Assembly (NCBI RefSeq): GCF_963677715.1 | Contig: NZ_OY782493.1 | Coordinates: 496,001 to 560,000, forward strand | Direction of reading: 5' to 3' | Length of the DNA: 64,000 nt | Source: an uncultured Bacteroides sp. | Lineage (GTDB): Bacteria; Bacteroidota; Bacteroidia; Bacteroidales; Bacteroidaceae | Shown: positions 1-64,000 of the stretch, piece by piece | Position numbering within the stretch: position 1 is the stretch's first letter | Layout of the letters: the number at the start of each line of letters is the position of its first letter | Position numbers and translations under genes: made by a program | The notes under the pieces: generated by a model | Databases searched by the model: none | The model's input: the letters and a program-made list of their open reading frames with translations, nothing else | Told to the model about the DNA's origin: nothing

Positions 1-3000
1 TCAATTCCATAAGGTACAATTAAAGGAAATTCCTGCGCTATCGGGTACGGGCAAGGAAGATGTTTCAATTCCATAAGGTACAATTAAAGGATTGAAGGCT
101 CTGTTTCGCAAGGACTAGAGCAGACAAGTTTCAATTCCATAAGGTACAATTAAAGGATATCTTCACGTACTAAGGCTGGCGTAAGGGCTGCAAGTTTCAA
201 TTCCATAAGGTACAATTAAAGGATCCATGAATGAGGATGAATTATATCTTATGGTTAGTTTCAATTCCATAAGGTACAATTAAAGGAAAGTGTCTGATTC
301 TTGATCTATTATAGCTAAAAAAGTTTCAATTCCATAAGGTACAATTAAAGGTGCAATAATCGCACCGTGTTTCTTTATCATATTTATGTTTCAATTCCAT
401 AAGGTACAATTAAAGGGGTCGGAAATATAAAGGCGAGGTTGGTGTTATCTTTGTTTCAATTCCATAAGGTACAATTAAAGGAAAGATCTGGTTTGACGGC
501 GAGAACTGGAGACTTATGTTTCAATTCCATAAGGTACAATTAAAGGGCTGAAATAGACGCTGCACCAGAAATTGTTGAGTTGGTTTCAATTCCATAAGGT
601 ACAATTAAAGGCAGTTTGAAGTTATGTGTTATTACACGGAAAGCGACGTTTCAATTCCATAAGGTACAATTAAAGGATTATTTAAAAATATTAATAAAGT
701 CCTAATCTCTTTGTTTCAATTCCATAAGGTACAATTAAAGGCGGCTATACAATAGTAGTTACATATCTGCAATTCTCGTTTCAATTCCATAAGGTACAAT
801 TAAAGGCTTACTTTTAGATACTAACTTACTAAAATATACTTAGTTTCAATTCCATAAGGTACAATTAAAGGACGTTGTATTTGTTCATCCGTGTACTAAT
901 TGTATTAGTTTCAATTCCATAAGGTACAATTAAAGGGGCCGCAGCAACAGAGCTTACGCAGACCGTGAAAAGGGTTTCAATTCCATAAGGTACAATTAAA
1001 GGTTACGCCGTCTGGTGCTAAGCCTGTAATCTGAACGTTTCAATTCCATAAGGTACAATTAAAGGTCATTAACACTTGCAGGGCCGGGTTCAGCTTTGTA
1101 TAGTTTCAATTCCATAAGGTACAATTAAAGGTCTGAAGAGGCTCTTCAATTTAATAAAGATAACAAGTTTCAATTCCATAAGGTACAATTAAAGGAGCTG
1201 GAAACATTCCTCCTTATTTGATCGGAGGAGTTTCAATTCCATAAGGTACAATTAAAGGAAGATTTAATAGATGCATCCGTCAAAGATGGTAGCAGTTTCA
1301 ATTCCATAAGGTACAATTAAAGGGGTGTACTGAATGCGGTCATACATGGAAACCAACCGGTTTCAATTCCATAAGGTACAATTAAAGGAGCTAACGAATT
1401 TCTTTCAACGATTGAATTTAATGAGTTTCAATTCCATAAGGTACAATTAAAGGAACTATTTGCTTTATTGGCAATCGTGTTCTGAAGGCGTTTCAATTCC
1501 ATAAGGTACAATTAAAGGCCGGCTGTGCTTACAGAGAATCTATTTCAGGATAATAGTTTCAATTCCATAAGGTACAATTAAAGGTGGACTATGTGCGGTT
1601 ATGATGAGAACAAAGACGTGGTTTCAATTCCATAAGGTACAATTAAAGGCTGTTTTGTGGCTAGGTCCTGATACGCTTCAACTGTTTCAATTCCATAAGG
1701 TACAATTAAAGGCAGGTGAAATATTACAATCAAATGCAATAGTAAAAGGTTTCAATTCCATAAGGTACAATTAAAGGCTTCCATCTCTCCGATAAAACCA
1801 AGTTTCTTACCCGGTTTCAATTCCATAAGGTACAATTAAAGGACCGTTTGCCAATCCCTCAACGATATTCTCACAAAGTTTCAATTCCATAAGGTACAAT
1901 TAAAGGTTGAGAGCAATCGTTCAAGCAGCTTGTCACTCTTCTGCGTTTCAATTCCATAAGGTACAATTAAAGGCTTCATTCTATTCGCAGATTGTGTTCT
2001 GACTTCCAAGTTTCAATTCCATAAGGTACAATTAAAGGCTTAATAAAATTAAGCGCACTAATAGGAACACTAGGTTTCAATTCCATAAGGTACAATTAAA
2101 GGAATTTTAAATGATAAATATACGGAGCAAAGATAATAGTTTCAATTCCATAAGGTACAATTAAAGGGAGGGATAGTTTTATTTTTTATAGAAGTTTCTA
2201 CGGTTTCAATTCCATAAGGTACAATTAAAGGAATATTCAGCGATTGAGGTTGTAGAAGATAAGCCTAGTTTCAATTCCATAAGGTACAATTAAAGGGCTA
2301 TTCCGTGACCTTAAGATGAAAGAGCTTCCATCGTTTCAATTCCATAAGGTACAATTAAAGGCCTGCAAAGTGATATTGCTTGCTGTCTGATCTATGCGTT
2401 TCAATTCCATAAGGTACAATTAAAGGTAAAATCAGCAAAAACAGGAAACGGCGTCTGGTATCGTTTCAATTCCATAAGGTACAATTAAAGGACTAATATG
2501 TTTTGTAATGGTGAAATTGTTGAGCAAGTTTCAATTCCATAAGGTACAATTAAAGGTAGGTGAGATTAAATTTGTTTTGGAGGGTTCTCAAAGTTTCAAT
2601 TCCATAAGGTACAATTAAAGGATTCATCAATCGCATCATTAAACATTGTTCTTATATGTTTCAATTCCATAAGGTACAATTAAAGGTCAGCAGCTTTTTC
2701 ATCTAATGTTTTCATCTTTTATGTTTCAATTCCATAAGGTACAATTAAAGGTCAAGAGAAGTCCGGAAGGTAGAGGGATGCATACCTCGTTTCAATTCCA
2801 TAAGGTACAATTAAAGGATAAGGTTGAGCACAAAGTTGAGTACCACTTTTATGTTTCAATTCCATAAGGTACAATTAAAGGTGAGAAGATTCCCACCACC
2901 TGAAACAATAAAAATTAGTTTCAATTCCATAAGGTACAATTAAAGGTATTGTATAATACAGTCACGTATTTAGAGATTTCAGTTTCAATTCCATAAGGTA

Positions 3001-5204
3001 CAATTAAAGGTCGAGCACTTGCTGTTCAATCTGCTGGCGTTTTTCGTTTCAATTCCATAAGGTACAATTAAAGGGCAAATCGTTATTGCTAAGAGGAATC
3101 CAAATATACGAGTTTCAATTCCATAAGGTACAATTAAAGGTTGACAGAAGATCAGCTTAACCAAAAAGTGAGAGTTGTTTCAATTCCATAAGGTACAATT
3201 AAAGGCGTAATTTGGGGCAGCCTAAATTTACCATATTGAAGTTTCAATTCCATAAGGTACAATTAAAGGAGTACTTTTAATTATAAAACCGTAGAGGGTG
3301 AAACAGTTTCAATTCCATAAGGTACAATTAAAGGACAGCCAAACTATTGCTGAATGTGTCAATTTGTCGAGTTTCAATTCCATAAGGTACAATTAAAGGA
3401 TTTCTCATCGCATGTGTTCATTAATGGATTTAGAAGTTTCAATTCCATAAGGTACAATTAAAGGATCAAAAGTTGTTTCTTTTATCGACCATGTAAAGAT
3501 GTTTCAATTCCATAAGGTACAATTAAAGGAAGACTATACGATCTCAAATAAGTACCTTGATAGGAGTTTCAATTCCATAAGGTACAATTAAAGGACGTGG
3601 GATCAGCTTGCAGAAGTCCTTAACTCAACAGTTTCAATTCCATAAGGTACAATTAAAGGCGGAACATCCTGAATTGGCCAACAAAAGTGTTATGTTTCAA
3701 TTCCATAAGGTACAATTAAAGGATGTACGTAAATAAGAATATGAGCAAACGAATATGTTTCAATTCCATAAGGTACAATTAAAGGTTTTCTGACTGTTCC
3801 TCTTTCGGTTCTATCTTCCAGTTTCAATTCCATAAGGTACAATTAAAGGTCTTTCATCGTTCATTAATATTTGATTTAGCTTAATTTGTTTCAATTCCAT
3901 AAGGTACAATTAAAGGACCCCCTAAGTATTCGTTACAATAAAAAAAACGATGTTTCAATTCCATAAGGTACAATTAAAGGTGAGAATTAGCCTTCCGGTA
4001 ACGGGGAATCTGAAAGGTTTCAATTCCATAAGGTACAATTAAAGGATGTAAATTGTATTCAATTGACTTCAAATTAAAGTCGTTTCAATTCCATAAGGTA
4101 CAATTAAAGGTCTGTAATCCCGTGGTGTAGGGCGTTTTAGCGGTGTGTTTCAATTCCATGAGGTACAATTAAAGGGTTGTACTCAGACTGTGAAAGCCCT
4201 AGCTTTCCACGTTTCAATTCCATGAGGTACAATTAAAGGAAAAACTAACAAACTATTATTTACAAACACCTGTCAAGTTTCAATTCCATGAGGTACAATT
4301 AAAGGTTCGTCACATTAAGAGCTTGATTGAATTCAACGAGTTTCAATTCCATGAGGTACAATTAAAGGCTAATGCTTTTTGTAACTTCTTATAAAAGGCT
4401 TTCGTTTCAATTCCATGAGGTACAATTAAAGGCTCCGCGGTAGTAGTGCAACTATTGAGCATAAATAGTTTCAATTCCATGAGGTACAATTAAAGGTATC
4501 AAAATCAGAGTTCAGTACAAAGTTTACAACATGTTTCAATTCCATGAGGTACAATTAAAGGACAACGTTCGTGTATGTTCTATCTGTCGAATTCTTTGTT
4601 TCAATTCCATGAGGTACAATTAAAGGCACAATACGCTTCTATGAATATAAACGATTCGCAGCAGTTTCAATTCCATGAGGTACAATTAAAGGAAAGGAGA
4701 AAACATTATATGAAGATTTAAAAAACCAGTTTCAATTCCATGAGGTACAATTAAAGGCGCTAATGAGATACCCTTTTGATTCATTAACTTGGTTTCAATT
4801 CCATGAGGTACAATTAAAGGGTGATGCAGCTTGTTGATGGTACCGGGAGGAATTAGTTTCAATTCCATGAGGTACAATTAAAGGTGTAAACACAATACTG
4901 GCTGCCAGCGTGGTAACACGTTTCAATTCCATGAGGTACAATTAAAGGCCTAGTTGCAATGTACAGGGTATTAAAGTCAATGAGTTTCAATTCCATGAGG
5001 TACAATTAAAGGGGAATTACTTATGTGTCAAGCGACGGAGCAACACTGTTTCAATTCCATGAGGTACAATTAAAGGAAATAGAAAAATTGTCTGGGCAAA
5101 GCGTACTGTTGTTTCAATTCCATGAGGTACAATTAAAGGACTTTGTATTCGTACATCCATGCACTAACCGTATTAGTTTCAATTCCATGAGGTACAATTA
5201 AAGG
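1..5204 (-). CRISPR. Long type I-B CRISPR array (81 repeats, 80 spacers visible)
   Basis: A 29-base repeat recurs 81 times with spacers of 34-38 bases. The first copy (1-26) lacks three bases at the window edge, so the array continues to the left; the last copy is 5176-5204. Read on the minus strand the repeat ends in ATTGAAAC, the usual 8-base 5' handle of type I-B crRNAs, so transcription runs right to left and the leader lies between the array and cas2. The 64 leader-distal repeats (up to 4082-4110) carry CCATAAGG and the 17 leader-proximal ones (from 4147-4175) carry CCATGAGG on the plus strand. Many spacers stay open in one frame on either strand, as expected for protospacers in phage genes. 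Spacers 872-907 and 5140-5175 are diverged versions of one protospacer. I saw no exact duplicate spacers. Confidence 0.99.
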
Positions 5205-5254
5205 TCTCCAATTTAAAAACAGGTAATCCCTGTATATCAATTGGTTAGCGGGTG

Positions 5255-5262
5255 CAAATATA
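5255..5262 (-). promoter_or_regulatory. Predicted -7 box of the CRISPR array promoter
   Basis: On the minus strand this reads TATATTTG, matching the Bacteroides TAnnTTTG box. Transcription would begin near 5247, about 40 bases before the first repeat. No good TTTG box is seen 19-21 bases upstream, so the call rests on one box and on its position. Confidence 0.5.
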
Positions 5263-5282
5263 TAAATTTTCTTTCTAAAAAG

Positions 5283-5322
5283 TGTCGATCATCAGTGATA
5301 TAAAAATCCCTGATGATCGACA
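5283..5322 (-). terminator. Perfect 13-bp inverted repeat after cas2, likely terminator of the cas operon
   Basis: TGTCGATCATCAG (5283-5295) and its exact reverse complement (5310-5322) flank a 14-base loop. On the minus strand the stem is followed by CTTTTT, so it can end the cas2 transcript before the array promoter at 5255-5262 restarts transcription. It could also serve as a leader element for spacer acquisition. Confidence 0.6.
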
Positions 5323-5416
5323 TATATTATAAATAGCTGATTTTCAATAAGTCAAAGAACAAATACTGCTTATTTTGCAGCAAATATAAGGTCATTATGC
5401 AGACATTGACAACTTG

Positions 5417-5680
5417 CTATAAGAAAATATCTATACTACTACGCTCTTTTCCAACGATTTGTTTCTCAGTCCACTTCACATCTCTGCCTTTGAAAATGAT
5501 AATGCTATCGCTCTCTTCCTTCATAAACTTTTTGGCAGCAATGAGTAACTCATGCAAGCGAACTTCCGAAATCTCACCCTCAAAGACGGAGTTCTGAATC
5601 CAATTCAGATACTTGCGGCAAAGCTTTAACATTTTTGCTACGCGCTTCTCTCCGAAATCGTAAACTAGAATCACATACAT
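5417..5680 (-). CDS. cas2: CRISPR-associated endonuclease Cas2
   Basis: This 87-residue protein has the usual Cas2 length and the first beta strand MYVILVYDFG, whose Asp8 is the conserved acidic residue at the dimer interface. Cas2 bridges two Cas1 dimers in the spacer integration complex. It is the last gene of the cas operon, four bases after cas1, and is followed by a terminator-like stem and the array leader. Confidence 0.95.
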   Translation of the reverse strand: MYVILVYDFGEKRVAKMLKLCRKYLNWIQNSVFEGEISEVRLHELLIAAKKFMKEESDSIIIFKGRDVKWTEKQIVGKERSSIDIFL

Positions 5681-5684
5681 ATAG

Positions 5685-6701
5685 CTACCAATACATCTTA
5701 AATGGTTTATACTCTTCTATTTTCAACAAATGCTTTGTCAGCTTATAGCATTCTAATTTTATCAAATGTCGATAACTGACATTGCGTTTCAAACTACGAT
5801 GCTGAATGGTCTCCTGAAGTCGATCTTCCAATGCTTTTACAAAGATCTTTTTTCCTTCTGAGTTTAACAAGCATTTATTCAGTTTCTTGTCGAAATGTTT
5901 CTCTTGAATCTCTTTTTTGTTGAGCACTTTGAAGATCACACGATCAACGATTATCGGCTTAAAGATCTCTGCTACGTCCAGTGCCAACGAGTATCGTCTT
6001 TCACCCGGAGTGTGCAGAAAGCTTATTGTCGGGTTGAGCTGCGTTTGGTTAATTGCACGCAAACACAGTGTGTAGCAAATCATGTTACCAAAAGAGATCA
6101 ACGCATTTACCTCATTGCGAGGAGGCTGTTTAGTGCGGTTGCCCATCTCGAAATCATTTAAGATCAAGTTGAAAGCATCATAGTAGGTCTGGCGAATCAT
6201 TCCCTCCACACCCATCAACTCTTGAACCGTTTTTGATTCAGGAATCTTCAGAGAAAGCAATTTCATGATCTCCATAATATCCTCCATATCTTTCCCTCTG
6301 CGATTGTAGTATTGCAGATTCTTCAACATGTTGAATACAGCCCCATCGATAAATTTCTGGGCAATGATGAGGCATCTCTTTTTATCCTGATACGCTGCCG
6401 TTTGAGCCAATAACATTCTACCCGATAAGAGTCCGTCGCGGGGCATAAAAGATCCGGTATAATTCTCATAATAGTCAAAGAAATGAACGGCTATATCCTT
6501 CTGCCCTAAGAAGTTGAATAATGCGCTGTTGGCTGTCAGCGAGCCAAAAACATAGAACTCGTTTATATCTTCTACCGGTAGATAACGTGGGGTTCCCTGA
6601 ACCGGATGCTCAGCTTCTACATCCGATATGGGAGTAAACTTCAACGTGTTGTCTCGCCTCTCCAACGATCCGGGGTTAAATAAATAGTACGTCTTTTTCA
6701 T
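5685..6701 (-). CDS. cas1: CRISPR integrase Cas1 (type I-B)
   Basis: This 338-residue Cas1 catalyses insertion of new spacers at the leader end of the array. The metal-binding residues are visible: Glu166 in GVEGMIRQ, His230 in [10 protein letters not shown], and Asp242/Glu245 in [12 protein letters not shown]. Length and motif order fit the Cas1b group. The start overlaps the cas4 stop by four bases, so translation is probably coupled, and cas4-cas1-cas2 form the adaptation block. The high spacer count and the recent spacers at the leader suggest that adaptation works or did so recently. Confidence 0.97.
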
Positions 6702-7210
6702 TCTTCTTCCTCCGTGCTATAACAAAAGTCATAATAACTACAATTCTTACAGATGCGTTTTTTCACTAGGGGAGGGCACTCCTCGCTTTCGATAATCTTT
6801 CGTATTTCCGTCTCCATAGTCTGGATTGTTTCCCTGTCGATATCCGATAATACGATAGTATCCGTTTTCCTCAAAACAGGATACTCCAATATGCCCGTTA
6901 CGCCTACAATGCCATTTTTCTCGAACACGTACAAGTAATATTTTAGCTGCCATTCATGCGCTCTCTCCACTTTATTGGACTTCTTTATTTCATGAATCAC
7001 CTTGTTTCTTGTGTCATAGAAGTCCACCTTGATTCCATCCAGTTCCACTTCTTCATATTTCGAAGAGCGTTGCGGATATGATTCCTCATGAATAAGTTTC
7101 CCCTCATAGACCAGATCCGAAGTATGTTCCATGCTTATCTCGTTAGCAAACAGCCAAAGCTTGCGTTTGCATACTTGATAATAATTGAAGTGAGTGCCTG
7201 TTGTTTGCAT
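6698..7210 (-). CDS. cas4: CRISPR-associated exonuclease Cas4
   Basis: This 170-residue Cas4 is a RecB-like nuclease with an iron-sulfur cluster that trims prespacers and helps select PAM-proximal ends. The motifs are complete: Cys14 plus Cys154, Cys157 and Cys163 ([11 protein letters not shown]) for the cluster, Asp63 in KVDF, Glu74/Lys76 in EIKKSNK, and the QLKYY motif at 88-92. It lies two bases after cas3 and overlaps cas1. Confidence 0.95.
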
Positions 7211-7212
7211 AC

Positions 7213-9498
7213 CTATATTACTTGATTAAAATCATCAGATTTTTCTTCAATATCTAGCTGTAATCCTAGATCATCATCATATTTTCTATCAATAACATAA
7301 TATGATTGTTCTTTAATTGTATTTTTCTTAAGCATTTCAAAAGCTGATATATCGCGATGAATGCCTTCATTCGTAATGATAGAAACAAAGCGCCTCTTTG
7401 TTACGGATACTTTTAAACTTTCTGCCTTAATAAATTTATTTTCTTCCAATAGCTTAAGGTATTGAGATGTCAGAATAGAAGGGAGAACTTTTACTCCATC
7501 AAATTGTTTTTCAAATTCTTCTTCGCGATGTGAGTCATAGATAAACGGAGCAAGATTTTCCATCACGTCTGCTTTTAGATGCGAATATACCCGGTCGAAA
7601 TCTTCCTTGTCTTTTTTGTTCCAACCAACATAAACATCATCGATATGTTTTTGCATATCGATTTCGGCAACTACTCCTGAATTGTGAGATTGTATTTTAC
7701 GAAGGGCATCTAGTGTTCGTGTGATAACTTCTTCGTTTTTATAAATATATTTATCTATGTCGTTCCGCATAGAGAAAATGATGCAATCACACGGTGGGCG
7801 ATATTGTCCATTTACCCGATGGCGATTGACACGCCCAAAACGTTGCAACAAGGCGTCGAGTGGGGCTGGTTCAGTGAAAATAACATCGTAGTCAATATCC
7901 AAACTTACTTCGATGGCTTGCGTTCCAACAAGAAGTTTTACTTCATCTAATTTTAGTTCACTTTCCTTTTTATTCCGATCAATGCCATTAAACGCACTAT
8001 GCAACAACACTTTCTTTGAAGCATTTAAACTGTTGTAAATGGCTTGGGCTTGCTTCACCGTATTACTCACTACCAAAACTTTGTCACCTGCATTTAGTCG
8101 TTGCTGAATATCTTCAATGTGTTCTGAAAGTAACCCGTCAGCAACTTTGATTCTGTGACGAATAAACGATTGGTAAAGATCAGCATCAGCACTGATTTCC
8201 GAGTATTCACCGATGGCATCGGTAAACTCTTTTTTTAGGAAAGTTGGAAGAGTGGCCGTCATTAAACAGACTTTTACATTCAGAAACTTAGTGGCAAATT
8301 CAATTAAAACTTTGATCTGTGCCGTAACTTCTGGATCGTAAGCATGAATTTCGTCGAAAATGAAATAACCTCCACTCATTTCGAAGATGCCTTTTTCAAA
8401 ACCTTTCAATCCAAAAATGGATTTCAACAACTGGAAAGGGGTTGCCACTTTTAGCGGAGGTACCAAAGCCCTAAAGCTCTCTTTCAGTTGATTCTTCAGT
8501 TTTTCATTTTGACAACTATCGTTTTCGTCGCCAAATCGGCTTTCGATATATTCCGCAAGTTTTCCATGAACAACACCTACAATTCCATTATTTCCCTGCA
8601 TTTTATCATCAAGTCTCTCGAACATGGCATTGATGGAAGCTGTAAACGGCAGAATGTAAAAAGTCCGTCCTTGTCCGTTCTCTTTCATTTGTTTGTGCAG
8701 CCACATCAATGATGCTTCTGTTTTACCAGAACCAGTAGGCGCGGTAAGCACAATGTTTCCATTTATTTCCGAAGCCTTTTTTTGGTGGAAATACGGAGCC
8801 CACTTTGTCTCATACAAGAAGTTAAAATGCTTTTCTTCTAAAACATTTACTTTGAAAACTCCGGCAGAGGCAGAGTGGTCGCATTGTTTTAACGCCCCTG
8901 CCGCCAATAATAATTCTTTGAAATTGATATTTGTTGAATTGACCGGATTACGTGTATAATCCTTTATCAATTGTATGGGCAACACCAGCGGACTTGATTT
9001 TAATGAAACATGGTATCCTTTAAGGAAGGACTGAATAAATCGATCATTTAGTTTTTTGGTTTCTTCATCCCAATCCAATTTTCCATCTTCGCCTAGCGAC
9101 AATAAATCTTCGCCTGTTTTATAACCTTTTTGAATATGGTTGAACAGGAAAATGAAATCCTTGTGATGTCCGGCTATAATCAATTTCAAGAGCAACTTAT
9201 CCTCTTCAGGTAAATCCAATTGTTCCACAAACGGAACTGAAAACAGTTCGTGCCGCTGGTGATACCAGTTTTTCTGCTTTCCTAAAAGCATTTTCTGAAA
9301 CTCGGAATGTGCTTTTCCTAAATCGTGAAATATAATGCTCAAGCGAACAAGTTCCCAGAAATGGTTCAAATCATTCACGGGTAAACGTCCAAATGCTTTT
9401 CGGAGCGAATCATATACGCTCAGGCATTCATCGATGTGCTGCTTTAAGGATATAGGAGGTTCTGATTTCGCCAGAACCTCCTGGTCACTAATTTTCAT
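7213..9498 (-). CDS. cas3: CRISPR-associated helicase/nuclease Cas3
   Basis: This 761-residue fusion of an HD nuclease and a superfamily 2 helicase degrades DNA marked by Cascade. HD residues are present: His21, His58-Asp59 in IFHDLGKAH, and His111-His112 in AGHHKDF. Helicase motifs follow: Walker A TAPTGSGKT (252-260), DEIH (382-385), TATLP (414-418), and the QRFGRVNRHR motif VI near residue 560. No motif is lost, so interference should be competent. The start overlaps the cas5 stop. Confidence 0.97.
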   Translation of the reverse strand: MKISDQEVLAKSEPPISLKQHIDECLSVYDSLRKAFGRLPVNDLNHFWELVRLSIIFHDLGKAHSEFQKMLLGKQKNWYHQRHELFSVPFVEQLDLPEEDKLLLKLIIAGHHKDFIFLFNHIQKGYKTGEDLLSLGEDGKLDWDEETKKLNDRFIQSFLKGYHVSLKSSPLVLPIQLIKDYTRNPVNSTNINFKELLLAAGALKQCDHSASAGVFKVNVLEEKHFNFLYETKWAPYFHQKKASEINGNIVLTAPTGSGKTEASLMWLHKQMKENGQGRTFYILPFTASINAMFERLDDKMQGNNGIVGVVHGKLAEYIESRFGDENDSCQNEKLKNQLKESFRALVPPLKVATPFQLLKSIFGLKGFEKGIFEMSGGYFIFDEIHAYDPEVTAQIKVLIEFATKFLNVKVCLMTATLPTFLKKEFTDAIGEYSEISADADLYQSFIRHRIKVADGLLSEHIEDIQQRLNAGDKVLVVSNTVKQAQAIYNSLNASKKVLLHSAFNGIDRNKKESELKLDEVKLLVGTQAIEVSLDIDYDVIFTEPAPLDALLQRFGRVNRHRVNGQYRPPCDCIIFSMRNDIDKYIYKNEEVITRTLDALRKIQSHNSGVVAEIDMQKHIDDVYVGWNKKDKEDFDRVYSHLKADVMENLAPFIYDSHREEEFEKQFDGVKVLPSILTSQYLKLLEENKFIKAESLKVSVTKRRFVSIITNEGIHRDISAFEMLKKNTIKEQSYYVIDRKYDDDLGLQLDIEEKSDDFNQVI

Positions 9499-10154
9499 AC
9501 TTTTATTTCATGAAGAAATATATCACAATTAAATTCGGCTGCATCATGGCAATAACCTTTTAACTGTGAATTTACTGGATTGTCATAAGATATTACTGTA
9601 TAAGGTGCTGTGTTTAAATTCTTACGAGGAATTGTATTTGTAAAATACTGAGGCAATGCTTGTATTTGCCCAGGTAAATAATTATCAATAAATGGAATTA
9701 TTTGACCTGCAATTTTAGCATTTTCGATTTGCTTTAATTCAACAGTCTTTATGCTTTCCACTCGAGCTAAATCACAACTTCTTCCTAATAATAATGGATA
9801 GACAGGTTGTTTCAAACAAGATATCAAATATTCGTCAGTCAAGTAGATAAAGAGACGACAATCATAGAGAAATTCTCGTTGAATAACATTCGATTTTGCT
9901 ATGTTTTTGGGATATTTCTTTTCGTGAGCTTCAATTTGATAGATTGTCTCTAAGTCTACTGCTTTACATTTAAAGTCAAAATAATATCCTAAATAGAACT
10001 CCCTTTCTTCTATATATTTACCAGAAGCAGCATTTAATAATCCCATGACAGTGCTGATAGGAGGGACTTCAAGTGTAGGATGAAATCCTGAAATTAAATT
10101 TGGATATCTAAAGCTAGAAGTCCATGTTTCAATTTTTACACAAAAAGCTTTCAT
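9495..10154 (-). CDS. cas5: Cascade subunit Cas5 (type I-B)
   Basis: This 219-residue RAMP protein opens with the Cas5 N-terminal region (MKAFCVKIETWTSSFR) and the PPISTVMGLLNAASG motif typical of the Cas5t/Cas5b group. Cas5 caps the 5' handle of the crRNA in Cascade. It overlaps cas7 upstream and cas3 downstream by four bases each. Confidence 0.92.
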   Translation of the reverse strand: MKAFCVKIETWTSSFRYPNLISGFHPTLEVPPISTVMGLLNAASGKYIEEREFYLGYYFDFKCKAVDLETIYQIEAHEKKYPKNIAKSNVIQREFLYDCRLFIYLTDEYLISCLKQPVYPLLLGRSCDLARVESIKTVELKQIENAKIAGQIIPFIDNYLPGQIQALPQYFTNTIPRKNLNTAPYTVISYDNPVNSQLKGYCHDAAEFNCDIFLHEIKV

Positions 10155-11251
10155 TCTATAATTTTAGATTTCAATTCTTCACAATATTCATCTATTGCTT
10201 TGTTTACAGGTAATATTTCAACAACAGGAATATCTGACATCGTTTTTAGGGAACTGAGTTGAGATACAATATCATCCATAAATCCTGTTCGATAACCAAT
10301 AAATACTTTTCCGATGAATGTTTCTTTATAATCCTTGAGAACTTCAATTAATCCTTCAATATTGAACACCATATTTTGATCCCATTCACCATTGCTTTTC
10401 ACAATGTGGCTAAAAGGATGGTTTCCTGTGTTTGTTGTTGCTAAGATTATAAACTTAGGTGTTACATCTCCCATGTTATTTGTTTGCATGGCACCGCCAG
10501 AAATAAACTTTAATGCTTTTATCGTTTCTATTGCTCTTTTTTCACGTATTTCATCGGATAATCTTAGAAGTTTTTTGGGATTACCTTTGCCATCTAAAAC
10601 AAATGGGTCATCAATTTGCGTAGCACCGTTCTTTAGTGCTTCTTCCTGTAACAGAGCTGAAAGGTTTTTATATCCAGTACGGTCATAATTAGAGAATGTT
10701 CCAACCATTGAAATGTCTAAGCTAAACATTCCCTTCATTATTGTGCTGTATTCTTGTTTTTGATAAGGAACGGCATCTCCTTCTTGACGAGACATACTAG
10801 ACCAATGATCAGCAGGAGTTACACTTCCTACGGAAATAATTGCAGAGTTTTTTAGTGGAGATACGCGAGTAACAGTTACATTTGTTAATTTAGGATTTCC
10901 TTTTTTATCTTTTACCACTTCTCCATTTTCATCTACTTCTACATCTTTTGCTGCACGCATATAGCCAAAAACATCATCATCAGGATATTTCAATGGGTCA
11001 GCGTTTGTGAATACAATCTTGCCTTCTCTCGTTAATGGTGACAAATTCCATCCTATATTCTTTTGAAGTGCTTCTCGCCACCAATAACGCCATGCTTGTC
11101 CTGATACATAAACATAGTTTCGCCCATTTTTTTTAATAGATTTAGTAGCGATACCATTCTCATTGTTGCTGGAAGTGTTTTTACCTGCATTGTTTAATGC
11201 AACAGCATCTACATCAAGTAAAATGAACCCTTGAGTTTTAATATTTTTCAT
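10151..11251 (-). CDS. cas7: Cascade backbone subunit Cas7 (Cst2/DevR group)
   Basis: This 366-residue RAMP protein forms the filament along the crRNA spacer. The N-terminus (KTQGFILLDVDAVALNNAG), the YVYVSGQAWRYWWRE segment and the glycine-rich SGGAMQTNNMGDV segment fit the type I-B Cas7/Cst2/DevR family. I chose the ATG at 11251 because it sits just after the cas8 stop and begins at the conserved strand; an in-frame start at 11287 would lie inside cas8. Confidence 0.93.
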   Translation of the reverse strand: MKNIKTQGFILLDVDAVALNNAGKNTSSNNENGIATKSIKKNGRNYVYVSGQAWRYWWREALQKNIGWNLSPLTREGKIVFTNADPLKYPDDDVFGYMRAAKDVEVDENGEVVKDKKGNPKLTNVTVTRVSPLKNSAIISVGSVTPADHWSSMSRQEGDAVPYQKQEYSTIMKGMFSLDISMVGTFSNYDRTGYKNLSALLQEEALKNGATQIDDPFVLDGKGNPKKLLRLSDEIREKRAIETIKALKFISGGAMQTNNMGDVTPKFIILATTNTGNHPFSHIVKSNGEWDQNMVFNIEGLIEVLKDYKETFIGKVFIGYRTGFMDDIVSQLSSLKTMSDIPVVEILPVNKAIDEYCEELKSKIIE

Positions 11252-11258
11252 AGTATGA

Positions 11259-12686
11259 TTATAAATTATTGATTTCTGATTCTTCATCTGATATTAATTC
11301 TAAATTAGCAACCTCTGGTATGAGCTCTCGCTCATGAAGTTCTTGATAGATTGCGATAAGCAAAAGATCTCTTGTTTCTGCCCAATACGATCCGTCCGGG
11401 AATAAATAATCATTGTAATCTTCTATGCTTATTATTGCATTTTTATTCCCATTGGCGTAGTTTTTAGCTACCACATTTTTTAGTAAAATGCTTCGTACTG
11501 TTGATCCATTTTTTGCACTGTCTAAAGTTTGAATTCGCTTTTTAATCTTATCAGGATTTTCGTCTTCAACTAAGAACGATGCTAATTCTTTAATTTTAGT
11601 GATTGTGGCTTGTTTCATACCAATAATGTTTTGTTGATAAATTTCTACTATTTTAAAATTGAAAGGTTGCTTGCGCGACCAACGTAAAATCTCTGGTCGT
11701 ATATTTTCTTCATTCAATAGCTTATTATATATTACGTTAAACCATTTTTGATATTCTTCATACTTTATTTTTTCTGTTTCTTTTGGTTTAATTATTTCAA
11801 TATCATCTGTATTTAGATTGTATTTTGCTCCTTTATGTTTGCTATCGAAGAAATATGATCGAACAAATTTTTGCCAATCATCTTTAAATTTGGCTTGTAA
11901 GCAAGTTCTGTAAAAAATGAACATTTTTGCAGGGAGTTGATAAATTTGTATTTCAGGACTTGCACCGAAATTGGTGAAATGGTATAAAGTTACTGAAGTT
12001 GCTATTTGATTATTCAAGAACTCTTGAGATAGAGACAGGGAATTATCCACAAACTGAAAAAGAGCATTGGCTGGTTTATTCATTTCAGATTTAGAAACGC
12101 CATCAGAAATGTTAATTGCGATTTCGTGCAAATTTCTTTCTACTACTTGATTGACAAAAAACTCACTTAATATCTGATTACTACTTTGTATAAGGCAAAT
12201 CTTTCCTTGTAGCTGCTGACATGCAAAAGGCACAAAATGGATTCTAATGAGAGCTTCTTTCGAAAGAGAGATGCCTTTCTGGAAATAATGATGGAAATTA
12301 ATTAATGTACCAGATCCAGTCATAATAGTATTGTCCCGTCCTCCAAAAAACAGCTTTGTTTCTTGCCCTGTAATTCGACAGAAACCCAACTCAAAAGGTT
12401 CTGTTTCATTGAGTAACCTATTAAAGTAGTTCAGTGTTTCATCTATTTTTCGCTGACCCTGAAATGCAGGCTGAGTGATCTTTGAATTTAGAAAAAAAGC
12501 ATTCAATTTCCCACCCCATTTTTCTACATAAATCTTGGTGACATAATCAATTAGCTCCAGAATGCATTTCTCCGGGAACTTCGCGAAAAGTAGTTTAATT
12601 GCAAATCCTCCTGCATCAGCAAATGGATCTCCTGTTGGCTTTGTAAGCCATTCTTGGTTTATAAGATCTCTACCTATTTCTTTCAT
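11259..12686 (-). CDS. cas8b: Cascade large subunit Cas8b (Cst1-like)
   Basis: This 475-residue protein occupies the large-subunit position before cas7-cas5-cas3. Its N-terminal TGDPFADAGGFAIKLL (residues 18-33) resembles the conserved start of Cst1/Cas8b1 proteins. Cas8 reads the PAM and anchors Cascade on DNA. The protein is divergent, as Cas8 proteins usually are, so the subtype rests on the N-terminal motif and gene order. Its ATG overlaps the stop of the small upstream ORF as ATGA, pointing to coupled translation. Confidence 0.85.
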   Translation of the reverse strand: MKEIGRDLINQEWLTKPTGDPFADAGGFAIKLLFAKFPEKCILELIDYVTKIYVEKWGGKLNAFFLNSKITQPAFQGQRKIDETLNYFNRLLNETEPFELGFCRITGQETKLFFGGRDNTIMTGSGTLINFHHYFQKGISLSKEALIRIHFVPFACQQLQGKICLIQSSNQILSEFFVNQVVERNLHEIAINISDGVSKSEMNKPANALFQFVDNSLSLSQEFLNNQIATSVTLYHFTNFGASPEIQIYQLPAKMFIFYRTCLQAKFKDDWQKFVRSYFFDSKHKGAKYNLNTDDIEIIKPKETEKIKYEEYQKWFNVIYNKLLNEENIRPEILRWSRKQPFNFKIVEIYQQNIIGMKQATITKIKELASFLVEDENPDKIKKRIQTLDSAKNGSTVRSILLKNVVAKNYANGNKNAIISIEDYNDYLFPDGSYWAETRDLLLIAIYQELHERELIPEVANLELISDEESEINNL

Positions 12687-12877
12687 TTCTTTATCTTTAT
12701 TATATTTTTTATAATAACGTGAATAATATGATGATCTTCTTCGTCTTCAAAATAATCAAATATTTGATTATTTTGAAGACCTTCTTTTTTTAGTTCAGTT
12801 ATTTTAAAGATCAAAAATACTCTTAGGTCTTCGTAATCAAGATAATATCCATCTTCAGTTTTATAATTTATTTCCAT
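12683..12877 (-). CDS. Small acidic protein heading the cas operon, unknown function
   Basis: This 64-codon ORF begins at the first ATG after the operon promoter (predicted transcript start near 12890), is rich in Asp, Glu, Tyr and Ile, and overlaps cas8b by four bases (ATGA). I do not recognise the family. Its reading frame passes through a perfect 38-base palindrome at 12743-12780, so ribosome movement through it would decide whether a hairpin forms just before cas8b. It may be a leader peptide, a small Cascade-associated protein, or a regulator. Confidence 0.6.
   Translation of the reverse strand: MEINYKTEDGYYLDYEDLRVFLIFKITELKKEGLQNNQIFDYFEDEEDHHIIHVIIKNIIKIKK
12743..12780. repeat. Perfect 38-bp palindrome inside the first ORF of the cas operon
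   Basis: The two 19-base halves are exact reverse complements, from GTCTTCAAAATAATC at the left to its mirror at the right, centred on AAATATTT. The operon mRNA can fold it into a stem of about 17 bp, 57 bases or more before the cas8b start. It is not followed by a T-run. Confidence 0.95.
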
Positions 12878-12896
12878 ATAGCAATTTGTTTTTTTG

Positions 12897-12927
12897 CAAA
12901 TGTATATAAAATAACTATATGTCCAAA
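12897..12927 (-). promoter_or_regulatory. Promoter of the cas operon
   Basis: On the minus strand TTTG (12927-12924), 19 bases, then TACATTTG (12904-12897) matches the Bacteroides consensus exactly. Predicted start is near 12890, giving a leader of about 13 bases before the small ORF. The TTTG box overlaps the site matched by the crRNA-like guide. Confidence 0.8.
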
Positions 12928-12943
12928 TTATAATTGTGTTATT
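12923..12943 (+). promoter_or_regulatory. Candidate self-target site of the crRNA-like RNA: CCA plus 18-base protospacer
   Basis: AATTATAATTGTGTTATT (12926-12943) matches the guide-like sequence 13025-13042 at 16 of 18 positions; the mismatches are at positions 6 and 12, and similarity stops after position 18. The three preceding bases are CCA (12923-12925), a known kind of type I-B PAM. The site covers the upstream box of the cas operon promoter, so Cascade bound here would block RNA polymerase. The short match should allow binding without Cas3 cutting. Confidence 0.65.
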
Positions 12944-12960
12944 ATTAAATTATTAAGTGG

Positions 12961-12991
12961 TTTGCTTTTTCGAAAATAAATCTTATCTTTG
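12961..12991 (+). promoter_or_regulatory. Promoter of the crRNA-like RNA
   Basis: TTTG (12961-12964), 19 bases, then TATCTTTG (12984-12991) is an exact Bacteroides promoter on the plus strand. The predicted start near 12998 falls right at the repeat-like sequence. It diverges from the cas operon promoter 34 bases away and reads toward the 3' end of cas6. Confidence 0.75.
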
Positions 12992-12997
12992 TCTAAT

Positions 12998-13092
12998 AGT
13001 AATTGGACCTTAGGGAATTGAAATAATTACAATTGAGTTATTTGTCCTAAGACTTGTTTCTTAAAGGTATACCTTTGAGAGATAAGTCTTGG
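12998..13092 (+). ncRNA. Candidate crRNA-like regulatory RNA (degenerate repeat, guide, 3' hairpin)
   Basis: TAATTGGACCTTAGGG followed by AATTGAAAT (13000-13024) matches the last 25 bases of the minus-strand CRISPR repeat at 22 positions, including seven of eight handle bases. The following 22 bases (13025-13046) form a guide-like stretch with 16/18 identity to the cas operon promoter at 12926-12943. A 21-bp stem with a TATA loop follows (13047-13067 with 13072-13092). It has four G-U pairs and no mismatch as plus-strand RNA, but those pairs become C-A mismatches on the other strand, which supports plus-strand transcription. The layout (own promoter, orphan repeat, partly matching guide, position between cas6 and cas8) resembles CreA-type antitoxin/regulator RNAs known from haloarchaeal type I-B loci. 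Exact RNA ends are guesses. Confidence 0.7.
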
Positions 13093-13110
13093 ATTTATTA
13101 TAACTTTCAT
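13027..13110 (-). CDS. Possible 27-residue ORF directly after cas6
   Basis: An ATG four bases after the cas6 stop opens a 27-codon frame beginning MKVIINPRLISQRYTF, rich in Lys/Arg, ending at TAA. It lies wholly antisense to the crRNA-like RNA. It could be a small toxin of a CreT kind or a chance frame; no clear ribosome binding site is seen. Confidence 0.2.
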   Translation of the reverse strand: MKVIINPRLISQRYTFKKQVLGQITQL

Positions 13111-13114
13111 ATTT

Positions 13115-13894
13115 TTATTTTCTACTAATTTTCACCATTCCCCATCCTTGTGACCCTTTCATCCCGATGCCGCTTTCATACATGATCTTCACCAACTCCT
13201 CATTTACCTTAATCTTGAACCGACACATATATCCTTTTACCCTTGATTCTTCAGGCGTTCCGGCTTTAAAAGTTATCAGTACAGGTTTGGGAGCATTCAG
13301 CACTTCAAAGTTAAAGTCGACTGTGCCTGCGTAGGGTTTACCGTAGAATGCTTCATACCTATTTAATAAGCTGAAAAGGAGTGATTCTTTAGAACGTTGG
13401 TCTTCTGGCGATAGATAATCGGTGCGACCATCTTCATTGCGTAGTGCGATGCAGATAGGAGAGAGCGTTTCAAACGTCATCTCTTCTTCTAAGTATGGTG
13501 GAGGAAGCACTTCAATGCTCTGCACACGAAATTGTACTCTATTCCTTTGATTGCCCAACTGAAAGGTCTGATTCATGAAAACGCCTTGAATAAACTTTTC
13601 GGTCGACTCTTCGGGAAGGAAAGAAACATACCATTCTATCGTATCACTGTTTATGAGAAGAAGCGCGTGTTGCTTGTCAATGATATATTGGGGAATAAAG
13701 AGTCTGGAGTAAGTGAAGAGTTTAAACTGTTTGGAATCAGTTGTAAAACCGTTGTTGTGTAGCCATGTTGCATAGTCTGCACTGGCATAAGACAGAGTTT
13801 TGTATATAACTGCCGATTGTTCGTACTGGTAATTTAGCGGTAGGGCATTGCCGAAGGCTTGTTTTTCTGTGTTTAGTGTGATTTTGAATCTCAT
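13115..13894 (-). CDS. cas6: CRISPR pre-crRNA endoribonuclease Cas6
   Basis: This protein of 259 residues carries the glycine-rich loop of Cas6 at its C-terminus (GIGMKGSQGWGMVKISRK) and the two-RAMP-domain length of the family. Cas6 cuts the repeat transcript to leave the ATTGAAAC handle on each crRNA. I use the ATG at 13894; a TTG two codons upstream is less likely. It is separated from the rest of the cas genes by 237 bases holding the crRNA-like element and has its own promoter, so it can be expressed while the operon is repressed. Confidence 0.93.
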   Translation of the reverse strand: MRFKITLNTEKQAFGNALPLNYQYEQSAVIYKTLSYASADYATWLHNNGFTTDSKQFKLFTYSRLFIPQYIIDKQHALLLINSDTIEWYVSFLPEESTEKFIQGVFMNQTFQLGNQRNRVQFRVQSIEVLPPPYLEEEMTFETLSPICIALRNEDGRTDYLSPEDQRSKESLLFSLLNRYEAFYGKPYAGTVDFNFEVLNAPKPVLITFKAGTPEESRVKGYMCRFKIKVNEELVKIMYESGIGMKGSQGWGMVKISRK

Positions 13895-13918
13895 CAGCAA
13901 GTTGATTTTATTTTTCGC

Positions 13919-13951
13919 TAAATGTATGAAATAATATTTATAATTAGCAAA
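13919..13951 (-). promoter_or_regulatory. Predicted cas6 promoter
   Basis: On the minus strand TTTG (13951-13948), 21 bases, then TACATTTA (13926-13919), one base off TAnnTTTG. The start would be near 13912, 18 bases before the cas6 ATG. Confidence 0.5.
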
Positions 13952-14086
13952 TAAATAAAGATAAAAATTGTTGTATGTTCATGGAAATATGGTTTAGTTA
14001 TGATCGTGGAGAATCTACTTTAATTTCACCTCTCTTTGCCAATCCAAAATATTTGTTTATTTATAACAGATAAATAGGCATTTATT

Positions 14087-15022
14087 TTATTTCAAAATTC
14101 TTTCTTTTCCGAAAAAAAAGCGGGATAACTTGAAATAATCCATCGCGTATGCGATTGCAAAACATCCAGTAAATGCAAATGCGGTGGCTGCACATGCAAA
14201 GCAGATCCCTGTCGGGTCGAATAAGAATAGTGGGATAAACGTCTTAGCAAGAATGGTGAAGATTGGAGAGAAAAGAAAGATGACGAGAGTATTCCTTCCT
14301 ATATAATAGATAATCCATTTTATGCGTTGTGATACGTAATGATGAATCGCAAGCAACAGGTTTATTACTAAAAAAGTTATAGTAAGTCCGGCTAAAGTAC
14401 CCCTGTCCAGATTCTGAGGATAGTAGCTTAGAATAGTTAACGGGATAACTGTCCACAGAGTTGATTTAAAAATAGATAAAAAAGGGAGGTCACTCTGCCG
14501 GATTATTGTTCCTATCAAAAAATATATCGCATTTGCAAACACTAAGAGATTTATATTCCGATGTGATAATAGGTATAAGAGAGTTCCTAATACAATAAAC
14601 TTGGTTATAGTATTTAGCTTTTTTAATTGGAAAACGACATAATAGCTTATTTCACATATAATTAAAGTGTGGAGATACCAATATGGCCCCATAGGCTCTT
14701 TAATCACTTTTTTTAGTAACAAGATTATACTAAGATCGTCAAGATGCTCCCTAATAGGAAGTATTGACGCCATTATCACATATCCTATTTCCATAAAAGA
14801 ATAAGGAATAAAAATCCATAATATCCCGCGAAAGAATTGTTTTCTGTTCTTGTGGATATTAGCTAAATATCCGGATATCAACAGAAAAGCCGGCATATGA
14901 AATGTGTAAACGAATTGCTTAACTAGTGGGTGTTTGTCGCCAAAGTATGATAAGTGGAACATTATCATTAGTACTATAAATACACATTTAAGGAAGTCTA
15001 ATTCAAGGATTCTGTTTTTCAT
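14087..15022 (-). CDS. Membrane acyltransferase, acyltransferase-3 family
   Basis: This 311-residue protein has about ten hydrophobic segments and the family's N-terminal pattern: RILELDFLK, then a histidine (MFHLSYF, His23), then FHMPAFLLISGYL. Such proteins transfer acetyl or other acyl groups to surface polysaccharides. It stands alone between the CRISPR locus and a set of small exported proteins, so the acceptor cannot be named. Confidence 0.8.
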   Translation of the reverse strand: MKNRILELDFLKCVFIVLMIMFHLSYFGDKHPLVKQFVYTFHMPAFLLISGYLANIHKNRKQFFRGILWIFIPYSFMEIGYVIMASILPIREHLDDLSIILLLKKVIKEPMGPYWYLHTLIICEISYYVVFQLKKLNTITKFIVLGTLLYLLSHRNINLLVFANAIYFLIGTIIRQSDLPFLSIFKSTLWTVIPLTILSYYPQNLDRGTLAGLTITFLVINLLLAIHHYVSQRIKWIIYYIGRNTLVIFLFSPIFTILAKTFIPLFLFDPTGICFACAATAFAFTGCFAIAYAMDYFKLSRFFFGKERILK

Positions 15023-15054
15023 GTATATATAAAAGTGATATTTAAGTTTATATA

Positions 15055-15123
15055 AAAATGACTAAGTGTATGCTATTTTCTTATCTCCTTGGCATAGATA
15101 AACAGACACCATTTAGTCATTTT
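15055..15123. terminator. Inverted repeat between genes, likely bidirectional terminator
   Basis: AAAATGACTAA (15055-15065) pairs with TTAGTCATTTT (15113-15123). An inner pair of TATGC and GCATA makes a branched fold. Read on the minus strand it follows the lipoprotein gene 15136-15438 and ends in T-rich sequence. Confidence 0.5.
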
Positions 15124-15135
15124 TATTTTGGAACA

Positions 15136-15438
15136 TTAATTAGATATTTCAAGTTGACAACCAGCTTCTACTGTAAAGAGTTTGTTTATTGTTACACTGT
15201 TGCTTCCTTTCAATGTTAACTTTGCATTGTTGGTAACTGTTATATTTGTAGCAACCAAATCAATTGCTGAAACGGTGAGGTTTGATGTAACTGTTTGATC
15301 ATTATAATCCGTATTTATATTTTTCACTGAACGTGTCAATGTCATATTCGGATTCTCAATCTTTTCGTCAGAACATCCTCCTATTGCAAGATGTAAAAAA
15401 ACCAAAGATATACCTAAAAAAATAGATTTTATTTTCAT
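15136..15438 (-). CDS. Small putative lipoprotein
   Basis: This 100-residue protein has a signal peptide ending in the lipobox AIGGC (Cys22). The rest is rich in Thr, Asn, Val and Leu with short strand-like repeats (NLTVSAIDLVATNITVTNNA), as in beta-helical surface proteins. The shared direction and spacing with 15510-16133 suggest co-transcription. I do not recognise the family. Confidence 0.65.
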   Translation of the reverse strand: MKIKSIFLGISLVFLHLAIGGCSDEKIENPNMTLTRSVKNINTDYNDQTVTSNLTVSAIDLVATNITVTNNAKLTLKGSNSVTINKLFTVEAGCQLEISN

Positions 15439-15509
15439 ATATTATTTCTGTTTTAATCACTTATTAATGAAATAATTGCATCCTATTTGTATTATTTTAA
15501 TGAATTTAT

Positions 15510-16133
15510 TTATTTACTTTTTAAAGTATTTACTTCTTCATTCAGTGTCTTAATAGCATCAATTAAAACAGGAATAATTGCAGTATAATTTATAAGTTTA
15601 TTTCCGTCAGGATCTGTTAGGACAAGATTCGGTAATACTTTTTCTACTTCTTGGGCTAATAATCCAATTTCTTCTCCATTTCCACCAACTTTGAATACAC
15701 TTTTATCTGCATTGTCTTGGAATTCATATTGCACAGGATTTAATTGAGTCAACTTATTTATACTATTCATTCCCTTACTCAGCATTTGAATATTTTTTTT
15801 AGCTCTAATATCAGAATAATTATACACGTTTTTAACTTGGATACTATTATATACTCCTGTCCCAGTGTTATAAAATACAACTTGGTCATAATGACTTGCT
15901 AAACGAGTAGCAGCAGCATTTGTGTCTATTTGGAAAAAATGCCCACTATTTGGTCCTTTTATCCACATGTTTCCTAAGAAAGTCATATTATAATATTTAG
16001 TACCATCATGATATGGAGTTGTTGAACCGTAGGTTAAATAACCACTTGCGTCTAATTTAAGTTGAGCATTTGCAGACACACATAATAAAAGTAATGTGAT
16101 AGCTAAGAAACTTTTAATAATTATAGTTTTCAT
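15510..16133 (-). CDS. Exported protein with S74 (tail-fibre chaperone) domain
   Basis: After a signal peptide (about residues 1-23), a short 80-residue region leads to the intramolecular chaperone domain of the peptidase S74 family: SDIRAKKNI (Ser107, Asp108) and GLLAQEVEKVLPNLV (158-172), ending in a short coiled coil (TLNEEVNTLKSK). In phage tail fibres this domain trimerises the fibre and then cuts itself off before the Ser-Asp pair. In Bacteroidetes, exported proteins reuse the domain. The substrate or fibre role here is unknown. Confidence 0.8.
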   Translation of the reverse strand: MKTIIIKSFLAITLLLLCVSANAQLKLDASGYLTYGSTTPYHDGTKYYNMTFLGNMWIKGPNSGHFFQIDTNAAATRLASHYDQVVFYNTGTGVYNSIQVKNVYNYSDIRAKKNIQMLSKGMNSINKLTQLNPVQYEFQDNADKSVFKVGGNGEEIGLLAQEVEKVLPNLVLTDPDGNKLINYTAIIPVLIDAIKTLNEEVNTLKSK

Positions 16134-16260
16134 ACATGTAGAGGATTAAAGTTACTGGCTTACTCTATTAAAGCTTTTCAGTCATAAATCTGCTTCCTTT
16201 TTTGACAGTTTGGTCTGTAGATATAATATTACCGGTATAATATATTCTGTTTTTTTTATT

Positions 16261-16611
16261 TTATAATATAGAGAAGAAACCTATAGAAAAGTATTTGTCG
16301 TATGATAGTTCTATTTTATATTCCTCTTTTTCCACATTATTTAAAATGAATGAAAAACGCTGTCCTGCTACTATTATAGCAATATTTGAATAGATTATAT
16401 TTTCACTTAAATCTTTCACCGTTATTTCGATGCTTTGAGTTATATTTGAATAAACATAGATTCTATTGTTGTCATGGCTTGCCGTAGGTTCTGTTGATAT
16501 AGAACGAGTTCCTGCTTCATCTTTTTTATTAAGTTTAATGTCTACTTCCGCTGCCAAAGAGGATGCTGTGGCAATTAATAGAGTGATACATACGATTAGC
16601 AAACGTTTCAT
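16261..16611 (-). CDS. Small exported protein, DUF3244-like
   Basis: This 116-residue protein has an N-terminal signal peptide (about residues 1-20) and a short beta-sandwich-like body with SIEITVKDLSENIIYSN, matching what I know of DUF3244 proteins of Bacteroides. Such genes commonly sit beside TPR regulators like the upstream gene. Its function is unknown. The start lies 18 bases from an 18-base palindrome that contains a TAnnTTTG box. Confidence 0.65.
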   Translation of the reverse strand: MKRLLIVCITLLIATASSLAAEVDIKLNKKDEAGTRSISTEPTASHDNNRIYVYSNITQSIEITVKDLSENIIYSNIAIIVAGQRFSFILNNVEKEEYKIELSYDKYFSIGFFSIL

Positions 16612-16629
16612 AGCTTTATGTTTTAGTTG

Positions 16630-16647
16630 TTACGTTTGCAAACGTAA
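16630..16647. promoter_or_regulatory. 18-bp palindrome enclosing a -7 box upstream of the DUF3244-like gene
   Basis: TTACGTTTGCAAACGTAA is a perfect palindrome. Each half contains TACGTTTG, a TAnnTTTG box, so it may be both a promoter element and a regulator site for the minus-strand gene starting at 16611. No TTTG box at the right distance was found. Confidence 0.5.
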
Positions 16648-16732
16648 ATATTAATATGCTGTTTATTTTTGTGTTTTAGTACGCATTTGGTACGCATTAT
16701 TAGATTTCAATGTGTGTTAGCATGGCTCGAGG

Positions 16733-18481
16733 CTAAAATTCGTATATAAAGGAGTCAAAAGTTTCGGGTGAACAAGATTCTCCATGTATTTTCTCATAAA
16801 GTCTTTTTCGTGCTGAAGTAACGGCTTGTTTAGAACGTGAAACTAAATATGGAATATCCTTGATGGGAATTGAAATTTTAATGAGCAAGCAAATGCGTTT
16901 TTCGATTTCGCTAACCGGGTAGAGAGCATGAAGGCGCTGAGTAAATGAGTTGTAGGTATTATCTATGGCATTTTGTAATACGTCCCAATTATCGTCGGTT
17001 ATTTTTAATGCAGGTTCGTTTGCTGCATTGTGAAATAAAATATAAATATCAGATTGCTTAAGGCTTATTACTGCTAATTCTTCTTCTTTGTTTTTAGCTA
17101 CTATTTGTGTATTTGTTTGCTCTATTGCATCCTTTTGTGCATTCAATAAATTTTCTTTCAGGGTGTTGCTTTCTCTTTTTGCCTGTTGCAATGCTTCTTC
17201 CAATCTTCTGATTTGTTTGTTGTTTTCCTCTATAAACTGAACGCTCTTTTTATATTGCTCTTCTTTAATGTGTTCCAGTTTGTTCAGTTGCGTTTGCCAT
17301 TGGGATTTTTTGCGTTTATTATACTGGATGTAGCTGATTATAAATGCCGATAAGAGAGCCAGAGCAAATAGGATGCATCCAATCCACAAGGCTTGTGACG
17401 TGTTTTCCCTGCGTAATTTGTTATTTTCTTTTTCACGTAACTGGTAATTATACAGTGAATGCATTTTCTCTATGGTTTCCGTGGCCGTGATTTTTTGTAT
17501 GGAATCCGAATAGGCACTATATTCACGTAGTTGTTTGATTGCTGTTTGGCTGTCGAATTGTTCTTCTGCAATTTGAGCCAATCCCCAATGGGCTGCTTGT
17601 TTGGCATATATGGTACCTACATTTAGTAATTGATTAAAAAAGTAAGAAGCAGAATCTGTGTTTCCTAATTTGTAATATAAATCGGCTGAAATTGAATATA
17701 CTCCACTTATATATCCTCTTTCAATTTTTTTCGATGTGGATTGCAGCATTTGTTTGGCTCGTTTATAGTCGTGTAGTTGAACATAGAGCCCGGCTAAGCC
17801 GTATTGCGTTACATCCATTAAATGTTTGTCTTTTACTCTCACTGCTTGCTTATAGGCATTTCTGTAATAATATAAAGCACTGTCTGCATTATTGAATCCT
17901 GTGAATGTCCGTCCTATATCCCGTAAGTTATATACTATTCTTATACTTTCTTTTGCCAGTTTATTATAGTAATAAGCTTTTTTGAAGGCTTTCATTGCCA
18001 GATCATAAATGTCTTGATACAGGTATAATGTGCCTATCTGGCTATAAATTAAGCTAATGACTTTATAATCTGTACTTCCTTTACTGGCTTCAATAGCTTG
18101 GCCAAAATAATCTAAGGCTTGTGGAGCATCGCCCAAATCCCGATAGATGCATCCCGTATAATAATAGGCTTCCGGTAAGTGTTTCTTATCTTTTTTAGAT
18201 TGGTAATAGTGCAATACTGTCAGCATTAAGCTGTCTGAAGTGTGGGGAATATAGGCCTTGTCTTTTGCCTTTGTATAAAGCAGGTAATAATACATTTGAG
18301 TACTTTTCGGTTCCCGGATTATATTTTTTTTGAGTTGTTTTAATAAAGAAACCGCACTGTCAGGGTATTGTACAACGATGGAATCTGCAATTTGCATGGC
18401 GCGTGGATAAGGCTTATGGCCGCAAGAGTAAAAGCTGAACAGGAAAGATACTGTAAGCAGAAATCTGATAGATGTTTTCAT
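16733..18481 (-). CDS. TPR-containing membrane regulator with C-terminal helix-turn-helix-like end
   Basis: This 582-residue protein starts with a lipoprotein-like signal (Cys20 in FYSCGHK). It continues with tetratricopeptide repeats to about residue 330 and one membrane segment (about 365-387, LWIGCILFALALLSAF). A coiled coil follows, and the C-terminal part RICLLIKISIPIKDIPYLVS, then SKQAVTSARKRLYEKI, resembles the LuxR-like DNA-binding end of Bacteroides TPR regulators. It probably senses a surface signal and controls neighbouring exported proteins; the target is inferred only from proximity. Confidence 0.75.
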   Translation of the reverse strand: MKTSIRFLLTVSFLFSFYSCGHKPYPRAMQIADSIVVQYPDSAVSLLKQLKKNIIREPKSTQMYYYLLYTKAKDKAYIPHTSDSLMLTVLHYYQSKKDKKHLPEAYYYTGCIYRDLGDAPQALDYFGQAIEASKGSTDYKVISLIYSQIGTLYLYQDIYDLAMKAFKKAYYYNKLAKESIRIVYNLRDIGRTFTGFNNADSALYYYRNAYKQAVRVKDKHLMDVTQYGLAGLYVQLHDYKRAKQMLQSTSKKIERGYISGVYSISADLYYKLGNTDSASYFFNQLLNVGTIYAKQAAHWGLAQIAEEQFDSQTAIKQLREYSAYSDSIQKITATETIEKMHSLYNYQLREKENNKLRRENTSQALWIGCILFALALLSAFIISYIQYNKRKKSQWQTQLNKLEHIKEEQYKKSVQFIEENNKQIRRLEEALQQAKRESNTLKENLLNAQKDAIEQTNTQIVAKNKEEELAVISLKQSDIYILFHNAANEPALKITDDNWDVLQNAIDNTYNSFTQRLHALYPVSEIEKRICLLIKISIPIKDIPYLVSRSKQAVTSARKRLYEKIHGESCSPETFDSFIYEF

Positions 18482-18664
18482 TTATAGTTGTCATTGTGTC
18501 GGTTACAAAAATAAATGATCAATCGCTTTTTTCCTAATATTCAGGTAAAAAAATGTAGATTAAAATTGTATGATAATAGAGAATAAGATGAAAAAGAGAC
18601 GTAATGCATATTGTTTCGGATAATAAGAAAATTGAAACAGTTTTTTATTAATTATAATTTTATG

Positions 18665-18672
18665 TATATTTG
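18665..18672 (+). promoter_or_regulatory. Predicted -7 box for the BNR-repeat lipoprotein
   Basis: TATATTTG fits TAnnTTTG and lies 52 bases before the ATG at 18725. The upstream box is only a T-run. Confidence 0.5.
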
Positions 18673-18724
18673 CGATATATTGATAAAATAAGTTTGATGT
18701 ATGTATTACTAAACTAGATAAGCA

Positions 18725-19825
18725 ATGAGAATAATGTTAACTGCACTTGCTGTATCATTATTTTTGTGTTCATGCAGCGATAATGATGCAAATAAATTGA
18801 CGGTAGATAAAACGCTTAAGGACTTTCAATATATAGGCTTGAAAGAAAAAACGGGCATAAGAGAGGCACAAGATATGCTATTAAACAAATATGGAACCTC
18901 TTATTCTCCTTCAATGCAAATAATAGACGATTTTATTTATGTAACTACATCTTCAGGAATATATAGAAAAAGGCTGGATACGAGCAATAGCGCATGGGTG
19001 TTGTATGCCTTTGAAAATATGCCAGTTACTCATTTTATAAAAAAAGGTAGTGATGTTCTTGCCATTACAGCATGCTCGGACGAGCGAGCTTTTATTCTTT
19101 CTTCCGACGATGGGAAGACCTATAAAACGCTGACTCCTGCTTCTTTTGTCTTTAAAGAGTTAGAGAATAAAGTGGTAGTATCTGCCATAGCGCAAAACCC
19201 TAGGAATCCGAATTCTTTATTGGCTCTGGTTGTTCCTGTTGGGGTAGTTCAGTCCACCGACTTTGGGCAAAACTGGAAGTGTATAAGTACTGAGATCGGA
19301 GGGGGACAGAATTGGTTTGTAGGTTATAATCCGAACGATACTACCAATATTTATAATACAGGCGAGTCCATGATTATGGAATCGCTTATGTATTCTTCAC
19401 TTGATGCCGGAAAAAATTGGCAACTGATTGAATCTATGAACAATAGTTGCATTCATCACATCGCTTTCCATCCTTCGGATCCCAATACGATGATTTATTC
19501 GGGTGAATATATAGTTAAAAAATCAACAGATAGAGGGCGTTCGTGGAGTTTGAAACTTGTGGATGAAATTTATTTCTATAAAGTTGTATATGACAAAGAT
19601 AATCCTTCTATTGTGTATGCTTCCGGTTGCACCAGAATTCCTAATGAATTCCATAAGTTTACCATATATCGTTCAACAGATGGTGGGGATAATTGGCACG
19701 TCTTTTTCCAGACCAATTTGTCGGGGGAGGGAGGAATCATAGATTTTGAACTCTATAAATCTAAGTTGTATTTATATACTTATGCTGATGGCATTTATAC
19801 GCTTGATACGCAAGCTGAGGAATAA
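18725..19825 (+). CDS. Lipoprotein with BNR/Asp-box beta-propeller
   Basis: This 366-residue protein begins with a lipoprotein signal (LFLCSCSDN, Cys15/Cys17). It contains repeated Asp-box motifs of the form S-x-D-x-G-x-x-W/Y: SSDDGKTY, STDFGQNWK, SSLDAGKNWQ, STDRGRSWS and STDGGDNWH. Such repeats build sialidase- or sortilin-like propellers, but the catalytic residues of a sialidase are not evident. It is probably surface exposed, with unknown ligand. It is divergent from the TPR regulator upstream. Confidence 0.75.
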   Translation: MRIMLTALAVSLFLCSCSDNDANKLTVDKTLKDFQYIGLKEKTGIREAQDMLLNKYGTSYSPSMQIIDDFIYVTTSSGIYRKRLDTSNSAWVLYAFENMPVTHFIKKGSDVLAITACSDERAFILSSDDGKTYKTLTPASFVFKELENKVVVSAIAQNPRNPNSLLALVVPVGVVQSTDFGQNWKCISTEIGGGQNWFVGYNPNDTTNIYNTGESMIMESLMYSSLDAGKNWQLIESMNNSCIHHIAFHPSDPNTMIYSGEYIVKKSTDRGRSWSLKLVDEIYFYKVVYDKDNPSIVYASGCTRIPNEFHKFTIYRSTDGGDNWHVFFQTNLSGEGGIIDFELYKSKLYLYTYADGIYTLDTQAEE

Positions 19826-20040
19826 TTACCTGTGGTAATATTCATATATTTTTTATAAGATAATTTATTGCTATGTAAATCTGTTTTAAATTACATATAT
19901 TGTTATCCGGATTACATGCTTTGTTATTGCCATAACATATAATGCTATGGGGCATGGGGTGTGTTGTAATCGGTCTTTTTCAGGATCTTTATTTAATATA
20001 TTTTAACCATTAAAATCTCTCGACGCTCTTTTAATAACTA

Positions 20041-20146
20041 TATATTCTTTTCTTCTTAAGTTTGTGTGTGTGTGTAATTAATAGGTGGTAGGTCCACCTA
20101 CCTATATATAATAACACACACACACTGTATAAGAAGAATACATATA
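20041..20146. repeat. Long imperfect inverted repeat
   Basis: The left arm (TATATTCTTTTCTTCTTAAG, a GT-run, then TAGGTGG) mirrors the right arm (CCACCTA, an AC-run, then TAAGAAGAATA) over about 50 bases per arm with a few mismatches and bulges. It could form a large RNA hairpin in transcripts from either side. Confidence 0.75.
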
Positions 20147-20190
20147 TAATAGATTATAAGTAAGTAGGTCTTTTCTCTCTTTTTCTCTGC

Positions 20191-20240
20191 ATATCTCATC
20201 ATATCTCTGCGTATCTCTGCGTATCTCTGCATATCTCTGA
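20191..20240. repeat. 10-base tandem repeat, five units
   Basis: The units ATATCTCATC, ATATCTCTGC, GTATCTCTGC (twice) and ATATCTCTGA follow one another without gaps. Copy number may vary between strains. Confidence 0.85.
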
Positions 20241-20516
20241 TCTGAGTTGAGGTCTGTGCTTATTTTTGCAGGCATGTTACAGAAAATAAAGATACTTTCG
20301 TTGATACTCCGTTGGAGTTGTGCCTGCCGTCTTTTTGAAGAACTTACCAAACGAAGAGGGGTGGGTGAAATTGAGTTTATCGTGCATTTGATAGCCCAAC
20401 AGATTGCTACGTGTGTGCAATCTATCGGGTTTCAGGGTTTACGGCATTGCCGATCGGGTAATCCGCTTCATCGCGATTTGCTTACCGGTTTGCCTGATCG
20501 GGATGTTAGGGTAGTT

Positions 20517-22397
20517 TTAAAAAAGAAGATTCACCCCACCTAGGATTGTAGCTTTCGGCATGGGATAACCGGCATTGATTTCATAACGTTGTGCCAATAG
20601 GTTTTCTCCACGTGCAAACAGGCTGACGAGGCGATTCAAATGGTAACTCCCCCGTAAGTTCCATAGCACGAAATTCTCTTTTGTCTCGGGGTTTACAGAG
20701 GTATATAGCTCATTGATATATTGCATTCCGGTAGATAGGCTCCATCTTTTTTGTGAGAAATTCATTCCCAGATAGAGTTTATGTTCGGGGGCCGCTACAA
20801 CAGGATTCTTCATGTGCAACCAGCTATAATTGGCCGAAATGCTCCATGAAAGGTTTATCCGATAAGCGGTGTTTGCCTCTATACCCCAGTTCTCTATTTT
20901 GCCTGTGTTAACGTTCATCGGGCGGCCGTTTGTGTAAACCGTTTGAATCATGTTGTCGCCATTGATGTAATAAAGATTCAGGCCGTATGTTAAAGAGTTG
21001 TTTATGAGGTGTTGCGAAAAGGAGATTTCGTAGTTTATTATTTTTTCGGGCAGTAAGTTGGGATTTTGAGAACCGAACATGTAGAGTTCACGGATGGTGG
21101 GGTTGCGGAAACCTTTGCTTACTATGGCTTTCAGTTCGGCCGTGCGAGGCAGATGTACGGACAAACCGACTTGGGGAACCCATTCCGTACCCGATTGGGA
21201 ATGGTGGTCGAGGCGCATGGCCATATCTAACGTGAAAAGGGAACCGAGCGCTTGGCGAAAATCGGCATATCCGGCTATTTCATTGGCTGATTTATCGGCT
21301 ATTTCCGAACGGCTACCGGTATACTGATTCCAGGCTTCTCCGCCTAAATGTTGGTAATCGACTCCAACAGTTATCCGGTTGCCGGAGAATAAGCTTGCAC
21401 TCTGATACCACGTAATGCCCAACAGCATATCTTTGGAATTGAAGCGATAGTCGGTCGGATCTTCTCCGGCGGAGTAACCGTCGTTAATTTTGTGTCGGCC
21501 CCAATTATAGAAGACTTTGAATGCTCCTGACGTGCGTTTGTAATTGTTCTCAACAGATAAAGAGGTCATCCCGCGGGTGATGCGTGAATCATTATCAAAA
21601 AGCGGAGTTTCTACGGCACCCGGATTGGAAGCATTAAAATGTGTGAGGTTGATATCGGCGAAGGCATTCCATGCCGAACTGAACTCGTATCCCAGTTTGA
21701 CATAACCGCTGTATTGCTCAAAGCCCATATCCGCCCGATGTCCGTCCGTACGGTTATAAGAAGCTGTTGCTACACTGCTGAAACGACCCTGGCGAATGCG
21801 GCTGGACGCTTCGGTAGTCAATGTGTTATATGATCCGTAGCCTATATTTATCCGGTTCTCTATTTCGTCTTCTTTCAACTGATGGGTAACAATATTTATA
21901 ACCCCGCCCATTGCATTTGAACCATACAGAACCGATGCCGGGCCACGTAGCACTTCTACCCGTTCGGCCAGCATGGATTGGTAGGCATCGTCTATGGGGT
22001 GTCCCATCAGGCCCATGTATTGCGGATGTCCGTCAATTAGTACCAGTAGGCCGGTGGTAGGATTGCCTCCGATGCCGCGCAGGCTCATGGCGCCGGCAGC
22101 ACCTGTTGAAACGCCGTATCCCATGATGCCTCTCCCTGTAATGAAAAGCCCCGGTACTTGTTCGGTAAGTATGGGGAGTAGGGATTGCTCGTGGCGTTGG
22201 CCGATTTGTTGCTGGTTGATTACGGAGATGCTCATCGGCAAGTGCCGTATATCCGTTTCATTCCTTGTTCCCGTTACCACTACTTCGTTCAGTGTAAGTC
22301 CGTTTTTTGTATAAATACTATCTTTTTTTACTTGTGCCTGAGCTGTGCCAGACAAACTGCAACCAATAAGAATAGCGTAGAATATTCTTGTTTTCAT
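20517..22397 (-). CDS. TonB-dependent outer-membrane receptor
   Basis: This 626-residue protein has a signal peptide (about 1-21), the N-terminal LNEVVVTGTRNE segment of TonB receptors, a plug domain (SLRGIGGNPTTGLLVLIDGH; VEVLRGPASVLYGSNAMGG), and a beta-barrel ending in a terminal aromatic residue (GGVNLLF). The size fits siderophore, haem or vitamin B12 receptors rather than the larger SusC type. I saw no riboswitch upstream, so the ligand is not assignable. It stands alone, downstream of two tRNA genes in the same direction. Confidence 0.9.
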   Translation of the reverse strand: MKTRIFYAILIGCSLSGTAQAQVKKDSIYTKNGLTLNEVVVTGTRNETDIRHLPMSISVINQQQIGQRHEQSLLPILTEQVPGLFITGRGIMGYGVSTGAAGAMSLRGIGGNPTTGLLVLIDGHPQYMGLMGHPIDDAYQSMLAERVEVLRGPASVLYGSNAMGGVINIVTHQLKEDEIENRINIGYGSYNTLTTEASSRIRQGRFSSVATASYNRTDGHRADMGFEQYSGYVKLGYEFSSAWNAFADINLTHFNASNPGAVETPLFDNDSRITRGMTSLSVENNYKRTSGAFKVFYNWGRHKINDGYSAGEDPTDYRFNSKDMLLGITWYQSASLFSGNRITVGVDYQHLGGEAWNQYTGSRSEIADKSANEIAGYADFRQALGSLFTLDMAMRLDHHSQSGTEWVPQVGLSVHLPRTAELKAIVSKGFRNPTIRELYMFGSQNPNLLPEKIINYEISFSQHLINNSLTYGLNLYYINGDNMIQTVYTNGRPMNVNTGKIENWGIEANTAYRINLSWSISANYSWLHMKNPVVAAPEHKLYLGMNFSQKRWSLSTGMQYINELYTSVNPETKENFVLWNLRGSYHLNRLVSLFARGENLLAQRYEINAGYPMPKATILGGVNLLF

Positions 22398-22467
22398 TCA
22401 GTTTTAGTTTTATAATATTTGTATATATAGTGGAAGTTCTTAACATGAAATAAGTGAAACAGGAATA

Positions 22468-22497
22468 AAAAAGAGTAACCGGGCAGTCACTCTTTTT
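22468..22497 (-). terminator. Terminator after the tRNA-Lys pair
   Basis: AAAAAGAGT (22468-22476) pairs with ACTCTTTTT (22489-22497). On the minus strand it follows both tRNA genes and ends in T6. Confidence 0.7.
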
Positions 22498-22498
22498 G

Positions 22499-22571
22499 TG
22501 CACCCTCAGGGATTCGAACCCTGGACCCATTGATTAAGAGTCAATTGCTCTACCAACTGAGCTAAGAGTGC
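22499..22571 (-). tRNA. tRNA-Lys (anticodon CTT)
   Basis: The minus strand reads GCACTCTTAGCTCAGTTGGT at the 5' end. The anticodon loop CTCTTAA lies between ATTGA and TCAAT, and the T arm is GGTTCGAATCC. The acceptor stem closes GCACTC with GAGGGTGC and the discriminator is A. CCA is not encoded. It is identical to the second copy. Confidence 0.97.
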
Positions 22572-22602
22572 TTACTAAATTAATGCATAAGAAATAAAAG
22601 TG

Positions 22603-22675
22603 TGCACCCTCAGGGATTCGAACCCTGGACCCATTGATTAAGAGTCAATTGCTCTACCAACTGAGCTAAGAGTGC
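22603..22675 (-). tRNA. tRNA-Lys (anticodon CTT), second identical copy
   Basis: This copy has the same 73 bases as 22499-22571 and lies 31 bases upstream of it, so both are probably cut from one transcript. The flanks differ, which suggests the copies are not a very recent duplication of a larger block. Confidence 0.97.
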
Positions 22676-22767
22676 TTACATCATTTCTTATTTGCGGATG
22701 CAAAAGTAGGCCTTTTATTTTATTTGGCCAAGTAAACCGGGGCTTTTTTCCTTAAATATTCCCTTGC

Positions 22768-23571
22768 CTATTCGAATTCATATAAATCGGAAGGCATGCT
22801 TCGCTTCAGAGCAAGTAGCTGAACGTCTTTACCCGCTATGATGCCTTTGTCTTTTAGTTTCCATTCTATGGTTTTGTAGGCTAATTCGGGATGATTATTG
22901 TCTTTACTTAAATGGCATAGCCAGATGTAGCGAAGATCTTCCGTAATGTTCTCTGCTAAGAAATCGGCCGTATCGGCGTTGCACATATGCCCTGTCGGTC
23001 CCGAAATACGTTCTTTCAGGTATTTTGGATAGGGGCCCATTTTGAGCATTTCGTCGTCGTAATTGGCCTCAATAATAAGATAATTTGCCTTGCGTATGTA
23101 ATGGGCGGCGGTGGGGGTTATTTCGCCCAAATCGGTAAGGAACGAGAATGTTTTATTATCTATTTCGATGCAATAACCTACGTTGTCCGTCCCGTCATGG
23201 GGCACTTCGAAAGAAACGATGTGAAAATCTTCCAGCTGCATGGGTTCTTCTTTTTCCAGATACCGAACGGACGAGCTGAGCTTCTCCGTAGTGCAATAGC
23301 TCTTATTAATACCTTCGTGCACCAGGGCGGTGGCGTATATGGGGATGTTTAGTCTTTCGCCCAAATGGCCCAGAGCTTTGATATGGTCGGCATGGTCGTG
23401 GGTGACAAAAACGGCACGAATGCTATCCATGGAGATATTTACTTCTTTTAGTGTTCTTTTTATGTTGCGGATACCGATGCCTGCATCGATGAGGATTCCG
23501 TATGTTTCAGTGCCCAGATAATAACAGTTGCCGCTGCTACCGCTTGCCAGGCTTAAAAATTTTATTTTCAT
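22768..23571 (-). CDS. MBL-fold metallo-hydrolase (YycJ/WalJ-like)
   Basis: This 267-residue protein starts with FLSLASGSSGNCYYLG and carries the metal-binding THDHADH motif and the later IIEANYDDEML and LCHLSKDNNHPE segments of YycJ/WalJ-type hydrolases, which act on DNA or cell-wall-linked processes. The family role in Bacteroides is not well settled. It is a single gene, divergent from 23749. Confidence 0.85.
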   Translation of the reverse strand: MKIKFLSLASGSSGNCYYLGTETYGILIDAGIGIRNIKRTLKEVNISMDSIRAVFVTHDHADHIKALGHLGERLNIPIYATALVHEGINKSYCTTEKLSSSVRYLEKEEPMQLEDFHIVSFEVPHDGTDNVGYCIEIDNKTFSFLTDLGEITPTAAHYIRKANYLIIEANYDDEMLKMGPYPKYLKERISGPTGHMCNADTADFLAENITEDLRYIWLCHLSKDNNHPELAYKTIEWKLKDKGIIAGKDVQLLALKRSMPSDLYEFE

Positions 23572-23748
23572 TCTATTTTACTTGAGTTATGAAGCCGCCA
23601 AATTGCTAAAGAGTAAGAAACGCAGAGAGAATAACAAAGTGCTGTTTTCTTTTTTTGATTCGGCAATTTTACGACAAAGTGACGGCAAATATACATAAAA
23701 AAGAGGATATATCGTTGCTGATTATCGGATTATTGGTATATTTGACTC

Positions 23749-24480
23749 ATGCAGATTAAAGATTTATTAGATGAATTGGTGGGGAAGTACAATGTGCGTT
23801 CGTTCATAGGCACTGACCCCGTTCAATTTCCACGAAGGTTTTCCGGCTTACAAGATATTGAAATCTCGGCGCTATTGACATCTGTTATTACATGGGGCAG
23901 ACGGGATATTGTGTGCCGTGATGCGGACCGGTTGCATCAGCTGTTGGGTGAGAGTCCGCATGCCTATATTATGAGCCGCCGCTGGGATGTGCTGAAGGAT
24001 TCGGGGAAGAATATTCACCGTACATTCTTTGCACGCGATCTATGGAATATCTGCAACGGTTTGTATGGCTACTATTCTGCGCATGAATCATTGGAAGAGC
24101 TGTTTCTGAGTGAAGGAAGCGTGCTCTGCGGGCTTGATAAACTCTCTGCCGTGACGGCTACAAAACACCTTTCTTCTCCGCAATCACAAAGTCCCTGCAA
24201 GCGTACAAACCTGATGCTTCGCTGGTTGGTAAGAAACGACGGCATAGTGGATATGGGAGTGTGGAAACGAATACCTTTATCGGAGTTAATTATTCCGTTG
24301 GATGTACATGTGGGAAGGGTTTCAAGAATGATATGGGATGACCTTCCACGTACGGAGCGATTAAAAGCAGCTTTGACCATTACCAACCATTTGTCCGAAT
24401 TGTGCCCCGAAGATCCCTGTAAATACGACTTTGCCTTATTTGGCTTTGGAGAGGAACAAAGCAAGCTGCTTCGCCGATAG
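23749..24480 (+). CDS. TIGR02757 (DUF2400) family protein
   Basis: This 243-residue protein has the family features DPVQFPRRF, the LLTSVITWGRRD segment, RMLRWLVRNDGIVDMGVWK-like C-terminal text (here LMLRWLVRNDGIVDMGVWKR) and PLDVHVGRVSR. These resemble a helix-hairpin-helix DNA glycosylase core (PLDVHVGRV followed by a small FGF end), but no catalytic role is proven. No operon partner is apparent. Confidence 0.85.
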   Translation: MQIKDLLDELVGKYNVRSFIGTDPVQFPRRFSGLQDIEISALLTSVITWGRRDIVCRDADRLHQLLGESPHAYIMSRRWDVLKDSGKNIHRTFFARDLWNICNGLYGYYSAHESLEELFLSEGSVLCGLDKLSAVTATKHLSSPQSQSPCKRTNLMLRWLVRNDGIVDMGVWKRIPLSELIIPLDVHVGRVSRMIWDDLPRTERLKAALTITNHLSELCPEDPCKYDFALFGFGEEQSKLLRR

Positions 24481-24529
24481 CTTTTTGATAAAGCGACAGA
24501 CTACCTCATGAAGTGACTTATTTGTTGAT

Positions 24530-25636
24530 TTACTTTCGTGCTCCGACCATTATCTTCATGGCGGCCGGACAATATTTTTTCAGTAAATAGTAGATGGAAA
24601 GTGTAATGAAAATAGTTAGTAACATCGGAAGAAGATAGAGGGCGAAATAAGCGATTTCACTTCGAAGCGGGATCACCGTGGCTAGCATTTTGCGTATCTG
24701 GCTCAGCATCTGTTCGTGAGCTGCGTACACAAAAAAGCTTGCGCCGGCCAGATAGGCACTTTCTCTTATCTTGTTATGCTGCAACAGGTAGGCGACGAGG
24801 TTGACTGTGAAAAGTATGCCCAGTAACATTCCGGCCGGATGGATATAACGATCTATCTCATGTCCTTTGCTAAGCACATCGGCAAGAGCTACCGGCGGAT
24901 AAGTGTAAAGAGACAGACGAAACACTTTGCGGCTTTCGGTAACAAGGTTTTTTTGATTGATGCTGAAATAGGCTCCCAGTGAAAAGAAAAACAGGGCTTC
25001 CATATTGACTCCGACAATGCTGACTATAGAAGTATTAGAAATCCAAAGGGAGAAGAAGAATAGCACAAAGAAGATTTTTAAATACCTGATCCCGGCATAG
25101 ATGAAGGGGGTAAGGAGTATGGTAACCATTAAATCTCTCAGGAACCATAATGGGTATACCAACGGATAATGTGGTGCACGAATCGCCCAAAAGCATTTTA
25201 AATAATCCGTCCATTCCCATGAGGAAACGCTGGGTACGGCTCCGTAGGCGAGTGTGTGAAGTTTTAAAACTTGTTGGCACAGCACGTATGTGATTATGGC
25301 TAGTGCATTCCAGAAGAGATAAGGCACAAGCAGCGAGCCGGTACGTTTTTTTAGCTTATCAAGGTAGATAGCCGGACTAAAGGAGGAGAGACGATAGAAA
25401 AACAAGTAGCCGGCAAGAAGGAAAAAGAGTGGTACACAAAAACGTGCCAGTACTTCTGAAAAAAGATTTCTTGTAAACTGGAATAGAAGATAGGTCGCTT
25501 TACCATTGCCCAGTAACATCCCGCCATTATTAAGATTCGGGTTGTAACTGTGAATCAACAAAACTCCCACAATCATAGGGAAACGCAACCAAGTGATGGT
25601 TTTGGATTGTAATTCATCATCTGTCATAGGTGACAA
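24530..25636 (-). CDS. Membrane acyltransferase, acyltransferase-3 family
   Basis: This 368-residue protein has around ten hydrophobic segments. It has the family N-terminus TWLRFPMIVGVLLIHSYNPN (His28), then RFCVPLFFLLAGYLFF, and a central PLWFLRDLMV. It probably acylates a surface glycan. It is not closely similar to the 14087 protein, so the two have separate origins. Confidence 0.82.
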   Translation of the reverse strand: MSPMTDDELQSKTITWLRFPMIVGVLLIHSYNPNLNNGGMLLGNGKATYLLFQFTRNLFSEVLARFCVPLFFLLAGYLFFYRLSSFSPAIYLDKLKKRTGSLLVPYLFWNALAIITYVLCQQVLKLHTLAYGAVPSVSSWEWTDYLKCFWAIRAPHYPLVYPLWFLRDLMVTILLTPFIYAGIRYLKIFFVLFFFSLWISNTSIVSIVGVNMEALFFFSLGAYFSINQKNLVTESRKVFRLSLYTYPPVALADVLSKGHEIDRYIHPAGMLLGILFTVNLVAYLLQHNKIRESAYLAGASFFVYAAHEQMLSQIRKMLATVIPLRSEIAYFALYLLPMLLTIFITLSIYYLLKKYCPAAMKIMVGARK

Positions 25637-25674
25637 AGATACATTAATTCCTGAAAAGAAGAGTGGGTAAAAAA

Positions 25675-25713
25675 ACTGCAGATTAAAAGATTGCTAATCT
25701 CATAACCTGCAGT
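25675..25713. terminator. Hairpin between uxaC and the acyltransferase
   Basis: ACTGCAG (25675-25681) pairs with CTGCAGT (25707-25713), with inner AGATTA and TAATCT also pairing. Read on the minus strand it follows uxaC. The T-run is short, so its strength is uncertain. Confidence 0.5.
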
Positions 25714-25768
25714 AAAACTTATATTCTAAACATCCTGCTGCTTTTACACAACGAGATAGCTTAGCTTC

Positions 25769-27172
25769 TTAGAATTGGAAGAAGTTCTTAGCGTTGTTAT
25801 AGCTGATGTCTTCTACCATTTGATTGATGCGGTCTATTTCTTCAACAGGTATTTCGCCGTTTTCTACATCGCGCCCCAAAAGGTTGCAAAGTGTGCGACG
25901 GAAATATTCGTGACGCGGATAGGAGAGGAATGAACGAGAGTCGGTGAGCATCCCTACAGAGCGACTTAGTAAGCCGAGTAGTGAAAGGGCATTCATTTGT
26001 TTCTCCATACCGTCTTTTTGATCGAGGAACCACCAGCCCGAACCGAACTGAATTTTACCGGCAACAGTGCCGTCCTGGAAGTTGCCCAGCATAGTGGCGA
26101 TAACTTCGTTGGCGCAGGGGTTAAGGTTGTAAATAATGGTTTTAGCCAGCTTATTGTTGCTGTTTAGGCGATCAAAGTATTTGGCCATTGCCTTAGCGGT
26201 TGCAAATTCGCCGATAGAGTCAAAGCCTGTATCGGGGCCCAATAGCTTGAACATCTTGGTATTGTTATTGCGTATAGCTCCGTAGTGAAATTGCTGTGTC
26301 CATCCTGTTTCGGCATCCATCTCGCCAAATACGATCAGCATGGCCGACTTGAATTTGAGAATTTCTTCTTTGGTCAGTTCTGCTCCGCCATATACTTTAT
26401 TAAATATAGCTTTGATTTCAGCATCCGTATAATCTTCGGCATAGAATTCTTCAATTCCGTGATCGGACAGCTTGCAACCTTGTTTGGCGAAAAACTCGTG
26501 ACGTTTGTATAGGGCTGTTATCATATCATCGAAGTTAGAGATACGAACGCTGCTTGCTTCGGATAACTTTTCTATGTATGCGCGGAAGTCGGCAGACACT
26601 TCAACAGCCATTGCCTTGTCCGGACGCCAGGTAGGGAGCATCTTAACTTCAAAGCCGCTTTCACGGGTCTGAATGTGATATTCCAGTGAATCGATGGGAT
26701 CATCTGTTGTACAAACCACTTCTACGTGGTAGTGGCGCATCATGCCGCGGGCGGAATATTCGGGGAGAGCTAGCTTTTCGTTACATTCGTCGTAAATTTC
26801 GCGCGCTGTTTTTGCATTTAAAATTTTATTAATGCCGAAAGCGGTTTTTAGTTCCAGGTGTGTCCAGTGATACAAAGGGTTTCTCATGGTATAAGGTACC
26901 GTTTCCGCCCATTTTTCAAACTTTTCCCAATCTGTGGCTTTGCCCGTGCAGTAGCGTTCGTCTATTCCATTGGTACGCATGGCGCGCCATTTGTAATGAT
27001 CTCCGCCCAACCAAATCTCGGTAAGCGACTGAAATTTATGATCATCGGCTACCATTTTAGGTATTAGATGACAGTGATAATCGATAATCGGCATTTTAGC
27101 CGCATGCTTGTGATACAACTTTTGTGCAGTTTCTGTTTGCAACAAGAAATTTTCATCCATGAAGTTTTTCAT
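25769..27172 (-). CDS. uxaC: Glucuronate/galacturonate isomerase UxaC
   Basis: This 467-residue uronate isomerase interconverts D-glucuronate with D-fructuronate and D-galacturonate with D-tagaturonate in hexuronate breakdown. Diagnostic segments are MPIIDYHCHLIPKMVADD near residue 30 (metal-binding His pair), VEVVCTTDDPIDSLEYH, GSGWWFLDQKDGMEKQMNAL and GMLTDSRSFLSYPRHEYFRR. It diverges from a LacI-type regulator and from uxaB beyond it. A leader of about 110 bases precedes the start. Confidence 0.96.
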   Translation of the reverse strand: MKNFMDENFLLQTETAQKLYHKHAAKMPIIDYHCHLIPKMVADDHKFQSLTEIWLGGDHYKWRAMRTNGIDERYCTGKATDWEKFEKWAETVPYTMRNPLYHWTHLELKTAFGINKILNAKTAREIYDECNEKLALPEYSARGMMRHYHVEVVCTTDDPIDSLEYHIQTRESGFEVKMLPTWRPDKAMAVEVSADFRAYIEKLSEASSVRISNFDDMITALYKRHEFFAKQGCKLSDHGIEEFYAEDYTDAEIKAIFNKVYGGAELTKEEILKFKSAMLIVFGEMDAETGWTQQFHYGAIRNNNTKMFKLLGPDTGFDSIGEFATAKAMAKYFDRLNSNNKLAKTIIYNLNPCANEVIATMLGNFQDGTVAGKIQFGSGWWFLDQKDGMEKQMNALSLLGLLSRSVGMLTDSRSFLSYPRHEYFRRTLCNLLGRDVENGEIPVEEIDRINQMVEDISYNNAKNFFQF

Positions 27173-27288
27173 TCCTTAGTGTTTTTAAAGTGCAAAATTA
27201 TTACTTAATATATTTTCACCTATATAGTATTGATTTTAAAGCTAATAGGTAATTATTTTGTTTTAGTTTTATTAACCGTTATCGAACA

Positions 27289-27319
27289 CAAAAATATAAA
27301 TTTTACTTGGTATACCAAA
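27289..27319 (-). promoter_or_regulatory. uxaC promoter
   Basis: On the minus strand TTTG (27319-27316), 19 bases, then TATTTTTG (27296-27289) is an exact Bacteroides promoter. Its upstream box overlaps the palindrome TTGGTATACCAA. Confidence 0.7.
27307..27318. promoter_or_regulatory. Candidate operator of the LacI-type regulator
   Basis: TTGGTATACCAA is a perfect 12-base palindrome overlapping the upstream promoter boxes of both divergent transcripts (uxaC and the regulator). LacI-family proteins bind such even palindromes, so one site could switch both genes and give autoregulation. Confidence 0.6.
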
Positions 27320-27335
27320 ATAATTCGTATATTTG
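27307..27335 (+). promoter_or_regulatory. Promoter of the LacI-type regulator
   Basis: TTG (27307-27309), 18 bases, then TATATTTG (27328-27335). The -7 box is exact and the spacing is one base short of the usual range. Confidence 0.55.
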
Positions 27336-27438
27336 CGATGAATTTTATAATATTTAAACGCTTGTGAGAACTTCATTTTAGTTTATTGCTCCTTAGTAAA
27401 AGGAAGTTATATCAGCCTTGAAATCGGATATAAAGTAC

Positions 27439-28500
27439 ATGGAAAACAAAATTTATACAATTAAAGATATAGCCCACATGGCGGGAGTCTCTGCAGGAAC
27501 TGTAGACAGGGTATTGCACGATCGCGGTGAGGTGTCCGAAGCTAGTCTTCGAAAAGTGCAGACTGTGCTTAAGGAGATTGATTACCATCCCAACATGTTT
27601 GCCATCGGTTTGGCCGCAAAAAAAAAATATTGTTTTATTTGTCTCATACCTTCTTATACTGAAGGTGACTATTGGCATTCCGTATCGGAAGGAATAGAAC
27701 GTGCCGCACGAGAACTTCGTCCGTTCAATGTAACGATTAGTTATATAAAATATACGCATGCCGATGAGGAGTCGTATAAGGAGGCATGCAACACGTTGCA
27801 AGAAAGCAAAGCCGATGCCGTACTTATTGCACCTAACTTTCGGGAGCAAACGTTGAGCTTGGCGCAACATCTTAAAGAATTGGCCATTCCGTATGCGTTC
27901 ATTGATTTTAATATGGAGGGAGCGGAAGCCTTGAAGTATATAGGGCAGGATTCTTATATGAGTGGATATATAGCTGCAAAGATATTGATGCGCGATTATA
28001 AAGCGGGGCAGGAACTGGTCTTTTTCTTGGGAAACAATCGGGATAATCCGGCAGAAATACAGATGGAACGCCGGATGGATGGCTTTATGAAATATATCTC
28101 TGATGAGTACCCGGGCGTAAAAGTACTGGAATTTGTTCTGAATAAAACGGATACAGCTTGCGATAGAAGAATGCTTAACGAATTTTTTGCCACTCACCCA
28201 AAAGCGACATTCGGTGTTGTTTTTAATTCGCGGGTTTATCAGGTGGGTAACTATCTGCGCGAAAGCAACAAACGGATGGATGCACTCATCGGCTATGATT
28301 TACTACAAAAAAACGTGGAGTTATTAAAATCGGGAGAGGTGAAATACCTTATCGGTCAGCGTCCTGCGTTGCAGGGCTATCAAGGTATAAAGGCTCTTTG
28401 CGAGCATCTGGTATTTAAAAATCCGGTGATGCCAGTAAAGTACATGCCTATTGATATATTGATGAAAGAAAACATTGATTTCTATTTTGAATTTGAATAG
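27439..28500 (+). CDS. LacI-family regulator of hexuronate genes
   Basis: This 353-residue protein has the LacI helix-turn-helix (YTIKDIAHMAGVSAGTVDRV) at residues 5-24 and a periplasmic-binding-protein-like sensor domain (FICLIPSYTEGDYWHSVSEG; GQDSYMSGYIAAKIL; GYDLLQKNVELL). I chose the ATG at 27439, not the TTG at 27418, since the DNA-binding domain follows directly. It sits between uxaC and uxaB, so it probably answers to a uronate or its breakdown product. Confidence 0.88.
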   Translation: MENKIYTIKDIAHMAGVSAGTVDRVLHDRGEVSEASLRKVQTVLKEIDYHPNMFAIGLAAKKKYCFICLIPSYTEGDYWHSVSEGIERAARELRPFNVTISYIKYTHADEESYKEACNTLQESKADAVLIAPNFREQTLSLAQHLKELAIPYAFIDFNMEGAEALKYIGQDSYMSGYIAAKILMRDYKAGQELVFFLGNNRDNPAEIQMERRMDGFMKYISDEYPGVKVLEFVLNKTDTACDRRMLNEFFATHPKATFGVVFNSRVYQVGNYLRESNKRMDALIGYDLLQKNVELLKSGEVKYLIGQRPALQGYQGIKALCEHLVFKNPVMPVKYMPIDILMKENIDFYFEFE

Positions 28501-28536
28501 AAACTAATTATAAATTTATTATAAATTACAATTAAA

Positions 28537-29976
28537 ATGAAGTCTTTAAACAAAGAAACAGCTCCTAAGATTCAACGTCCGGAGCGTATTATTCAATTTG
28601 GTGAAGGTAATTTTTTGCGTGCATTTGTAGATTGGATAGTTTACAACATGAATGAAAAAGCGGACTTTAATAGTAGTGTTGTGGTGGTGCAGCCTATTGA
28701 AAAGGGGATGATTGAGATGCTTAATGCGCAAGATGATCTTTATCATGTTAACCTTCAGGGGTTGGATAAGGGGGAAGTGGTGAATGATTTGACGATGATT
28801 GATGTAATTAGTCGTGCGTTGAATCCTTACAGTCAGAATGCTGAGTTTATGAAACTGGCCGAACAACCTGAAATGCGTTTCGTTATATCGAATACCACAG
28901 AGGCGGGTATTGCTTTTGACCCTTCCTGCAAATTGAATGATGCTCCTGCTTCTTCTTATCCGGGAAAGCTCACTCAGTTGCTTTATCATCGCTTTAAAAC
29001 ATTCAATGGAGATAAGAGTAAGGGACTTATTATATTTCCCTGCGAACTGATTTTCTTGAATGGACATAAACTTAAAGAAACCATTTATCAATATATTGAG
29101 CTTTGGAGCTTGGGTGAAGAGTTTAAAACTTGGTTTACGGAAGCTTGCGGTGTGTATGCCACTTTGGTAGATCGTATTGTTCCGGGATTTCCCCGCAAGG
29201 ATATTGCCGCAATTAAAGAGAAATTGCAGTATGATGATAATTTGGTTGTTCAGGCCGAGATTTTCCATTTATGGGTAATTGAAGCACCGAAAGAGATTGC
29301 TAAAGAGTTTCCTGCCGATAAAGCCGGTTTGAATGTTTTGTTTGTACCTTCGGAAGCTCCTTACCACGAACGTAAGGTGACATTACTCAATGGCCCGCAT
29401 ACGGTGCTTTCTCCGGTTGCTTACTTGTCTGGTGTGAATATTGTTCGTGAAGCATGTCAGCACGAAGTCATTGGAAAGTACATTAACAAAGTGATGTTTC
29501 ATGAATTGATGGAAACATTGAACTTACCGAAAGAGGAATTGAATAAGTTTGCTGAAGATGTATTGGAGCGTTTCAATAATCCGTTTGTTGACCATGCGGT
29601 GACCAGTATTATGCTGAACTCGTTTCCGAAATACGAAACACGTGATCTTCCCGGATTGAAAACTTATCTGGAACGTAAAGGTGAGTTACCTAAAGGTTTA
29701 GTGTTGGGCTTAGCTGCCATTATCACCTATTACAAGGGGGGTGTTCGTGCGGATGGTGCCGAGATTACTCCGAATGATGCTCCGGAGATAATGAACTTAT
29801 TGAAAGAACTATGGGCAAGCGGTTGCACCAAAACGGTGGCTGAAGGTGTTTTGGCCGCCGAGTTTATTTGGGGTGAAAACTTGAATAACATAGCCGGATT
29901 GACAGATACCGTAAAGGCTAATCTTGACTCTATTCAAGAGAAGGGAATGCTTGAAACAGTAAAGAGTATTCTGTAG
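28537..29976 (+). CDS. uxaB: Tagaturonate reductase UxaB
   Basis: This 479-residue member of the mannitol dehydrogenase family reduces D-tagaturonate to D-altronate with NADH. The cofactor-binding start RIIQFGEGNFLRAFVDWIVY (about 17-36), the FPCELIFLNGHKLKETI segment and RKVTLLNGPHTVLSPVAYLSG (catalytic Lys/Asn/His region) fit the family. It lies 36 bases after the regulator and is probably co-transcribed. The next enzyme, altronate dehydratase UxaA, is not in this window. Confidence 0.93.
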   Translation: MKSLNKETAPKIQRPERIIQFGEGNFLRAFVDWIVYNMNEKADFNSSVVVVQPIEKGMIEMLNAQDDLYHVNLQGLDKGEVVNDLTMIDVISRALNPYSQNAEFMKLAEQPEMRFVISNTTEAGIAFDPSCKLNDAPASSYPGKLTQLLYHRFKTFNGDKSKGLIIFPCELIFLNGHKLKETIYQYIELWSLGEEFKTWFTEACGVYATLVDRIVPGFPRKDIAAIKEKLQYDDNLVVQAEIFHLWVIEAPKEIAKEFPADKAGLNVLFVPSEAPYHERKVTLLNGPHTVLSPVAYLSGVNIVREACQHEVIGKYINKVMFHELMETLNLPKEELNKFAEDVLERFNNPFVDHAVTSIMLNSFPKYETRDLPGLKTYLERKGELPKGLVLGLAAIITYYKGGVRADGAEITPNDAPEIMNLLKELWASGCTKTVAEGVLAAEFIWGENLNNIAGLTDTVKANLDSIQEKGMLETVKSIL

Positions 29977-30004
29977 TAACAGAAACTGCGTTTATTTATA
30001 ATTG

Positions 30005-30046
30005 AAAAAGGAACTTTCTTCTGAAAACGAGGAGAGTTCCTTTTTT
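30005..30046. terminator. Terminator between uxaB and the FHA gene
   Basis: AAAAAGGAACT (30005-30015) pairs with AGTTCCTTTTTT (30035-30046). T-runs on both strands make it fit to end uxaB and the convergent FHA gene. Confidence 0.8.
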
Positions 30047-30049
30047 ATG

Positions 30050-30577
30050 TTACTTTCCGCCACGTAATATGATGGTGGTGGCGCCTATTGTGATTACGGC
30101 ACCGTCTTCAATCCTTACCCGGTCTTTATCGCTGAGTACTTCGTTCTTAAGAAAAGTTCCTGTTAAGCTGGGAGCATCTCGTAGGGTGTAGATTAATTTG
30201 CCGGCCTTATTATGCTTAACATTAATAATGCAATGGTGGCGATCCATGCTCATGTCTCCTGTTTCAATGGGGGTATTAACAATTGTTCCCACACATCTTC
30301 GACCAATTACATTGTCACCTTCTTTGAGCGGCAACAATTGTTTGAATCCAAATACATTTTCAAGAATCACGATGCAGCCGAATTCTTCATTCGGCACTTC
30401 TTCTTCTTCATGAAGCTTTTCTTGTTTTCGAAGAGCCTTCATCTTGGTCTTTCCAAGCCGGATACTGAACTGTTTGCCACAATGTTCGCAAACAAATACC
30501 AAAGACTGGTCTTCAGTATATTTAGTTTCATCAAAAGAAATGTAATTTTCGCATTTAGGGCAGAGAATTCTTTTCAT
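30050..30577 (-). CDS. FHA-domain protein with N-terminal zinc ribbon
   Basis: This 175-residue protein starts with a zinc ribbon (Cys6/Cys9 and Cys30/Cys33: CPKC, CEHC). It ends with a forkhead-associated domain (NVIGRRCVGTIVNTPIETGD; SMDRHHCIINV; APSLTGTFLKNEVL), which binds phosphothreonine peptides. The kinase partner is not in the window. It lies 23 bases downstream of the SPOR protein gene. Confidence 0.85.
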   Translation of the reverse strand: MKRILCPKCENYISFDETKYTEDQSLVFVCEHCGKQFSIRLGKTKMKALRKQEKLHEEEEVPNEEFGCIVILENVFGFKQLLPLKEGDNVIGRRCVGTIVNTPIETGDMSMDRHHCIINVKHNKAGKLIYTLRDAPSLTGTFLKNEVLSDKDRVRIEDGAVITIGATTIILRGGK

Positions 30578-30600
30578 TATGGGGAATATTCAGTTTTTAT

Positions 30601-31680
30601 TTACTTTGCAGCTGCTAACACCCAGGCATTTTCACAAGTCTTGTTTTGCCTTATTTTCGTTAACTGTTTGCCTGCTTCTTCGCGGGTGGGGCATGATAGG
30701 ATGCTTACGCGCACTTTATCTGTGTCCAGTAACGCTTTTGCTGTGGGGTATCCTTGTGCTCTTAGTTCTTTGGCCAATGTTTTGGCGGCTTCGGAACGGA
30801 TGCTACTGGCTACGATGATATGATATACTTTACTGTTCTCTTCGACTATTTGTTTTGTAGGTTTTGGTGCTACTAAGTCGGCGGGGAGAGTAGTTTTTGT
30901 ATTTGTTTCGGGAATGCTTCCGGCATCGGGTTTCTTTATTTCTTCTACCGCTCTCATCTTTCTTGCTCTTTCAGCACTCTTTTCAATATTTTTATCAGCA
31001 CTGTTTACTGCAATAGATGTGACGGCTACAGACTGTTTCTCTATCTTTTCAAATAAATCGGAAGGAAGAAGTTGAGCATAATTGTCGGTCTCAACATACG
31101 TATTTTCCATCGGAGTGGAGGTGAAGAGGAACAATGCTATGGCGGCGGCAGTAGCTACTGCATGCCGTAAGAAGGAACGGTTAATCCTTATATTATACGT
31201 TTTCTTTTCGACAGGAACAAACGGTGAACTTACTTTTTTAATGGAATGATTCTGCAATACGGTAAGTGGTTTGATTTCTAAAACATCCAACCCGTATAAG
31301 GATGGAGTGGTAATTTTGTTGTCGTACGGTATAAATTCGTATGTGTCATGAATTGTGAAATGCAGTTCGCCGATATTGGCTAGGTCTACTTTGCCATCTT
31401 CATGCAATAAGGAAAAAAGTTCTTCTGCTTTTTTGTCTATAATCTTTGATGCATCAGAGAAATCGGTATCATATGTAGCCATATAAGATTGAACTAGCAA
31501 TCCGTCGTTCATCTTTAGTTGCGGATTAAATCCTATTGTGCGCGTAGGAGGAAGAAATGTGTACTCCTCGGCTATCCACTTAGCGGATGCATAATGAGCT
31601 ACAAATCCTCCAAAGCCGGGAACGATTACGCAATCATTCTCTAATAGTAATGCTTCTATGTGCTGTGCTAATTCAATCAT
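30601..31680 (-). CDS. HU-like/CCDC81 N-terminal and SPOR C-terminal membrane protein
   Basis: This 359-residue protein has the N-terminal domain seen in Bacteroides SPOR proteins (HIEALLLENDCVIVPGFGGF; RTIGFNPQLKMNDGLL). One membrane segment (about 173-190) and a periplasmic linker follow. A SPOR domain closes it (VYHIIVASSIRSEAAKTLAK; VSILSCPTREEAGKQLTKIR), which binds denuded peptidoglycan at division sites. The cytoplasmic HU-like fold may link DNA or a partner to the division site; this is inference. Confidence 0.8.
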   Translation of the reverse strand: MIELAQHIEALLLENDCVIVPGFGGFVAHYASAKWIAEEYTFLPPTRTIGFNPQLKMNDGLLVQSYMATYDTDFSDASKIIDKKAEELFSLLHEDGKVDLANIGELHFTIHDTYEFIPYDNKITTPSLYGLDVLEIKPLTVLQNHSIKKVSSPFVPVEKKTYNIRINRSFLRHAVATAAAIALFLFTSTPMENTYVETDNYAQLLPSDLFEKIEKQSVAVTSIAVNSADKNIEKSAERARKMRAVEEIKKPDAGSIPETNTKTTLPADLVAPKPTKQIVEENSKVYHIIVASSIRSEAAKTLAKELRAQGYPTAKALLDTDKVRVSILSCPTREEAGKQLTKIRQNKTCENAWVLAAAK

Positions 31681-31786
31681 ATCTGCAAAATTAGCAGATT
31701 AATTGGTATAACAGCATAAAAAGATCGGTTTTATTATGAACAGATTATAAACAGGAGGATAATATTAACAAATGATTTTTTTTTTC

Positions 31787-31794
31787 TACTTTTG
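31787..31794 (+). promoter_or_regulatory. Predicted -7 box of the rfbC-ugd transcript
   Basis: TACTTTTG fits TAnnTTTG and lies 62 bases before rfbC. No clear upstream box is seen. Confidence 0.45.
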
Positions 31795-31856
31795 CAAAGT
31801 TTAATTATATTCTGTGTCAAATAGGGCAATTTAAAATACAAAGAAATTCCAATAAA

Positions 31857-32405
31857 ATGAATTATATTCAGACAGAAGTAAATGATGTATGGATCATAGC
31901 GCCGAAAGTATTCTCTGATAGTCGCGGCTATTTTGTGGAAACTTTTAAAAAGAATGAATTTGAAGCCAACATAGGGGTGGTTAATTTTGTTCAAGATAAT
32001 GAATCGAAGTCTTCTTTTGGTGTGTTACGTGGTTTACATTACCAAAAAGGAGAATATAGTCAGGCCAAATTAGTGCGTGTTATTAAAGGGGAGGTGCTTG
32101 ATGTGGCTGTAGATATGAGGCAATCATCGCCTACATTCGGTAAACACGTGGGAGTGATATTGAATGAGGAAAACAAACGACAATTCTTTATCCCCAGAGG
32201 ATTTGCCCATGGCTTTTTAGTGTTGAGCGAGGAAGCTGTCTTTACGTACAAAGTAGATAATGATTATGCTCCCAATGAGGAAGCTTCGGTTTTATATAAT
32301 GATAAGGATCTGGCTATTAACTGGCCCGTTGCCGAGTCGCAACTCATTCTTTCGGAAAAAGACCGGAAGGCGGTTTCTTTTAAAGAGGCCTGCTATTTTT
32401 TATAG
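31857..32405 (+). CDS. rfbC: dTDP-4-dehydrorhamnose 3,5-epimerase
   Basis: This 182-residue cupin enzyme of dTDP-rhamnose synthesis shows VFSDSRGYFVETFKKNEFE, the LRGLHYQKG catalytic histidine segment (His61 region), VDMRQSSPTFGKHVGV and FIPRGFAHGFLVLSEEAVFTYKV (split here by family insertion points). The other rhamnose genes are not adjacent. It is followed by ugd at 26 bases, so both serve surface polysaccharide precursors. Confidence 0.95.
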   Translation: MNYIQTEVNDVWIIAPKVFSDSRGYFVETFKKNEFEANIGVVNFVQDNESKSSFGVLRGLHYQKGEYSQAKLVRVIKGEVLDVAVDMRQSSPTFGKHVGVILNEENKRQFFIPRGFAHGFLVLSEEAVFTYKVDNDYAPNEEASVLYNDKDLAINWPVAESQLILSEKDRKAVSFKEACYFL

Positions 32406-32431
32406 ATAAATTCAAAGTAAAGTAGATAGAT

Positions 32432-33745
32432 ATGAAGATTGCCATTGTAGGAACCGGATATGTTGGTCTGGTTACCGGAACTTGTTTCGCCGAAATAGGA
32501 GTGGATGTTACTTGCGTTGACACTAATAGCGAGAAAATTGAGTCTTTAAAGAAAGGTATCATACCCATATTTGAGAGTGGTTTGGAGGAGATGGTTTTAA
32601 GAAACACCAAAGCCGGCAGGTTGAAATTTACAACTTCTCTGGAGAGTTGCCTGAATGATGTAGAGGTTATATTTAGTGCCGTAGGAACTCCTCCTGATGA
32701 AGACGGTAGTGCCGATCTTAGCTATGTACTGTCGGTAGCCCGTACGATTGGGCGTAACATGAATAATTATATTCTGGTAGTAACGAAGAGTACTGTTCCG
32801 GTAGGTACAGCTAAGAAAATACGGGCAACCATTCAGGAAGAACTGGATAAGAGAGGGGCCAAGATAGAATTTGATGTAGCATCTAATCCCGAATTTTTAA
32901 AAGAAGGAAATGCGATTAATGACTTCATGAGCCCGGATCGTGTTGTAGTAGGAGTGGAGTCCGAGCGTGCCGAAAAACTTATGTCTACACTGTACAAACC
33001 TTTTTTGCTAAATAATTTCCGTGTTATATTTATGGATATTCCTTCGGCGGAAATGACTAAATATGCTGCCAATTCAATGCTGGCAACCCGCATTAGCTTT
33101 ATGAATGATATTGCTAATTTATGCGAACTTGTTGGGGCGGATGTAAATATGGTGCGTAGCGGCATAGGCTCTGATACTCGTATAGGGCGCAAATTTCTTT
33201 ATCCGGGCATAGGCTATGGTGGTTCGTGTTTCCCAAAAGATGTAAAAGCTTTGATTAAAACGGCCGAACAGAACGGATACAAAATGCGGGTGCTTGAGGC
33301 GGTGGAAGAAGTGAACGAATTGCAGAAAAGTATTTTATTTCATAAATTGTCGTTACAGTTTAACAGAGATTTAAAGGGGAAGGTAATTGCCCTGTGGGGA
33401 CTTGCCTTTAAACCTGAAACAGATGATATGCGCGAAGCACCGGCTCTTATACTTATCGATCAATTGCTGAAAGCCGGATGCTTGGTGCGTGTGTACGATC
33501 CTGCTTCTATGGATGAATGTAAAAGAAGAATTGGCGATTCCGTTTATTATGCAAGAGATATGTATGATGCTGCACTTGATGCCGATGCGTTGTTGCTTGT
33601 TACTGAATGGAAACAGTTTCGATTGCCTTCATGGGCGGTTATTAAAAAAACAATGAATAGACAAGTAGTATTAGACGGGCGTAATATTTACGAGAAAAAG
33701 GAAATGGAAGAACTAGGGTTTATTTATAGTTGTATAGGCAAGTAA
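32432..33745 (+). CDS. ugd: UDP-glucose 6-dehydrogenase
   Basis: This 437-residue enzyme oxidises UDP-glucose to UDP-glucuronate with two NAD. It has the nucleotide-binding GTGYVGLVTG at residues 7-16, the SNPEFLKEGNAINDF segment, and the catalytic cysteine in GIGYGGSCFPKDVKAL. Length and motif order are full. UDP-glucuronate feeds capsule or exopolysaccharide synthesis. Confidence 0.96.
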   Translation: MKIAIVGTGYVGLVTGTCFAEIGVDVTCVDTNSEKIESLKKGIIPIFESGLEEMVLRNTKAGRLKFTTSLESCLNDVEVIFSAVGTPPDEDGSADLSYVLSVARTIGRNMNNYILVVTKSTVPVGTAKKIRATIQEELDKRGAKIEFDVASNPEFLKEGNAINDFMSPDRVVVGVESERAEKLMSTLYKPFLLNNFRVIFMDIPSAEMTKYAANSMLATRISFMNDIANLCELVGADVNMVRSGIGSDTRIGRKFLYPGIGYGGSCFPKDVKALIKTAEQNGYKMRVLEAVEEVNELQKSILFHKLSLQFNRDLKGKVIALWGLAFKPETDDMREAPALILIDQLLKAGCLVRVYDPASMDECKRRIGDSVYYARDMYDAALDADALLLVTEWKQFRLPSWAVIKKTMNRQVVLDGRNIYEKKEMEELGFIYSCIGK

Positions 33746-33761
33746 TTGGTGTGAATTTGGT

Positions 33762-33769
33762 TATCTTTG
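33762..33769 (+). promoter_or_regulatory. Predicted -7 box of the DUF4738-like lipoprotein gene
   Basis: TATCTTTG fits TAnnTTTG and lies 14 bases before the ATG at 33784. The usual upstream box is not found at the right distance. Confidence 0.45.
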
Positions 33770-33783
33770 CACAAAATTTTGAT

Positions 33784-34578
33784 ATGAAAAAGTTTATTGC
33801 TTTATTGTTAATGACATTTTTTATTTTTGCTTGTAACAGTGGTAAAGCAACCGATTCTCTGAAAAAAGAAAACCTTGATGCTAAAGCACAACTGCAGGGC
33901 ATCTGGGTGGATGATGATAGCGATAATCCTTTGATACGCATTGAAGGGGACACCATTTATTATTCCGACCCGAAAAATGCTCCGGTGTACTTTAAGATAA
34001 TGAGTGATAGCCTCTACATGTATGGTAATTCAACTGCCCGCTATAAAGTGGATAAACAGACCGAACATATATTCTGGTTCCATTCTTTAGCCGATAATGT
34101 GGTGAAGCTTCATAAGTCTGAGGATGCTGATGATTCGCTGGCTTTTTCGAGCAAAACGGTTCAGGTAATTCCCACTTATATGGAAGTAACAGAGAAAGAT
34201 AGTGTTTTGGTCTATGAGGGAACCCGTTATCATGCTTACGTTTATGTAAATCCGTCAAAGATGAAAGTGCTGAAAACTTCTTATTCGGAGGAAGGGCTTA
34301 GCATGGATAATATCTATTATGACAACGTAATGCATATTTGCGTATATGAAGGAAGGAAAAGCCTTTTTGCAAGTGACATAACCAAACAGATGTTTAAAGG
34401 TATTCTTTCCGATGACTTTCTGGATAAATCGATTTTATCCGATATGCAGTTTATGGGCATAAACCGCAATGGGTATCAATATCAGGCTTCTGTTTGTATT
34501 CCCGAAAGTTCGGTTTGTAATTTGGTAAATATCACGATTGATTTTAAAGGGAAGCTTACAATGAAAAGCGTTAAGTAA
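33784..34578 (+). CDS. DUF4738-like lipoprotein
   Basis: This 264-residue protein starts MKKFIALLLMTFFIFACNSG with a lipobox cysteine at 17. I chose this ATG because it begins the signal peptide; an upstream TAC-rich extension would spoil it. The body (LQGIWVDDDSDNPLIRIEGD) resembles DUF4738 proteins of Bacteroides. Function unknown. A short stem (34568-34589) overlaps its stop. Confidence 0.7.
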   Translation: MKKFIALLLMTFFIFACNSGKATDSLKKENLDAKAQLQGIWVDDDSDNPLIRIEGDTIYYSDPKNAPVYFKIMSDSLYMYGNSTARYKVDKQTEHIFWFHSLADNVVKLHKSEDADDSLAFSSKTVQVIPTYMEVTEKDSVLVYEGTRYHAYVYVNPSKMKVLKTSYSEEGLSMDNIYYDNVMHICVYEGRKSLFASDITKQMFKGILSDDFLDKSILSDMQFMGINRNGYQYQASVCIPESSVCNLVNITIDFKGKLTMKSVK

Positions 34579-34610
34579 GTCCTTAACGCCATTTATCTTA
34601 TTCTGTCTTT

Positions 34611-35843
34611 TTACTTTTTAAATGAGCGCCCGCCGCCACTCTTACTTTTATTTCTGAAACCGCCATTCCTGTCATGACCGCCGTTACTTCGGGGATTATA
34701 TTCGGGAGCTTCGCCCAGCTTTTCCGGAACAGGGATTTTGTATATCTCTTTTTCCAGAAAGGTTTCTATGTGCTTAAAGTTAGTTTGTTCTTTCTCGCTG
34801 ACAAAAGTAATGGCAACTCCGTCATTGTTGGCACGTGCCGTTCTTCCTATGCGATGAACATAATCTTCGCTGTCATGAGGTACATCGAAGTTGATAACAA
34901 GTCGGATATCATCAATATCAATGCCTCTGGATACAATGTCGGTTGCCACCAGAATATTTATTCTACCCGATTTAAACTCACGCATAATCAGTTCCCGTTG
35001 TGGTTGTTCGAGATCGGAATGCATTTCGCCAACGTTTAATTTCATTGCTTTTAAGGCTATGGTCACTTCCTTTACCTTAATTTTAGAAGAAACAAAGATA
35101 ATGGCACGCTCCGGTACTTCGTCGACAAAAAGACTTCGCACAATGCCCAGCTTTTGTCTTTCATAGCACACATAAGCAGCTTGAACAATCTTCTCGGCCG
35201 GCTTTGATACAGAGAGCTTTATCTCCTCGGGTTTGTTTAGAATGGTTTTGGCTAATTGTTGTATTTTCGAGGGCATAGTGGCGGAAAACATAATTGTCTG
35301 CCTTTCTTTAGGAAGGTACTTAACCAGTTGCATTATATCATCCGAGAATCCCATATCGAGCATGCGATCTGCTTCATCCAGAATAAAATAAGAAACGTGC
35401 GACAGATCGACATATCCAAGATTCAGGTGGGATATGAGACGGCCCGGAGTAGCTATAACCACGTCTGCTCCGAGTGTTAAGCCTTTTTTCTGTTGTTCAA
35501 AGAGTACTCCGTCATTTCCGCCATATACAGCTACGCTCGATACGGGCATGAAATAAGAAAAACCCTCCATTTGTTGATCAATTTGCTGAGCCAATTCTCT
35601 GGTAGGAGACATAATGATGCAGTTAATAACATCTTGTTGATGATCTCCTTTACATAATTTGTTGATTATCGGTAGCAAATAGGCAGCAGTTTTACCTGTG
35701 CCTGTCTGAGCTACGGCTATTAAATCCTTACCTTCTAATATTATTGGAATAGCTTGTTCTTGTATGGGGGTGCATTCGTCAAATTTCATGGCATCAAGTG
35801 CCTCTAACACGCTGCCTTCTAATTCTAATTCGGAAAACTTCAT
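34611..35843 (-). CDS. DEAD-box RNA helicase
   Basis: This 410-residue helicase has all motifs: Q motif (FDECTPIQEQAIP), AQTGTGKT, PTRELAQQ, DEAD, SAT, and HRIGRTAR. The C-terminus is a basic glycine-rich tail (NGGFRNKSKSGGGRSFKK) that probably binds RNA nonspecifically. It resembles RhlE-type helicases of ribosome assembly or mRNA decay. It has its own promoter at 35864-35893. Confidence 0.93.
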   Translation of the reverse strand: MKFSELELEGSVLEALDAMKFDECTPIQEQAIPIILEGKDLIAVAQTGTGKTAAYLLPIINKLCKGDHQQDVINCIIMSPTRELAQQIDQQMEGFSYFMPVSSVAVYGGNDGVLFEQQKKGLTLGADVVIATPGRLISHLNLGYVDLSHVSYFILDEADRMLDMGFSDDIMQLVKYLPKERQTIMFSATMPSKIQQLAKTILNKPEEIKLSVSKPAEKIVQAAYVCYERQKLGIVRSLFVDEVPERAIIFVSSKIKVKEVTIALKAMKLNVGEMHSDLEQPQRELIMREFKSGRINILVATDIVSRGIDIDDIRLVINFDVPHDSEDYVHRIGRTARANNDGVAITFVSEKEQTNFKHIETFLEKEIYKIPVPEKLGEAPEYNPRSNGGHDRNGGFRNKSKSGGGRSFKK

Positions 35844-35863
35844 CTTTTTAATTTATTTATGTA

Positions 35864-35893
35864 CAAAGATAAATTATTTACCACGTACTACAA
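35864..35893 (-). promoter_or_regulatory. Promoter of the DEAD-box helicase gene
   Basis: On the minus strand TTG (35893-35891), 19 bases, then TATCTTTG (35871-35864); the start would be about 15 bases before the ATG at 35843. Confidence 0.6.
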
Positions 35894-35910
35894 GCGTTTT
35901 ATCCTTTCAT

Positions 35911-37146
35911 TTAGAATTTTCCCTGTTCATCCAGATAAGAATCTTTAAATCCCAGGAAATAGAGAACTCCGTCTAATCCGATTGTATTGATAGATTGCTC
36001 GGCATTGGCAACTACTTTTGGCTTTGCGTGAAAAGCAATTCCCAGACCTGCTACGCCAAGCATAGGCAAGTCATTTGCTCCGTCGCCTACGGCTATGGTT
36101 TGGGCAATATCTACTTTTTCTACCTGAGCGATAAGGCGTAAAAGCTCTGCCTTTCGCTTACCATCTACCACGTCACCCAGATAATTGCCCGTAAGTTTGC
36201 CGTCTATAATTTCTAATTCATTGGCATAAACGTAGTCTATACCATATTTATCCTGCAAATAACGGCCGAAATAAGTAAATCCGCCGGAGAGTATCGCTAT
36301 TTTGTAGCCGTATTTTTTGAGCACATACATCAGGCGATCAACTCCTTCGGTAATGGGAAGTTTTTCGGCTATCTCCTTCAACACCGATTCGTCCAGTCCT
36401 TTTAGTAAGGCTACGCGCTCACGGAAGCTTTCCGTAAAGTCTATTTCTCCTCGCATGGCGCTTTCGGTAATGGCTTTGACCTGATCTCCTACACCGGCGT
36501 ATGCAGCTAGCTCATCGATCACTTCTGTTTCAATCAGGGTAGAGTCCATATCAAAACAGATGAGGCGTCTCATGCGACGATACATATTGTCCAGCTGAAA
36601 GGAAAAATCCATTTCGAGTTCGCTGGCCAGTTGCATTAATTGCTCTTGCATGTTAATGCGATTCTTCGGTGTGCCACGAACAGAGAATTCAATGCATGCA
36701 CGTATGTTGGCTCTGCATTCTTCTAAAGGTATACGGCCTGTAAGGCGTTTGATGGCATCAATGTTCATTCCCTGTTCTGCTAAGATATGAGTCACCGCAG
36801 AAATTTGCTTGGCGGATAGCTTTCTGCCTAAAAGAGTCAGGATATAGCGGTTCTTTCCTTGCATAGCGACCCAATTCTCATATTCTTCTACGGAAATAGG
36901 ATAAAAGCGTATGGTTACATTCAATGCGGCGGCTTTGAATAGAAGTTCTTTCATGATAAAACCGGAGAACTGCTCTTCTGTTTTACAAAGAATACCCAGC
37001 GACAATGTATTGTGAATATCAGCTTGTCCTATATCAAGAATGGCAGCATCATATTTTGCTAATATCTCAGTTACCGAGGCTGTAAGTCCCGGACGATCTT
37101 CTCCGGTGATACGAATAAGAATGAGTTCAGTGTTCGATAATTGCAT
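35911..37146 (-). CDS. serB: Phosphoserine phosphatase SerB with two ACT domains
   Basis: This 411-residue protein has two N-terminal ACT-like domains (LILIRITGEDRPGLTASVTE; ILTLLGRKLSAKQISAVTHI), then a HAD phosphatase with CFDMDSTLIETEVID, ILSGGFTYFGRYL and VGDGANDLPML. It makes serine from phosphoserine. I use the ATG at 37146; the frame extends to a TTG at 37170 without support. Confidence 0.95.
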   Translation of the reverse strand: MQLSNTELILIRITGEDRPGLTASVTEILAKYDAAILDIGQADIHNTLSLGILCKTEEQFSGFIMKELLFKAAALNVTIRFYPISVEEYENWVAMQGKNRYILTLLGRKLSAKQISAVTHILAEQGMNIDAIKRLTGRIPLEECRANIRACIEFSVRGTPKNRINMQEQLMQLASELEMDFSFQLDNMYRRMRRLICFDMDSTLIETEVIDELAAYAGVGDQVKAITESAMRGEIDFTESFRERVALLKGLDESVLKEIAEKLPITEGVDRLMYVLKKYGYKIAILSGGFTYFGRYLQDKYGIDYVYANELEIIDGKLTGNYLGDVVDGKRKAELLRLIAQVEKVDIAQTIAVGDGANDLPMLGVAGLGIAFHAKPKVVANAEQSINTIGLDGVLYFLGFKDSYLDEQGKF

Positions 37147-37247
37147 AATGTTTATTCTAAATTGTTGCAAAAATAGGGAAAAATACTGCTTTCCCTGCTA
37201 AATAACATGAAATTATGAGCCCCTTTTTGGAGAAATAGGTGCAATTG

Positions 37248-37280
37248 TTTGGAAGTTAAAATAATAATAACTTACCTTTG
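37248..37280 (+). promoter_or_regulatory. Promoter of the thioredoxin-like gene
   Basis: TTTG (37248-37251), 21 bases, TACCTTTG (37273-37280) is an exact match. It implies a leader of about 125 bases before the ATG at 37412. Confidence 0.7.
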
Positions 37281-37311
37281 CCCCTGATTTCAATATGCAA
37301 AGGCTTTGATT

Positions 37312-37334
37312 ATCAACAGTTTCCATCTGTTGAT
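37312..37334 (+). promoter_or_regulatory. Hairpin in the 5' leader of the thioredoxin-like gene
   Basis: ATCAACAG (37312-37319) pairs with CTGTTGAT (37327-37334) around a 7-base loop, near the start of the predicted mRNA. It may protect the 5' end or control translation. Confidence 0.4.
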
Positions 37335-37411
37335 GCCTGAAAAGACGATGTTTCGGGGAGAAATTGCTGTTTGAAAACAGGCCCGGATAATATTAACCAA
37401 AACCGAATTAC

Positions 37412-37906
37412 ATGAAATATGTAAAATGGATTTTTGTTGTATTACTTATTAGTTCCTTGACTTCTTTTGTAGCAAAAGACAAATCCACCGGAGGATTGAG
37501 TGTAGGGGATGTAGCCCCTGATTTTAAAATCGAATCTACATCAAAAGGGAACACATTTGAACTGGCCGATATGAAAGGCAAATATGTGTTACTTAGTTTT
37601 TGGGCAAGTTACGATGCGCAATCCCGGATGCAAAACGTTAGTTTGAACAATGCGCTTCGATCAACTCTTCGCCCGGTGAAAATGGTTTCTGTGTCGTTTG
37701 ATGAATATGCGTCGATATTTAAAGAAACCATTCGTAATGATCAAATAGTTTCGCCTACCTGTTTTGTAGAAACCAAAGGTGAGAGTTCCGTTTTATTCAA
37801 AAAGTATTGTTTAAATCGGGGATTCGCAAACTATTTACTAGATGATAATGGCGTTATTATTGCCAAAAATATCTCGGCTACCGAACTGTCTGCTTATTTA
37901 AACTAA
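37412..37906 (+). CDS. Thioredoxin-like/TlpA-type exported protein lacking the CXXC site
   Basis: This 164-residue protein has an N-terminal signal or anchor (about 1-20) and an AhpC/TlpA-type fold: GLSVGDVAPDFKIESTSKG and KGKYVLLSFWASYDAQSRMQ. Where family members have WCxxC, it has ASYDAQS, with no cysteine, so it cannot act as a thiol-disulfide oxidoreductase at that site. A binding or structural role is possible. It lies downstream of serB in the opposite direction. Confidence 0.75.
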   Translation: MKYVKWIFVVLLISSLTSFVAKDKSTGGLSVGDVAPDFKIESTSKGNTFELADMKGKYVLLSFWASYDAQSRMQNVSLNNALRSTLRPVKMVSVSFDEYASIFKETIRNDQIVSPTCFVETKGESSVLFKKYCLNRGFANYLLDDNGVIIAKNISATELSAYLN

Positions 37907-37908
37907 AG

Positions 37909-37968
37909 ATGAAGGCATTATTCCTTTGTTCTATAATTTTAGCATTTACGATCAAAGGTGTATGCTGA
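37909..37968 (+). CDS. Possible 19-residue hydrophobic mini-ORF
   Basis: ATG two bases after the previous stop opens MKALFLCSIILAFTIKGVC, signal-like and hydrophobic, ending at TGA. The position suits coupled translation, but the frame is short enough to be chance. Confidence 0.2.
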   Translation: MKALFLCSIILAFTIKGVC

Positions 37969-38041
37969 TAGCAGGGAAGGAAGTGGAGTTCCTACTTTTC
38001 CAAGCAGGGACAAACAAAAGAGTTAATGGATACAACAAAAG

Positions 38042-38090
38042 GCCTTGCCTGCACTTGTTTTTACAAGAGCAGGCAGGGCTTTTCCTTTTT
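38042..38090. terminator. Strong terminator between convergent genes
   Basis: GCCTTGCCTGC (38042-38052) pairs with GCAGGCAGGGC (38069-38079), extended inward by TTGT/ACAA, and is followed by TTTTCC and T6. Confidence 0.85.
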
Positions 38091-38097
38091 TATCGTT

Positions 38098-39192
38098 TTA
38101 TTTAGGTGCCTTTATATATAAATAGATGGCAATTATTGTGTATAACAGATTCGGCATCCACACAGCGATGATAGGGGGCACGTTTCCATTTATAGCAAAA
38201 GTGGAAGATATCGTTTGAAACAAAATATAGGAGAAACTAAGGCCCAAACCAATACCCAAATAAAGTCCCATCCCTCCTTTTGTTTTTCTTGAAGAGAGCG
38301 ATAATCCGATGGTGGCCAGAATGAACGATGCAAATGACATCGCAATGCGTCTATGATATTCTATTTCAAACTCCTTGATATTGGCAAACCCTCTTTTGCG
38401 CTGTCGGTCAATATATTTGCTAAGTTGTGGACTCGTGAGAATCTCTTCCTGATTTCTCGTAATGAGAAAATCGCTGGGTTCCATCATGATGGTAGAGTCT
38501 ATTTCTGCCCCTTTAGTGATTTTCTCCTTTAATCCGTTGAGTTCACGAATCATATAGTCTTTTATAATCCATCTATTTACTGCTGTAGTATCGTAAGTGA
38601 TGCTGCGAGCCGTAAGATGAGATATAAGTTTTTTATTGACAAATTTATCGAGCGAAAATCTAAATCCGGTTTTATTATAATCTTCATATCTTTCAATATA
38701 GGCGATGACGCCGGAGTCGACCTCCAGTTGTACATTACGAACTGAGGTTGCTTTTCTTTTCTTGTAATACTTATCTTCGAAATTTAGTCGGACAACACTT
38801 CCTTTGGGAATGATGTATGAACTGAGCCCGAATGTGATGATTGCGATAATAGCGGCAGAGATCATATACGGGCGCATTAATCGTTTAAAACTCATCCCTG
38901 TGGAGAACATGGCAATAATTTCCGAATTCTCGGTGAGTTTTGAAGTGAAAAAGATGACAGCAATAAAGACAAAGAGAGGACTGAACAGGTTGGCGAAATA
39001 GGGAATAAAGTTCATATAATAATCAAACAAAATGGCTCTCCAAGGTGCCTCATTCGTCATGAACTTGTCCATCTTCTCATTGAAGTCAAATACCACTGCT
39101 ATAGAAATAATCAAAGCAATGGCAAAGACATAAGTACCCAGAAACTTCTTAATGATATACCAATCCAGCCGTTTTAATAACTTATTGCCCAT
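38098..39192 (-). CDS. LptF/LptG family permease
   Basis: This 364-residue inner-membrane protein has the YjgP/YjgQ layout: N-terminal membrane segments (LDWYIIKKFLGTYVFAIALI), a periplasmic beta-jellyroll in the middle and C-terminal segments (MSFASFILATIGLSLSSRK). LptF and LptG pull lipopolysaccharide out of the inner membrane with LptB. It is transcribed after tgt and lon and may be in one operon with them. Confidence 0.88.
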   Translation of the reverse strand: MGNKLLKRLDWYIIKKFLGTYVFAIALIISIAVVFDFNEKMDKFMTNEAPWRAILFDYYMNFIPYFANLFSPLFVFIAVIFFTSKLTENSEIIAMFSTGMSFKRLMRPYMISAAIIAIITFGLSSYIIPKGSVVRLNFEDKYYKKRKATSVRNVQLEVDSGVIAYIERYEDYNKTGFRFSLDKFVNKKLISHLTARSITYDTTAVNRWIIKDYMIRELNGLKEKITKGAEIDSTIMMEPSDFLITRNQEEILTSPQLSKYIDRQRKRGFANIKEFEIEYHRRIAMSFASFILATIGLSLSSRKTKGGMGLYLGIGLGLSFSYILFQTISSTFAINGNVPPIIAVWMPNLLYTIIAIYLYIKAPK

Positions 39193-39204
39193 ATCCTTTT
39201 TTTA

Positions 39205-40335
39205 TTAGAGTCTAGTTGACACTCTTTTTATCATCATTGATTTCCATGCGCAAAAATCCCCGGCAATGATATGCTGCCGGGCTTCTCCGACCAACCACAG
39301 ATAAAAGGCCAAATTGTGTATGGAGGCTATTTGCATAGCCAATAATTCTTTTGCATGAAAAAGATGACGCAGATAAGCTTTACTGTACAACGTATCTACG
39401 TAGGATGCACCTTCTGCTTCAATAGGAGAGAAGTCGGTTTCCCATTTTTTATTTTTTATGTTCATTATGCCATCTTTGGTGAAAAGCATGCCATTTCGTC
39501 CGTTTCGGGTTGGCATTACACAATCGAACATATCTACGCCCCGTTCTATTCCTTCTAAAATATTCTCAGGAGTACCTACGCCCATTAGATAGCGCGGCTT
39601 ATTCTTGGGAAGTATCCCATTAACCAACTCAATCATTTCATACATCTTATCAACGGGTTCTCCTACGGCCAATCCTCCTATTGCATTACCATCCGCTTCT
39701 TTTGAAGCGATAAACTCTGCCGATTGCCTGCGCAGATCAGGATAAACACATCCTTGCACGATAGGGAATAGTGATTGGTTATACCCGTATTTAGGTTCCG
39801 TTTCGTTGAAACGCTGAATGCACCTGTCCAGCCAGCGATGAGTTAGTTCAAGTGATTTCTTAGCGTATGCATAGTCCGAATCTCCCGGAGGACACTCATC
39901 AAAAGCCATCATAATGTCTGCGCCGATAATACGTTCTATATCCATTACTTTCTCGGGAGTAAAGACATGCTTGCTTCCGTCTATATGCGATCTGAACTCG
40001 GCCCCTTCTTCTCTTATTTTACGAATATCGGCCAAAGAGAAAACCTGAAAGCCACCACTGTCGGTTAGCATTGGGCGGTCGAAGCTATTGAATTTATGCA
40101 ATCCGCCCGCTTTTTCTAGTACTTCTAATCCCGGACGTAGATACAAATGATACGTGTTTCCGAGAATAATTTGTGCTTTGATATCCTCTTTTAACTCTGT
40201 TTGGTGCACTCCCTTAACAGTACCTAATGTACCCACCGGCATAAATATAGGCGTTTTTATTAGTCCATGATCTGTTGTGATCATACCTGCCCGTGCATTA
40301 CTTTTTGAATCGGTATGTTGTAAGTCGAATGTCAT
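39205..40335 (-). CDS. tgt: tRNA-guanine transglycosylase
   Basis: This 376-residue enzyme exchanges G34 for preQ1 in tRNAs with GUN anticodons. It shows TPIFMPVGTLGTVKGV, LTDSGGFQVFSLADIRKI (catalytic Asp region), NAIGGLAVGEP and VMPTRNGRNGMLFT (second catalytic Asp just before). The C-terminal zinc cysteines usual in bacterial Tgt (C-x-C-x-x-C) are absent: the segment reads GASYVDTLYSKAYLRHLFH. The rest is complete. Its stop overlaps lon by four bases. Confidence 0.93.
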   Translation of the reverse strand: MTFDLQHTDSKSNARAGMITTDHGLIKTPIFMPVGTLGTVKGVHQTELKEDIKAQIILGNTYHLYLRPGLEVLEKAGGLHKFNSFDRPMLTDSGGFQVFSLADIRKIREEGAEFRSHIDGSKHVFTPEKVMDIERIIGADIMMAFDECPPGDSDYAYAKKSLELTHRWLDRCIQRFNETEPKYGYNQSLFPIVQGCVYPDLRRQSAEFIASKEADGNAIGGLAVGEPVDKMYEMIELVNGILPKNKPRYLMGVGTPENILEGIERGVDMFDCVMPTRNGRNGMLFTKDGIMNIKNKKWETDFSPIEAEGASYVDTLYSKAYLRHLFHAKELLAMQIASIHNLAFYLWLVGEARQHIIAGDFCAWKSMMIKRVSTRL

Positions 40336-42800
40336 TCCTTTTCGACTTTCTTTATTGAAAAATCAATGGCATCTGCAACCTTTTCATCAGTTAACGCGAT
40401 GGCAAAGACCTCTTTGATGTCCTTAACATAATGGAACGTCAATCCTTTCAAATATATTTCTTGAATTTCGTCTATGTTTTTCTTGTTGTCAACACTCATA
40501 ATAATCTCTTTAATACCTGCTCGCTTTGCAGCCAGTATTTTTTCTTTGATTCCACCAACTGGAAGAACTTTGCCGCGAAGCGTTATCTCTCCTGTCATGG
40601 CCAGATTTGCTTTTACTTTGCGTTGCGTAAGGGCAGAGGCCAGAGAAGTAGCCATTGTGATACCGGCCGATGGTCCGTCTTTAGGAATGGCACCTTCGGG
40701 CACATGTACGTGAATGTTCCAGTTCTCAAAAATATCTTCGTTAATATTGAGCAAAGAAGCGTGCGATTTGATATACTCAAGAGCCAGCATGGCCGATTCT
40801 TTCATCACGTCTCCCAGATTTCCTGTTAGGGTGAGACGTCCTCCTTTTCCTTTACTCAAGCTTGTTTCTACAAAAAGAATTTCTCCGCCTACAGACGTCC
40901 AGGCTAGGCCGGTAACTACACCTGCATATTCGTTTCCCTGATACTTGTCTCTGGAATATTCGGGAGCTCCCAGAAAATCATATAGATCGTCCGGCTTAAT
41001 CTCTGTTTTTGCAAAATAGCCGTCAGTAGCATATTGGCGAGCCGATTTTCTGAAGATCTTATTAATTTTCTTTTCGAGTTCGCGTACACCGCTCTCACGC
41101 GTATACGATTCAATAATTAGTTCTAGAGTATCTTTGGATATTTTTATGTCGGTTTTCTTTATACCATTAGCTTCCATCTCTTTTGGAATCAGATGTTTAC
41201 GAGCTATTTCTATTTTTTCTTCCGTTATGTATCCACTGACTTCAATCAATTCCATACGATCTAACAGCGGTCCCGGAACAGTATTCAGGTTATTGGCTGT
41301 GGCGATAAACATTACTTTGGACAAGTCAAAATCTACGTCCAGAAAGTTATCATGGAAGGTACTGTTTTGCTCGGGATCCAACACTTCGAGTAATGCCGAT
41401 GAAGGGTCTCCCTGACGGTCATTTCCCAATTTGTCAATTTCATCTAAAATGAAAACAGGGTTAGCTGAACTACTTTTGATGAGGCTCTTAATTACACGTC
41501 CCGGCATGGCGCCGATATATGTTTTTCTGTGGCCGCGTATTTCGGCTTCGTCGTGTACGCCTCCCAGAGACATGCGTATGTATTTCCTTTTAAGAGAAGC
41601 TGCAATAGATTTCCCCAATGAAGTTTTGCCTACTCCCGGAGGGCCATACAGGCAAATGATGGGCGATTTCATGTCATTTTTTAGCTTTAGCACAGCCAAA
41701 TGTTCCAATATGCGTTCTTTCACTTTGTCCAGTCCGTAATGGTCTTTATTCAGTGTCTTTTCGGCATTTTTTAAATTGAGGTTGTCCGTGGTATAAATGC
41801 CCCAAGGCAAGCTGAGCATTGTTTGGAGGTAATTAAGTTGCACACTGTAATCGGGCGATTGCGGATGTGTTCTTTCCAGTTTGGCCAGCTCTTTTATAAA
41901 TGTATCATTCACTTCCTTGTTCCATTTCATTTTCCGAGCATTCAGGCGCATTTCCTCTATTTCTTGCTCATTGCCGCTTCCTCCAAGTTCATCTTGGATA
42001 GTCTTAATTTGTTGTTGCAAGAAATATTCTCGTTGTTGCTGGTCTATATCCTCGCGGGCACGGGATTGGATAGAGGCTTTAATCTCGGATAATTGAACTT
42101 CCCGTGTTAATATTTCCAATAATTTTTGAGCTCTTTGCTGTAATGATTGTATTTCAATAAGCTCTATCTTTTGATCTTTTTTAAGCGGAAGGTTAGCGCA
42201 CATGAAATGTATCAATGACATTTGATTGGTAATATTACGAATAGCAAATGCCGATTCCTGATGCAATGTGTCTGATGATTTTATATACCGTATTGTCAAA
42301 TCTTTGCAAGCATCTACTAATGCGGTAAATTCTTTGTCGTCGGATTGCGGAATATCTTCTTTAAGCAAATTTATATCGGCTTTGAGATAGGGACGCGTAT
42401 TGGTAATTCCCATCAATTCAATGCGCATCATTCCTTGGAGAATTACAGTAGTAGTCTGATCGGGCATTTCGAGTATGCGAATAATCTTTGCTACACTCCC
42501 AATAGGATGGAGATCTTCAAAGCCGGGTTCCTCTGTTTGCATTGCCTTTTGACATACTACGGCTATATAGTTATTTTTCTTTTCAGCTTCTCTTATTAAT
42601 TTCAATGACGATTTTCGGCCTACTGATATAGGCATCAGTACACCGGGAAATAAAACCATATTTCGCAGGGGTAAAACGGGAAGATTATTATCCACTTTTA
42701 TATCAAAAAACTGTTCGTCATTTCCGTCAAAATCTCCAATCAACGAGAATGCATTATCACTTTGATCATCAATCTCTGTAAAATATCTATCTATATTCAT
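40332..42800 (-). CDS. lon: ATP-dependent protease Lon
   Basis: This 822-residue protein has an N-terminal substrate domain, a coiled coil, an AAA module (Walker [10 protein letters not shown] at 386-394; DEIDKLG) and a C-terminal protease with catalytic Ser711 ([11 protein letters not shown]) and Lys754 ([11 protein letters not shown]). Lon degrades misfolded and short-lived regulators. It precedes tgt and lptF/G on the same strand with a four-base overlap to tgt. Confidence 0.97.
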
Positions 42801-42846
42801 TCTGTATAATTTAGTTTATGTCATACTGACAGGCATAAAACGCCCG

Positions 42847-42854
42847 CAAAGTTA
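42847..42854 (-). promoter_or_regulatory. Predicted -7 box of lon
   Basis: On the minus strand TAACTTTG fits TAnnTTTG, 47 bases before the lon ATG. No upstream box is clear. Confidence 0.45.
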
Positions 42855-42950
42855 CTCTATTATTTGTTAATTATAAAGTCCCGAAACAATAAAATACAAA
42901 AACAATGCCAAAAAGAAATGTATAATCCTGATAGTCTCCCGATTATTATT

Positions 42951-42958
42951 TATTTTTG
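42951..42958 (+). promoter_or_regulatory. Predicted -7 box of trmN6
   Basis: TATTTTTG fits TAnnTTTG and lies 26 bases before the ATG at 42984. Confidence 0.4.
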
Positions 42959-42983
42959 GCAATTATCCTTATTTATTAATAAA

Positions 42984-43688
42984 ATGTCTAATTTTTATTT
43001 CCAATTTAAGCAGTTTACGGTATGGCATGATAAATGTGGCATGAAAGTCGGTACGGACGGAGTCCTTTTGGGTTCGTGGGTCAGAGTGGCTGCTGCTAGG
43101 CGTATCCTTGATGTGGGAACCGGAACCGGTTTGTTGGCTCTTATGATGGCCCAACGTTCCGATGCCACGATTGTGGCGTTGGATGTTGATAAAAATGCCG
43201 TTTGCCAGGCTCGGGAAAACGTCTCAGGTTCTCCATGGAAAAACCGGATAAGCATACTGGAAAGTGACTTTAGAGAATATATGCCGGATGAAAAATTTGA
43301 TGTTATTGTTTCTAATCCTCCTTATTTTGTTGATTCTTTAATCTCTCCTGACAGACAACGAACCATGGCGAGACATAGCAGTGGGCTCACCTATAATGAG
43401 CTGCTTGTGGGAGTTTCTTCTCTACTTTCTGATGAGGGCGAATTTAACGTTGTTGTTCCTGCCGATACAGCTCCCATGTTTATTGATAAGGCTCGGATGT
43501 ATGGATTATATCCTGCTCGTCAATTATTGGTCAAGACCAAACCGGGAGACATCCCGAAAAGAGCTTTAATTGTTTTTTCTTTCATTGAGAAAGAATGCAA
43601 AACGGATGAACTACTAACAGAGTTGGCCCGGCATAAATATAGTTCGCAATATATAGCTTTAACTCGCGATTATTATTTGAATATGTAA
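42984..43688 (+). CDS. trmN6: tRNA1(Val) adenine-37 N6-methyltransferase
   Basis: This 234-residue SAM-dependent methyltransferase has the start FKQFTVWHDKCGMKVGTDGV, SAM-binding ILDVGTGTGLLALMMAQR, and the N6-adenine motif VSNPPYFVDS. It methylates A37 of tRNA-Val. I use the ATG at 42984, where the conserved region begins, rather than an upstream in-frame ATG at 42864 that precedes the promoter box. Confidence 0.9.
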   Translation: MSNFYFQFKQFTVWHDKCGMKVGTDGVLLGSWVRVAAARRILDVGTGTGLLALMMAQRSDATIVALDVDKNAVCQARENVSGSPWKNRISILESDFREYMPDEKFDVIVSNPPYFVDSLISPDRQRTMARHSSGLTYNELLVGVSSLLSDEGEFNVVVPADTAPMFIDKARMYGLYPARQLLVKTKPGDIPKRALIVFSFIEKECKTDELLTELARHKYSSQYIALTRDYYLNM

Positions 43689-43801
43689 TCAATGCAGTAT
43701 GGGCATTATCGATAACATTCCTTTTTTCTATGAACTTATTGGGAATCAGTGTTGTTTATATAGCATAGTAAGATTTTAAAATATAAATTATAAATTTAAT
43801 T

Positions 43802-44311
43802 ATGGCAACAACAAAATTCAAAGGACAACCGGTAAAAATTAAAGGCGATTTTATAAAGGTAGGCGACTTAGCTCCAGATTTTGAACTGACAAAGACTGAT
43901 TTATCTTCCTCATCATTGAGTGAATTTAAAGGTAAAAATGTAATATTGAATATTTTCCCTAGTCTTGATACGAGCGTTTGTGCTACTTCAGTACGACAAT
44001 TTAACAAATTGGCTTCGTCTTTGCCTGAGACGGTAGTGTTGGCCATTTCAAAAGATTTACCTTTTGCCCATGGACGTTTTTGTACTACAGAGGGTATAAC
44101 GAATGTAGTAGCACTATCTGATTTTCGTCCGTCAAAATTTGCCGATGACTATGGATTGTTAATGACTGATGGTCCTCTTCATGGTCTTTTGGCTCGTGTA
44201 GTAGTAGTGGTAGATAAGAGTGGGAAAATTGTGTATACCGAACTTGTTCCGGAAATTACTCAGGAACCTGATTATGAAAAAGCACTATCAGCAGTGCTTA
44301 ATTGTAAGTGA
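43802..44311 (+). CDS. tpx: Thiol peroxidase Tpx
   Basis: This 169-residue peroxiredoxin has peroxidatic Cys60 (FPSLDTSVCATSVRQFN) and resolving Cys94 (AHGRFCTTEG), and reduces peroxides at the expense of thioredoxin. Length and spacing are full. A terminator follows at 44352-44381. Confidence 0.95.
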   Translation: MATTKFKGQPVKIKGDFIKVGDLAPDFELTKTDLSSSSLSEFKGKNVILNIFPSLDTSVCATSVRQFNKLASSLPETVVLAISKDLPFAHGRFCTTEGITNVVALSDFRPSKFADDYGLLMTDGPLHGLLARVVVVVDKSGKIVYTELVPEITQEPDYEKALSAVLNCK

Positions 44312-44351
44312 TTATTTAATTGTTGATTCTCTAAATTTTTCTAATCTAAAT

Positions 44352-44381
44352 AAAAGGACGGCTAAAATAGTCGTCCTTTTT
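44352..44381. terminator. Terminator between tpx and the DedA gene
   Basis: AAAAGGACG and CGTCCTTTTT pair, extended by GCTA/TAGT around an AAA loop. T-runs on both sides suit the convergent genes. Confidence 0.8.
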
Positions 44382-44402
44382 CTTTTCATATCTCCGGTAA
44401 AG

Positions 44403-45044
44403 TTATTTTTTCTTTTTGAGGCCTTTATAAACTAAAAAGCTTACTATAAATATTCCGATGCCAATAAAAATGTAGCCCAATTCATGGCTATATTTAGTTA
44501 CGCTGGATAAGAGCTGTTCTTCCGTCTTTATGCCCGGTACAGTGGAGAGATAATAGCCGATGGCTGCCAATATACTGTTCCATAGGAGAGCACCCAACGT
44601 GGTGTACAATAAAAAAGTGCTGAGTTTCATGCGGGCTAATCCTGCCGGAATGGATATTAATTGGCGAACAGCCGGGATTAATCGGCCGATGAAAGTAGAC
44701 AAAGCGCCATGATTATCGAAATAGTTTTCGGCATTTTCTACCTTATTCCGGTCAATGAGACACATATGCCCTAAACGACTGTTTGCAAATTTATACACAA
44801 TAGGCCTCCCCAGCCATTTGGCCAGGTAATAGTTAATGATAGCTCCTATGTCAGCACCAATCGTGGCAAATAATACTACCAGATAGATGTTTAATTCGCT
44901 TCCTACGGAGGCTTTGTATGCTGCCGGTGGTATTACGACTTCTGAAGGGAACGGGATAAATGAACTTTCAATGGCCATCAGCAAGGTGATAGTCCAATAG
45001 TTGAGGTGATCTAGGCACCACTGTATAAAAGCGACTGATTCCAT
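44403..45044 (-). CDS. DedA-family membrane protein
   Basis: This 213-residue protein has several membrane segments and the DedA pattern FIPFPSEVVIPPAAY, then GADIGAIINYYLAKWLGRP and FIGRLIPAVRQLISIPAGLARM. The family flips phospholipids or undecaprenyl phosphate. It lies 15 bases after the TPR gene and is probably co-transcribed. Confidence 0.9.
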   Translation of the reverse strand: MESVAFIQWCLDHLNYWTITLLMAIESSFIPFPSEVVIPPAAYKASVGSELNIYLVVLFATIGADIGAIINYYLAKWLGRPIVYKFANSRLGHMCLIDRNKVENAENYFDNHGALSTFIGRLIPAVRQLISIPAGLARMKLSTFLLYTTLGALLWNSILAAIGYYLSTVPGIKTEEQLLSSVTKYSHELGYIFIGIGIFIVSFLVYKGLKKKK

Positions 45045-45059
45045 TGTTGTGCAATAAGG

Positions 45060-46520
45060 CTATTTAATATCTTGATCTTCTTCGTCTTGCTCGTAAAAAT
45101 CGTTCAGGATAGTTTTTATCTCATCGGTAATTTCGCTTTTATCTTCCTCTTTTTCATAGCCCAGTATGCTATAAACAGTCAATATATCAAGAGGCTCTTC
45201 AACCAGGCTATTGTATATATAGAAACCATCTCTATCTTTCAACATCAGACAGGCACAGGCTAAATATTTATTTATATCCTCAAAATCAGGGTCCATATTC
45301 TTAATTTCTTCGAATATATGTTTTGCCCATTCGTATTTTTTTGAGTTGAAACTCTTTAGCCCGATTTCGTATCTCGCTTCAATGTTTCTTTCTAAACTGA
45401 TATCAGATGCTTTAATTAAAGCAAAGTTCCATTGTTCCCATGCTTTTTCTTCATCTCCTTTTTTAAGATATATCTCTCCTATAAATAGATTAAAGTCTGC
45501 TTCTTGAGGGAATAAACTTTTGCCTTTGAGAATGAGCTCATTTGCTTTATCATAATTTTCCATTTTGATTTGACAAAAGATAAGATTTTTATAAAGCTCG
45601 CAATGCATTATATCATCGTTACTTGTTAACGTTGTTAATGCTTTGTCGAATTCTTCATAAGCCTCTTCCCACTTGCACATATTTAAAAAACGTGTGCCGG
45701 AAAAAGAATGGGTAAGCTCATTAGGTATGACCGCACTGATTATTGCTTCATTTAGAAATGATTCGGATTCTTCATAGTTTCCTAAGCATTCATAACAAAT
45801 AGATTTTTTCATTTTGGCATTCTGGTTCTTGGGATCAATAGCCAGAGCAAAATCGGCAGCTTCTAGGGCTTTATCATATTGTTTAATCTCTATATAAATA
45901 TCGGAAAGCATTATCCAACTGCTTACATCGTATGGATCTAGATCAATTAACTTATTGAACCATTCAATAGCTAAATCGTATTGCTCGTTCAGATTATAGC
46001 ATTCGGCAAGCAAAGATATTAGTTCTTCGCTGTTGTCTTCACTAATCATAGGTTCCAGTAATGAAAGGGCTTCTTTTATATAATTAGATTCTAAATATAA
46101 ATTTGCAAATTCAAAAATAGTATCTATTTCTTCTTTGTCTTCCAGCTCATTGAATATAGCATTGGCCTCCTCTATATTCTTTTCATTGAGGCATAATTCG
46201 GCCTTCAGTATTTTTACATCTCTGGAAAAGACGTCGGCGATTTCGTTGAATGTCGAGCTTGCTTCAGGAAGCATGTTTTTATCTATGTAAAAATAGACTT
46301 TTTCTATGAGTATGTCAGTATTTCCGGGATGAAGCATGAGTCCATACTCCAAAACCGATAAAGCATTGTCATCCTGCCCATCGTTTCTGTATGCACTAGC
46401 TATCTCAATCAATGCATCTGCTTCTAAATAGACATTCTTGTTTTTTTTCTTCATCTCTTCATAGCGATCGATGAGCCTTTGGGTTCTGCTATCCAACATT
46501 GAATAATAATTTCTTGCCAT
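45060..46520 (-). CDS. Tetratricopeptide repeat protein
   Basis: This 486-residue acidic protein is almost all TPR units (for example DLAIEWFNKLIDLDPYDVSS and QYDKALEAADFALAIDPKNQ). It has no signal peptide, so it is cytoplasmic, probably a scaffold. Partner unknown. It lies between glnS and the DedA gene on the same strand. Confidence 0.85.
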   Translation of the reverse strand: MARNYYSMLDSRTQRLIDRYEEMKKKNKNVYLEADALIEIASAYRNDGQDDNALSVLEYGLMLHPGNTDILIEKVYFYIDKNMLPEASSTFNEIADVFSRDVKILKAELCLNEKNIEEANAIFNELEDKEEIDTIFEFANLYLESNYIKEALSLLEPMISEDNSEELISLLAECYNLNEQYDLAIEWFNKLIDLDPYDVSSWIMLSDIYIEIKQYDKALEAADFALAIDPKNQNAKMKKSICYECLGNYEESESFLNEAIISAVIPNELTHSFSGTRFLNMCKWEEAYEEFDKALTTLTSNDDIMHCELYKNLIFCQIKMENYDKANELILKGKSLFPQEADFNLFIGEIYLKKGDEEKAWEQWNFALIKASDISLERNIEARYEIGLKSFNSKKYEWAKHIFEEIKNMDPDFEDINKYLACACLMLKDRDGFYIYNSLVEEPLDILTVYSILGYEKEEDKSEITDEIKTILNDFYEQDEEDQDIK

Positions 46521-46550
46521 TATTTAATCTGTCCTTTCTGCGAACTATTA

Positions 46551-48263
46551 CTATTTGTTATTAATCTTTCCCCAGGTATCCTTTAGACTGACTGTACGGT
46601 TGAAAATCAATCTCTCGGCGGTAGATTCTTTATCAATATTAAAGTAACCGATACGTTGAAATTGTAAGTAAGAAAGCGGCTTTAACTCTTTTAAATATTC
46701 TTCAACATAACAGTTTGTTAATATTTTAAGTGACTCAGGATTTAGTAGCTCACGAAAATCAGTATCTAATTCAGATCCGGGATTTTCTACTTTAAATAGG
46801 CGATCATATAAACGAACTTCTGCCGGTAAGCTGTGTGCACAACTCAGCCAGTGGAGGGTGCCTTTTACCTTACGATTACTTTCGGGCATGCCACTACGGG
46901 TTGCCGGATTGTACTCGCAATAAATCTCGCTTATTCCACCTTTTTCGTCCTTTTTGCATCCGGTACATTTTACTATATAGGCATTCTTTAAACGAACTTC
47001 TTGTCCGGGAGTCATTCGAAAGAATTTTTTCGGGGCATCTTCTATAAAATCTTCGCGTTCCATCCATAGTTCTCGACTGAATTTGATAGAATGCATACCC
47101 GATTCAGGATCTTCTTGGTTATTTATGGCTGACATTTCTTCAATTTGCCCTTCAGGGTAATTGGTTATGACGAGTTTTACCGGATTTAATACAGCTGAAA
47201 CGCGGGTAGCGCGTAAGTTTAGATCTTCACGAACGGCAGCCTCGAGCAAAGAGACATCATTCAATGCTTCATATTTAGTATAACCTATCATGTCAATAAA
47301 TTTCCGAATAGATTCGGGAGAATAACCACGACGTCGATACCCGCAAAGGGTGGGCATGCGTGGGTCATCCCAACCGTTAACTAATCCTTCCTTCACCAAC
47401 ATAAGCAATTTACGTTTACTCATTACGGTATAAGTAAGGTTTAAACGGTTAAATTCCATCTGACGGGGACGATCATCAGTTTCTTTGCCAAGTGAAGTTT
47501 CTTTCAATTCGTCTATGAAATGATCATACAATGGGCGGTGAACTTCAAACTCGAGTGTGCACAACGAATGTGTTACTCCTTCGAAGTAATCACTTTGCCC
47601 ATGTGCAAAGTCATACATGGGATATGCTTTCCACTTATCGCCTGTGCGATGATGCGGATGTTTGATCACACGATAAATTATCGGATCCCGAAAATGCATA
47701 TTCGGGTTGGCCATATCTATTTTAGCGCGAAGAACCATGGCACCTTCTTCAATATTTCCGGTATTCATTTCCTGAAAGAATTTCAGATTCTCTTCTATCG
47801 GACGGTTACGATATGGGCTATTGATGCCGGCTTGTGTAGGAGTGCCCTTTTGTTTGGCTATGTCTTCGGCTGTCTGCTCGTCAATGTATGCTTTACCTGC
47901 TTTAATTAGTTCTACGGCAAAATCCCACAGTTGTTGAAAATAGTCGGAGGCATAATACACATTTTCCCATTGAAATCCCATCCAACGGATATCTTCCATT
48001 ATAGAGTCTACATACTCTGTATCTTCTTTTACGGGATTAGTATCGTCAAAACGAAGATTGCATGTCCCCTTGTATTTTTTAGCTACTCCGAAATCCATGC
48101 ATATAGCTTTAGCATGGCCAATATGGAGATATCCGTTGGGCTCAGGCGGAAAGCGAGTTTGAATTCTCCCTCCGTTTTTACCTTCTTTTAAATCAGTCTC
48201 TATAGCCTGTTCAATGAAATTAAGACTTTTCTTTTCACCTGATTCTTCTTTCGTCTCTGTCAT
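46551..48263 (-). CDS. glnS: Glutaminyl-tRNA synthetase
   Basis: This 570-residue class I synthetase has the HIGH motif in RFPPEPNGYLHIGHAKAI, the KMSKS equivalent VMSKRKLL, and the anticodon-binding barrel at the C-terminus. A Bacteroides-type -7 box (TATTTTTG on the minus strand) lies at 48300-48293. Confidence 0.96.
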   Translation of the reverse strand: MTETKEESGEKKSLNFIEQAIETDLKEGKNGGRIQTRFPPEPNGYLHIGHAKAICMDFGVAKKYKGTCNLRFDDTNPVKEDTEYVDSIMEDIRWMGFQWENVYYASDYFQQLWDFAVELIKAGKAYIDEQTAEDIAKQKGTPTQAGINSPYRNRPIEENLKFFQEMNTGNIEEGAMVLRAKIDMANPNMHFRDPIIYRVIKHPHHRTGDKWKAYPMYDFAHGQSDYFEGVTHSLCTLEFEVHRPLYDHFIDELKETSLGKETDDRPRQMEFNRLNLTYTVMSKRKLLMLVKEGLVNGWDDPRMPTLCGYRRRGYSPESIRKFIDMIGYTKYEALNDVSLLEAAVREDLNLRATRVSAVLNPVKLVITNYPEGQIEEMSAINNQEDPESGMHSIKFSRELWMEREDFIEDAPKKFFRMTPGQEVRLKNAYIVKCTGCKKDEKGGISEIYCEYNPATRSGMPESNRKVKGTLHWLSCAHSLPAEVRLYDRLFKVENPGSELDTDFRELLNPESLKILTNCYVEEYLKELKPLSYLQFQRIGYFNIDKESTAERLIFNRTVSLKDTWGKINNK

Positions 48264-48320
48264 GATAACAAGTATTTATTCATTTTAGGCCACAAAAATA
48301 TGATATTTTTTTCTTATAAC

Positions 48321-49133
48321 CTAGTTCACAGGAATATATCCACTCTTTTTTATTATCTTCTGTCCTTCTAATGAGAGGATATAATCGATGACGGGTTTGA
48401 CTTTTTGCTCATTTCGGGTGTTATAATAATAGTAAAGTGGACGTACAATAGGATAAATTTTGCGTATTGCGTTTTCTACTGTGGGATAGATGAAGTTTTT
48501 GCTGTCGTATGATACGGCTATGGTTTTTACTCTGGGTGATACATACGCCATACCCACATAACCTATCGCGCCTTTAGTCTGGCTCACTGACTGTATAATG
48601 GCTCCTGTAGCAGGCATCGAGAGGCTACTGCTCATATAATTCTTGTCTTTAAGTACACTCTCTTTAAAGAATTCGTATGTTCCGGAAGATGTTTCTCTCG
48701 AATAGACCACTATTTGGAGATCATCGCCTCCGAAATATTTCCAGTTTGTTATTTTTCCTCGAAAAATAGCCTCTAGTTGTCGTCGTGTAAGTTGTTTTAC
48801 CGGATTGGACGGATTTACAACGACAGCCAAAGCATCATATGCAATGATTACTTCTCTGAAGTCCTGGTGATCTTTTTTTAGCTTCATTTTTTCGCTGAAT
48901 TTAATTGCGCGTGAAGCCATAGCTATATCGGTTGTATTATCCAGCAACGCCGATATTCCGACTCCGCTTCCACCTCCGGTAACCGTAATCCGGGCATCCG
49001 GATGAAGGTTCATATAGCGCTCGGCTATTTGCTGAGATACAGGCAAAACAGTATCACTGCCTTTTATTCGTTGTGCTTGCATAGCAAGGGCATTGGTTGC
49101 TAATACAAAAAGAAGTATGGTTTTGATTTTCAT
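48321..49133 (-). CDS. pstS: Phosphate-binding protein PstS
   Basis: This 270-residue periplasmic protein has a signal peptide (about 1-20) and phosphate-binding loops GSDTVLPVSQQ, TGGGSGVGISALLD and SRETSSGTYEFF. It delivers phosphate to PstC-PstA. It is divergent from pstC, with 191 bases between them, unlike the single pst operon of enterobacteria. The segment RQLEAIFRGKITNWKYFGG recurs in diverged form inside the neighbouring PstC. Confidence 0.92.
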   Translation of the reverse strand: MKIKTILLFVLATNALAMQAQRIKGSDTVLPVSQQIAERYMNLHPDARITVTGGGSGVGISALLDNTTDIAMASRAIKFSEKMKLKKDHQDFREVIIAYDALAVVVNPSNPVKQLTRRQLEAIFRGKITNWKYFGGDDLQIVVYSRETSSGTYEFFKESVLKDKNYMSSSLSMPATGAIIQSVSQTKGAIGYVGMAYVSPRVKTIAVSYDSKNFIYPTVENAIRKIYPIVRPLYYYYNTRNEQKVKPVIDYILSLEGQKIIKKSGYIPVN

Positions 49134-49324
49134 ATGCTATTCAGTGTTATTTTAGTCGGATTATTGTTTGCAAAGTTCGGACTTTCATATTACATTTCGT
49201 TTACTAAATGCCTTGCAATTCCAATTGTAACATCAATGTAACAGTATTGAAACAATTCCTTCAATCCGTATTCACCGTATTTTAATAATAACCCGGTTCC
49301 TTTGCATACTGAATATAGTAAGGT

Positions 49325-50509
49325 ATGAAGAAGTTTTTAGAGAAGATAGTGGCGGGCGTACTTACTTGTAGCGGATTCGTAACAAGTATTACCATTTTAT
49401 TGATTATTCTTTTTTTATTCACTGAAGCTTTCGGGCTGTTTAGTGGTAAAGTAATAGAGGATGGGTATGTGCTGGCTTTGAATAAGAGCAACTCTGTAAG
49501 TAAATTGAGCTCTGCTCAGATAAAAAATATTTTTGATGAAGAAATAATCAATTGGAAACAATTGGGAGGAAAGGATCTTCCTATCAAGGTTTTCAGGCTG
49601 GATGACATTACTCATTATTATTCTGAAAAAGAATTAGGTGAAGCTTATGAGCATGCGAGTACTAAAATTTGTGAGTTGATTGAAAAGACACCGGGAATTA
49701 TCGCTTTTGTGCCGGCTCAGTTTATAGTAGAAGGCAGCAATATAAATCTGATAAAAGATAACACGATGCCGATTAAGGATGTTTTGTTTGGAGCCGAGTG
49801 GTTTCCTACGGCAACTCCGGCACCGCAATTTGGCTTTTTGCCTTTGATAATGGGTACTTTGTGGGTTAGTTTGTTCGCCATATTAATAGCTTTACCTTTT
49901 GGTTTATCTGTATCTATATTCATGTCTGAAGTTGCGACACTCCGCACGCGTAACATTTTGAAACCTATTATCGAACTGTTGAGTGGCATTCCTTCTGTGG
50001 TTTATGGCTTTTTCGGGTTGATTGTTATTGTTCCTTTTATACAAAAGGTATTCAATTTGCCTGTAGGCGAAACTGGCTTGGCGGGTAGTGTGGTGTTGGC
50101 TATTATGGCTTTGCCAACCATTATTACGGTAACTGAAGATGCCATGCGTAACTGTCCGCGGGCTATGCGTGAAGCTAGTCTTGCTCTGGGGGCTTCTCAG
50201 TGGCAAACTATTTATAAAGTGGTTATACCTTATTCAATATCGGGCATAACGTCTGGAGTAGTACTTGGCATCGGTCGTGCCATTGGTGAAACAATGGCTG
50301 TACTCATGGTTACTGGTAATGCTGCTGTTATTCCTACTACTCTTCTTGAACCGTTACGAACTATTCCGGCTACTATCGCCGCCGAATTAGGAGAAGCTCC
50401 TGCCGGCGGAGTGCATTATCAGGCTTTATTCTTACTGGGCGTGGTGCTGTTTTTTATCACTTTGCTTATTAATCTGAGTGTAGAAGCAATCTCTGCCAAA
50501 AGAAAATGA
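49325..50509 (+). CDS. pstC: Phosphate permease PstC with a PstS-like periplasmic insert
   Basis: This 394-residue protein has a first membrane segment (about 12-37), then about 110 residues outside the membrane, then the usual five-helix permease with the EAA-type loop (REASLALGASQWQTIYKVVI). The insert holds AQIKNIFDEEIINWKQLGG, clearly related to RQLEAIFRGKITNWKYFGG of PstS encoded next door. The insert may keep phosphate or substrate contact at the channel. It is the first gene of pstC-pstA-pstB-phoU. Confidence 0.92.
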   Translation: MKKFLEKIVAGVLTCSGFVTSITILLIILFLFTEAFGLFSGKVIEDGYVLALNKSNSVSKLSSAQIKNIFDEEIINWKQLGGKDLPIKVFRLDDITHYYSEKELGEAYEHASTKICELIEKTPGIIAFVPAQFIVEGSNINLIKDNTMPIKDVLFGAEWFPTATPAPQFGFLPLIMGTLWVSLFAILIALPFGLSVSIFMSEVATLRTRNILKPIIELLSGIPSVVYGFFGLIVIVPFIQKVFNLPVGETGLAGSVVLAIMALPTIITVTEDAMRNCPRAMREASLALGASQWQTIYKVVIPYSISGITSGVVLGIGRAIGETMAVLMVTGNAAVIPTTLLEPLRTIPATIAAELGEAPAGGVHYQALFLLGVVLFFITLLINLSVEAISAKRK

Positions 50510-50548
50510 TCGATGGTATTAATATTGAAATTAAAAAGAAGATAGTCG

Positions 50549-51442
50549 ATGAATAATACATTAAAAAACAAGAAATCATCCGGGTCCGTTTCCAAACGTA
50601 GATCTCAAAAGATAGCATTCGGCCTTTTTCGCTTGCTGAGCTTGTGTGTGGTTCTTATCTTATTTGCCATTTTAGGCTTCATTATATATAAAGGTATAGG
50701 CGTTATCAGTTGGGAATTTATTAGTTCTGCCCCTGAGGATGGAATGACCGGTGGAGGTATATGGCCTGCCATTGTAGGTACGTTCTATTTAATGATTGGT
50801 AGTGCTCTTTTTGCTTTCCCGGTGGGAGTGATGAGTGGCATTTATATGAATGAATATGCTTCTAAGGGCAAATTGGTAGGATTCATAAGAGTAATGACCA
50901 ATAACCTGAGTGGCATACCGTCAATCGTATTCGGCCTTTTCGGTATGGCCCTTTTTGTAAATTATCTGGGCTTTGGCGATAGCATACTTGCCGGTTCTCT
51001 GACGCTGGGATTATTGTGCATGCCTCTGGTGATTAGAACTACGGAAGAGGCTTTAAAAGCCATTCCGGATAGTTTGCGTGAGGGGAGCCGTGCGTTGGGA
51101 GCTACAAAACTGCAAACCATTTGGCATGTTGTTCTTCCTATGAGCATGCCCAATGTTATTACGGGACTTATTCTGGCGCTAGGGCGTGTGTCCGGAGAAA
51201 CAGCCCCAATTCTTTTCACTTGTGCCGCCTATTTCTTGCCCCGTCTTCCTCATAGTATGCTCGATCAATGCATGGCTCTACCTTATCACTTATACGTGAT
51301 ATCTACCAGTGGTACGAATATGGATGCGCAATTGCCTCTGGCCTACGGAACGGCATTGGTATTAATTGTAATCATTCTGGTTGTTAACTTGCTGGCTAAT
51401 GCTCTTCGAAAATATTTCGAGAAAAAAGTGAAGACGAATTAA
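50549..51442 (+). CDS. pstA: Phosphate permease PstA
   Basis: This 297-residue membrane protein has six hydrophobic segments and the EAA loop (REGSRALGATKLQTIWHVVL), as for PstA. It lies 39 bases after pstC and pairs with it as the channel. Confidence 0.94.
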   Translation: MNNTLKNKKSSGSVSKRRSQKIAFGLFRLLSLCVVLILFAILGFIIYKGIGVISWEFISSAPEDGMTGGGIWPAIVGTFYLMIGSALFAFPVGVMSGIYMNEYASKGKLVGFIRVMTNNLSGIPSIVFGLFGMALFVNYLGFGDSILAGSLTLGLLCMPLVIRTTEEALKAIPDSLREGSRALGATKLQTIWHVVLPMSMPNVITGLILALGRVSGETAPILFTCAAYFLPRLPHSMLDQCMALPYHLYVISTSGTNMDAQLPLAYGTALVLIVIILVVNLLANALRKYFEKKVKTN

Positions 51443-51490
51443 TGACCCGTGATTGATGATTTCATAATGTAACTTCAATAGAAAATAATA

Positions 51491-52249
51491 ATGGTAAATA
51501 ATAAGATTGCTGTTCATGATGTAGATTTTTGGTATGGAGACTTTCATGCGCTTAAGAACATAAGCATGATAATAGAAGAAAAGACAGTAGTTGCCTTTAT
51601 TGGACCTTCCGGTTGTGGTAAATCTACTTTTCTCAGGTTATTTAATAGAATGAATGATTTGATACCCAAAACAAAAATGACCGGTGAAATTTTGATTGAC
51701 GGTCAAAATATCTATGAAAAAGGTGTGGAGGTAAATGAGTTGAGAAAGAATGTGGGAATGGTTTTTCAACGTCCTAATCCGTTTCCGAAAAGTCTTTTTG
51801 AAAATGTGGCTTATGGTTTGCGAGTTAACGGAGTAAAGGATGAGAGTTTTATTCGTCATCGTGTGGAAGAAACGCTCAGAGGAGCTGCGTTGTGGGATGA
51901 AGTAAAAGACAAACTAAAAGAATCAGCTTATACCTTGTCCGGCGGACAGCAACAACGTTTGTGCATTGCTCGTGCCATGGCAGTATCGCCTTCTATTTTG
52001 TTAATGGATGAACCGGCATCGGCTCTCGATCCCATTTCTACAGCAAAGGTTGAAGAGCTGATTCATGAGTTGAAAAAAGAATATACCATCGTCATTGTTA
52101 CTCATAACATGCAACAAGCAGCCCGTGTTAGCGAAAAGACGGCATTCTTTTATTTGGGAGAGGTAGTCGAATTCGGTGAAACGAAGAAAATATTTACGAA
52201 TCCGTTAAAAGAACAAACTCAGAATTATATTACCGGAAGATTCGGATAA
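51491..52249 (+). CDS. pstB: Phosphate transport ATPase PstB
   Basis: This 252-residue ABC ATPase has Walker [11 protein letters not shown]-loop [11 protein letters not shown] (typical of PstB), signature LSGGQQQRL and Walker [14 protein letters not shown]. It powers PstC-PstA. Confidence 0.97.
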
Positions 52250-52305
52250 AATGCTATATTTGTATCTTTTCTAATTGAATTTATAACTCGTAAACTAAAA
52301 TAAAG

Positions 52306-52995
52306 ATGGTAAAGTTTATAGAATCAGAGCTCGTATTGCTAAAAAAAGAGGTAGACGAGATGTGGACGCTTGTTTATAGTCAGCTCGATAGAGCGGGAGA
52401 GGCTGTGCAAATTCTTGATAAAGAACTTGCGCAACAGGTTATTGTACGCGAAAAGCGGGTGAATGCCTTTGAACTAAAAATAGATAGCGATGTGGAGGAT
52501 GTTATTGCTCTTTATAATCCGGTGGCAATAGACCTTCGCTTTGTTCTTGCTATGCTGAAGATTAACACTAATCTGGAACGTCTGGGCGATTTTGCCGAGA
52601 GTATTGCTCGTTTTGTGATCAATTGCGATGAGCCTGTGCTTGACGCACAGTTGCTGAAACAGCTACGCTTAGAGGAAATGCAGACAGAAGTACTTTCTAT
52701 GCTTGAAATTACTAAGCGGGCGCTTGACGAAGAGAGTCTGGAATTGGCTACCTCTGTTTTTTCAAAAGATAATGTGATAGATGAGATAAATAGAAATGTC
52801 TCTTATATATTGGCTGATTATTTGAAAGATCATCCGGATAACCTTTTACCATACCTTAATTTGCTGAGTGTATTCCGTAAGCTCGAACGTTCGGGAGATC
52901 ACATAACCAATATTGCTGAAGAAATTGTATTCTATATTGATGCAAAGGTTTTGAAGCATAGTGGCAAGGTTGAAGAACATTATCCTAATAAATAA
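52306..52995 (+). CDS. phoU: Phosphate regulator PhoU
   Basis: This 229-residue protein is all helical with two PhoU repeats; it contains the metal-binding patterns ERLGDFAESIAR and ERSGDHITNIAEE. It lowers phosphate uptake and signalling through PstB. It closes the operon; a terminator follows. Confidence 0.95.
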   Translation: MVKFIESELVLLKKEVDEMWTLVYSQLDRAGEAVQILDKELAQQVIVREKRVNAFELKIDSDVEDVIALYNPVAIDLRFVLAMLKINTNLERLGDFAESIARFVINCDEPVLDAQLLKQLRLEEMQTEVLSMLEITKRALDEESLELATSVFSKDNVIDEINRNVSYILADYLKDHPDNLLPYLNLLSVFRKLERSGDHITNIAEEIVFYIDAKVLKHSGKVEEHYPNK

Positions 52996-53017
52996 ACTGC
53001 GGATTTTCATATAATTA

Positions 53018-53068
53018 GGGCTCATTAAGAGAAAAACATTATTTCTTTCCTAATGGGCCTCATTTTTT
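53018..53068 (+). terminator. Terminator of pstC-pstA-pstB-phoU
   Basis: GGGCTCATTA (53018-53027) pairs with TAATGGGCCT (53051-53060), with two wobble pairs, followed by CATTTTTT. Confidence 0.75.
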
Positions 53069-53139
53069 AATATATTACTTCTCAATTGATAATAAACCCA
53101 AAGAAAACTCAAAAATATGTTATAAGACATATTCTATTG

Positions 53140-53172
53140 TTTGGGCCATGTCGCAAAAAGGTTTTATATTTG
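53140..53172 (+). promoter_or_regulatory. Promoter upstream of the outer-membrane protein gene
   Basis: TTTG (53140-53143), 21 bases, TATATTTG (53165-53172) is an exact match. The start would be near 53180, 225 bases before the ATG. Confidence 0.7.
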
Positions 53173-53234
53173 TGCCGTTATCCTGAAAACAATCTTTTTA
53201 CCTTAAAAAAAACTAATACCTATTGAAAACTGAA

Positions 53235-53267
53235 AAGTGGGGCTTTGTGAAAAGCCCCACTTTTTTT
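53235..53267 (+). terminator. Strong terminator inside the leader (attenuator or end of a small RNA)
   Basis: AAGTGGGGCTTT (53235-53246) and AAAGCCCCACTT (53251-53262) form a perfect 12-bp stem with a GTGA loop and T7. It lies about 55 bases after the promoter and 140 bases before the coding region. So transcripts from 53180 should stop here unless read-through is favoured, leaving an RNA of about 85 bases. Confidence 0.8.
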
Positions 53268-53405
53268 GTATGCTACCCATGTATGACTATAAGCCCGTTT
53301 TTCTTTTTTTAATTCTATGCAACCTTTTTTGCCACTATTCCGTCTAAAGAATGTAGCGCGCACAAATAGAAATAAAACGAGTATTAATAGGAATAGTTTG
53401 ATCAC

Positions 53406-55718
53406 ATGAAAAAGGTATTTAGCATAGCAATTGCATTAATAGCTTGCCAGACTTCGTTTGCACAAGCGCTGCAGTTAAAGGGATTAATAATGTCGTCGGG
53501 TAAACAACCGGTGGAATTCGCCAATGTAATTCTCCGGGAAAATGATTCTGTTTTTGTAACCGGTGGAATAACAGACGATAAAGGCCGATTTAGTATGTAT
53601 AATCTGAAAAAAGGAGTCTATGATTTGCAAATCTCCTGTTTGGGTTATCGAACAAAGACACTTAGTCTGAATAATCTTATAAAAAGTACTGATGTCGGAA
53701 TCATAGAAATGGATACAATGGCAGTGGCATTAGGCGAAGTCGTAGTTACAGCGGCCAACGTCATAAATAAGGTAGACCGCAAAGTGATACTTCCAAGTGC
53801 CTCGCAGATGAAAGCATCTACAAATGGATTTGATCTTTTGCAACAGTTACATTTAAGTCGCATAGACATAGACGTTTTGAAGAATACTGTTTCCGCTGCC
53901 GGTGGAGGCGAAGTGCAGTTGAGAATTAACGGCGTAAAAGCTAGTGTTCAGGAGATAAGATCTATTCGCCCTGAAGATATTATTCGTATCGAACACTATG
54001 AAGATCCTGGCCCCCGTTACGAAAATGCGGAAGCGGTGATTGATTACATTACCCGCAGACGTAACAGCGGTGGGTTTGTGTCTGTCGATTTAAGTAATTC
54101 CCTGCAAATGCCGTTTGGTGATAATAGCTTTAATGCTAAAATTAATTATAATAAGTCTGAATTTGGAGTGTTCTATTACGGCAGTTTCAGAAATCTTAAT
54201 GAGATGTGGCGTGATAATTCGGAAACCTTTAATTTCTCCGACGGAAGTAGCCTGACGCGTATAGAAAAAGGGATACCCGATACATGGTCGATGAATTGGC
54301 ATTATATGCATCTGAATTATAGTTATCAGGAGCCTGACAAATGGTTTTTTAATGCAACCTTACGCACAAATATCAATGATGAACCTAAGGTAAATTACAG
54401 AAGTATGCTATATGCTGCTGATGCTCCGCAGCAGAGCGTAGACATGATTGATTATTCATCTTCAAGGATGCATATACCTTCTTTAGATCTTTATTTTCAG
54501 AGCAAATTGAAGAATGGACAATTTCTTGTGTTCAATGTTGTTGGAACGTATATTGATACTGAAACGAAAAGATATTATAGTGAGACCCGAGGAGAGGATA
54601 TTCTTACTGAATTATTGAATAATGTAGATGGCGATAAGTATTCTCTTATCGGTGAAGGTATTTATGAGAGGGAATTTAAATCAGGACGCTTGAGTCTGGG
54701 ATTAAAACATACTCAAAGCTTTACCGATAATACTTATTCGGGCACTACTGTTGCCGAAACTGGTATGAATCAGACGGAAACTTATCTATATGCTGAGTTT
54801 CAGGGGAAGCTGAATAAATTCAGTTATTCGCTGGGGGTCGGTGAAACCCGTTCGTGGCTTAGCGAAAGAGGCGAAGGATATCAAAACTACACTTTCCGAC
54901 CGACTATTAGTCTAAAATATAAATTGAGTGAAAACTCTTCTCTTCGCTATCGGGCCAATATGTATAGCTCTGCTCCGTCTTTGTCGGATTTGGGGAATGT
55001 AGAACAAATTATTGATTCGCTGCAGGTTCGTAGGGGCAACAGTGCTCTTAAACCGGTGATGATGTATACTCATTCTTTAAATTACGATATTAAGAAAGGA
55101 ATCTTCAATGGTAGCTTGTACATCGGGCACAGGTATTATCATAATCCGATAATGGAAAGAACACTGATAGAAAACGATCTCTTTGTGCGCACCATGGCGA
55201 ATCAAAAAAGTTGGCAGAAACTGAATACGGAAGCTGAATTTTCCGTTCGTCCGCTCAAAGATCATCTGAACCTGAAGCTTGTTGCCGGTATGAATTATTT
55301 TGATAGTAAGGGTATTGATTATCATCATACCTATACAAATTGGTACTATCGTGGCAGTGTTAATGCCTCTTACCAAGATTGGTCTCTCTCCTTTGATATT
55401 AAAAAAGGGAGTAATGATTTTTATGGAGAAACATTAACTTATAATGAAAGTTTTCATGCTTTGGGCATAATGTACAAGCACAAACAATTGAGTTTGGGAG
55501 CCACTACATTTAATCCATTCACTAGCCTTTGGAAATCGGGAAGCGATAATCTCAGTGCTTTGGGATCTTCACGGAAACGTATCTATGTAGATGGATTTTC
55601 AAAATTGGTTGTCTTTAAAGTATCTTATAATTTCGATTTTGGCCGTAAGTTGAAGTCGGTAGAAAAGAGGTTAAATAATGAAGATAAGGATTCGGGAGTT
55701 ATGAATGGAGGCAAATAG
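53406..55718 (+). CDS. Outer-membrane beta-barrel protein with carboxypeptidase-like N-terminal domain
   Basis: This 770-residue protein has a signal peptide (1-19) and a carboxypeptidase D-like regulatory domain (GLIMSSGKQPVEFANVILRE; YDLQISCLGYRTKTLSL). It then has a plug-like region (IRPEDIIRIEHYEDPGPRYE) and a large barrel of the outer-membrane beta-barrel family. It resembles TonB receptors but lacks a classic full plug. Substrate unknown. The attenuator-like terminator upstream suggests conditional expression. Confidence 0.85.
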   Translation: MKKVFSIAIALIACQTSFAQALQLKGLIMSSGKQPVEFANVILRENDSVFVTGGITDDKGRFSMYNLKKGVYDLQISCLGYRTKTLSLNNLIKSTDVGIIEMDTMAVALGEVVVTAANVINKVDRKVILPSASQMKASTNGFDLLQQLHLSRIDIDVLKNTVSAAGGGEVQLRINGVKASVQEIRSIRPEDIIRIEHYEDPGPRYENAEAVIDYITRRRNSGGFVSVDLSNSLQMPFGDNSFNAKINYNKSEFGVFYYGSFRNLNEMWRDNSETFNFSDGSSLTRIEKGIPDTWSMNWHYMHLNYSYQEPDKWFFNATLRTNINDEPKVNYRSMLYAADAPQQSVDMIDYSSSRMHIPSLDLYFQSKLKNGQFLVFNVVGTYIDTETKRYYSETRGEDILTELLNNVDGDKYSLIGEGIYEREFKSGRLSLGLKHTQSFTDNTYSGTTVAETGMNQTETYLYAEFQGKLNKFSYSLGVGETRSWLSERGEGYQNYTFRPTISLKYKLSENSSLRYRANMYSSAPSLSDLGNVEQIIDSLQVRRGNSALKPVMMYTHSLNYDIKKGIFNGSLYIGHRYYHNPIMERTLIENDLFVRTMANQKSWQKLNTEAEFSVRPLKDHLNLKLVAGMNYFDSKGIDYHHTYTNWYYRGSVNASYQDWSLSFDIKKGSNDFYGETLTYNESFHALGIMYKHKQLSLGATTFNPFTSLWKSGSDNLSALGSSRKRIYVDGFSKLVVFKVSYNFDFGRKLKSVEKRLNNEDKDSGVMNGGK

Positions 55719-55805
55719 AGAGATGGGTGAAAAGGACATAAAACAACTATGAGTACCTGCTATTTATCTTGTTGTGTTTAAGAAAAGGCTTAGGTTTTTT
55801 TTTAA

Positions 55806-55844
55806 AACACATAGGTGTCTTTATAAAATACCTATGTGTTTTTA
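55806..55844 (+). terminator. Terminator after the outer-membrane protein gene
   Basis: AACACATAGGT (55806-55816) pairs perfectly with ACCTATGTGTT (55830-55840), followed by T-rich sequence. Confidence 0.8.
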
Positions 55845-56044
55845 TATTTCTATAATTGCTGTTTTTAATAAGCTATATTTACTTTTTTATTAAAGGTGTT
55901 GTTGATAAGATATTTTCAATAGGATACTCTTTATTGCTTAGGTTTAAGCATTGAAAATTACTAATTGTTTTCAGGGGTGATAATGAAAGAAAAAAGCAAT
56001 AAAAGAGTTAACAAGCCCTTAAAAGGTTGAAAGTTCTAAAACAG

Positions 56045-56080
56045 CAAACTCAATTGCCTTGAATCCTGCAATTGAGTTTG
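56045..56080 (-). terminator. Terminator-like hairpin after the SDR gene
   Basis: CAAACTCAATTGC (56045-56057) pairs perfectly with GCAATTGAGTTTG (56068-56080). On the minus strand it follows the SDR gene and continues CTGTTTTAG. Confidence 0.65.
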
Positions 56081-56093
56081 TCTTTATTCATCT

Positions 56094-56840
56094 TTATTCT
56101 CTCTTTTGATTCATTGCTTGCAAAGCTTCTTCGGGCGATTTCAGGTATAGGTCGTAGATGTATTGCGTTTGGCCTACATGAATTTCATGGATGTTTTCCT
56201 TTAATCCGTTCAAGAGTGCATAAGCTACTTCCGATGGGGGAATGCCATTTTCACCTCCTATTTCGGAGGAAAAACTAGTGTTTACCAATGGAGGCATAAG
56301 CTCAAATACTTTGATATTGCTATTTATCAGGGCGGTACGCAACGACAAAGTGTAGGAATGCAAAGCGGCCTTGCTTGCTGCATACGTCGAAGTAGCTATA
56401 AATCTAGGAACAATGGCTAGTATAGATGATACATTAATAATAGCAGCCTCTTTGGCCTCTGAAAGTAATGGCAGTAATAATTGATTCAACCGGATAACCG
56501 ATAAATAATTTGTTAGCATTTCATTTACGGCAATTCCGAAATTATCCTCTTCTTCCAGTAGATTGTGGATAACTGCTTTTCCGGCATTATTTATAATCAC
56601 ATTTAGCTCTGGAAAATCTTTCTTTATGGTGGCTACCAGATTTTCAGTATCAACCTTGCTGCTTATATCTCCTAGAATACCTGAAGCATTTTTCAATTGT
56701 GAAAGAGCTGAATTTAATCTGTGCTGATTACGGCCGGTAATGATAACCTGATTACCGGTAGTCGACAATAATTTGGCTATTTCGAATCCGATTCCCGATG
56801 TTCCACCGGTAATTAACACTGTATTTTCTGTTGTTTTCAT
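56094..56840 (-). CDS. Short-chain dehydrogenase/reductase (DltE-like)
   Basis: This 248-residue enzyme has the nucleotide-binding TGGTSGIG at 12-19, NNAGKAV, and the catalytic YAASKAA motif. The length fits SDR oxidoreductases of the DltE type. The substrate is unknown. It is the last gene of the TetR-controlled cluster, so it may act on an acyl or keto product of the FabF-like synthase. Confidence 0.85.
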   Translation of the reverse strand: MKTTENTVLITGGTSGIGFEIAKLLSTTGNQVIITGRNQHRLNSALSQLKNASGILGDISSKVDTENLVATIKKDFPELNVIINNAGKAVIHNLLEEEDNFGIAVNEMLTNYLSVIRLNQLLLPLLSEAKEAAIINVSSILAIVPRFIATSTYAASKAALHSYTLSLRTALINSNIKVFELMPPLVNTSFSSEIGGENGIPPSEVAYALLNGLKENIHEIHVGQTQYIYDLYLKSPEEALQAMNQKRE

Positions 56841-56881
56841 TTTTACTAAGTTATTTTAGTGGATAATTATTTATATGAATG

Positions 56882-57739
56882 TTATTTATTTTTTGCTCTT
56901 GGGTTGTTGAATTCGCAAGGAACTTTGGTCTGACACAGTCCGCAACCCGCACTGAACTTGTATTCGCCACCCAAAGCTACGGCTCGTTGTCTGGCTTCTT
57001 CGCTGTAAACAAAAGCAAAACATTTGTTTTTATCATGGCCGTCTTTACTTATGGCTCCGGCTGGGCACCTTTTTATACAGGCACCGCAACTACCTTTGCT
57101 ACAAAACAAACAGTTTTCGGTGTGATGTTTCACGGTTCGTTTATCGGCATCTAATATGGCATCTGTTACGATGGAAGTCATACGGACTGCCATCCCTCTT
57201 TCAGTGATAAACCCATCGTTTAGTGAAAAAGAACCTTGCCCGGCCACATAGGCAATATGTCGTTCCGACCAATTGGAAGTAGGTCCGGCATCGGTACGTG
57301 TGGTTTTAAAATTTTTCGATTGGGAAGGAGCCAAAGCTCGGAAACCTTGTTGTTTCAATAAAGTTATTATATGCTCAGTAAGTAAGTGGATAAAGAACTC
57401 ATCGCCAAACGTACGGAGTAAAGCCCATTCAATGGAAGAAAAATCTTTTTGAGAACGATTGCTTTTTCTGATTATTTCGCTCACGGGTAAAACAATGCTT
57501 ATAACGGTTCCGGTATGAAAGCTGCCTTCTCCAAACTCCATTTCAAAAGCTTCATGGGGTGTCTGATGAAACGGTCCTATAATTTGTTTATATTCTTCAA
57601 ATAACGAATCACGAGCCACTGCAAATTTCACCAGCGGTTTTTCAAAATAAGGTGTGTCCGTAGTTAATATTCTGTTATGCTTGCTTTCGAATACAAAGTT
57701 GTTTATGGAGTCGATAATCAGATTTTTCATATTATCCAT
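56882..57739 (-). CDS. Ferredoxin-like 4Fe-4S protein, QueG-like C-terminus
   Basis: This 285-residue protein ends with two cysteine sets: CLFCSKGSCGACIKRCPAGAI and CGLCQTKVPC. These fit a 4Fe-4S domain as in epoxyqueuosine reductase. The N-terminal half shows no clear cobalamin-binding motif that I can name, so the reaction is unknown. The stop overlaps the upstream gene closely, and it is co-directional with fabF-like and SDR genes. Confidence 0.7.
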   Translation of the reverse strand: MDNMKNLIIDSINNFVFESKHNRILTTDTPYFEKPLVKFAVARDSLFEEYKQIIGPFHQTPHEAFEMEFGEGSFHTGTVISIVLPVSEIIRKSNRSQKDFSSIEWALLRTFGDEFFIHLLTEHIITLLKQQGFRALAPSQSKNFKTTRTDAGPTSNWSERHIAYVAGQGSFSLNDGFITERGMAVRMTSIVTDAILDADKRTVKHHTENCLFCSKGSCGACIKRCPAGAISKDGHDKNKCFAFVYSEEARQRAVALGGEYKFSAGCGLCQTKVPCEFNNPRAKNK

Positions 57740-58993
57740 TTATTTATATTTTTTAAAAATGGAACTTGCGGTATGGCCCCCGAATCCGAATGTATTGTTA
57801 AGCACATAGTTTACCTGTTCATAACGGGAATGCTGTAATATGAGATCTACCCCTTTAGGAATATTTTTATCAGGATGCTGCGTATTGATGGTTGCCGGAA
57901 TAATATTATCGCGGAGCGACAGTATGGAAATTATGCTTTCTACTGCGCCTGCTGCTCCAAGTAGGTGTCCCGTCATTGATTTTGTACCAGTGATTTTTAT
58001 GATTTGCCCGTCGAAAACCCGTTTAATCCCTATCAATTCACTGATATCACCTACGGAAGTGGAAGTAGCATGTGCATTGATATAACTTATCTCCGCAGGC
58101 TTAATGCAGGCGTCTTCAAGTGCTTTTTGCATGCAAAGCATGGCACCTAATCCTTCGGGATGTGTTCCTGTAAGATGATAAGCATCAGCGGCCATGCCAC
58201 CACCCGCCATTTCAGCGTAAATCGGAGCATTTCGTTTCAAAGCATGTTCTAATTCTTCGAGCACCAACGCTCCGGCTCCTTCGCCAATAACAAATCCATC
58301 CCGGGTTTCATCAAAAGGGCGCGAAGCACCCTGAGGATCGTCATTTCGCTTTGATAGAGCCTGTGACGAATTGAATCCTCCTACTGAAGATTCGGTAATA
58401 GCCGCTTCGGAACCTCCACAAATCATAATTGAGGCTTTCCCCAACCTAATAGTATCAAAAGCATTAATGATTGCTGTATTAGAAGATGCACAGGCCGAAA
58501 CTGTTGCATAATTTGGGCCAAGCAATCCGTTACGGATAGAAATAACCCCGGCTGCAATGTTCACAATCATTTTAGGGATTAGAAAAGGACTGAAACGAGG
58601 AGTGCCATTTCCGGTATGATATTCTTTTAATTCTTTCTCAAAGGTGGAGATCCCCCCATTTCCCGAGGCCCAGATTACACCTGATTCAGCTCGCCCGATT
58701 TTGTTTAAAACACTAAAATCTAAATTGGAATCTCGTATAGCTTGATCTGAGGCAGCAATAGCGTATTGTGTGAATAGGTCGTACGAACGAAGTTCTTTCC
58801 GATCTAGAAATTCTTCGGCGTGGAAGTCTTTCACTTCACATCCAAACTGTGTTTTAAATTTGCTGCTATTAAATTTAGTTAACGGACCGGCTCCGCTCTT
58901 GCCTTGTACTATGTTTTTCCAGAATTCATTAACATTATTTCCTAAAGGAGTAATTGCTCCTAATCCAGTTATTACTACTCGTTTCAGTTTCAT
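57740..58993 (-). CDS. Beta-ketoacyl-ACP synthase, FabF type
   Basis: This 417-residue condensing enzyme has the catalytic Cys in ATVSACASSNTAIINAF (about residue 167) and the two His in NAHATSTSVGD and MTGHLLGAAGAVE. It condenses malonyl-ACP with an acyl chain. Its company (TetR regulator, Fe-S protein, SDR) instead of other fab genes suggests a special fatty-acid or polyketide-like product rather than the housekeeping FabF. Confidence 0.88.
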   Translation of the reverse strand: MKLKRVVITGLGAITPLGNNVNEFWKNIVQGKSGAGPLTKFNSSKFKTQFGCEVKDFHAEEFLDRKELRSYDLFTQYAIAASDQAIRDSNLDFSVLNKIGRAESGVIWASGNGGISTFEKELKEYHTGNGTPRFSPFLIPKMIVNIAAGVISIRNGLLGPNYATVSACASSNTAIINAFDTIRLGKASIMICGGSEAAITESSVGGFNSSQALSKRNDDPQGASRPFDETRDGFVIGEGAGALVLEELEHALKRNAPIYAEMAGGGMAADAYHLTGTHPEGLGAMLCMQKALEDACIKPAEISYINAHATSTSVGDISELIGIKRVFDGQIIKITGTKSMTGHLLGAAGAVESIISILSLRDNIIPATINTQHPDKNIPKGVDLILQHSRYEQVNYVLNNTFGFGGHTASSIFKKYK

Positions 58994-59010
58994 TTATTGA
59001 TTTTATTTTA

Positions 59011-59030
59011 ATATACCGATTGGTATATTA
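59011..59030. promoter_or_regulatory. TetR operator copy 1, before the FabF-like gene
   Basis: AATATACCGATTGGTATATT is a palindrome with a 4-base centre, 18 bases upstream of the FabF-like ATG. It recurs in reverse orientation at 59663-59684. Confidence 0.75.
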
Positions 59031-59042
59031 ATAGTTAAAAAA

Positions 59043-59627
59043 TTATAGTTGATGAATGTAATCTTGAAGAGATTTCATCGCAAATTGAATATATTTCTGA
59101 TTGTCGGTAAGTTTTCGTATCATAATGGCTCCCTCTAATGAAGCCAGAATGCTGATGGCAACCTGTTCGGTGTTCAGTCCGGATTTAAATTCGCCGGTCT
59201 CCATGCCATTCTCTAATATATCGGCAATTTTATCTTTCCAAGCTAACAATGCTTTTTGTGCACGTTGTTTCAGTAAGGGATGCGTATCATCTGACTCTAC
59301 AGCTGTATTCAGTATCGGACAGCCTCCCCGGGGAAATTTCCTTTCCGAAAAATTGCTTAGTACGTCAGTATAAACCAATAATTTGTCGCGGAAACTTGTC
59401 TTTTTTGCCATTTCGGCAGAGAAGAGATGGTTCATTATTTGCAGATTAAATTTAAAAGCTTCCATGGCTACTTCATCTTTATTCTTGAAGTTACCGTAAA
59501 TGCTTCCTTTGGTTAATCCAGTGACACTTGTCATATCGTTCAACGAAGTTCCCGAAAAACCTTTAGTATTGAAGATTTCGGCTGTCCGTTCAATGATTAG
59601 TTCCTTTGTTTTATCTGCTTTTGACAT
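59043..59627 (-). CDS. TetR/AcrR-family repressor
   Basis: This 194-residue protein has an N-terminal helix-turn-helix (TSLNDMTSVTGLTKGSIYGN) and a helical ligand domain. It is the first gene of the cluster, and matching palindromes sit before it and before the FabF-like gene, so it probably represses itself and the cluster until a ligand, perhaps a fatty acid or quinone, binds. Confidence 0.88.
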   Translation of the reverse strand: MSKADKTKELIIERTAEIFNTKGFSGTSLNDMTSVTGLTKGSIYGNFKNKDEVAMEAFKFNLQIMNHLFSAEMAKKTSFRDKLLVYTDVLSNFSERKFPRGGCPILNTAVESDDTHPLLKQRAQKALLAWKDKIADILENGMETGEFKSGLNTEQVAISILASLEGAIMIRKLTDNQKYIQFAMKSLQDYIHQL

Positions 59628-59647
59628 TATGCATTTATATTATGTTG

Positions 59648-59655
59648 CAAAGATA
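59648..59655 (-). promoter_or_regulatory. Predicted -7 box of the TetR gene
   Basis: On the minus strand TATCTTTG fits TAnnTTTG. The operator copy at 59663-59684 lies just upstream, where polymerase would bind. Confidence 0.6.
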
Positions 59656-59662
59656 AGCAAAG

Positions 59663-59684
59663 TATTATACCAATCGGTATATTT
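59663..59684. promoter_or_regulatory. TetR operator copy 2, in the TetR gene promoter
   Basis: The core ATACCAATCGGTAT is the reverse complement of the core at 59011-59030 (ATACCGATTGGTAT). It overlaps the region between the promoter boxes. Confidence 0.75.
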
Positions 59685-59861
59685 TTAAATATAATTAATA
59701 ATATAAGAGAATATAGCTTCTTTCATGAGTTGAAATCTTTCTAAAATATAAAATGATAGAGATCAAAATGGTTTCTTGCTATCTTATTTGTATCTTTGGC
59801 GCATCATTTCAATAATAAGGTAATTTGTATTATTAACCTGTAAAAAAAAGTAAAAAGTAGT

Positions 59862-60461
59862 ATGTTTTCAGGAATAGTAGAAGAATACGCAGAAGTCGTA
59901 TCATTGGTGAAAGATCAGGAAAACCTTCACCTCACCATGAAGTGTTCGTTTGTTAATGAATTGAAAATAGATCAGAGCATATCCCACAATGGCGTTTGCC
60001 TTACAGTAGTGAGCAAAACGGCAGATACGTATACTACGACTGCTATGAAAGAGACTATTGATTGCTCAAACATCGGATTGCTCAAGGTGGGGGACAAGGT
60101 GAATGTGGAAAGAAGCATGATGATGAACGGTCGGCTCGACGGGCATATAGTTCAGGGACATGTGGATCAGACGGTCACTTGCATAGGCATAACGGATGCT
60201 GAAGGGAGCTGGTATTTTACTTTTAAATATGCTTTCGATAAAGAAATGGCTAAACGTGGATATGTTACTGTAGATAAAGGATCGGTCACCGTGAATGGTG
60301 TGAGCCTTACAGTGTGCAATCCTACAGATGATACGTTCCAAGTCGCCATTATTCCTTATACCTACGAGCATACAAACTTCCATGCTTTAGAAATAGGGAG
60401 CGTTGTGAATGTGGAATTTGATATTATAGGTAAATACATTAGTAGAATGATAGCATTATGA
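59862..60461 (+). CDS. ribE: Riboflavin synthase alpha chain
   Basis: This 199-residue protein has the characteristic MFSGIVEE start and two repeated lumazine-binding domains (SHNGVCLTV and VNGVSLTVCN). It makes riboflavin from two lumazine molecules. I saw no FMN riboswitch in the 170 bases upstream. The stop overlaps the next start by four bases. Confidence 0.96.
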   Translation: MFSGIVEEYAEVVSLVKDQENLHLTMKCSFVNELKIDQSISHNGVCLTVVSKTADTYTTTAMKETIDCSNIGLLKVGDKVNVERSMMMNGRLDGHIVQGHVDQTVTCIGITDAEGSWYFTFKYAFDKEMAKRGYVTVDKGSVTVNGVSLTVCNPTDDTFQVAIIPYTYEHTNFHALEIGSVVNVEFDIIGKYISRMIAL

Positions 60462-60997
60462 ATGATTTCCTGAAGCTGGTTCTTGCCCGTCAGAGTGACA
60501 GGGCGTTTGATAAAAAACGTGCTATAGAGCCTGAAAAGCTTGAGTATATTCTTGAAGCAGCTCGCCTTGCGCCTTCGGCCTGCAATGCTCAGCCATGGAA
60601 GTTTGTAGTGGTAACGGATAGAGAATTGGCTGTAAAAGTCGGGAAGGCGGCAGCGGGCTTGGGAATGAATAAGTTTGCTAAAGATGCACCTGTACACATT
60701 TTGGTAGTCGAAGATTCGGCGAATATTTCTTCCATACTGGGTGGGAAAATAAAAAACAAACATTTCCCACTTATCGATTTAGGCATAGTGACTGCTCATA
60801 TTATTCTTGCTGCCGAAAGTGAAGGGCTTGGTTCTTGTGTGCTTGGCTGGCTCGATGAAGAAGAGGTGAAGTCTCTTACAGGCATTCCGGCTTCAAAACG
60901 GTTGTTGCTGGATATTGTTATTGGCTACCCGATGAAGGAAAAGCGGAAGAAAATTCGTAAATCGATTGAAAAAATCATTTCCTATAATCATTATTGA
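60458..60997 (+). CDS. Nitroreductase-family flavoprotein
   Basis: This 179-residue protein has RQSDRAFDKKRAIE (FMN-binding start), LAPSACNAQPWKFVVV and GLGSCVLGWLDEEEV. It uses FMN and NAD(P)H; the substrate is unknown. The ATGA overlap with ribE suggests coupled synthesis with flavin supply. Confidence 0.88.
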   Translation: MNDFLKLVLARQSDRAFDKKRAIEPEKLEYILEAARLAPSACNAQPWKFVVVTDRELAVKVGKAAAGLGMNKFAKDAPVHILVVEDSANISSILGGKIKNKHFPLIDLGIVTAHIILAAESEGLGSCVLGWLDEEEVKSLTGIPASKRLLLDIVIGYPMKEKRKKIRKSIEKIISYNHY

Positions 60998-61028
60998 TGA
61001 AAAGTGGGGCCAGTTAAGGAGGTAGTTA

Positions 61029-62345
61029 TTAAAGATCTTTTAGCAACACTTGACTGGCGCTTTTGTAAAGTTGTTCCCTTGATTCCATTAAGGCTTTCCA
61101 TTGTCCTACAAATTCTTCTTTATCGACTTTAAAATCTTCGGACCCGAAAGTATCAAGCTTATCTAGCAACAAGGCTACATTGAGCTGATTAATGTCTATT
61201 GAGGTTTGATAAGCAATGTCTTCACTTTTATGATCTGTCACTATTTCATGAATGAGATTAATCTCTTGCAATTGATAGAGTATCTGGTTGGTTAGTCTGA
61301 TTGGGATGTGGTGTTCTGCCGAAAGCTCTTCGGCTGTATAAGGTGGTTTGTTGTTCGCAAATCGTTTGGTTACGAGAGACATAATGAGAATAGCAATAAA
61401 ATCATGATAGCGACGACTGATATTGCGAGTGTCTTTATCAAAGCTAAAGTATTGTATGTTTTGTCCGGCATACGTTAGTTCTGCTCCGAAAAGGCAAATA
61501 GTCCAAGATATCTGAAGCCATAACAAAAACATAGGGATAGCGGCAAAGCTACCATAGATAGCATTGTATCTCGATACCCATAACTGGCTGCCTATATATA
61601 GAAATTGGAAAGCCTGATAAGCTGTTCCGATGAGAATACCTGATATCAGTGCATGTTTCAATTTTACTTTTGTGTTAGGCATGAAAATATAAAGAGCTGT
61701 AAACATGAACCAAGTGAGTACAAAAGGAATAAGGCGCACTAAAAACTTCAGAATAGGAGCCAACACTACAAAATTATCCATTCCTTTGAGTGCAGTGCTC
61801 ATAAAGATGGATAATCCTCCTGAAACAACAATTAGAATGGGCAACAAAAGGAACATGGAGAAGTAGTCTGTTATTTTTCGATACATACTACGAGGTTTCT
61901 TTATCTGCCAGATGCGGTTAAATGTGCGTTCGATGTTGCTGGTAAGGTTAACCACTGTCCACAGTAAAAGAACTAACCCCACACCGATGAAAACGCCACT
62001 TTTAGTTTGCGACAGATAAGAATTGACAAACTGAAGAAGTACTTCCGTGGTATCGCTGGCTCCCCCCAGACCGTGGCGCACCTGGTGTTCCATTAGATTG
62101 GAGAAACCGAAGCCACGGGCAATGGCAAACAATATGGCCAGAATGGGAACGATGGATAGCAAGGTACTGTAAGTTAGCGCCGAAGCTTTATTCACAATTC
62201 GATCTTTTGAAAAGCGATTTACGCATAGATAAATCGTTTTTATAATGGTATAAAGTGAGAACTTTGTCTTTGTAACTTCGCTTTCCGTTATACGCCAGAT
62301 GTCGTATGTCAAAAATTCCCAGATAAAGTTTATTTTTTTATTCAT
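61029..62345 (-). CDS. YihY/BrkB family membrane protein
   Basis: This 438-residue protein has at least six membrane segments, with AFTYSTLLSIVP-type N-terminal text (here ALTYSTLLSIVPILAILFA) and IPMFLLWLQISWTICLFGAEL. The C-terminal 140 residues are soluble and contain a winged-helix-like part. Once called ribonuclease BN by mistake, the family function is unknown. Confidence 0.88.
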   Translation of the reverse strand: MNKKINFIWEFLTYDIWRITESEVTKTKFSLYTIIKTIYLCVNRFSKDRIVNKASALTYSTLLSIVPILAILFAIARGFGFSNLMEHQVRHGLGGASDTTEVLLQFVNSYLSQTKSGVFIGVGLVLLLWTVVNLTSNIERTFNRIWQIKKPRSMYRKITDYFSMFLLLPILIVVSGGLSIFMSTALKGMDNFVVLAPILKFLVRLIPFVLTWFMFTALYIFMPNTKVKLKHALISGILIGTAYQAFQFLYIGSQLWVSRYNAIYGSFAAIPMFLLWLQISWTICLFGAELTYAGQNIQYFSFDKDTRNISRRYHDFIAILIMSLVTKRFANNKPPYTAEELSAEHHIPIRLTNQILYQLQEINLIHEIVTDHKSEDIAYQTSIDINQLNVALLLDKLDTFGSEDFKVDKEEFVGQWKALMESREQLYKSASQVLLKDL

Positions 62346-62410
62346 GAGTAATAGTCTTTTTGAAAGATTGCACTATAATGAATGGGTCCTTTCTGTAGTA
62401 TATAAAAAAA

Positions 62411-62769
62411 GCAGTCAGCCTGTAAGCCGGGTTCTGTACTCTAATGAATAGGGTGTCTGTCATTTATCTGAGTGATGTGTTACCAAATCACTTTAGCGGT
62501 CTACCCTCCAACATGGAGCGAGCAACTCTCATAATGTCGGTATACATGACCTTACAACTCCTAAGATGCACAGCCCGTCGTGTCACCACGCGGCTGGTGG
62601 GCTCTTACCCCGCCTTCTCACCCTTACTGCTTCCCGACGGAAGTAGCGGTTTTTTTCTTCTGCATTACTCTACCCTCGCGGACAGCTTTCTGTTAGGAAG
62701 TAGGATGCTCTGTGTTGCCCGGACTTTCCTCTTGCGAAAATGCAAGCGACAAACCAGCCAACTGCTTTC
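62411..62769 (-). ncRNA. rnpB: RNase P RNA
   Basis: On the minus strand the 5' part reads GAGGAAAGTCCGGGC, the diagnostic core of bacterial RNase P RNA, and the 3' part reads ACAGAACCCGGCTTACAGGC; the total is about 360 bases. It cuts the 5' leader from tRNA precursors. A -7 box lies just upstream and T7 follows the 3' end. Confidence 0.95.
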
Positions 62770-62774
62770 TATTG

Positions 62775-62782
62775 CAAAAGTA
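62775..62782 (-). promoter_or_regulatory. -7 box of rnpB
   Basis: On the minus strand TACTTTTG fits TAnnTTTG. A TTG 22 bases upstream is one base beyond the usual spacing. Confidence 0.6.
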
Positions 62783-62922
62783 AACAAATTTTCGGAGATG
62801 TAAGCAAGTTAATCTTCTGATTTTGTTTCTTTTCGTTTAGAACTGGGCCATAGAGCTTATTCTTTTTGTTAGCAATTTCCTAATTATTCTAAAAAAATGT
62901 ATCGCAAATTGAATAATTATCT

Positions 62923-62930
62923 ATCTTTGC
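62923..62930 (+). promoter_or_regulatory. Predicted -7 box of the NlpC/P60 gene
   Basis: TATCTTTG fits TAnnTTTG, 28 bases before the ATG at 62959. Confidence 0.5.
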
Positions 62931-62958
62931 TATTGCATAACCCCCAAATCTTTTTGTA

Positions 62959-64000
62959 ATGAAGAAAAATATTCCCCTCTTATTACTGTTGTTGGCAGTG
63001 TCTGCTTGTGTTGGTACCGCAGACAAAAATGAAAAAAAACTACCCGGAGAAATTACTGAATTAGCCGATAGTGTGCGTAAACAGTTTATTCCCGATAAAC
63101 GTGTTGCAGTGCTTGACGCTGACTATGTTGTATCTGCAAAGCATGTTCTATTGAAGGGCGTCACTACATCTGCTGAAGCAAAATCGGCTTTGCTATCGGG
63201 GTTAAAGAAAGAGAAATATCAGGTAACCGACAGCCTGCTATTATTGCCCGATAGTGCAGGGCTTGAAGGAAAAGTTTTCGGTATTGTTGATTTATCAGTA
63301 TGTAATTTGCGTGCAGAACCCGATTTCTCTTCAGAGATGACAACACAGGCATTATTGGGAATGCCGGTAAAAGTGTTACAGAGTGATGGCTGGCTTCGTA
63401 TTCAGACTCCTGATAATTATATTGCGTGGGTACATAGAGCAGGTGTCTATTCTGTCACCAAGCAAGAATACGATGCATGGAACAGAACCGATAAAATTGT
63501 GGTCACTGCCCACTACGGATTTACTTATCAAAAACCGGATGACACTTCTCAATCGGTGTCGGATGTAGTAGCTGGTAATCGTTTGAAATGGGAAGGTACT
63601 GAAGGCAGCTATTATAAAGTAGTCTATCCGGATGGACGGCAGGCATATATTGCTAAATCTCTTTCTATGCCTGAAAAAGAATGGAAGGCGACGGTTAAGC
63701 AAGATGCGTCAAGTATTATTCGTACGGCTTATACGTTGATGGGAGTACCTTATCTTTGGGCAGGAATGTCTTCAAAGGGTGCCGATTGTAGCGGTTTTGT
63801 GCGTAATGTTTTATTTATGCATAACATAATAATTCCTCGTGATGCTTCTCAGCAGGCATATGTAGGGCAACATATAGACATTGCACCCGATTTTGGCAAT
63901 GTACAGCCGGGAGACCTTATCTTTTTTGGACACAAAGCTACTATTCAAAGAAAAGAGCATGTGTCACATGTGGCTATATATATTGGTAACAAGAAATTTA
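62959..64000 (+). CDS. NlpC/P60 peptidase with SH3 domains (3' end cut)
   Basis: The frame opens with a lipoprotein signal (MKKNIPLLLLLLAVSACVG, lipobox Cys17) and runs past the window edge without a stop, about 347 codons so far. SH3-like segments occur around residues 110-155 (NLRAEPDFSSEM; DGWLRIQTPDNYIAWVHR) and again near 180-235. The C-terminal NlpC/P60 domain shows the catalytic Cys in GADCSGF and the His in HVSHVAIYIG. It cuts peptidoglycan stem peptides at the cell surface. Confidence 0.92.
   Translation, partial: MKKNIPLLLLLLAVSACVGTADKNEKKLPGEITELADSVRKQFIPDKRVAVLDADYVVSAKHVLLKGVTTSAEAKSALLSGLKKEKYQVTDSLLLLPDSAGLEGKVFGIVDLSVCNLRAEPDFSSEMTTQALLGMPVKVLQSDGWLRIQTPDNYIAWVHRAGVYSVTKQEYDAWNRTDKIVVTAHYGFTYQKPDDTSQSVSDVVAGNRLKWEGTEGSYYKVVYPDGRQAYIAKSLSMPEKEWKATVKQDASSIIRTAYTLMGVPYLWAGMSSKGADCSGFVRNVLFMHNIIIPRDASQQAYVGQHIDIAPDFGNVQPGDLIFFGHKATIQRKEHVSHVAIYIGNKKF

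Follow-up and report, generated by a model that had tools for sequence, protein, structure and literature searches.

A predicted CreR-type autorepressor RNA at a Bacteroides type I-B cas locus, with co-varying guides and cas promoter targets in related loci

A solo CRISPR repeat followed by a short guide to the locus's own predicted cas promoter was found between cas6 and cas8b of a Bacteroides type I-B system. We consider it likely, with a probability of about 0.88 judged from the DNA sequence, that this element encodes a CreR-type RNA which would lead Cascade to block that promoter, and we refer to it as creR. Divergent promoter motifs, an intact handle core, an 18-base guide, a PAM, a target at the -33 box and guide-target co-evolution over 15 loci are all observed. 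The first-pass annotation of this DNA had proposed a Cascade-guided autorepressor or, in brackets, a CreA antitoxin; guide-target matching holds in relatives, and of the two readings the autorepressor is favoured.

The window, by which we mean the whole 64-kb stretch of Bacteroides DNA analysed, carries a type I-B (cst/Tneap) system whose genes lie on the minus strand in the order cas6 (13115..13900; TIGR01877, 6.8e-41), a 64-aa ORF (orf64), cas8b (11259..12686; PADLOC Cas8b, 8e-29), cas7 (Cst2/DevR, 10151..11287; TIGR02585, 1.4e-53), cas5 (Cas5t, 9495..10154; TIGR01895, 8.4e-37), cas3 (7213..9498; TIGR01587, 1.2e-74), and cas4, cas1 and cas2 (5417..7210), followed by the array. The array (1..5204, minus strand) holds 80 complete repeats inside the window and spacers of 34-38 nt; 63 exact and 17 one-mismatch copies of its repeat (CCTTTAATTGTACCTTATGGAATTGAAAC, minus strand) lie at 62-5204. 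One array spacer, at 5013-5047, matches contig C3 of its own genome near 129193 at 32 of 35 positions, with TTCCA upstream. The mismatches of this self-matching spacer fall at positions 3, 4 and 33, and it may escape targeting through seed mismatches. Elsewhere in the window, 22497-22575 and 22601-22679 are identical 79-base copies whose starts are 104 bases apart, and these look like tandem tRNA genes.

The creR element lies on the plus strand. Its predicted promoter at 12961..12991 (TTTG at 12961-12964, a 19-base spacer and TATCTTTG at 12984-12991) matches exactly the -33/-7 sequence that we take to be the Bacteroides promoter consensus and used to score both predicted promoters. A degenerate repeat, psi-R1, follows at 13000..13024 and agrees with the last 25 bases of the array repeat at 22 of 25 positions; its 3' end is the 8-nt 5' handle ATTGAAAT (13017-13024). 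Behind it stands the 18-nt guide (13025..13042), which matches 12926..12943, given here as the non-target strand of the protospacer (plus strand), at 16 of 18 positions, with mismatches only at 6 and 12. The target is preceded by the PAM CCA (12923..12925, plus strand) and overlaps the -33 box of the predicted cas operon promoter, which runs on the minus strand at 12897..12927 (TTTG at 12927-12924, a 19-base spacer, TACATTTG at 12904-12897) and is likewise an exact consensus match. The first-pass annotation had described the exact plus-strand promoter, the repeat-like stretch and the 16/18 match behind CCA; recomputing each gave the same fit and the same alignment.

Downstream of the guide, a hairpin at 13044..13094 (plus strand; -29.8 kcal/mol, z -8.25, equalled by none of 200 shuffles) is likely the terminator and 3' end of creR, and possibly also serves cas6, whose end lies at 13115 on the opposite strand. 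Its U-tract is modest. No second repeat of a mini-CRISPR was found next to creR in the window. In place of the two or more repeats and 34-38-nt spacers of the array, there is a single repeat, a match that stops at 18 nt and a hairpin that begins at 13044. Two features of CreR are present here, namely a crRNA-like gene with a degenerate repeat outside the array, and limited complementarity to its own cas promoter next to a PAM (16/18, CCA, overlap with the -33 box).

Guide and target are both AT-rich, and some similarity could arise by chance in such DNA. Dinucleotide shuffles of 12878-12998 never reached a 16/18 match (0 of 20,000), the best being 15, in 19 shuffles. On both strands of the 64-kb window, the target is the sole site with at least 15 of 18 matches apart from the guide itself. 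The 3.9-Mb genome contains a single copy of the guide pattern with its PAM, CCNAATTANAATTGNGTTA, and the exact full guide pattern found no second target there. As a control, the 79 array spacers were compared with 12878-13115, and their best match was 13/18. Against these figures, and with the recurrence of the pairing among relatives clearly above controls, coincidence is scarcely credible.

The PAM was assessed from a published system and from protospacers of this and related arrays. For a B. fragilis I-B system, the excerpted text of one analysis (PMC9367070) gives G at positions 2 and 3 downstream; as read here, this motif corresponds to 5'-CCN when written in crRNA sense, and all 15 targets described below conform to it. 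The B. fragilis repeat from the same excerpts shares 25 of 29 bases with the window repeat, a likeness judged on the repeats alone. Protospacers of this and related arrays, all of them imperfect, were collected for 12 distinct spacers from distant phage searches and same-genus genomes (four of the 12 spacers from genome G081, whose effector genes differ); five had CC at -3,-2 at every site seen, and one more had it at two of seven sites. A near-identity phage search for array protospacers returned nothing, three further phage searches gave no match, and one more had only chromosomal flank among the matches listed. Viral contigs scanned with a leader-repeat string also gave no match, a negative that carries no weight. 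Because few, imperfect array protospacers show CC, the PAM call rests mainly on the excerpts of PMC9367070.

Related loci were collected through cas8. Searches found it in 6 of 158 genus, 8 of 399 family, 16 of 393 order and 9 of 395 phylum genomes; these sets overlap and each counts the window's own genome. A scan of genome contigs with two peptide patterns gave 42 cas8 loci, a lower bound for such contigs. We compared 64 rows (the 42 contig loci, seven of the eight genus-family loci, 11 order loci, three phylum loci and the window), leaving out L007, which is a second piece of the L006 gene, and the weak or fragmentary L064-L068 and L072-L076. Removal of eight duplicates left 56 distinct loci, and in 52 of these the sequence ahead of cas8 extends for 300 nt or more. 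The creR element was detected in 15 of the 56 (the window, L002, L003, L012, L016, L020, L022, L024, L025, L026, L028, L029, L030, L044 and L045) and is divergent from cas8 in all 15. The labels of these loci include Bacteroides, Prevotella, Paludibacteraceae, Dysgonamonadaceae, Prolixibacteraceae and Niastella; for L026 the label is Chlorobiota, and MAG labels may be wrong.

Each of the 15 guides matches the site upstream of its own cas genes at 14-17 of 18 positions, next to CCA in 14 loci and CCT in L024. Between loci, the guides resemble one another at only 2-11 of 18 positions, outside two groups of similar guides (window, L002 and L003, 12-17/18; L012, L022 and L024, 11-14/18). When guides were swapped between loci (210 pairs), the mode of the matches was 11-12/18, and 10 pairs reached at least 14; the own and swapped sets are partly dependent, as close relatives have similar guides. 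Such matching in relatives was one of the points on which the first-pass annotation had staked its reading, and it held in the 15 of 56 loci that carry the element.

Mismatches within the own pairs are unevenly distributed: positions 1-5 have none, position 6 has eight, positions 12 and 18 have nine each, and the fifteen positions other than 6, 12 and 18 together account for 11 of 225 cells. The first selection of loci masked guide positions 6, 12 and 18. A second selection therefore relied solely on the handle, a CC PAM and bases 1-5, leaving bases 6-18 unused, and returned 14 loci with exactly one pair each; L025 falls out on account of its handle. Among the 14 reselected pairs, 17 of 28 cells at positions 6 and 12 are mismatched versus 10 of 140 at 7-11 and 13-17 (p=1e-9, a value that treats pairs as independent although some loci are related). 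Cascade flips out every sixth guide base, and the excess at 6 and 12 therefore represents a Cascade signature in the guide-target pairs. Such a pair accompanied 14 of 18 divergent handle matches, none of four same-strand matches and 16 of 678 matches to shuffled handles. A scan that made no use of the handle recovered 14 of the 15 creR loci, missing L029, and its other matches were a few repetitive or overlapping ones in L019, L051 and L060.

Close relatives illustrate how the pairs change. Between the window and L003, guide and target are altered together at the paired positions 7, 11 and 13, and uncoordinated changes are found at 6, where only the guide differs, at 12, where only the target does, and at 18, where the two take different letters. 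Joint guide and target changes at paired positions also occur within the L012, L022 and L024 group. L002, 88% identical to the window in cas8, differs from it in guide and target only at the free position 12. Two similar AT-rich sites within one divergent intergenic region could also be two operator copies for an ordinary DNA-binding regulator, but in all 15 loci one copy sits behind a CRISPR handle and the other behind a CC PAM, the sequences vary between loci, and mismatches pile up at 6, 12 and 18, all of which makes an operator pair highly improbable.

Promoter motifs recur across the creR loci. In 13 of 15 loci the cas strand has a TAnnTTTG box no more than 33 nt from the PAM (shuffles: mean 0.32, maximum 3), and in 11 of 15 a creR box of the same form lies upstream of the repeat (shuffles: mean 0.48, maximum 3 of 15). 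The -7 box was not found on the cas side in L003 and L016, nor on the creR side in L003, L012, L016 and L030, L012 having one slightly farther off. The handle core, GGAATTGAAA, is exact in 13 of 15 loci, with one mismatch in L044 and two in L025. Hairpins of -12.8 kcal/mol or lower lie downstream of the guide in 12 of 15 loci including the window; these are the best of many windows, and the shuffle control applies to the hairpin of our window only. L025, whose handle carries the two mismatches, showed no hairpin downstream of the guide.

A relic of the 5' half of a second repeat was recognised 16-24 nt past the handle in six of the 15 loci. In L026 a second, degenerate repeat can still be recognised, beginning about 16 nt past the handle, and a terminator-like hairpin comes after it; this locus is an apparent intermediate between a mini-array and the single-repeat form. 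We infer from these comparisons that creR genes may descend from mini-arrays with very short spacers, in which the second repeat would have decayed or been replaced by a terminator. The window's element could alternatively be a decayed mini-array, inactive in this genome: its repeat has three changes in 25 bases, its handle ends in T where the window array has C, and no second repeat was found. Such a relic is very unlikely given that all guide bases 1-18 except 6 and 12 still match, that guide and target of L002 differ from those of the window only at a free position, and that both predicted promoters are exact consensus matches; the array repeats of several relatives likewise end in T.

The element was not found in 41 of the 56 distinct loci, bearing in mind that four of the 56 have less than 300 nt upstream. 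In 29 of these 41, an open frame of 110 codons or more, in some cases antisense, ends within 122 nt of cas8. The gap before cas8, measured in 37 of the 41, is at least 161 nt in eight (L023, L048, L049, L050, L055, L061, L062 and L070); among creR loci it is at least 149 nt in all 14 measured of the 15. On a cas8 tree of 48 rows, from which L006, L036, L041, L043, L047, L069, L070 and L071 were kept off as fragments or remote matches, the presence of creR requires eight changes, at least seven of them forced by well-supported branches. Labels shuffled on this tree need 13.0 changes on average (2 of 500 as low), so creR is more clustered than they are; even so, the distribution is patchy, and repeated gain or loss appears to underlie it.

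No creR was detected upstream of cas6 where cas6 abuts cas8, in a scan covering as much as 2,000 nt ahead of cas8 (1,500 or less in some loci). Among Bacteroides loci that share the repeat and cas4, cas1 and cas2, no creR was found in 20 flanking stretches searched with repeat variants of up to eight mismatches; the 20 are part of all array flanks, and one is only 268 bases long. Six Bacteroides loci (L124, L131, L133, L135, L136 and L140) have a cas6 that is 70-91% similar to that of the window, and similar cas4, cas1 and cas2. They show no match to the window's cas8, cas7 and cas5, except for 44-53% in L140, and effector modules appear to have been swapped between shared flanks. In the stretches read from these six loci, creR was not found.

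These features suggest the following model. Transcription of creR would start from the promoter at 12961-12991, and Cas6 would cut the RNA within the repeat to leave the ATTGAAAT handle, giving a predicted RNA that begins with ATTGAAAT followed by AATTACAATTGAG and has its 3' end set by the hairpin at 13044-13094. Cas8, Cas7 and Cas5 loaded with creR would bind CCA and the 18-base target, and the bound complex would occlude the -33 box and reduce transcription of orf64-cas8-7-5-3-4-1-2. The R-loop would be too short to recruit Cas3, and neither cutting nor priming would follow. The repression would be lifted when array crRNAs or anti-CRISPR proteins draw Cascade off the creR guide. In excerpts on haloarchaeal CreA (PMC8501985), the RNA depends on bases 1-5 and 7-11 but not on 6 and 12. 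In those on Haloarcula I-B (PMC10989794), spacers of up to 24 nt repress without interference or priming, and target mRNA stays at about 65-67% with 16- and 20-nt spacers versus 10-29% with 21-24 nt; an 18-nt match may therefore repress weakly. More broadly, we lean towards the view that Bacteroidota I-B systems have their own lineage of autorepressor guides, each made of a repeat, a guide of roughly 16-20 nt and a terminator. The 3' end of the guide would come from termination and not from a second Cas6 cut, Cascade would bind the cas promoter without cutting, and paired positions would be rewritten jointly, with free drift at 6, 12 and 18.

Another possibility is that creR is an antitoxin of the CreA type, so that the repressed promoter drives a toxin, either an RNA or orf64, that becomes harmful in cells deprived of Cascade, in the manner of CreTA or CrePA. 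Haloarchaeal CreTA occupies the same gene position. Within the genome, the guide pattern has its one site at the orf64-cas8 promoter, and orf64 ('TEDG' family; 12683..12877, minus strand), a gene absent from the first-pass annotation, is the first one behind it. Similar ORFs precede cas8 in four other creR loci (L002, L003, L012 and L024), and the family counts seven database proteins including the window's own. No known toxin is recognised at this site, and orf64 overlaps the start of cas8 by 4 nt. Family searches with orf64 gave nothing above cut-off, DUF5638 and SAM_DprA appearing only below their curated cut-offs, and thus no match to KilA-N, the protein-toxin feature of CrePA, or to any toxin family. 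Its predicted fold would be three helices (pLDDT 83), for which no PDB match was found at E 0.001.

The spacing in other loci also bears on the antitoxin reading. The target begins 35-95 nt before cas8 in six of the 15 loci (L020, L025, L028, L029, L030 and L045), and none of these has an ATG ORF of at least 24 aa before cas8 save a 25-aa one in L020. The distance in L016 is 38 nt, from a cas8 start taken 186 nt before the homologous start that may be wrong. An antitoxin of the CreA or CrePA kind was rejected as first choice on the short target-cas8 spacing and the lack of a toxin family in orf64, and we regard it as unlikely; the first-pass annotation's bracketed alternative thus loses ground where so little room for an ORF is left.

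A perfect 38-base palindrome lies inside orf64 (12743-12780), and the only three Rfam matches, all below gathering score, fall over it. L002 has a 38-base inverted repeat with 15-base arms at nearly the same place in other letters, which suggests that a hairpin inside orf64 may have been kept between the window and L002. In L003, L012 and L024 the longest inverted-repeat arms are 6-9 bases and located elsewhere.

If the autorepressor reading of creR is true, self-control of CRISPR by crRNA mimics reaches gut and environmental Bacteroidota, and would suggest how a Bacteroides strain could hold an 80-repeat system quiet yet ready. The 15 pairs of guide and target, which fall into about eleven groups with unrelated guides, would amount to a natural experiment on what Cascade needs in order to bind and not cut: a PAM with CC and bases 1-5, 7-11 and 13-17, with 6, 12 and 18 free. 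Short natural guides would then be on offer for gene repression with native Cascade.

Several known systems resemble creR. The tracr-L of S. pyogenes Cas9 is reportedly a naturally occurring short guide that represses the promoter of its own cas genes, and creR is similar in this respect; tracr-L differs in belonging to a type II, single-effector, tracrRNA-based system. For CreR itself, a cas-regulating RNA, the primary paper is Liu et al. (2023, Cell Host Microbe 31:1481). The next comparison is with the antitoxins, as they are presented in excerpts of the papers cited. CrePA, a protein toxin with a crRNA-like antitoxin (PMC12737573), shares Cascade-guided repression of a neighbouring promoter; it differs in that no KilA-N protein stands behind the promoter here, orf64 being unrelated in family searches. 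CreTA/CreA (haloarchaeal I-B, PMC8501985 and PMC9458426; Acinetobacter I-F, PMC10097628) shares the degenerate ectopic repeat, the free positions 6 and 12, and a promoter target with the PAM inside a promoter element, but the target here is the cas promoter, and no toxin gene was recognised.

The closest counterpart is CreR, which in excerpts of PMC13131331 and PMC12737573 is an autorepressor RNA aimed at the cas promoter in types I-B, I-E and V-A, and which senses crRNA supply and anti-CRISPR proteins (PMC13131331, PMC12948488, PMC12737573). Since one or two ectopic repeats are given for CreTA in the excerpted PMC9458426, a second repeat was not counted as defining for CreR. The literature searched, partly as excerpts and with the primary CreR paper (Liu et al. 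2023) outside its scope, yielded no case of creR in Bacteroidota. The first-pass annotation knew of no description for this locus, and none was found in that literature, but the kind of RNA is already in print. Like CreR, the element described here would be a crRNA-like RNA with partial complementarity to the cas promoter and a predicted autorepressor role; it differs in belonging to cst-type I-B systems of Bacteroidota and in having one repeat, a short guide and usually a hairpin in place of the second repeat. The CreR kind is thus already known, and what is new within the literature searched is its presence across Bacteroidota, a clear record of co-evolution between guide and target, and a one-repeat, mostly hairpin-ended form.
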